A DNA stretch of 20,140 nt from a virus, in IMG/VR virus record IMGVR_UViG_3300036045_000070, positions 1 through 20,140 of that record; one strand, written 5' to 3'. Under the pieces are notes generated by a model. That model saw only the letters and a list, made by a program, of their open reading frames with translations. It made no database searches and was not told where the DNA came from. Shown one piece after another: positions 1-20,140 of this stretch. Each line of letters opens with the position of its first letter. Within the stretch, counting starts at the first letter, position 1. Position numbers and translations under genes: made by a program.

Positions 1-236
1 GTCGCGACCGCGCCCGAGCGCGTCCACGTCACCGAGCCGAGTGCCGCGCCGCCCGAGGTGTACCCGTTGGCCGTCGAGAGCTGGTTCGTCACATCCGCGA
101 ACACGATGTGCGTGTCCTGATTCGGCGTGTACGAGGAGGTATGCAGGCTCACGTTCACCGTCAGGCCGGTATCAAGATCGACCTGCCGGCCGATGTTGAG
201 CGCCCACGCGTTGTACAGACTGAACGACGCGGCCAT
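1..236 (-). CDS. Phage structural protein, partial (3' end beyond window)
   Basis: This leftward gene starts with ATG at 236, overlaps the portal stop by one base (TAATG) and runs off the left edge after 78 codons. The protein opens MAASFSLYNAWALNIG and continues with a DLDTG segment and a TSSYTPNQDTH segment, followed by a Gly/Thr-rich stretch. That pattern, with Tyr-Thr-Pro-x-Gln-Asp-Thr-His and a later GYTSGG, resembles small phage virion or decoration proteins I have seen near portal and coat genes. No enzymatic motif is visible. Its place directly after the portal in the late operon supports a virion role. The exact role is unknown and the C-terminus cannot be seen. Confidence 0.7.
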   Translation of the reverse strand, partial: MAASFSLYNAWALNIGRQVDLDTGLTVNVSLHTSSYTPNQDTHIVFADVTNQLSTANGYTSGGAALGSVTWTRSGAVA

Positions 237-2467
237 TACTGCAACGCTCCGGCCGCCTCGGGCACGGCTTCTGGCATCGCCTCGACCTCACCGACCAGTT
301 CGCCATTGACGCGTCGGATGCGCACCTGCTTGCGCGTCGGGGGCGTGTTGACGAATACCTGCGTGGCCTGCTTGGCCTGAATGTCCGCAATCACCGCCGC
401 CGCCTCCGTCATGAACTGCGCCGCCATGGTCTGAATCTCCGCGACCGCCTTCTGGACCTCGGTCGCCAGCGATTCGCGGTCCGTGCGCACCTGTTCGCCC
501 TCGACCGTCGCCCCGGCCTGCGCCTGTTTCAGGATCAGATCCGCTTCGCGTTTCGTGATCTCGGCGAGCTTGCGCGCCACTTCCGCATCGAACTGCGCGC
601 GCTTCGTTTCGAGCTGCGCGACCTGCTTGTCGACTTCCGCGGATTTCTGTTCCAGTTCAGCCGATGCCTGCTGCACGAGCTGGCCGTGCTGCTGCACCTG
701 CGCCATCGCCGCCTGTGCCTGTGCCATCGCCGCCGCCACTTCCGGCGAGACCGCCTTGTCCTGCCCGATCAGTTGCTGCACTTCGGGTGGCAGCAACGCC
801 TTGATACGCTCGCTGATCTCATCCGCGTACGGCAGATCCATCGATTTCATGATCAGGTCCCCGGCCACCTGCGCGAGCGGCGGGAACGATTGCAGCATCT
901 GCGTGTACGTCTCGGCCGCCTCCTGCCGCTGCGTGGCGAAGGACGGGCCGACCGTGATCGACACGTCATAGCGCCCGCGCGCCAGATCGTTGACCGATTC
1001 GCCCGTCACCGGATTGATGACGTTGACCTCGGCATAGTCCTCAGCGCCGTCCGCCCCGAGAATGCGCACCGATTTCTGCGTGTCGTAGATCCGCGGGATC
1101 AGGTCGACCAGAATCTCCCACGTCCGGCGTACGCCCTTGGCGAGATTGTCCATGTAGTTGAAGGTCGCGATCTCGCCCTGGCGCTGCCGCGCCGTGATCG
1201 CCCGCCCGCTCGTCTCGTTGCTGCGCTGGCCGAGCGAGGCGTCGTAAATACCCGTGACGCCCTTGATGTCTTCGCTGGAAAATTCCACCTCCGCCATCAC
1301 GGCCGGCGGGATCATTGCTCCGGCCATGCGTTGCGGCGGGCCGGGTTGCTTCGGATCGGCGTTGAACATCAGGAACGGGAAATTCTTCTTGTGCGCCGTC
1401 GACCACATGGCCGTGTGTCCGAGCGCCTGCTCGGGCGTCGCCCACCACTGCGCCTGCGGGGCGAGCGCGATCGACTCGATCACGTTCGTGCGGCTGTAGT
1501 TGTAGGCACGCTGCGCGTCCTTCGCGAACCGCACCAGGCCGAACCAGCGAGTTTCGCCTTCGATGATCGCCTGATCGCCGAACACGACGACGAACGGGAA
1601 GTGTTTGCCGGCCCACTCGGTCGGACCTTCGAGGATCGCATCGCCCGAAGCGATGCACATCATGATCTTGTACGCGCGCACCGCGCGCTCGCGCACGATG
1701 CCACCCGAGGCCTCGATCAGCTCCGGCGTGAGTGTGGCCGCATCCGCCACTGCCCCGCTGCCGAGCAGCACGATCGTGCGGTCTACCGGCTCGCGCCACC
1801 AGTACTCTCCGATGCGAACGGTCTCCTCGTCCTCCCAGTCCTGCTCGTCGTCGAACGTCGATTCACTCTCGAAGTTGACGACTTCCACCTTCGGATAGCG
1901 TTCCTGATAAGCCTTCTTCGAGATGCGCTCGGTCAGGAACCAGTCCTCGGCGTCGCGCTTCATGAAGTCCTTCGCCGCCGGATCCCAATACAGGCAGAAC
2001 GGATTGCGGATCGAGGTCACGCACACGTCCTGGTCGAAGACGTCGTCCGAGACGTACTTCGTCGTCACGCGCCACGCGCCGAACCCGCCCGAGACCTGAA
2101 ATTCTGCCGCCGCGTCAATCACCGTATCACCGTCCGAGTTCTCCCAGACGTTGCGGATCAAGCCTTCCAGCACACTCGCCGTCTTGGTGTCACCGTCCTC
2201 TGCCGCCCGCACCTTGCCGCGCGGGCGATTGGCGCGCATGTCGTTGATGATCCGCTTGATCGTCACGCGCAGCTTGTTGAACTCGTACATCGGACGGTCC
2301 GAGCCACGTTCGCGGCGCACGATCGCGTCCCATTGCTGACCGGGCTCGGAGACAAACCGGATGTCGTCGATCGCCTTGCGGCGGTTGCTCTCGTCCGCCT
2401 CGTGCATCACGCGATAGCGCTCGCGAATACGCGCGATCAGGTCCTTGTGTGTCTGACTATCCGGCAC
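236..2467 (-). CDS. Portal protein, P22-like
   Basis: This 743-residue protein is the likely portal, the dodecameric ring at the capsid vertex through which DNA is packaged and released. The N-terminal half carries the usual P22-type features: a DPxx segment 'PFCLYWDPAAKDFMKRDAEDW', a YEFNKLRVTIKRIINDMR helix near residues 80-100, and a 'GVTGIYDASLGQRSNETSGRAI' segment typical of the clip/stem region. Roughly residues 575-700 form a long Ala/Gln/Glu-rich coiled coil, like the C-terminal barrel of P22-like portals, followed by a short acidic tail. Its length matches the family (about 700-750). The start is GTG at 2467, overlapping the terminase stop by 11 bases, which implies translational coupling. 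The order terminase-portal is standard. Confidence is high on family fit, not from a database search. Confidence 0.93.
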   Translation of the reverse strand: MPDSQTHKDLIARIRERYRVMHEADESNRRKAIDDIRFVSEPGQQWDAIVRRERGSDRPMYEFNKLRVTIKRIINDMRANRPRGKVRAAEDGDTKTASVLEGLIRNVWENSDGDTVIDAAAEFQVSGGFGAWRVTTKYVSDDVFDQDVCVTSIRNPFCLYWDPAAKDFMKRDAEDWFLTERISKKAYQERYPKVEVVNFESESTFDDEQDWEDEETVRIGEYWWREPVDRTIVLLGSGAVADAATLTPELIEASGGIVRERAVRAYKIMMCIASGDAILEGPTEWAGKHFPFVVVFGDQAIIEGETRWFGLVRFAKDAQRAYNYSRTNVIESIALAPQAQWWATPEQALGHTAMWSTAHKKNFPFLMFNADPKQPGPPQRMAGAMIPPAVMAEVEFSSEDIKGVTGIYDASLGQRSNETSGRAITARQRQGEIATFNYMDNLAKGVRRTWEILVDLIPRIYDTQKSVRILGADGAEDYAEVNVINPVTGESVNDLARGRYDVSITVGPSFATQRQEAAETYTQMLQSFPPLAQVAGDLIMKSMDLPYADEISERIKALLPPEVQQLIGQDKAVSPEVAAAMAQAQAAMAQVQQHGQLVQQASAELEQKSAEVDKQVAQLETKRAQFDAEVARKLAEITKREADLILKQAQAGATVEGEQVRTDRESLATEVQKAVAEIQTMAAQFMTEAAAVIADIQAKQATQVFVNTPPTRKQVRIRRVNGELVGEVEAMPEAVPEAAGALQ

Positions 2468-3728
2468 GCCTGAACGCCTTGTAGTAATCGCCGTGGTCCA
2501 CTTTCGTGCTGTTATTCATCTGGTCCGCCACCACCGCGAGATAACGGAACGCATCAGCGCCATGCGATTCGTCGTCATGCACTGGTGTCGAACCGGTCCC
2601 GGTTTCTTTGTTGATCCGTCGCCGATAGCGGCCGAGACGATTGAGCAACGGACCCGCATCGGCTTTGTCGAAGTAACAACGCGGAAACAGAAGCCGCGCC
2701 GCTCGGATGCCTTCTTCGACGCCGATATCCTCGACGATCTCCACCTGCCGCCCGAGCGCCGTCATGATTTCCTCGGCGCTCTTGCCGCTGCGGTAGTCCT
2801 TCGCGCGCCCGTCGTGCGGCAGATAGAACGTGCCGTAGCGATACGGCAGCGCCCGCAGCTCCGCGTCGTATTCGGCGAGCGTCCTGCGCCGGTCCTCGAT
2901 GTAGCGGATGATCCGAATCTCGGACGCCAACCGCTGCACGAGCACGATCGACATGTAATCGTCGTAGCCCAAGTCGAACACGGCATGGACGGGCAGCAGC
3001 GGGTCGTGCGGGACGTTCGCGAGCCGTCCGCTCGAACGCACCGCGCTCACTTCACCGAAGTAGATCGCGCCTTCGACCGCCGGGCGGCACTCGCCCTCCC
3101 AGATGTTCGCGTAGCTGTCCGGATCGCGCGCCTGCATGGCGAGGCGCTCGACGTCCAACACGTGCGGAAACCACGGGTTGTCCGACCAGTTCACCTTGAC
3201 GACCCGCGCGTTCTCCGGCGGATTCACGACGAACCGCTGATAGGTATCGTCGGTGTCCAGTTCCGGATTGAAGGACACCCAGATCTCGGACCCTTCCTTG
3301 CGAATGGTCGGAATCAAGATGTCCCACGAGCGCTTGCTGACCGCTTGGGCCTCCTCGACCCACGCGATGTCGACGCCCTCAAAGGACTTGATCGACTCAC
3401 GCGTCTGGCTCGACAGCCCCGTGAACAGGAACTCCGTGCCGTTCGCGCCGATGATCTCGGTTTTCTTGACCTCGAAGTGCGCGTCGAGCCCCATCTGCTC
3501 GATCTGCTCGCCGAGGAGCTTGTGCACGCTGTCCTTGATGGACAGTTGCACCTCGCGCGCGCAGAGGATGCGCCGCTTCGATTCGTATCCGAGCGCGATC
3601 ACCGCGCGGGCGAAGTTCCACGACTTCGCGCCACCGCGCCCGCCGTAAGCGACCTTGTATCGGCTCGGATCCAGGAGAAACCCGAGCTTTTTCGGAAACT
3701 CCCACTCAATCCGAATCAGGCCGGACAA
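2457..3728 (-). CDS. Terminase large subunit (ATPase and nuclease)
   Basis: This 423-residue DNA-packaging motor protein cuts concatemeric DNA and pumps it into the prohead. The Walker A loop is GGRGGAKS (residues 29-36), Walker B is VDIAWVEEAQ with the catalytic Glu at 125/126, and the coupling motif SFNPE follows at about 152-156. The C-terminal RNase H-fold nuclease shows Asp252 (HAVFDLGY), Asp306 (LPHDGRAKD) and the terminal Asp cluster in HDDESHGADAFRY (385-396). These fit the PBSX/Terminase_3 family. Frame and stop position force a TTG start at 3728, because an in-frame TGA lies two codons upstream. The gene overlaps the preceding putative small subunit by 23 bases and the portal by 11. 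No complete Shine-Dalgarno is well spaced, so coupling to the upstream gene is likely. Confidence 0.95.
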   Translation of the reverse strand: MSGLIRIEWEFPKKLGFLLDPSRYKVAYGGRGGAKSWNFARAVIALGYESKRRILCAREVQLSIKDSVHKLLGEQIEQMGLDAHFEVKKTEIIGANGTEFLFTGLSSQTRESIKSFEGVDIAWVEEAQAVSKRSWDILIPTIRKEGSEIWVSFNPELDTDDTYQRFVVNPPENARVVKVNWSDNPWFPHVLDVERLAMQARDPDSYANIWEGECRPAVEGAIYFGEVSAVRSSGRLANVPHDPLLPVHAVFDLGYDDYMSIVLVQRLASEIRIIRYIEDRRRTLAEYDAELRALPYRYGTFYLPHDGRAKDYRSGKSAEEIMTALGRQVEIVEDIGVEEGIRAARLLFPRCYFDKADAGPLLNRLGRYRRRINKETGTGSTPVHDDESHGADAFRYLAVVADQMNNSTKVDHGDYYKAFRRAG

Positions 3729-3972
3729 GCCTCACCACCCCAACGATGATCGGGGCCGCGCCGGGCTGCCCGCCGACGAGCACCGACTGTGCGCATTTGC
3801 CGTCCGAGCGGTTGGCGATCTCCTCGATCGCCCACTTCTCGCCCTGCTCGGCCAGCAGTACCACGTTCTTCGCGATCACGTCGTAGCCACGATCGAGCAC
3901 GCCGTCGCCCTTGGCCTCGAGCGCCCGCTGCAACGCCCGCGACCAACGCCCGGCTTCGCCACCGGCAGGCAT
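3706..3972 (-). CDS. Putative terminase small subunit
   Basis: This 88-residue protein is encoded immediately before TerL and overlaps it by 23 bases. It begins MPAGGEAGRWSRALQRALEA and has a helical core ending in 'AIEEIANRSDGKCAQ', a motif common in small phage packaging proteins (usually DRLDGKPAQ). Small terminase subunits recognise the packaging site and hand DNA to TerL. Assignment rests on position, size, helical content and this motif; no separate DNA-binding domain is obvious, and it is short for the family. The ATG at 3972 overlaps the upstream stop (TAATG). The longer open frame extending to 4419 is rejected because it would run through two neighbouring genes. Confidence 0.6.
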   Translation of the reverse strand: MPAGGEAGRWSRALQRALEAKGDGVLDRGYDVIAKNVVLLAEQGEKWAIEEIANRSDGKCAQSVLVGGQPGAAPIIVGVVRLVRPDSD

Positions 3973-4286
3973 TACTGGAACCCCAGAAGGTTGGTGACGC
4001 GGTACTCCACCTCTTGCGAGAGCTGGTTCTCCGTGTCGTGGTCCGACTGCACGGTGAGCACGCGCACCTCGGCCGTCGCGCGGTCGTTCAGGATGCGATT
4101 GACCTCGGGCAGGATCGCGATCTGCACGACCGTCGACGGCGTGAAGACCGTCCAGTCCTGCAGCATCGTGTCGCTCGCGCGATCCTTCACGCGATACCGG
4201 ACCGTCGTCGGCGTGAACGGCCGATCGTTGCGATCGAGAAAGCGCAACTCGGCGTGCACCTTCGTCTTTTCGGGGACCGTGCGCAT
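3972..4286 (-). CDS. Hypothetical phage structural protein (Ig-like, 104 aa)
   Basis: I do not recognise a named family. The 104-residue protein alternates short strand-like segments with charged turns: 'VHAELRFLDRNDRPFTPTTVRYRV', then 'QDWTVFTPSTVVQIAILP' and 'RATAEVRVLTVQ'. This looks like one immunoglobulin-like beta-sandwich. The C-terminal 'LSQEVEYRVTNLLGF' fits a further strand. It has no signal peptide or membrane segment. It lies between a structural gene (stop-start adjacent at 4286/4287) and the putative small terminase (TAATG junction), so a virion, head-completion or decoration role is likely by context only. Confidence 0.7.
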   Translation of the reverse strand: MRTVPEKTKVHAELRFLDRNDRPFTPTTVRYRVKDRASDTMLQDWTVFTPSTVVQIAILPEVNRILNDRATAEVRVLTVQSDHDTENQLSQEVEYRVTNLLGFQ

Positions 4287-4667
4287 TTACGCCGCCGCGA
4301 CCGTTACCGTCACAGTGAGCAGCCACGACTGAGCACTCGTCTTGGTGCCAAGCGACTCGACCTTGCGCGACCACATGACCCCGGAGGTCGCCGCATTGAA
4401 GATGCCGTGCTCGGCCCACGCGAAGTTCGCGTCCGCCGTGCCGTACAGCGAGCGGAACGTGAGCACGTTCGAGGTGCGCGCCGGGTAAGTCGCATCCATC
4501 GCCTTGCGCTGCTTGTTCGTCGAAGCCTGCAAGTCGGTCTGCGAAGCCGCAAAAGCCGTGGACGAGTCGCCTACGCCCAGATACGCATTCGCGTTGTTCA
4601 GCGTCGTCGGCGCATCACCGATCGCTGCCTTGGCGATCTCGATCGCGCCGTTGTTGGTCAGTGCCAT
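4287..4667 (-). CDS. Phage virion/tail-associated protein (126 aa)
   Basis: The protein opens MALTNNGAIEIAKAAIGD and contains 'NANAYLGVGDSSTAFAAS', 'TFRSLYGTADANFAW' and 'RKVESLGTKTSAQSW', ending in a Val/Thr-rich strand. This combination (LGVGDSxTAF, TFRSxxGTxDANFxWxExG, KTSAQSW) is a recurring phage protein type of unknown precise role, found among tail and decoration genes. A good ribosome-binding site (GAGG) lies about 8 bases before the ATG at 4667. It is the first gene after the terminator hairpin at 4687-4709, so its expression should depend on read-through or a local promoter. A structural role is inferred; no enzymatic residues are visible. Confidence 0.75.
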   Translation of the reverse strand: MALTNNGAIEIAKAAIGDAPTTLNNANAYLGVGDSSTAFAASQTDLQASTNKQRKAMDATYPARTSNVLTFRSLYGTADANFAWAEHGIFNAATSGVMWSRKVESLGTKTSAQSWLLTVTVTVAAA

Positions 4668-4686
4668 GTAACACCCTCACAAATGA

Positions 4687-4712
4687 GAAGGCCCGCGCGA
4701 GGCGGGCCCTTC
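4687..4712 (-). terminator. Intrinsic terminator-like hairpin, leftward
   Basis: The stem GGCCCGC/GCGGGCC (4690-4696 with 4702-4708) has a 5-base loop. On the minus strand it is followed by CTTCTCATTT, a weak U-rich tail. It sits in the 71-base gap after the stop of the 67-residue gene and before the next late gene. It is the weakest of three similar hairpins in the late region. Confidence 0.6.
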
Positions 4713-4738
4713 AGGAAGAATGGAGAAATGCGCGGCCG

Positions 4739-4942
4739 CTATCCGGCCGTTGCTCGTTTGAAAATGACGCGGGACGGCCCGTCGTCGTCCCCGGTGACGA
4801 TCTCCGCGCAGTTCGGATCGGACAGCGGGTCTTCCGGCATCACCCGCACTTCGCCGCGGCGGATGCGCTCGGCCAGTTCCGCAGTCAGCAGCGTACCGGG
4901 CATCACGTAATCGCCGTCCATCTTGACGAGTTCGTACTTCAT
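4739..4942 (-). CDS. Small hypothetical phage protein (67 aa)
   Basis: This 67-residue gene is coupled to the Trp-repeat protein gene upstream by an ATGA overlap at 4939-4942. The protein, starting MKYELVKMDGDYVMPGTLLT, is charged and acidic in the middle (RRGEVRVMPEDPLSDPN, then TGDDDG) and ends with a basic segment. I see no membrane segment, signal or metal motif, and do not recognise a family. It is the last gene before a terminator-like hairpin, so it closes a late sub-operon. A tail-assembly or chaperone-like accessory is possible, but nothing in the sequence tests that. Confidence 0.65.
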   Translation of the reverse strand: MKYELVKMDGDYVMPGTLLTAELAERIRRGEVRVMPEDPLSDPNCAEIVTGDDDGPSRVIFKRATAG

Positions 4943-5661
4943 AGAATCCTCACAACGATGCGCGCCACGCGCAGGATGATGCGAATGCGGCCGGGAAAGA
5001 CCTGCGACACCGTCGTCGCAGTGACCGCGCCGGTTTCGGTCCACGACAGACGCCAGTCTTCGGTGACATCCCGGGGGATCGCGGGGCCGATGATCTCGAC
5101 GATCGCAAACTCGCCCCACGAGACAGTCCACGTCTCGAGCGCATTCTTGAGAAGGAGCGGCACCGTGACCGCGCCGGTCTCGCCCCAAGAGACGGACCAC
5201 GTCTCCGTCGCAGTCGTCGAGACGTCGACGATGGCCGTCTCGGTCCACGCCACCGACCACGTATCGGTGCCCGCTTTCGGAAACACGCCGGACTGCGTGA
5301 GCGTGACGGACTCTATCCAGTTGATCGCCCACGTCTCGGTGCGTGCGGCGAGATTGAACAGCGTCGCCGAATCGCCCCACGTGAACCGCCACGACTCCGC
5401 GACGGAGTTCTCAAGCAGCGGCAAAATATCGCCTTCGGTCCACGACACAAGCCACGAGTCGGTGCCGGACTTCGCCGCCACATCGACGAAGACCTTGCCG
5501 AGAAACGAGCCGTACTCCCCGCGCGGGGTCGCCGTGAGCGACTGAACCGTGTACTGCTCGGTATACGTCCGTCCGCCGGTGGCTACCGCATCGGCGAGCG
5601 GCCTCGCGCCCGGCGTGCCCCGCAGCGCGAGCGCGGTAACAGCGCCGTCAAGGTTCGGCAT
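4939..5661 (-). CDS. Virion-associated protein with seven Trp-x3-Trp repeats
   Basis: This 240-residue protein has a non-repetitive N-terminus (1-65, Thr/Tyr-rich around YTEQYTVQ) and then seven copies of a 20-25 residue repeat. The core is roughly [T/A]-E-[T/S/D]-W-x-[V/L/I/F]-[S/T/A/N]-W-x-[E/D]. First-Trp positions are 70, 91, 111, 135, 155, 178 and 203, each followed by a second Trp four residues later. The C-terminus (about 222-240) is basic and hydrophobic. The regular spacing suggests stacked short beta strands or a fibrous or carbohydrate-binding array, with aromatic pairs on one face. Flanking genes are late structural genes, so it is probably a tail or surface component. I know no named family for it. 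Confidence 0.8.
   Translation of the reverse strand: MPNLDGAVTALALRGTPGARPLADAVATGGRTYTEQYTVQSLTATPRGEYGSFLGKVFVDVAAKSGTDSWLVSWTEGDILPLLENSVAESWRFTWGDSATLFNLAARTETWAINWIESVTLTQSGVFPKAGTDTWSVAWTETAIVDVSTTATETWSVSWGETGAVTVPLLLKNALETWTVSWGEFAIVEIIGPAIPRDVTEDWRLSWTETGAVTATTVSQVFPGRIRIILRVARIVVRIL
5035..5460 (-). repeat. Protein-coding repeat array (7 units, about 60-75 bp)
   Basis: Seven imperfect units encode the E-[T/S/D]-W-x3-W-x-E core of the overlapping gene. On the plus strand the DNA shows recurring versions of tc(g/c)GTCCACGa/ccacgTctcgg. Unit lengths are unequal multiples of three, so the array was kept by protein selection rather than recent perfect duplication. Confidence 0.8.
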
Positions 5662-5662
5662 G

Positions 5663-6310
5663 TCACACGATCACGAAGGTCGTGCCATTGCCCGGCGCGC
5701 TGGTGAGCGTCTGGTAGGTGAACCGGCCGCGACCGCTCGCGAGTTCGTAGTCGGTGATCTTCGTCGCCTGCCCGGCAAGCGTGCCGGACGAGAACACGAT
5801 GATCCGACCGATCCAGTGATCGGCTGTCGCCGTGGTGATGTCCGAGGCATCGAGCACCGTTGTCGTCGCCGTAAAGCCGGTGTTGTCGACGGTGCCGGTG
5901 TAGATCTGTCCCGCGCTCGCCGTCAGTTTGGTGACGGCCGGGCCGGAGGAATTGAGTTGCCGCACATCGACGCCGATGAAACCGCTCGTCGTCACGAAGC
6001 CGACGTGCACGTGATCGGCGACCACGAGGTACGAACCCGCCCACGGCAACGCGCCGGAGGCGTTCACCGAGACCTGCAGGACGCCGAGCGTATTGGTGTC
6101 GGTCGTATTGACCGGGCACGTGTACATCCCGTTCGAGCGATGCGTGCACGTGGTCGCCTCGTTCTTCTGCGCGAGCGTCGTGCCACCCTCTTTCCAGAGC
6201 AACACGTTCGCCTGCGCGATGGTGAGCGCGGTGAGCGCTGCGCCGGCGGAGTCCACGAACGGCCCGAGCAGCAGTGTCGTCGCCGTGTTCTGTTTCAGCC
6301 ATGAGATCAT
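5663..6310 (-). CDS. Phage tail/baseplate-associated protein (215 aa)
   Basis: The protein starts MISWLKQNTATTLLLGPFVDSAG and then 'ALTIAQANVLLWKEGGTTLAQKN', a beta-rich opening found in many phage structural proteins that resemble the BppU-type N-terminal domain of receptor-binding complexes. The C-terminal third carries 'TADHWIGRIIVFSSGTLAGQ' and ends 'SAPGNGTTFVIV', another recurring phage motif. There is no catalytic signature. ATG at 6310 has a GAGG about 10 bases upstream, and the gene ends one base before the next ATG. It follows a strong leftward terminator (6332-6353). A host-contact fibre or baseplate role is inferred from family resemblance and neighbours. Confidence 0.75.
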   Translation of the reverse strand: MISWLKQNTATTLLLGPFVDSAGAALTALTIAQANVLLWKEGGTTLAQKNEATTCTHRSNGMYTCPVNTTDTNTLGVLQVSVNASGALPWAGSYLVVADHVHVGFVTTSGFIGVDVRQLNSSGPAVTKLTASAGQIYTGTVDNTGFTATTTVLDASDITTATADHWIGRIIVFSSGTLAGQATKITDYELASGRGRFTYQTLTSAPGNGTTFVIV

Positions 6311-6331
6311 GGTGAGCGATCCTCAGCAATG

Positions 6332-6354
6332 AAAAAGCCCGCTCAAAGCGGGCC
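6332..6354 (-). terminator. Strong intrinsic terminator, leftward
   Basis: On the minus strand GCCCGCT-TTG-AGCGGGC (stem 6337-6343 with 6347-6353, 3-base loop) is followed directly by TTTTT (plus-strand A tract 6332-6336). It is placed between the stop of the gene ending at 6378 and the ATG at 6310. It would stop leftward late transcription unless antitermination operates. Confidence 0.88.
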
Positions 6355-6377
6355 GTGGTGAAGCGGGAGAGAGGCGA

Positions 6378-7076
6378 TCAGTGGCGTCGGAGCATGTTGT
6401 AGTACGCCACGATCGCCGCCGCGCTACCGCCACCACCCGCGGCTTCCAGCAGCGCAAACCCATACACGTACAGATTGCCGTCGGCCGTGGCATTGACCGA
6501 CGCATCGGTGTTGGTAGTAGAAGTCACGCGCCGATGCGAGAGCAGCGTCGACCCGATGGCCGTGTACCCGGTGTCGGTCGTAAACGCTGCGCCGCTGAAT
6601 CCGGCCGCCAGGGCGAGAATGAGCGCCGGTGAACCGCTGAGCGTGCCGAAGTTCCCGGAGCTGCGCGAACCCGTGCCGGTGAAATTGTGCTGCGTGACCG
6701 AACCGGCCAGATACATCGAGCCCACCGCCGCCATGCCAGAGGCCTCGAAAGCCACCACGTCCACCACGTCGCAATTCGCTCCGACCGTTTCCGTGACCGT
6801 GATCGCCGTCGAGGCCGCCTGCGTGACGGCCGCTGCAAAAACATGCTCCTGCAATCCACCGGTGCTGCTGATCCACCCGATGCGGGTGAAGGTTTCCCCG
6901 CCCGAGCGCACCGCCGTCGGTGCCGCATCGGCCGTGGGTGAGGCGTCGTAGCGATCGATGCGGATGAGGCAAATCATCGCATTGTCGATGGTCGTGTTCG
7001 ATCCGAACGCATTCGTCGTGCCGCCCGTACCGCTGAAACTGGCAGCGGTCACGCTCTGAACGATGGCGTAGGCCAT
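6378..7076 (-). CDS. Beta-rich phage structural protein (232 aa)
   Basis: The protein opens MAYAIVQSVTAASFSGTGG and is rich in Thr, Ser, Ala and Gly throughout, with repeated strand-like segments such as 'STAITVTETVGANCDVVDVV', 'ALILALAAGFSG' and 'ADGNLYVYGFALL'. This looks like a single jelly-roll or concanavalin-like sandwich, as seen in phage surface or decoration proteins. A Gly-rich linker (GGGGS) near residue 215 precedes a short basic C-terminal tail ending MLRRH. No secretion signal is visible. It lies 7 bases after the beta-helix gene and before a strong terminator. Function is unknown beyond a likely virion or surface role. Confidence 0.72.
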   Translation of the reverse strand: MAYAIVQSVTAASFSGTGGTTNAFGSNTTIDNAMICLIRIDRYDASPTADAAPTAVRSGGETFTRIGWISSTGGLQEHVFAAAVTQAASTAITVTETVGANCDVVDVVAFEASGMAAVGSMYLAGSVTQHNFTGTGSRSSGNFGTLSGSPALILALAAGFSGAAFTTDTGYTAIGSTLLSHRRVTSTTNTDASVNATADGNLYVYGFALLEAAGGGGSAAAIVAYYNMLRRH

Positions 7077-7083
7077 GGGCGAC

Positions 7084-8631
7084 TCAGTTCACAGCCGGCG
7101 GCGCAGGGCCGAACTGCACCCGCAACGGATGCGGATAGGGATACGGCGTGTAGTGCAGCGCCCATGTATTGGGCGACACGCACCGGTACAGCCGCCCCTG
7201 CTCCCCGCCCACGCGCCCGTTCCAGTTGCCTTCATTCGTCGCCCACCAGGCAACATTCAGCGCGCAATTCACCGGCCGCTGCGCCAACGTGCCGACGCCC
7301 ACTCCGGTCGCACACGTCGCCGCGCCGGGATTGCAACCCGTATTGAACGTGCCTCTGAAAAAGTCCCGGTTCTCGGCCACCTGACCCGGTGAATTGTTGT
7401 TCAACCACGAACCGCCCCACCCCGTCCCGATCGTGCCGACCGTGCCCCATTCGTAAATCGGCTCAAGCGCCTGACGCGGCCACAACGCGCCGCCTCGGGA
7501 AGGGTTCGTTTTGCTGGGGAAGGACCCGGTGAGCAGATCGCCCTGACCGCGAGCGGGCTGATCGATGCACGCGTAGCCATTGCTGAGCGCGTTTTCATCC
7601 CACGAGCTGCCGCTACCACACACGCCCCACCCGCCATAGGGCGGGCTGTAGCCGCAGGCCGTGCCGAGGCGACAGATATTGAAATACAGGATGTGCTTGA
7701 ACGTGCCGATTCCGACGTCGTTCCCCCACATGATCTGCGGGCCGCTGTTGTTGTAGGAAAACGCAAAGGGCTGGTTCGCCCCGGGCGGGTGATTGTTCGT
7801 CACTACGTTTTTGTACAGCTCGTACCCCCGGCAGCCGCGATCGTCCCCGGCGTGCCCGGTCGGATGCGTCTGTCCGTAATTGCCGTTCAGTGACGTCGTG
7901 AATCGAATCACGAATTTTCCGCCGGTGTGACAGTCGGACCAGACCGCCGTAGGCGGAAAATCGACCGACGGGCGATCCGATTGCAGATAGCTGTCCTCGA
8001 CGTACATGAAGTCATCCGTACCGAATCCGGTCGGCTGAGACCACGTGAGATCGCCGTGATTGCTATCCTCGCCGTTGACGAAATGGATCCAACCGATCGA
8101 GGTACCGGCCAGCACGCGCACGTTGTCGATCACCCCCCGCACCTGTCCACCGATGACGAGAAACTTTCCGGCGTTGTTCGGCGTGTAGCTCGCTTTGTTG
8201 ATGGTCAGATGATCCAGCCGCACCCGGCGACTGTTCCCGCGCACCCAGAACATCCCGCCTTCCTTGATAGCCCCCGTGCCGCCCCGGATCGTGATCCCGG
8301 CCAGACGAAAATATCCGGTGGCATTCGTCGTGATCGCCATCAGCGGCGTTCCGCTCGCGACGTTATCCTGAATGACCGTGACGTCGCCGCCGCCCTGAAC
8401 GTTGAGATTGCCAGCGCCCAACACCTGCACATCCGGCGGTGCGCTCCACGACAGCGTCGTCGTCCAGTTGCACACGCCGGCGGGGATCAGTACCCGATCA
8501 CCGGCCGTCGCGGACTGCATGGCCGTATTGACGTGGTCCCGCGAACAGGAGGCCGCGATCCGATCCACAGCGAGCGCGGGCGCGCACGCCAGCGCGAGGA
8601 TCAGGGTAAAAGCGTGCGTTCTGCTGACCAA
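7084..8631 (-). CDS. Secreted right-handed beta-helix (pectate-lyase-like) protein
   Basis: I choose TTG at 8631, because GGAGG lies about 8 bases before it and it gives a classic signal peptide (MVSR, then a hydrophobic core FTLILALACAPALA, cleavage after ALA at residue 21). The 515-residue product then shows the beta-helix entry motif 'VNTAMQSATAGDRVLIPAG' with Cys29/Cys54, followed by rungs such as 'FRLAGITIRGG' and 'RRVRLDHLTINKA'. The C-terminal region contains 'NVAWWATNEGNWNG' and ends near 'YTPYPYPHPL', a tail I associate with secreted beta-helix, polysaccharide-lyase-like proteins. About a dozen Cys suggest disulfides and an extracytoplasmic site. It overlaps the GH-like gene by 31 bases. 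Substrate is unknown; lyase activity is inferred. A signal peptide is odd for a virion protein. Confidence 0.82.
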   Translation of the reverse strand: MVSRTHAFTLILALACAPALAVDRIAASCSRDHVNTAMQSATAGDRVLIPAGVCNWTTTLSWSAPPDVQVLGAGNLNVQGGGDVTVIQDNVASGTPLMAITTNATGYFRLAGITIRGGTGAIKEGGMFWVRGNSRRVRLDHLTINKASYTPNNAGKFLVIGGQVRGVIDNVRVLAGTSIGWIHFVNGEDSNHGDLTWSQPTGFGTDDFMYVEDSYLQSDRPSVDFPPTAVWSDCHTGGKFVIRFTTSLNGNYGQTHPTGHAGDDRGCRGYELYKNVVTNNHPPGANQPFAFSYNNSGPQIMWGNDVGIGTFKHILYFNICRLGTACGYSPPYGGWGVCGSGSSWDENALSNGYACIDQPARGQGDLLTGSFPSKTNPSRGGALWPRQALEPIYEWGTVGTIGTGWGGSWLNNNSPGQVAENRDFFRGTFNTGCNPGAATCATGVGVGTLAQRPVNCALNVAWWATNEGNWNGRVGGEQGRLYRCVSPNTWALHYTPYPYPHPLRVQFGPAPPAVN

Positions 8632-11297
8632 GGCCCTACCTCCACTCCGACGACCGAACGCACGGCCACATAGGCCGTGCTGCCGGTGTTGTTGGTCCAA
8701 CTGAGCGCCGACCCGACACTCAGCCGGTTCGGGTACAGCGCGGGGTTATTGCGATCGCCGGAGGCGAGCGAAGAAGCGCTCCACCCGATGTCATAGCTAT
8801 CGGCTCCTGAGGAGACCCAGCTGAGCGTGGACGAGGAGAGCTGAGCCGGCACCGCCTTGAACCACGCATACAGCACACTGTCCGGCTGATGAATTCCTGC
8901 GCCGGGCGCGGCGAGCCCCCACGAGCCCTCGGCGGTCTGTACGGTCGCCGCCGTCCCGTTGAACAGCATCACCAGTTCCGGGAACTGCTGCAACGCGAAC
9001 GTCCACCAGTCGCCGTACCACGCCACGCCCTGCGAGGAAAAGCGCCAGTTCTGAAATCCGGTGTACGCCGCATGGATCGGCGTGACGTTGACGGCGTTGC
9101 CGCTGGCCAGTGTCACGGGCATCACGATCGCATTGGTGCCGTTCGTCGCATCGGTCTGCGTCGGATGCAGCGTCGCCGTGCTCGTACCCGTCACGCGCGC
9201 CCACGCGCTGCGCTCGTTGATCGGCGTGCCGCCCTCGGTCGGGAGCGCGCCGTAAGGCAGGCTCGTGGTGTACAGCGCATGCCCGGTGGCGAACGCACTG
9301 CCGATCGCGGAGGAGAACGTCAGCGTCGTTGACCCCGTCGTCGTGGCATAGGTGAGCTGCGGGGCCTGCACGCGATACAGCGAGACGTGGTGCGAACCCT
9401 CGTAAGCGATCGTGGGCTTGGTCGCCACCCACGGATTCGTCGCCCGGCTCGCCTTCCACGACAGCACGCGCGAGGACTCGAAGGCGAGCGCATCGCGCAT
9501 GAAGGTTTCCCACTGCGATTGCGACCACGACGCCGCCCCCGCCGAGAGGAAGGCCGACGTGTTGTCGATCGCCGCCGTCTGGCCCACGTAGGCCGCGATG
9601 CTCAAGTGCGTGCAGAGTTCCCCGGAGCGCAGCCCCGCGCCGTTGCGCCTGTAGGCGTAACTGGGCGTGGTGATGTCGTAGAACGCCGCCTGCCCGATCA
9701 GCGGCTTGATCAGGCGCGAGGCCCCGAAGACCGTCTCGAACTCCTCCCACGCCTGCATGGACTTCTCGGCGTAGGCGCACATCTGCCCGTCGTTCTGCCC
9801 GCTCGACGGGTTGCCGGCCGCATCCACCACATACGGCGCAATCGTCGAGACGATCACGTTCGTCGCGAACGAGCGCGAGAGGCCGAACGGGAATGCGTAG
9901 TTCCAGAACTCGAGCCCGACTTCCAACACGTACTTGCCGGTGTAGCCCGTCGCGTTCAGCGCATTGGCGAGCGAGGCATACGCCGCACGCGTCCAGTGAA
10001 TCGGCAAGTTCAGCCACAGCGTGCCGACGTTCATTTTCAGCGCGAGACGCGCCTGATTCACGTAGGACCGCGCAGCGGCAAACTGATGCGTGTCCGGCCA
10101 CGCACCCTGCGCGTAGGACAGTTCGGAGGAGGCTCCATCGAGCAGGTACTGCCACGAATCGCCGAACTGCACCGGACGGATCGCGCCGAGCGTGGAATTG
10201 AAGCGAGCGAGAAAGTCCGGGTTGAACAGTTCGCCCGCGTTGTGCAGCGCCTGGTAATCGGCGTGCACAAAGGCGTAGTTCGTCACCGTGATGTTCGCGG
10301 CCGTGTCGTTCACGATCCGCATGTACACGATGAGATTGTCTTGCAGCGATTCGGAGGGGACGCTGTACGTGTCCTGTCCTGGCCCGTACGACGGGCGCGT
10401 CACGCCACCGCTCAGGATCGGCGTGCTCGTGCCACCACCGGTCCACGTGAAGGTGTAGGTGCCCGGCTTGATGGCGCTGTGATTGAAGTCCGATTTCGGC
10501 GGACGGCGATACACGGGGATGAACACCGATCCGCCGGGGATCAGCGTCGCGGCACCCGTGGCTGGATCGAGCGTCGAGCCACTGCTGACATTGAAGTCGG
10601 TGGCGGCACGGACCTTGTTGATCCACGCATCGCCCCAGGACCAGTAGTACGCCTCGCCGATGTTCGTGCCCTTGGCCGAGACGGTGACCACGGCCGCCAA
10701 GTTCGTGGTCGCAGAGGCCGTATTGCTGTACGGTCCGACGTTGCCCGCCACATCCGTGGCGCGCGCTCGCACGTCGTACGCCGTCGAAGCGGTGAGTCCG
10801 CCGATGGTGTACGGGAACGCCGTCGTCGCCGCGGTGGCGAGCAGCCACGAGGAGTCGACGGTGCGCTTGTACTCGATGCGGTAGGAAGCCACGCCCGAGC
10901 CGGTATCCACCGACGGAGTGGTGAGTTGTACGCTCACCTGAGAGGCCGACAACGCGTTGACCGCGATGACCGGCGCGGTCGGCGCGATCGAGTCGAGCAG
11001 GGTGGTGCCGACCACGATCGAAGAGCGCGGCCCCTCACCCCCGAACCCGACGCTCGAGATCGTGTAGGAGTAACCGGTCGCCGCTGCAAGTCCCGTGTCG
11101 AGATACGAGGCCGTGGTCGGCGTCGCGATGAGCGAAGCACCGCGATAGACGCGGTAGGACTCCGCGAGCGCAAGCGCGTTCCACGTGAGCTGCACCGAGG
11201 ATTGCGAGACGCCCGTCGCCGCGATCCCCGTCGGCGGGGGCGTCAGGAAGATGCGTGTGAGCGAGCTCAAGCCGAGCGGCCTGTCGGGTTTCGCCAT
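8601..11297 (-). CDS. FN3 and glycoside-hydrolase-like tail/surface protein (898 aa)
   Basis: The domain order is: a short N-terminal lead, FN3 domain 1 (about 20-100), FN3 domain 2 (105-200), a beta-rich module (200-350), a TIM-barrel-like hydrolase core (355-640 resuming at 745-815) and a C-terminal FN3-like domain (820-898). In the core, 'VLEVGLEFWNYAF' (458-469, Glu463) resembles the SNE-x-WN acid/base motif of clan GH-A enzymes, and 'PTIAYEGSHHV' (629-638, Glu633) resembles the nucleophile strand YEGG-x-H. A beta insertion (640-745) separates barrel parts. It probably binds and cuts a surface polysaccharide as a tail fibre or spike. The SNE motif has Gly-Leu in place of Ser-Asn, so activity is uncertain. 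The ATG at 11297 lacks a clear Shine-Dalgarno. Confidence 0.82.
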   Translation of the reverse strand: MAKPDRPLGLSSLTRIFLTPPPTGIAATGVSQSSVQLTWNALALAESYRVYRGASLIATPTTASYLDTGLAAATGYSYTISSVGFGGEGPRSSIVVGTTLLDSIAPTAPVIAVNALSASQVSVQLTTPSVDTGSGVASYRIEYKRTVDSSWLLATAATTAFPYTIGGLTASTAYDVRARATDVAGNVGPYSNTASATTNLAAVVTVSAKGTNIGEAYYWSWGDAWINKVRAATDFNVSSGSTLDPATGAATLIPGGSVFIPVYRRPPKSDFNHSAIKPGTYTFTWTGGGTSTPILSGGVTRPSYGPGQDTYSVPSESLQDNLIVYMRIVNDTAANITVTNYAFVHADYQALHNAGELFNPDFLARFNSTLGAIRPVQFGDSWQYLLDGASSELSYAQGAWPDTHQFAAARSYVNQARLALKMNVGTLWLNLPIHWTRAAYASLANALNATGYTGKYVLEVGLEFWNYAFPFGLSRSFATNVIVSTIAPYVVDAAGNPSSGQNDGQMCAYAEKSMQAWEEFETVFGASRLIKPLIGQAAFYDITTPSYAYRRNGAGLRSGELCTHLSIAAYVGQTAAIDNTSAFLSAGAASWSQSQWETFMRDALAFESSRVLSWKASRATNPWVATKPTIAYEGSHHVSLYRVQAPQLTYATTTGSTTLTFSSAIGSAFATGHALYTTSLPYGALPTEGGTPINERSAWARVTGTSTATLHPTQTDATNGTNAIVMPVTLASGNAVNVTPIHAAYTGFQNWRFSSQGVAWYGDWWTFALQQFPELVMLFNGTAATVQTAEGSWGLAAPGAGIHQPDSVLYAWFKAVPAQLSSSTLSWVSSGADSYDIGWSASSLASGDRNNPALYPNRLSVGSALSWTNNTGSTAYVAVRSVVGVEVGPWSAERTLLP

Positions 11298-11342
11298 GTC
11301 AGGGACAGCCGAGAAGGCGGCGAAGCCACCCGGGAAGCCATC

Positions 11343-11648
11343 TCAGCCAGCGGCAAAATTTATCGGCGCGCTCGGCTGCTTCGGCAGGACGTCGAACGTG
11401 GCACTGTTCGAGAAGTCCGACGCCACGCCGTCGCGATTCACGACGCGGATACGTGCGGTGTAACTGCCAACCGTACTGGTCACGCTGGCGATGGGCAGTT
11501 CGTACGCGCCGCTCGTCACCCACGCCACGGGCACGGACACGACCGGTGCGCCGTTCACCTCGATCTCGTAACCCGCGAACTGCGACTCGTCGAATACGGT
11601 GCCGTCGACGTTGGTGAGCGGCTGTGTCCAGAACAGCTTGTCGGCCAT
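11343..11648 (-). CDS. Single FN3-like domain protein (101 aa)
   Basis: The protein starts MADKLFWTQPLTNVDGT and has 'FAGYEIEVNGAPV', 'GAYELPIASVTS', 'GSYTARIRVVNRDGVAS' and 'FSNSATFDVLP', the strand pattern of one fibronectin type III domain, with a Pro-rich tail (KQPSAPINF). ATG at 11648 is chosen because GAGG lies 7 bases upstream; a longer frame to 11681 would read through the terminator hairpin. It is the first late gene after the Q-like regulator and lies just before the larger FN3/GH protein. It may be an adaptor or tail-surface subunit. The family is clear at domain level; the role is inferred. Confidence 0.78.
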   Translation of the reverse strand: MADKLFWTQPLTNVDGTVFDESQFAGYEIEVNGAPVVSVPVAWVTSGAYELPIASVTSTVGSYTARIRVVNRDGVASDFSNSATFDVLPKQPSAPINFAAG

Positions 11649-11663
11649 AGGTGCCTCGTGAGG

Positions 11664-11691
11664 AAAAAGAAAGGCCCGCATCAGGCGGGCC
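11664..11691 (-). terminator. Strong intrinsic terminator, leftward (tR'-like position)
   Basis: On the minus strand GGCCCGC-CTGAT-GCGGGCC (plus 11673-11679 with 11685-11691) is followed by TTTCTTTTT. It lies 16-43 bases before the first late ATG and downstream of the Q-like gene. This matches where lambda-type phages place the terminator that Q overrides. Confidence 0.88.
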
Positions 11692-11812
11692 AGAGGGGTG
11701 CGTCAGCCAGGGGAGTACCGATGACGCAGCGCGTAAACGAGTTGAGCGTCCACGCTACCGAAATGATAGCGATTGACGCCCAGAAGAATCCCGACAGAAT
11801 CGCGTCACTTTG
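11692..11812 (-). promoter_or_regulatory. Candidate late leader/promoter region (qut-like position)
   Basis: The 121 bases between the Q-like stop and the terminator hold no gene with a normal start. A TATCAT hexamer on the minus strand (plus 11763-11768) is a possible -10, but no good -35 is at the right distance. A start near 11756 would give a short leader ending in the terminator. The role is inferred from position only. Confidence 0.35.
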
Positions 11813-12223
11813 TCAGGCGGCGCTTTTAGCGTTCGGCGTGGGCTTCGGGTGCCATCGTTCGCGGTCCATCGACAACACGCGATCCACGCACCAGTGCGCG
11901 CGATGCAGGCGCTCGTAGTACGTGTCGCGCGAAATACCCAAGCGGTACGCTTTGGTTTTGCCTTTGCCGATCACCACGTAGTGTACGAACAGCACCTCAC
12001 GCGATTCTTCGTCCAGCACCTTGATCGCGCAGGCGGTTTCGAGCGCCTCGCCCGTGAGGACTTCAGAGTAGGACTGCACAAGGCGGGTCGCGGACGCCCC
12101 GAGCACGCCTTCCTCGGAAAGTTTTCCGAGGATGCTGCGCGAGGGCCAGCCATCCTTACCGAGGTAAATCTGGCGGATGCGCCGCCCCCAGGTGATGCAG
12201 CGATGGTGGATGTGATCAATCAT
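11813..12223 (-). CDS. Antiterminator-Q-like late gene regulator
   Basis: This 136-residue protein begins MIDHIHHRCITWGRRIRQIY. The rest shows a Q/ArpU-type layout: a middle linker with Ala/Leu-rich helix (about 45-70), then an HTH near residues 72-115 ('EESREVLFVHYVV', 'AYRLGISRDTYYERLHRAH'), similar to sigma region 4 or the Phage_antitermQ family. Q proteins bind near the late promoter and let RNA polymerase ignore terminators. The gene is the last of the leftward early operon and is followed by a leader, a strong terminator and late genes, as in lambda. The ATG at 12223 lies three bases after the upstream stop codon. A RinA/ArpU-type activator is the main alternative. Confidence 0.7.
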   Translation of the reverse strand: MIDHIHHRCITWGRRIRQIYLGKDGWPSRSILGKLSEEGVLGASATRLVQSYSEVLTGEALETACAIKVLDEESREVLFVHYVVIGKGKTKAYRLGISRDTYYERLHRAHWCVDRVLSMDRERWHPKPTPNAKSAA

Positions 12224-12226
12224 GGC

Positions 12227-12337
12227 CTACGCGATCCACACCCCGAGCAGCACCCCCAGGTAGAACGCGCCGCAGAGCAGCATGGCGTTGACCACGCCGC
12301 GTGCGGGAGCCAGGGGATCGCTGTAGTCGTCGTTCAT
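12227..12337 (-). CDS. 36-residue single-pass membrane protein
   Basis: This small gene opens with ATGA overlapping the VRR-NUC-like gene's stop (12334-12337), with GAGG 8 bases before the ATG, and ends three bases before the Q-like ATG. The product has an acidic start (MNDDYSDPLAPARG), then one hydrophobic stretch of about 21 residues from Val15 to the C-terminal VWIA. One transmembrane helix with the N-terminus probably cytosolic is the simplest reading. It could be a host-membrane modulator or a lysis accessory, but it is too short for a standard holin and no partner is recognisable. Tight coupling and the ribosome site make it a credible gene despite its size. Confidence 0.72.
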   Translation of the reverse strand: MNDDYSDPLAPARGVVNAMLLCGAFYLGVLLGVWIA

Positions 12338-12624
12338 GTCGTTACCCTCGCTTGCAGGTCACGGAGTACGTCGTCCTCGGTGCGCCAGACGTAGACCGGC
12401 GCGCCTTGCTGCTGGCAGGTGCTCAGGAACGCTTCCTGACTCGGCTGCAGGCGGTTGCGGCCGTCAGGATTCTTGATCTCGACGCAGATCCAGCGGCCCC
12501 GGTGTGCGATCCACCCGTCGAGAGGTCCGGCCTCGACCCACGTCGCGCCGAGCCGGTGCGCGAGGAATAGCAGCCCCTGCTCGTTGGCGTCGCGGCGGTT
12601 ACGGGTGTAGCGCCTCGCGGTCAT
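12334..12624 (-). CDS. VRR-NUC-like small nuclease
   Basis: The 96-residue protein starts MTARRYTRNRRDANEQGLLF at the ATG that overlaps the upstream stop (ATGA, 12621-12624). It contains a compact PD-(D/E)XK core: Asp36 in 'GPLDGW', then 'WICVEIKN' giving Glu49-x-Lys51, and 'QPSQEAFL' with Gln63, the layout of standalone VRR-NUC domains. Such proteins can act on branched DNA and often sit where lambdoid phages keep Rap or RusA resolvases, between replication and Q genes. A structure-specific nuclease role is therefore inferred. The size is normal for phage VRR-NUC proteins. The 131-residue version is rejected as it would read deep into the neighbour. Confidence 0.78.
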   Translation of the reverse strand: MTARRYTRNRRDANEQGLLFLAHRLGATWVEAGPLDGWIAHRGRWICVEIKNPDGRNRLQPSQEAFLSTCQQQGAPVYVWRTEDDVLRDLQARVTT

Positions 12625-12929
12625 GCGTTCTGGCGGCTTTCGGCCATACCCCTGTGGGGTAGGGCCGGCTGGTCGAGTTCGCCGCACGGAGAGCCCAAGA
12701 AGGCCCATCCAACAGGTTTGCGCAGCCATTCCGACGTCACCGCCGCCGGATCACGCGGCGGATTCGCGTAGGGGCCGCCGCTGGGGGCGGGACGCAGTGG
12801 CCACAGGGGGCAGGACCGGCAACTGCACTGCGCGACCTGCTCGCGCCACGTCCCGCCCCCGCTCGTCGGGTCGTAGATGCAGTCCTTGAACTTCGCGTTG
12901 ATAGCGGCGCGTAACCCGACTCGTTGCAT
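12621..12929 (-). CDS. Small Cys-rich phage protein (102 aa)
   Basis: I place the start at ATG 12929, with GTGAGG six bases upstream; a GTG at 12941 in the same frame is less well placed. The N-terminal 43 residues carry the conserved-looking block 'KDCIYDPTSGGGTWREQV' and Cys17, Cys35, Cys37 and Cys40, a likely zinc site, followed by 'PLWPLRP'. I recognise this block from other proteobacterial phage proteins of unknown function. The C-terminal half is Pro/Gly-rich and of low complexity, ending MAESRQNA. It overlaps the VRR-NUC gene by 4 bases. A nucleic-acid or protein-binding role is plausible in this nin-like cluster. Confidence 0.75.
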   Translation of the reverse strand: MQRVGLRAAINAKFKDCIYDPTSGGGTWREQVAQCSCRSCPLWPLRPAPSGGPYANPPRDPAAVTSEWLRKPVGWAFLGSPCGELDQPALPHRGMAESRQNA

Positions 12930-12942
12930 GATCTGCCTCACC

Positions 12943-13134
12943 TCACGGCTGCGGATTGGACCCGCGCAACTTAAACCGCCGCCACTGCGGCGGAGTGCCG
13001 AGCTCGACGAGCGCCGGGGAGTGCATCACCACGCAATGCACACAGTGGTGCTTGTGGTGCAGCGTCTCGCTGCGACAGCGTCGGCACGCGAGGCGCGCGA
13101 ACGCTGCCGGTGGCGCGTACTGGACGAGCTTCAC
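12943..13134 (-). CDS. Small zinc-ribbon-like protein (63 aa)
   Basis: A GTG at 13134 overlaps the upstream stop (GTGA) and yields 63 residues starting VKLVQYAPPAAFARLA (Met at the start codon). Two Cys pairs, Cys17-x2-Cys20 and Cys31-x2-Cys34, are separated by a His-rich spacer (HHKHH), as in a short zinc ribbon. A basic C-terminal tail with RRFKLRG follows. This fits a nucleic-acid-binding zinc protein of the kind common between phage replication and Q genes. The longer open frame to 13329 is not used because it would cover the HTH gene. Function is not further specified. Confidence 0.7.
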   Translation of the reverse strand: MKLVQYAPPAAFARLACRRCRSETLHHKHHCVHCVVMHSPALVELGTPPQWRRFKLRGSNPQP

Positions 13135-13286
13135 GGCCGCACCCACTTGTACCGGTATCCGCGCCGCGCGAGGCTGATCGTGCAGCCGGACACCCCATAG
13201 CGCGCGGCGAGTACCGTCCCCCGCTCGGTACTCGCGCGAATCAGCCGCACCTGCTCGTCGGTGAGCGTGCGCGGATGGCCCGTCAC
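13131..13286 (-). CDS. Small HTH protein (51 aa)
   Basis: The GTG at 13286 begins a 51-residue frame ending at the GTGA junction with the zinc-ribbon gene. The core 'LTDEQVRLIRAST' and 'VLAARYGVSGCTISLARRG' is a compact helix-turn-helix of the kind seen as an appendage of HNH enzymes, recombinases or sigma-like regions. The C-terminus is strongly basic (RRGYRYKWVRP), consistent with DNA contact. Upstream spacing is 17 bases and I see no strong Shine-Dalgarno, so the exact start is uncertain. Its role may be regulatory or structural in replication; nothing nearby decides. Confidence 0.6.
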   Translation of the reverse strand: MTGHPRTLTDEQVRLIRASTERGTVLAARYGVSGCTISLARRGYRYKWVRP

Positions 13287-13303
13287 GCGGCGCGCAGCTT
13301 GAC

Positions 13304-13546
13304 TCAAGCCGCTTCCTTCCGCAGTGCAACGCCGTAAAGGCGCTCGAAGCAGGTGGCGTAGGTCTCCGGCTTCCCTTCGCGGTTGCGCCCGACGATCACG
13401 TGCTCGAGGCCACGATCGAGGATCGTCTGGCGGATGCGATCGCGCCTGATACCAGAATCCGTGACGCCCGCGAACACCGCCCCGTAGACCGTCAGGCGCT
13501 TGGCGAGCCACGCTTCGCGGTCGAGCTGCTGCGGGGAGAGGCTCAT
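13304..13546 (-). CDS. Small hypothetical phage protein (80 aa)
   Basis: The ATG at 13546 overlaps the helicase stop (ATGA). The 80 residues begin MSLSPQQLDREAWLAKRLTV and include an alpha-helical middle 'GIRRDRIRQTILDRGLEHVI' and a conserved-looking 'GRNREGKPETYATCFERL'. I do not recognise a named family, although this kind of protein recurs next to phage helicases. There is no metal or membrane motif. Strong coupling to the helicase suggests an accessory to replication, perhaps a loader or DNA-binding subunit, but this is inference from position. Confidence 0.65.
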   Translation of the reverse strand: MSLSPQQLDREAWLAKRLTVYGAVFAGVTDSGIRRDRIRQTILDRGLEHVIVGRNREGKPETYATCFERLYGVALRKEAA

Positions 13547-14535
13547 GCGGCCGGCCCCGGCTCGTAGGCGTGATCGGGCAGGTAGCGCACCGGCCCATCC
13601 GTCCACTGCGAGGACTGGAACTGGCGGGTCTCGCGGTTGAACCACCCGCTAATCTGCCCGAGCAGTCCGCTGCCGTGACGCTGCTTGCGAATGCTGATCG
13701 CCATGGGCGTGACGCCCGCCGCAGGGCTCGCGCTCTCATCCGAGCGGCGGATGAAAATCACGTTGTCGGCAACCCCGCCGAGTTCACGCGCACCGGCCAC
13801 GTCGTTGAGGTCGAGTTCCTGATGCGCGGAGACGAGCTTTCGCGGGTGCGCGATCAGGTGGATGTGAATCTTCGAGGCGCGCGCCGTGGCGGCGAGCAGG
13901 TTCGCGAACTGACGCTGCGCCTCGAAGTCGTCGTTGCGCACATCGAGGCACATCAGCGAATCGATGAACGCATGGCGCGTGCCCTGCTCCGCACAGCGGC
14001 GGATCACCCCGAGCAGGTGCAGGTGCTGTGCAATACCGATCACGCCCCACAGCCTGAACCGCTTCACGTAGGCATCGATGAACCACTGCGCGTGATGCTT
14101 CGTCGGGGTCTTCGTGCCGGAGGCCGTGCAGATCAGCCGCACGATCACATCACGCGGGTCCTCCTCCAGCGAGGCGAGAAACACCGAGGATCCACGATAC
14201 AGCGTGTGGCAGATCATCTGCCGGATCAGCGTGGTTTTCCCCGAGCCCGGATACCCGGACCAGAGCGTCACGCCACCGGGGTAGAAGCGCAGCAGATCGC
14301 CGTTGGGGTCGAACGGCGCGGTGGCGAACGTCGCCTGCTTCGCCTCGTAGTTGGCGAGCACCTGGGCCCCGTCGAGCGCTTCGAGATCGACCAGCACTTC
14401 GGGGTGGGTCTCGAACTCCGGGGCGAGCTGCGTGATCAGCATCTGCCCGATGCGCCGGGCGCGGTAGGCGTCGATTCTCGTCACGATCTCCCGCTCACGC
14501 TCGGACTCGCGATCGTTCCCGTCGTTCTCAGCCAT
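13543..14535 (-). CDS. Replicative helicase-like RecA-fold ATPase
   Basis: The start is ATG 14535 and the product has 330 residues. It carries a RecA/DnaB-fold: Walker A 'GYPGSGKT' (94-101), an acidic catalytic pair 'SLEEDP' (Glu124/125), Walker B 'HAFIDSLM' (Asp192) and a sensor-like 'HLIAHPRK' (His230). A basic 'AISIRKQRHGSG' near 279-290 fits the arginine-finger/DNA-loop region. The N-terminal 85 residues are mostly helical and charged. This matches the helicase half of T7 gp4-like proteins (AAA_25/DnaB-like). The primase zinc-finger half is the separate upstream gene, overlapping by 8 bases. It probably unwinds DNA at the phage fork. Confidence 0.88.
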   Translation of the reverse strand: MAENDGNDRESEREREIVTRIDAYRARRIGQMLITQLAPEFETHPEVLVDLEALDGAQVLANYEAKQATFATAPFDPNGDLLRFYPGGVTLWSGYPGSGKTTLIRQMICHTLYRGSSVFLASLEEDPRDVIVRLICTASGTKTPTKHHAQWFIDAYVKRFRLWGVIGIAQHLHLLGVIRRCAEQGTRHAFIDSLMCLDVRNDDFEAQRQFANLLAATARASKIHIHLIAHPRKLVSAHQELDLNDVAGARELGGVADNVIFIRRSDESASPAAGVTPMAISIRKQRHGSGLLGQISGWFNRETRQFQSSQWTDGPVRYLPDHAYEPGPAA

Positions 14536-14950
14536 GCACGGCCTCCAGTGCGGAGGCGATCCGCCCGGCCGCGAGCGCCACCCGATCCGCGTCGATGGCG
14601 GACAGCGGTTTTCCTTCGGCCAGATCCGAAGCACAGATCGCCACGATCCCGGACTCGTGGGTGAGGCACTTCAACGCCTCCAGCGCGCTGAACGGCGCGT
14701 GCAGTCTCGGCAGGTGCTCTCGGGTGAGCGGCTCGGGGAACAAGTCCGCGAAAGTGAGACCGATCGCATCGAGCACGGCCTCGGTCTCGCACCCGGCGAA
14801 GCAGTGCAGGAGCACGCGCCCGTCGGGCAGTTCGCGCAGCGTGAGCGAGGGACTGCGATCGGCGTGCGCCGGACAGCGCGCGATCCAGCGCGAGTGGCCG
14901 GTCGACTTCACGCCCCCGAGGCGTTCGAGCAGGACGGCGGCGCAGGCCAT
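14528..14950 (-). CDS. Primase zinc-finger protein (CHC2-type, no TOPRIM)
   Basis: The ATG at 14950 overlaps the O-like stop (TGATG). The 140-residue protein has a CHC2-type zinc site: Cys26-x2-His29, then 'SPSLTLRELPDGRVLLHC' giving Cys50, and Cys54, with the usual 'HCFAGC' ending. In primases this domain reads template sequence. The rest (60-140) is helical and contains no TOPRIM catalytic DxD or Glu, so this is a zinc domain alone. It must therefore work with another primase part, perhaps host DnaG, or serve as a regulator, alongside the adjacent helicase. Same-operon neighbours support replication. It overlaps the helicase start by 8 bases. Confidence 0.85.
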   Translation of the reverse strand: MACAAVLLERLGGVKSTGHSRWIARCPAHADRSPSLTLRELPDGRVLLHCFAGCETEAVLDAIGLTFADLFPEPLTREHLPRLHAPFSALEALKCLTHESGIVAICASDLAEGKPLSAIDADRVALAAGRIASALEAVHG

Positions 14951-15711
14951 CAGCCGATCCACCGCACGGGCTGGCCGCCGAACATCATCGGTTCCTCGGA
15001 CGTGGATTTCTTCGCGTACTGCCCGCGCTCCTTCGCGTTGCGGACCCAGGTACGCCAGACCGCAGGCCAGTCGGACCGCGCGGTCTTGAACTCCCAATCG
15101 CGAAACTTGGCGATCTCGACCTCGACGTCCATGTCAGGGACGTGAGCGGATGCGAACTCGCGGTCTGGGGAAAACTCCGCTGGCACTCGGCGCGAGGCTT
15201 TGCGAGCGCCTCTCTCTCTGGGTTTCTTACTCTTGTCTGTGTCTGTGTCTGTGTCTGTGTCTGAGGGCCGGACGCGGCTGGACATCGCTGGACGCGGCTG
15301 GACATCGCTGGACATCGCCGGACTGTTCATTGCGCGCTGCTGGCGCTTCCGCTCTGCATCCCGTCCGCTGGCTGTGAACTCGGCCTGTTGCGCCTGTTTG
15401 CGGGCTTTTTCGCGGTATTTGCCGTGATTGACCACGATCCAGCCGAATCCACGATTCGGGATCGGGATCAGTCGGCGTCCCTCATCGTTCACGGAGCGGC
15501 TATGCGGATCGGGTTCACAGAGCCGCTGGATCGCTTCCCCGACTTCGTCGGCCGGTATCCCAGCGACACTCGCGATGTAGGACGGATGGCAGTCCACCTC
15601 GCCGTGCCGGTTGGCGAGCCCGAGCATCACCATCCACACGTACAGGTCGGGGAACTTGCCGCAGAGCGACCCTTGAAACAGGCTGGAAAAGAGCGGCGTG
15701 TATCCACTCAC
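14950..15711 (-). CDS. O-like phage replication initiator/loader
   Basis: The 253-residue protein begins MSGYTPLFSSLFQGSLCG, with an N-terminal winged-helix-like domain ('DLYVWMVMLGLANRHGEVD', then 'PSYIASVAGIPADEVGEAI') as in lambda-O-type and DnaD-type phage proteins. Residues about 100-165 form a charged linker with a repeated PAMSS(D/R)V motif and a (Asp-Thr)4-Asp run. The C-terminal domain (180-250) contains 'DWPAVWRTWVRNAKERG', a DnaT-like motif that may contact DNA or helicase. It precedes primase and helicase genes, as O does P. Its gene holds tandem repeats that could be its own binding sites. ATG at 15711 overlaps the RHH stop (ATGA). Confidence 0.8.
   Translation of the reverse strand: MSGYTPLFSSLFQGSLCGKFPDLYVWMVMLGLANRHGEVDCHPSYIASVAGIPADEVGEAIQRLCEPDPHSRSVNDEGRRLIPIPNRGFGWIVVNHGKYREKARKQAQQAEFTASGRDAERKRQQRAMNSPAMSSDVQPRPAMSSRVRPSDTDTDTDTDKSKKPRERGARKASRRVPAEFSPDREFASAHVPDMDVEVEIAKFRDWEFKTARSDWPAVWRTWVRNAKERGQYAKKSTSEEPMMFGGQPVRWIG
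15235..15263. repeat. GTCTGT hexamer microsatellite (4.8 copies)
   Basis: Four full GTCTGT units and a fifth lacking one base lie inside the O-like gene. On the coding strand they give alternating Asp and Thr. The six-base unit can expand or shrink without frameshift, so linker length may vary. Confidence 0.92.
15271..15320. repeat. Five tandem 10-bp repeats, candidate origin iterons
   Basis: Five head-to-tail units follow the form gac(gcg/atc)gc(t/c)g: GACGCGGCTG, GACATCGCTG, GACGCGGCTG, GACATCGCTG, GACATCGCCG. The 10-bp period is close to one helical turn, and the array lies within the linker of the O-like replication gene, where lambda keeps its iterons. Ten is not a multiple of three, so simple protein repetition does not explain it. 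No clear AT-rich melting region adjoins it, which weakens the origin reading. Confidence 0.6.
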
Positions 15712-15956
15712 CGCCGCCCGCTCCGCGCAGCTCCGTCATCTTCCGTGTCATCACCGAACAACTCCGGCTGCATTCCGCTTGCGGCCGCACGCTTGGCGTA
15801 GATTATGTAAGCTCGATGTTCGCGCCTCGCAAAGCTCGTCAGCACCTCGCGCGCTACGGTCTGCATGTCGGTGCCCTCCGCGATCGCACGCGCTTCGAGC
15901 GCGGCGTGGACGCCGTCTGGGATGCCAAGGCGGAAGTCCCGAAGCGGGATGCTCAT
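15708..15956 (-). CDS. Ribbon-helix-helix (Arc/CopG-like) DNA-binding protein
   Basis: The 82-residue product starts MSIPLRDFRLGIPDGVHAAL. An N-terminal beta strand (DFRLGIP) is followed by two helices ('VHAALEARAIAEGTD' and 'MQTVAREVLTSFARRE'), the Arc/CopG pattern in which the strand reads DNA as a dimer. A second basic helix (AYIIYAKRAA) and an acidic tail (GDDTEDD) follow. Position between cro and the O-like gene, with ATGA overlaps at both ends, suggests an early regulator analogous to CII or Arc by place, though not by family. Target sites are unknown. Confidence 0.78.
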   Translation of the reverse strand: MSIPLRDFRLGIPDGVHAALEARAIAEGTDMQTVAREVLTSFARREHRAYIIYAKRAAASGMQPELFGDDTEDDGAARSGRR

Positions 15957-16177
15957 GCCGCTGGTTTCGCTTGGTCAGCGATGTCCAGCGCGCGGGCGAG
16001 GCTCGGGTACAAGGCTCGGTCCACGCGCAGCGTGCGAGCCGTCATGATCTCAAGCGCGAGCGCCGATTCGATCGGCACGACCGCGCCCCACTTCGACACG
16101 GCGGCCGGACTGATGCCAAGGACCGTGGCTACCGATGACTTGGTGCGAAAGTGCGAAATCGCGTCAGCAGTCAACAT
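15953..16177 (-). CDS. cro: Cro-like repressor
   Basis: The 74-residue protein begins MLTADAISHFRTKSSVATVL and shows a short HTH 'SVATVLGISPAAVSKWG' (about 15-31) followed by 'VPIESALALEIMTARTLRVD', the layout of the DNA-binding Cro family (PF14549-type). It is divergent from the CI-like gene and heads the leftward early operon. No Shine-Dalgarno precedes the ATG, and a possible -10 TAACAT ends 9 bases before it, so the transcript may be leaderless. It would compete with CI at the shared sites at 16190-16239. Function follows from family and position. Confidence 0.87.
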   Translation of the reverse strand: MLTADAISHFRTKSSVATVLGISPAAVSKWGAVVPIESALALEIMTARTLRVDRALYPSLARALDIADQAKPAA

Positions 16178-16252
16178 AGTGCAACGATGTTAACTGTAGT
16201 TACCGGTCGACTGCAACTGCGAGAAACTCAACCAGAGTTAATCTTGGGTCTT
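16178..16252. promoter_or_regulatory. Divergent cI/cro operator-promoter region
   Basis: Two copies of the core TYAAC-N3-AGTT lie here: TTAACTGTAGTT (16190-16201) and TCAACCAGAGTT (16228-16239), each centred on AAC-N4-GTT dyads. The first overlaps a possible cro -10 (TAACAT on minus, plus 16187-16192); the second overlaps a possible cI -10 (GTTAAT, 16237-16242). The region is visibly less GC-rich than its flanks. Promoter -35 boxes are weak. Confidence 0.78.
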
Positions 16253-16675
16253 ATGTCGACACTGGCGAGTCGATTGCAGGACGCGATGGCCTACGCGAAG
16301 ATCACGCGGCCGCAGCTCATCGCGGGGATTCGTCGTCAGAACGTGAAAGTGTCCGCGCCCGCCGTATCCAAGTGGTTTTCCACGACAACGGAACTCAAGG
16401 CCGTGCATGCGTTCGCGGCGGCACGCGTGTGTCGCGTCGACCCCGAGTGGCTGGCGATGGGCGTAGGCACAATGCAGCGTCACGACGGCAATCCCGAGAA
16501 GCTGCCCGCACGTCGACTCGCGCTGATTCAAGCCTACGGATCGCTTCCCGATGACGTACGTGCGCCGATTCGTGCGTTGATCGAAACGTTGGCGACCGCG
16601 CACTCGAAGAGCTATCGCGAGTGGAGTGAGCGCGAGGGTGAGCGCGCCAGGAAGCGCGATCGGGAATTGGCGTAG
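16253..16675 (+). CDS. CI-like repressor, HTH only, no peptidase domain
   Basis: The 140-residue protein begins MSTLASRLQDAMAYAKITRP. An HTH lies at about residues 17-45 ('QLIAGIRRQNVKVSAPAVSKW'), followed by 'RVDPEWLAMGVG' (61-72), a typical ending of phage CI N-terminal domains. The remaining 65 residues are helical and charged, with no S24 peptidase, cleavage Ala-Gly pair or Ser/Lys dyad. RecA-stimulated self-cleavage is therefore unlikely, and induction would need an antirepressor or Cro competition. ATG at 16253 has no ribosome site but a possible -10 ending 10 bases upstream, so the mRNA may be leaderless. An open frame extends upstream to 16151 but overlaps cro. Confidence 0.83.
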   Translation: MSTLASRLQDAMAYAKITRPQLIAGIRRQNVKVSAPAVSKWFSTTTELKAVHAFAAARVCRVDPEWLAMGVGTMQRHDGNPEKLPARRLALIQAYGSLPDDVRAPIRALIETLATAHSKSYREWSEREGERARKRDRELA

Positions 16676-16713
16676 TCAAGCCAATGACGGCAACCAAGAA
16701 AGAGAAAGCGCGC

Positions 16714-16971
16714 ATGAAACGAACTTCGTGGTTTGCGGCAACATGCCTGTCCATCGTCTCACTGGCAGCAGACAGTTACGTGATCGAAGCAGCTGTCAAC
16801 GACGAGAAATTTGTGATCAATGGCGAATTGTTTGTGGCACACACGTACTGCTTCGGTTGGGATGAAGGCGACGAGGTCATGTTTCTTGATGGCAGTCCAT
16901 ACGGGGCGTGCGCAACTGCCACGCTCTACAACAAGCGCAAAAAAAACACCTGCAAAGTCTGGTGCGAATAG
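16714..16971 (+). CDS. Small secreted Cys-rich protein (likely moron)
   Basis: I take ATG 16714 (85 residues); a same-frame ATG at 16684 would add ten Lys-rich residues. The start MKRTSWFAATCLSIVSLAA is a signal peptide with cleavage after about residue 19 (alternatively after EAA, 27). The mature part, about 60 residues, is acidic, with 'YCFGWDEGDEVMF' and 'GSPYGACATATLYN' and four Cys (46, 66, 80, 84), enough for two disulfides. Export to the periplasm or beyond is likely. Base composition is clearly less GC-rich than the flanking genes, and the gene sits alone between cI and the rightward operon, typical of a lysogenic-conversion moron. The target is unknown. Confidence 0.75.
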   Translation: MKRTSWFAATCLSIVSLAADSYVIEAAVNDEKFVINGELFVAHTYCFGWDEGDEVMFLDGSPYGACATATLYNKRKKNTCKVWCE

Positions 16972-16996
16972 CCGCCTGATCACCATTTGACGTAAC

Positions 16997-17025
16997 GCGT
17001 CACGCGGTGACATTGCGCGTCACGC
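16997..17025. repeat. GCGTCACGC direct repeats and GTCAC-GCG-GTGAC palindrome
   Basis: GCGTCACGC occurs at 16997-17005 and 17017-17025, spaced 20 bases centre to centre (about two turns). The first copy is part of the perfect palindrome GTCACGCGGTGAC (16999-17011). They lie just upstream of the promoter with CI/Cro-type sites, so they may bind a second regulator. Confidence 0.6.
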
Positions 17026-17026
17026 A

Positions 17027-17065
17027 TTAACCACAGTTGACTCCGTGTGGTAACTGTGGTTAACT
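17027..17065 (+). promoter_or_regulatory. Rightward early promoter with two operator copies
   Basis: TTGACT (17037-17042) and TTAACT (17060-17065), 17 bases apart, form a plausible sigma-70 promoter. Two copies of the switch operator core lie on it: TTAACCACAGTT (17027-17038) and its exact inverse AACTGTGGTTAA (17052-17063), overlapping the -35 and the -10. This gives a 12-bp perfect inverted repeat around a 13-base spacer. The CI/Cro pair is therefore expected to control this operon too. Confidence 0.75.
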
Positions 17066-17092
17066 CTCTCCATGCACTCCATGGAGACCGCG

Positions 17093-17383
17093 ATGCAACT
17101 CCCCGACGCTTTCGCTCTCACGGCCCCGCCCGGCGCATACACAGCCTCGCGGCACGGCGATTACGACTGGACCGGTCTCATCGACGGGGTCCACGTCGAG
17201 GCCTCCTACAATGTCCTGCGCGACCCGTACGACCGCACGCTCGAGATCGAGCTCATCACCCTCACCGTCGGCGGCGTGGACGTGATGGCGTGGGACGTGG
17301 TCGCCGAGGACGCGATCGAGCGCATCGAGGAGGAGTACGTCGAGGACGCGCCGGATTACGACCCCACGGGAGAGTACGCATGA
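17093..17383 (+). CDS. Hypothetical early protein (96 aa)
   Basis: The first gene of the rightward operon has three candidate starts (17072, 17081, 17093). I choose ATG 17093 because GGAG lies 8 bases before it and the protein then opens MQLPDAFALTAPPGAYTASR. The sequence has strand-like 'RTLEIELITLTVGGVDVMAW' and a very acidic C-terminus (EEEYVEDAPDYD). I do not recognise a family, and see no motif beyond the acidic tail, which could bind proteins or mimic nucleic acid. It overlaps the next gene by ATGA (17380-17383), so the two are coupled. Confidence 0.68.
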   Translation: MQLPDAFALTAPPGAYTASRHGDYDWTGLIDGVHVEASYNVLRDPYDRTLEIELITLTVGGVDVMAWDVVAEDAIERIEEEYVEDAPDYDPTGEYA

Positions 17384-18123
17384 GCGGCGCGACCAGCTTC
17401 GCGGACCGACTCGTTGAGGTCGAGGCGCGACCGCTGTTGCAGGGCCAGCACCTCACCCGGCTAGAGCGCGCCCAGAAAGCGTGGTGCGCGATGGAAGCCG
17501 TCGCGTACCTCGCCGGCGAGCGGTGGTCCGACTCACCGCAGTGCGCGTGCCCCGTCATCGCGTCCTTCATGCGCGCGTGGAACGACGGACTGCTGACAGA
17601 CGAGGACCGCAATCGGCTGCTCAAGCCGCTGGTGCCGCTCGTCGTCGGGACACGCGCCGACACCGCTACCGAAGAGCGGCGCGCATTCATGGCGATGGAC
17701 TGGCTCATCCGTGTGCACACCCCGGCGTGGCTGGACCGTGTCGAGGCGCTGAAACCGCACGCACAGGCGTTGCGCGATCTTGAGACGATCGCGGATGCAG
17801 CCGGGCTGGTGGCGGCCACCGGCCGACTGCGCGTCGCGCAGAAGGACGCGGCCGCCGCGAGGGCCGCCGCGAGTGATGCCGCGTGGGACGCCGCGAGCGA
17901 TGCCGCGTGGGACGCCGCGAGGGCCGCCGCGATGGATGCCGCGAGGGCCGCCGCAAGTGATGCCGCGAGGGCCGCCGCGAGGGATGCCGCGTGGTACGCC
18001 GCGTGGTACGCCGCGAGGGCCGCCGCGAGGGCCGCCGCGAGGGGCGCTCTCAGGCCGACGACCGAGTGGCTACAGAGCAGCGCGCAGCAACTGGTGCGCG
18101 ATATGTGTGCGGTGCGCGCATGA
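17380..18123 (+). CDS. Early protein with Ala-rich (x-x-A-A) repeat helix
   Basis: The 247-residue protein has a globular N-terminus (1-155), starting MSGATSFADRLVEVEARPLL and including 'WCAMEAVAYLAGERW' and 'PLVPLVVGTRADTATEERRAF', that I recognise only as a phage early-gene type. Residues 161-220 are fifteen tetrapeptides of form [R/S/W/M][A/D/Y]AA, encoded by 12-bp units, forming a long helix with Trp, Tyr, Asp and Arg on regular faces. Similar DAAWDAA arrays occur in many phage proteins of unknown role. The tail (221-247) is Gln/Arg-rich. ATGA overlaps link it to both neighbours. No catalytic motif is seen. Confidence 0.75.
   Translation: MSGATSFADRLVEVEARPLLQGQHLTRLERAQKAWCAMEAVAYLAGERWSDSPQCACPVIASFMRAWNDGLLTDEDRNRLLKPLVPLVVGTRADTATEERRAFMAMDWLIRVHTPAWLDRVEALKPHAQALRDLETIADAAGLVAATGRLRVAQKDAAAARAAASDAAWDAASDAAWDAARAAAMDAARAAASDAARAAARDAAWYAAWYAARAAARAAARGALRPTTEWLQSSAQQLVRDMCAVRA
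17860..18039 (+). repeat. Fifteen 12-bp coding repeats
   Basis: Fifteen head-to-tail units resemble NGG-GNC-GCC-GCG (for example AGGGCCGCCGCG, AGTGATGCCGCG, TGGTACGCCGCG). The unit is a multiple of three, so copy number can change without breaking the frame. The TGGTACGCCGCG pair and the AGGGCCGCCGCG pair are identical adjacent copies, which suggests recent slippage. Confidence 0.92.
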
Positions 18124-18332
18124 ACATCACCCCCGACACCGTGTGCTCGTCCGACCCGGATTACTACGCGCGCGTGTGCGAGACCGAGTCCGCGCTGTGT
18201 GCGGAGGAGGAAGCCTTCGGCGCGTGGTTCGATCAGCACTGCGTGCGCCTCGCGCAACTGTTCTGCGCGGCGCGCTATGTCGAGTTCGAGGCTTTCGCGC
18301 GCGGACTGTATGCACAGAGGGCGCAGCCATGA
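18120..18332 (+). CDS. Small hypothetical early protein (70 aa)
   Basis: An ATGA overlap at 18120-18123 couples it to the repeat protein, and another at 18329-18332 couples it to the next gene. The product, starting MNITPDTVCSSDPDYYARVC, has five Cys (9, 20, 27, 41, 49) and a helical C-terminal half 'QLFCAARYVEFEAFARGLY'. The Cys are not in a tight zinc-finger spacing. No family is recognised. It belongs to a run of tiny accessory early genes of the type that modulate the host. Confidence 0.65.
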   Translation: MNITPDTVCSSDPDYYARVCETESALCAEEEAFGAWFDQHCVRLAQLFCAARYVEFEAFARGLYAQRAQP

Positions 18333-18511
18333 CCCGCCCCCACCGCGAACCGTGCGGGTGCGCGAGCACCGACCGTCAGTGGACGACGTGGTGCGAGCAG
18401 CACCGCGCCGAGCACGAGGCCACCCGCACGCGCTGGCACGAGGAACACGTGCAGCGAGTCAGTGCATCACTGCGCGCGTTCGCGCAGGCGATGCGGGGAG
18501 ACACGCCATGA
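18329..18511 (+). CDS. Small hypothetical early protein (60 aa)
   Basis: This product starts MTRPHREPCGCASTDRQWTT. The first half has Cys9, Cys11 and Cys22 near several His residues ('WCEQHRAEHEATRTRWHEEH'), so a small metal site is possible; the rest is an amphipathic helix. ATGA overlaps at both ends indicate translation as part of the operon. I recognise no family and assign no function. Confidence 0.6.
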   Translation: MTRPHREPCGCASTDRQWTTWCEQHRAEHEATRTRWHEEHVQRVSASLRAFAQAMRGDTP

Positions 18512-18666
18512 TCACCGCACTCCTCGCCCGCCTTGATCGCTGGCGCGCTCGGCGCGAACTGGCGCGTCATCACCGATGGAGGCGCAGGAATCGCGTGCTC
18601 ATGCCGAAACCACGGCTCGACCCGCGTGACTGGCAGCAGCAGTTTGAACGACAGGTGCGGCCGTGA
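18508..18666 (+). CDS. Small, highly basic protein (52 aa)
   Basis: This 52-residue product is too small for typical ORF length cut-offs, but ATGA (18508-18511) and GTGA (18663-18666) junctions tie it to both neighbours. It starts MITALLARLDRWRARRELAR and is very Arg-rich ('HHRWRRRNRVL'), with a C-terminal 'DWQQQFERQVRP'. A nucleic-acid-binding helix is plausible; alternatively it is a membrane-surface amphipathic peptide. No family is recognised. Confidence 0.6.
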   Translation: MITALLARLDRWRARRELARHHRWRRRNRVLMPKPRLDPRDWQQQFERQVRP

Positions 18667-18809
18667 ATCCGGACGAGGACGATCTGCCGCAGCCGTATGA
18701 CGACGCTGAACGCTTTTTCTACGAGCAGGAGCAACTTCGAGCCGATCCTGCCTTCGAACCTTGGCTCGACTCACTTGAACTTCAACCGGAGCACACCCCA
18801 TGGACCTGA
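18663..18809 (+). CDS. Small acidic protein (48 aa), GTG start
   Basis: The GTG at 18663 overlaps the upstream stop (GTGA). The 48-residue product is strongly acidic (NPDEDDLPQPYDDAERFFYEQ) and ends near 'WLDSLELQPEHTPWT'. Its last 10 bases overlap the SSB-like gene start at 18800. The contrast with the very basic protein before it suggests that the two could pair, but this is only charge-based. No family is recognised. Confidence 0.6.
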   Translation: MNPDEDDLPQPYDDAERFFYEQEQLRADPAFEPWLDSLELQPEHTPWT

Positions 18810-19204
18810 ACAGCATGAGCTTCGACCAGCTCGTTCCTTCCAATTCCAAGTACCTGAGCAAGGACGACGTCGGCGAGGACGGCGTGATCCTCACGATCAA
18901 GGGCTTTCGCGTCGAGACCTTGAAGAACGACGACGGCGACGAGGACAAGACCGTCATGTACTTCGAGGAGGACTACAAGCCGATGGTTCTGAATCGCACC
19001 AATGCGCAGCTCGTCGGTGCTGCGACTGGGGCCAAGACCGCAGGAGAGGCGCGAGGCAAGCAAGTGGTCGTATACAACGACATCACCGTGTCCTTCGGCG
19101 GCAAGGTCACGGGCGGACTGCGCATCAAGAAAGTCGCTGGCCAGCCGCGAGCGGCCGTGCGCGCGCCGGCACACGAGGATCTGAACGATCGAGTGCCGTT
19201 CTGA
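18800..19204 (+). CDS. SSB-like phage recombination-module protein
   Basis: The 134-residue protein starts MDLNSMSFDQLVPSNSKYLS. A central beta-rich region ('GVILTIKGFRVETL', 'KTVMYFEEDYKPMVLNR', 'ARGKQVVVYNDITVSFGG', 'GGLRIKKV') fits an OB-fold-like barrel, and the last residues 'HEDLNDRVPF' end like the acidic Pro-Phe tip of single-strand-binding proteins. Such proteins occur beside phage exonucleases in recombination modules, protecting or annealing single strands. The next gene is a nuclease (TGATG junction at 19202-19206), which supports the pairing. I have not matched it to a named SSB family; it may be a structural analogue. Confidence 0.65.
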   Translation: MDLNSMSFDQLVPSNSKYLSKDDVGEDGVILTIKGFRVETLKNDDGDEDKTVMYFEEDYKPMVLNRTNAQLVGAATGAKTAGEARGKQVVVYNDITVSFGGKVTGGLRIKKVAGQPRAAVRAPAHEDLNDRVPF

Positions 19205-19881
19205 TGGGACGGCCAAGTCAGGGCTACTACAACATTCGGGGAGATAAACTCCCCGGTGTCACCACAATTTGCGGCATCGTGAAGGACTCCGGCCCACTCA
19301 CGATGTGGGCCTACAAAACCGGGCGTGAGCACGAACGGCTCGTTGCACAAGGCAAGCCCGCACCGAAGCATCTGTACGACGTCGTGGATCGCGCCGCGCA
19401 GATCGGCACGCTCGCACACGCCTGTTGCGAAGCCGACATCAGCGGACAGCCGCTGCCCGACATTCCCGAGGATCAGCGCGGGCCGGTGATGCAGGCATTC
19501 GGGCAGTACCAGGCGTGGAAAGCACAGACGCGACTCAGCATCGTCGCCTGTGAAGTCCCGCTGGTCAGCGAGGCCCATCAGTTCGGTGGCACGCTCGATT
19601 TCGTGTGCGAGATCGACGGCGTGCTCTGTCTCGGGGACTTCAAGACGTCCGGGGCCGTGTATCCGGAAATGCTCATGCAGCTCGCGGCGTACCGCGTGCT
19701 GTGGAACGAGAATCACCCGGAACGTCCCATCACCGGACCCAGTCACCTGCTGCGTATCAGCAAGGATGCGCCGGACTTTGCACACCACAGTTACGGTGAG
19801 CTGTCGGACGCGTGGGAAATGTTCCTGCTCGCGCGGCGGGTGTACGACCTGTCAGCGCGACTCAAGAAGCGAGCGGCCTGA
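19204..19881 (+). CDS. PD-(D/E)XK nuclease, RecB/Cas4-like
   Basis: The 225-residue protein starts MGRPSQGYYNIRGDKLPGVT. The motifs are those of the PDDEXK_1 type: 'AAQIGTLAH' with His72, Glu117 ('CEVPL'), 'GGTLDFVCEIDG' with Asp132, 'LGDFKTS' with Asp145-x-Lys147, and 'MQLAAYR' with Gln159 and Tyr163. The core is complete, so activity as a metal-dependent DNA exonuclease is likely, processing DNA ends together with the SSB-like protein. There is no Cys cluster of the iron-sulfur Cas4 kind in the C-terminus. Junctions of the TGATG type link it to both neighbours. It takes the place of lambda Exo in the recombination module. Confidence 0.85.
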   Translation: MGRPSQGYYNIRGDKLPGVTTICGIVKDSGPLTMWAYKTGREHERLVAQGKPAPKHLYDVVDRAAQIGTLAHACCEADISGQPLPDIPEDQRGPVMQAFGQYQAWKAQTRLSIVACEVPLVSEAHQFGGTLDFVCEIDGVLCLGDFKTSGAVYPEMLMQLAAYRVLWNENHPERPITGPSHLLRISKDAPDFAHHSYGELSDAWEMFLLARRVYDLSARLKKRAA

Positions 19882-20140
19882 TGCGCGCGTGGCTTACGCG
19901 CACACTCGCGGGCTGCATCCCGGCCGACGCCGACAGCGCGGCCGTGCTCAAGCGCATTCCCGTCGGCACGACATTCGAGACGGACGTCATCACGAAGCAG
20001 TCGCGCTCCACTGCTTTCCACCGTCGCTACTGGCTGCTCGTCTCGCAGCTTGCTGCGCACGTCGACCACGTGACGATCGACTCGGGCGTCACGCTGCCGG
20101 TTCGCTGTGCCGAGGACATGCACGTCGCGCTCAAGTACCT
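19881..20140 (+). CDS. DUF1367-like phage protein, partial (3' end beyond window)
   Basis: The ATG at 19881 shares its A with the nuclease stop (TGATG) and the frame runs past the window's end. The visible 86 residues begin MRAWLTRTLAGCIPADADSA and include 'LKRIPVGTTFETDVI' and 'STAFHRRYWLLVSQLAAHVD', the N-terminal pattern of DUF1367-type phage proteins (a start resembling LTRTLxGxxPADxxSA, then a His/Arg helix). These occur in recombination or nin regions of temperate phages; their activity is unknown to me. Identity is tentative since the C-terminal part is missing. Confidence 0.6.
   Translation, partial: MRAWLTRTLAGCIPADADSAAVLKRIPVGTTFETDVITKQSRSTAFHRRYWLLVSQLAAHVDHVTIDSGVTLPVRCAEDMHVALKY

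Follow-up and report, generated by a model that had tools for sequence, protein, structure and literature searches.

The window analysed here, a 20-kb virus fragment of 20,140 bases for which all motif counts below are valid, in all likelihood contains the immunity region of a temperate phage, consisting of a Cro protein of the P22/DicC type, a short DicA-like repressor and four dyads that would serve as OR and OL. Judged from their sequence, these dyads are very probably the common operators of CI and Cro in an OR/OL switch. A sequence-only reading of this DNA had proposed that one operator family is common to cI, cro and the opposite early promoter, and our analysis strongly supports that proposal: it is very probable because of the homology to P22 Cro, the 5-N4-5 geometry of the sites, a rule linking a recognition-helix lysine to a half-site cytosine, and the matching layout of the two candidate promoters.

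Gene layout of the probable switch region

The protein-coding features that bear on the switch are the following.

15953-16177, minus strand: cro, Cro-like lytic repressor of the P22_Cro family, 74 aa, recognition helix ISPAAVSKW
16253-16675, plus strand: CI-like prophage repressor, 140 aa, HTH N-terminus (VSAPAVSKW), assigned by PHROG matches and CI alignment
16714-16971, plus strand: accessory gene, an ORF for a small putative secreted Cys-containing protein, alternative start at 16684
17093-17383, plus strand: first gene of the rightward early operon, GGAG upstream of the ATG at 17093

The Cro assignment is based on matches to Pfam PF14549 (P22_Cro; E=6.2e-17, 61.6 bits, above the curated cut-off of 30.2) and PHROG 409 (E=4.9e-14), and on sequence similarity to the solved structure of P22 Cro, 1RZS (phmmer, E=4e-10). 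The CI-like repressor matched PHROG 2328 (E=1.6e-7) and PHROG 4 (E=5.5e-7) and reached only E=0.15 against Pfam HTH_3, its homology being weak outside the HTH; its N-terminal 70 residues align with the CI proteins of phi297, HK639, AsXd-1 and YP3. No Pfam match to a C-terminal peptidase or oligomerisation domain was found in its 140 residues, and the ORF downstream is unrelated. Compared with all the aligned CI proteins, its HTH carries a 5-residue insertion ahead of the recognition helix.

Leftward from OR the gene order is cro, a ribbon-helix-helix protein, a replication-initiator-like protein and a DnaB-like helicase; rightward it is the CI-like repressor, the small accessory gene, the OL pair and an early operon extending as far as an exonuclease gene. 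The product of 17093-17383 had no family match in Pfam or PHROG. The gene after cro (15711-15956), in the usual place of cII, encodes the ribbon-helix-helix protein, which resembles FitA (E=2.5e-4) and the Arc-like PHROG 6506 (E=1.3e-4) and was not recognised as CII. The 20-kb contig yielded no recognisable integrase, CII or N. Searches with exact peptide words among viral contigs revealed no near relatives of CI, Cro or the helicase, comparison of the region with known phages at the DNA level detected no similarity, and an alignment of eight distant Cro members was too divergent to serve as a search query.

Four dyads in two intergenic clusters

The core pattern TYAACNNNAGTT is matched exactly at four places, and no more, in the 20,140 bases of the contig. 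All four are intergenic and fall into two groups; the reversed control pattern has no match. All four positions given in the sequence-only reading, including the inverted fourth copy, proved exact, and the random copies elsewhere that it had named as refuting its claim are absent from the contig. Each core together with two further bases makes up a dyad of 14 bp that deviates from TTAAC-N4-GTTAA at one of the ten half-site positions:

16190-16203, no strand: operator 1 (OR), TTAACTGTAGTTAC, covering the putative -10 of PR, 9/10 dyad match
16228-16241, no strand: operator 2 (OR), TCAACCAGAGTTAA, adjoining the cI start, 9/10 dyad match
17027-17040, no strand: operator 3 (OL), TTAACCACAGTTGA, overlapping the putative -35 of the PL-equivalent
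17050-17063, no strand: operator 4 (OL), GTAACTGTGGTTAA, overlapping the putative -10 of the PL-equivalent

Brought to a common orientation, operators 1 to 4 read GTAACTACAGTTAA, TCAACCAGAGTTAA, TTAACCACAGTTGA and TTAACCACAGTTAC. The OR pair, with centres 38 bp apart, lies between cro and the divergent CI-like gene; the OL pair, with centres 23 bp apart, lies about 0.8 kb away, ahead of the opposite early operon. No third OR or OL site was found at two or fewer mismatches, and a 3-mismatch dyad candidate at 16180-16193 overlaps operator 1.

Being AT-rich and lying in the intergenic DNA of a GC-rich genome, the motif might match in some places by chance. We give this explanation a negligible probability: dinucleotide shuffles of the window contained on average 0.01 such dyads and at most one, against the four observed, and a dyad search of the two intergenic stretches, in which the 5-mer half-site was left free and the spacer could range over 2-8, scored 36 against a maximum of 19 in 400 shuffles, none of which attained even three quarters of that score. 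In 38 terminase-related contigs the motif was sparse (10 places in 8 records) and marked no shared operator, as expected if every phage has its own operator sequence.

Candidate promoters

A sigma-70 consensus scan of the switch stretch found no promoter, and the -35 and -10 boxes were therefore assigned by analogy:

16189-16217, minus strand: putative PR (cro promoter), TTGCAG-N17-TTAACA, recognised by eye, PL-like layout
17037-17065, plus strand: putative PL-equivalent early promoter, TTGACT-N17-TTAACT, recognised in the sequence, PR-like layout

The two share one layout, TTG-N10-GTAACT-N3-GTTAAC. Along the cro strand, 7 bases separate TTGCAG from GTAACTACAGTTAA, after which comes CA; on the opposite side, 7 bases separate TTGACT from GTAACTGTGGTTAA, after which comes CT. 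This agreement would be hard to explain unless both were early promoters repressed alike, with an operator over the -10. The sequence-only reading had placed the operators on promoter boxes: the sites do lie where it put them, but the boxes are weak and match the sigma-70 consensus poorly. Its "rightward" promoter would, by analogy, be the counterpart of lambda PL, with PR running leftward in this contig. Transcription starts implied by the putative boxes would leave the cro mRNA almost leaderless and cI with little leader; no Shine-Dalgarno sequence is visible before either gene.

Operators and recognition helices across the P22-Cro family

We compared the cI/cro intergenic regions of P22, 21, Eho59, yong1, phi297, HK639, Piluca, BUCT709, phiES15, dicA/dicC and others. 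A mechanical scan of these for repeated dyads recovers TTAAG-N4-CTTAA in P22 and in 21, whose operators are annotated, and gives the half-sites ATAAG for phi297, ATAAC for HK639, TTAAC for phiES15, TAAAG for Piluca and TTAGA for BUCT709 and dic. Over 44 distinct loci, a 4-base spacer scored best of all spacers from 0 to 10. The window conforms to this pattern of repeated 5-bp half-sites around a 4-bp centre, with two 9/10 sites in its cI/cro intergenic region, and beyond cI, ahead of the other early operon, it also has the OL cluster; OR and OL clusters separated by genes are likewise seen in P22, 21, HK639, phi297 and Piluca. Most related regions have three OR sites with spacings clustering at 23-26 bp, whereas the window has two sites 38 bp apart.

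The Cro recognition helix reads GISPAAVSKW in the window and GISDAAVSQW in P22, and the residue scored was the one before Trp. The scored loci had two sources, phage records and scans of genomes and viral contigs. Where Cro has Lys or Arg there, the half-site ends in C in 10 of 10 loci, the window included, as against 1 of 33 with any other residue (Fisher p = 6e-9, this and similar p-values being inflated by the relatedness of the loci). For CI the corresponding counts are 8/8 with Lys and 1/28 with other residues. Mapped on a Cro tree, the C label changes about eight times, and well-supported branches make at least three of these changes unavoidable; common ancestry by itself therefore does not account for the correlation. 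Supported branches by themselves provide three independent pairs in favour of the rule, which is not significant in a test that uses one label for residue and base and thus counts independent contrasts only.

The window's Cro and CI alike carry the Lys, in near-identical AVSKW recognition helices, and the half-sites have C in 4/4 of the OR pair, the OL pair being the same by sequence. This combination is the best evidence here that Cro and CI read the same sites. Other helix residues also seem to track bases: among L154, L155, L110, L115 and L150, Met occurs with GTAAA half-sites and Ala or Val with TTAGA/TTAGG, pairings that hint at a wider recognition rule. The correlation of Lys/Arg with C and of Gln with G, over about 45 Cro loci, gives a simple means of predicting operators in prophages that lack annotation. 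In spirit it builds on the recognition-helix correlations of Hall et al. 2005 (cited in PMC4997575) and extends them. A phage switch from uncultivated DNA becomes readable down to the base that the repressor lysine probably contacts.

The accessory gene and other repeats

The accessory protein has a signal-like N-terminus and several Cys, and Pfam, PHROG and phage searches returned no family or phage match. Its sole relative found, 63% identical over 62 residues, is encoded in the viral contig IMGVR_UViG_3300005254_000003 (L265), where it sits among ORFs resembling bacterial PEP-CTERM genes. The sequence-only reading had a moron between the halves of the circuit, and a gene is indeed present there; since this is the usual position for accessory immunity-region genes such as rexAB and sieB, the position is not in itself notable. 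Between cI and OL, yong1 has rexAB and HK639 several ORFs, and in P22 sieB lies further along the same operon side.

Just upstream of OL, at 16988-17025, an 18-nt repeat occurs twice, as TGACGTAACGCGTCACGC and TGACATTGCGCGTCACGC, exactly 20 bp apart. The first copy contains a perfect TGACG-N5-CGTCA dyad, and the identity of the two copies, 15/18, exceeds that in all 300 shuffles (maximum 14). A second regulator of the early promoter might bind at these repeats, and the ribbon-helix-helix protein of 15711-15956 could be that regulator. Inside the replication-initiator-like gene, at 15234-15323, five copies of TGTCTG precede 10/20-bp repeats, GGACGCGGCTGGACATCGCT, in a position comparable to that of the origin iterons within lambda gene O. 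At 17853-18047, a 12-bp tandem repeat of about 16 copies encodes an Ala-rich stretch of the AARDAAWDAAS type in a protein that matches PHROG 8332.

Proposed switch and alternative explanations

From these features we infer how binding, repression at the candidate promoters, lysogeny and induction might be organised. In the prophage, CI dimers on all four sites would shut PR, which leads into cro and then the replication genes, and PL, which leads into the operon of recombination genes; Cro would take over these sites upon induction, and its binding next to the cI start would hold cI silent. Cooperativity of the lambda type and cleavage stimulated by RecA depend on the C-terminal domain of CI. 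Since the CI-like protein has no recognisable peptidase domain, induction would probably proceed through an antirepressor or spontaneous loss and not through RecA-driven self-cleavage. We entertain tentatively, and with more doubt than confidence, the further idea that this is a stripped-down CI/Cro switch, with just two operators at each promoter, OR sites spaced by 38 bp, cro and cI messages that are almost leaderless, and a repressor lacking an oligomerisation or cleavage domain. If so, it would have to attain bistability without lambda-style cooperativity or SOS cleavage. Its two-site, short-repressor layout offers a convenient minimal system for asking how few parts bistability requires.

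The four sites might not be truly shared, with only Cro or only CI using all of them or each preferring a different subset. The two OR sites differ in their centres, PY54 Cro reportedly occupies a single operator site (PMC4488713), and in 933W, which lacks OL3, the repressor binds non-cooperatively (PMC3317979). Against this stand the near-identical helices described above, in which both proteins carry the Lys that tracks the half-site C, and we consider separate use of the sites unlikely. Still less credible, at a very low probability, is that the pair at 17027-17063 is an RNA hairpin, acting as a terminator or attenuator of the cI transcript, in place of two operators. Between its two 12-nt arms complementarity is complete, and the fold has z = -3.8, but there is no U tract and no terminator match, each arm is itself a dyad of the OR-site family, the OR pair forms no unusual hairpin (z = -0.6), and the arms lie on a putative promoter with a 23-bp centre spacing typical of P22-type operators. 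The hairpin reading of the OL pair was rejected on these grounds.

Comparison with known systems

As in lambda, the common-operator switch that we favour would have two antagonistic repressors sharing operators at two early promoters, with cI between OR and OL and accessory genes after cI. Lambda differs in having a Cro of a different fold class, 17-bp operators with three sites per side, a cleavable and cooperative CI, and both CII and N. To call the window a complete lambda-like circuit, as had been done, is therefore too strong: it has two sites per side against three and an OR spacing of 38 bp against 23-26, its 140-aa CI is without a peptidase domain, CII and N were not found, and its promoters are poor.

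P22 and phage 21 are closer, sharing the Cro family, the 5-N4-5 dyad, the divergent cI/cro arrangement and a second operator cluster beyond cI. Points of difference are the P22 half-site, TTAAG, which goes with a helix Gln; three OR sites at spacings of 25 and 23 bp; a 216-aa repressor; a Shine-Dalgarno sequence before cro; and a clear TATAAT. HK639 has an AAC half-site as well (ATAAC-N4-GTTAT); its Cro and CI both carry Lys ahead of Trp/Met, and genes separate its OR and OL clusters. It differs by three sites per side, a 229-aa CI with a C-terminal region, and an annotated cII.

Of the well-studied systems, DicA/DicC of the Qin prophage is the closest parallel. Like BUCT709 and phiES15, it combines a repressor of 128-140 aa without a peptidase with a divergent partner of the P22_Cro type, and like the window it has operators on both sides of the repressor gene; the DicA operators, by contrast, are of the TTAGA/G type, and three of them lie 25-26 bp apart between dicA and dicC. 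DicA and DicC form a CI/Cro-like bistable switch with operators flanking dicA, and the antirepressor Rem relieves DicA repression (PMC10448788). With the precedent of 933W, fewer sites and the lack of cooperativity are already known, and the locus described here is a useful but unsurprising addition, with minor variations, to the known switches of the P22-Cro type.
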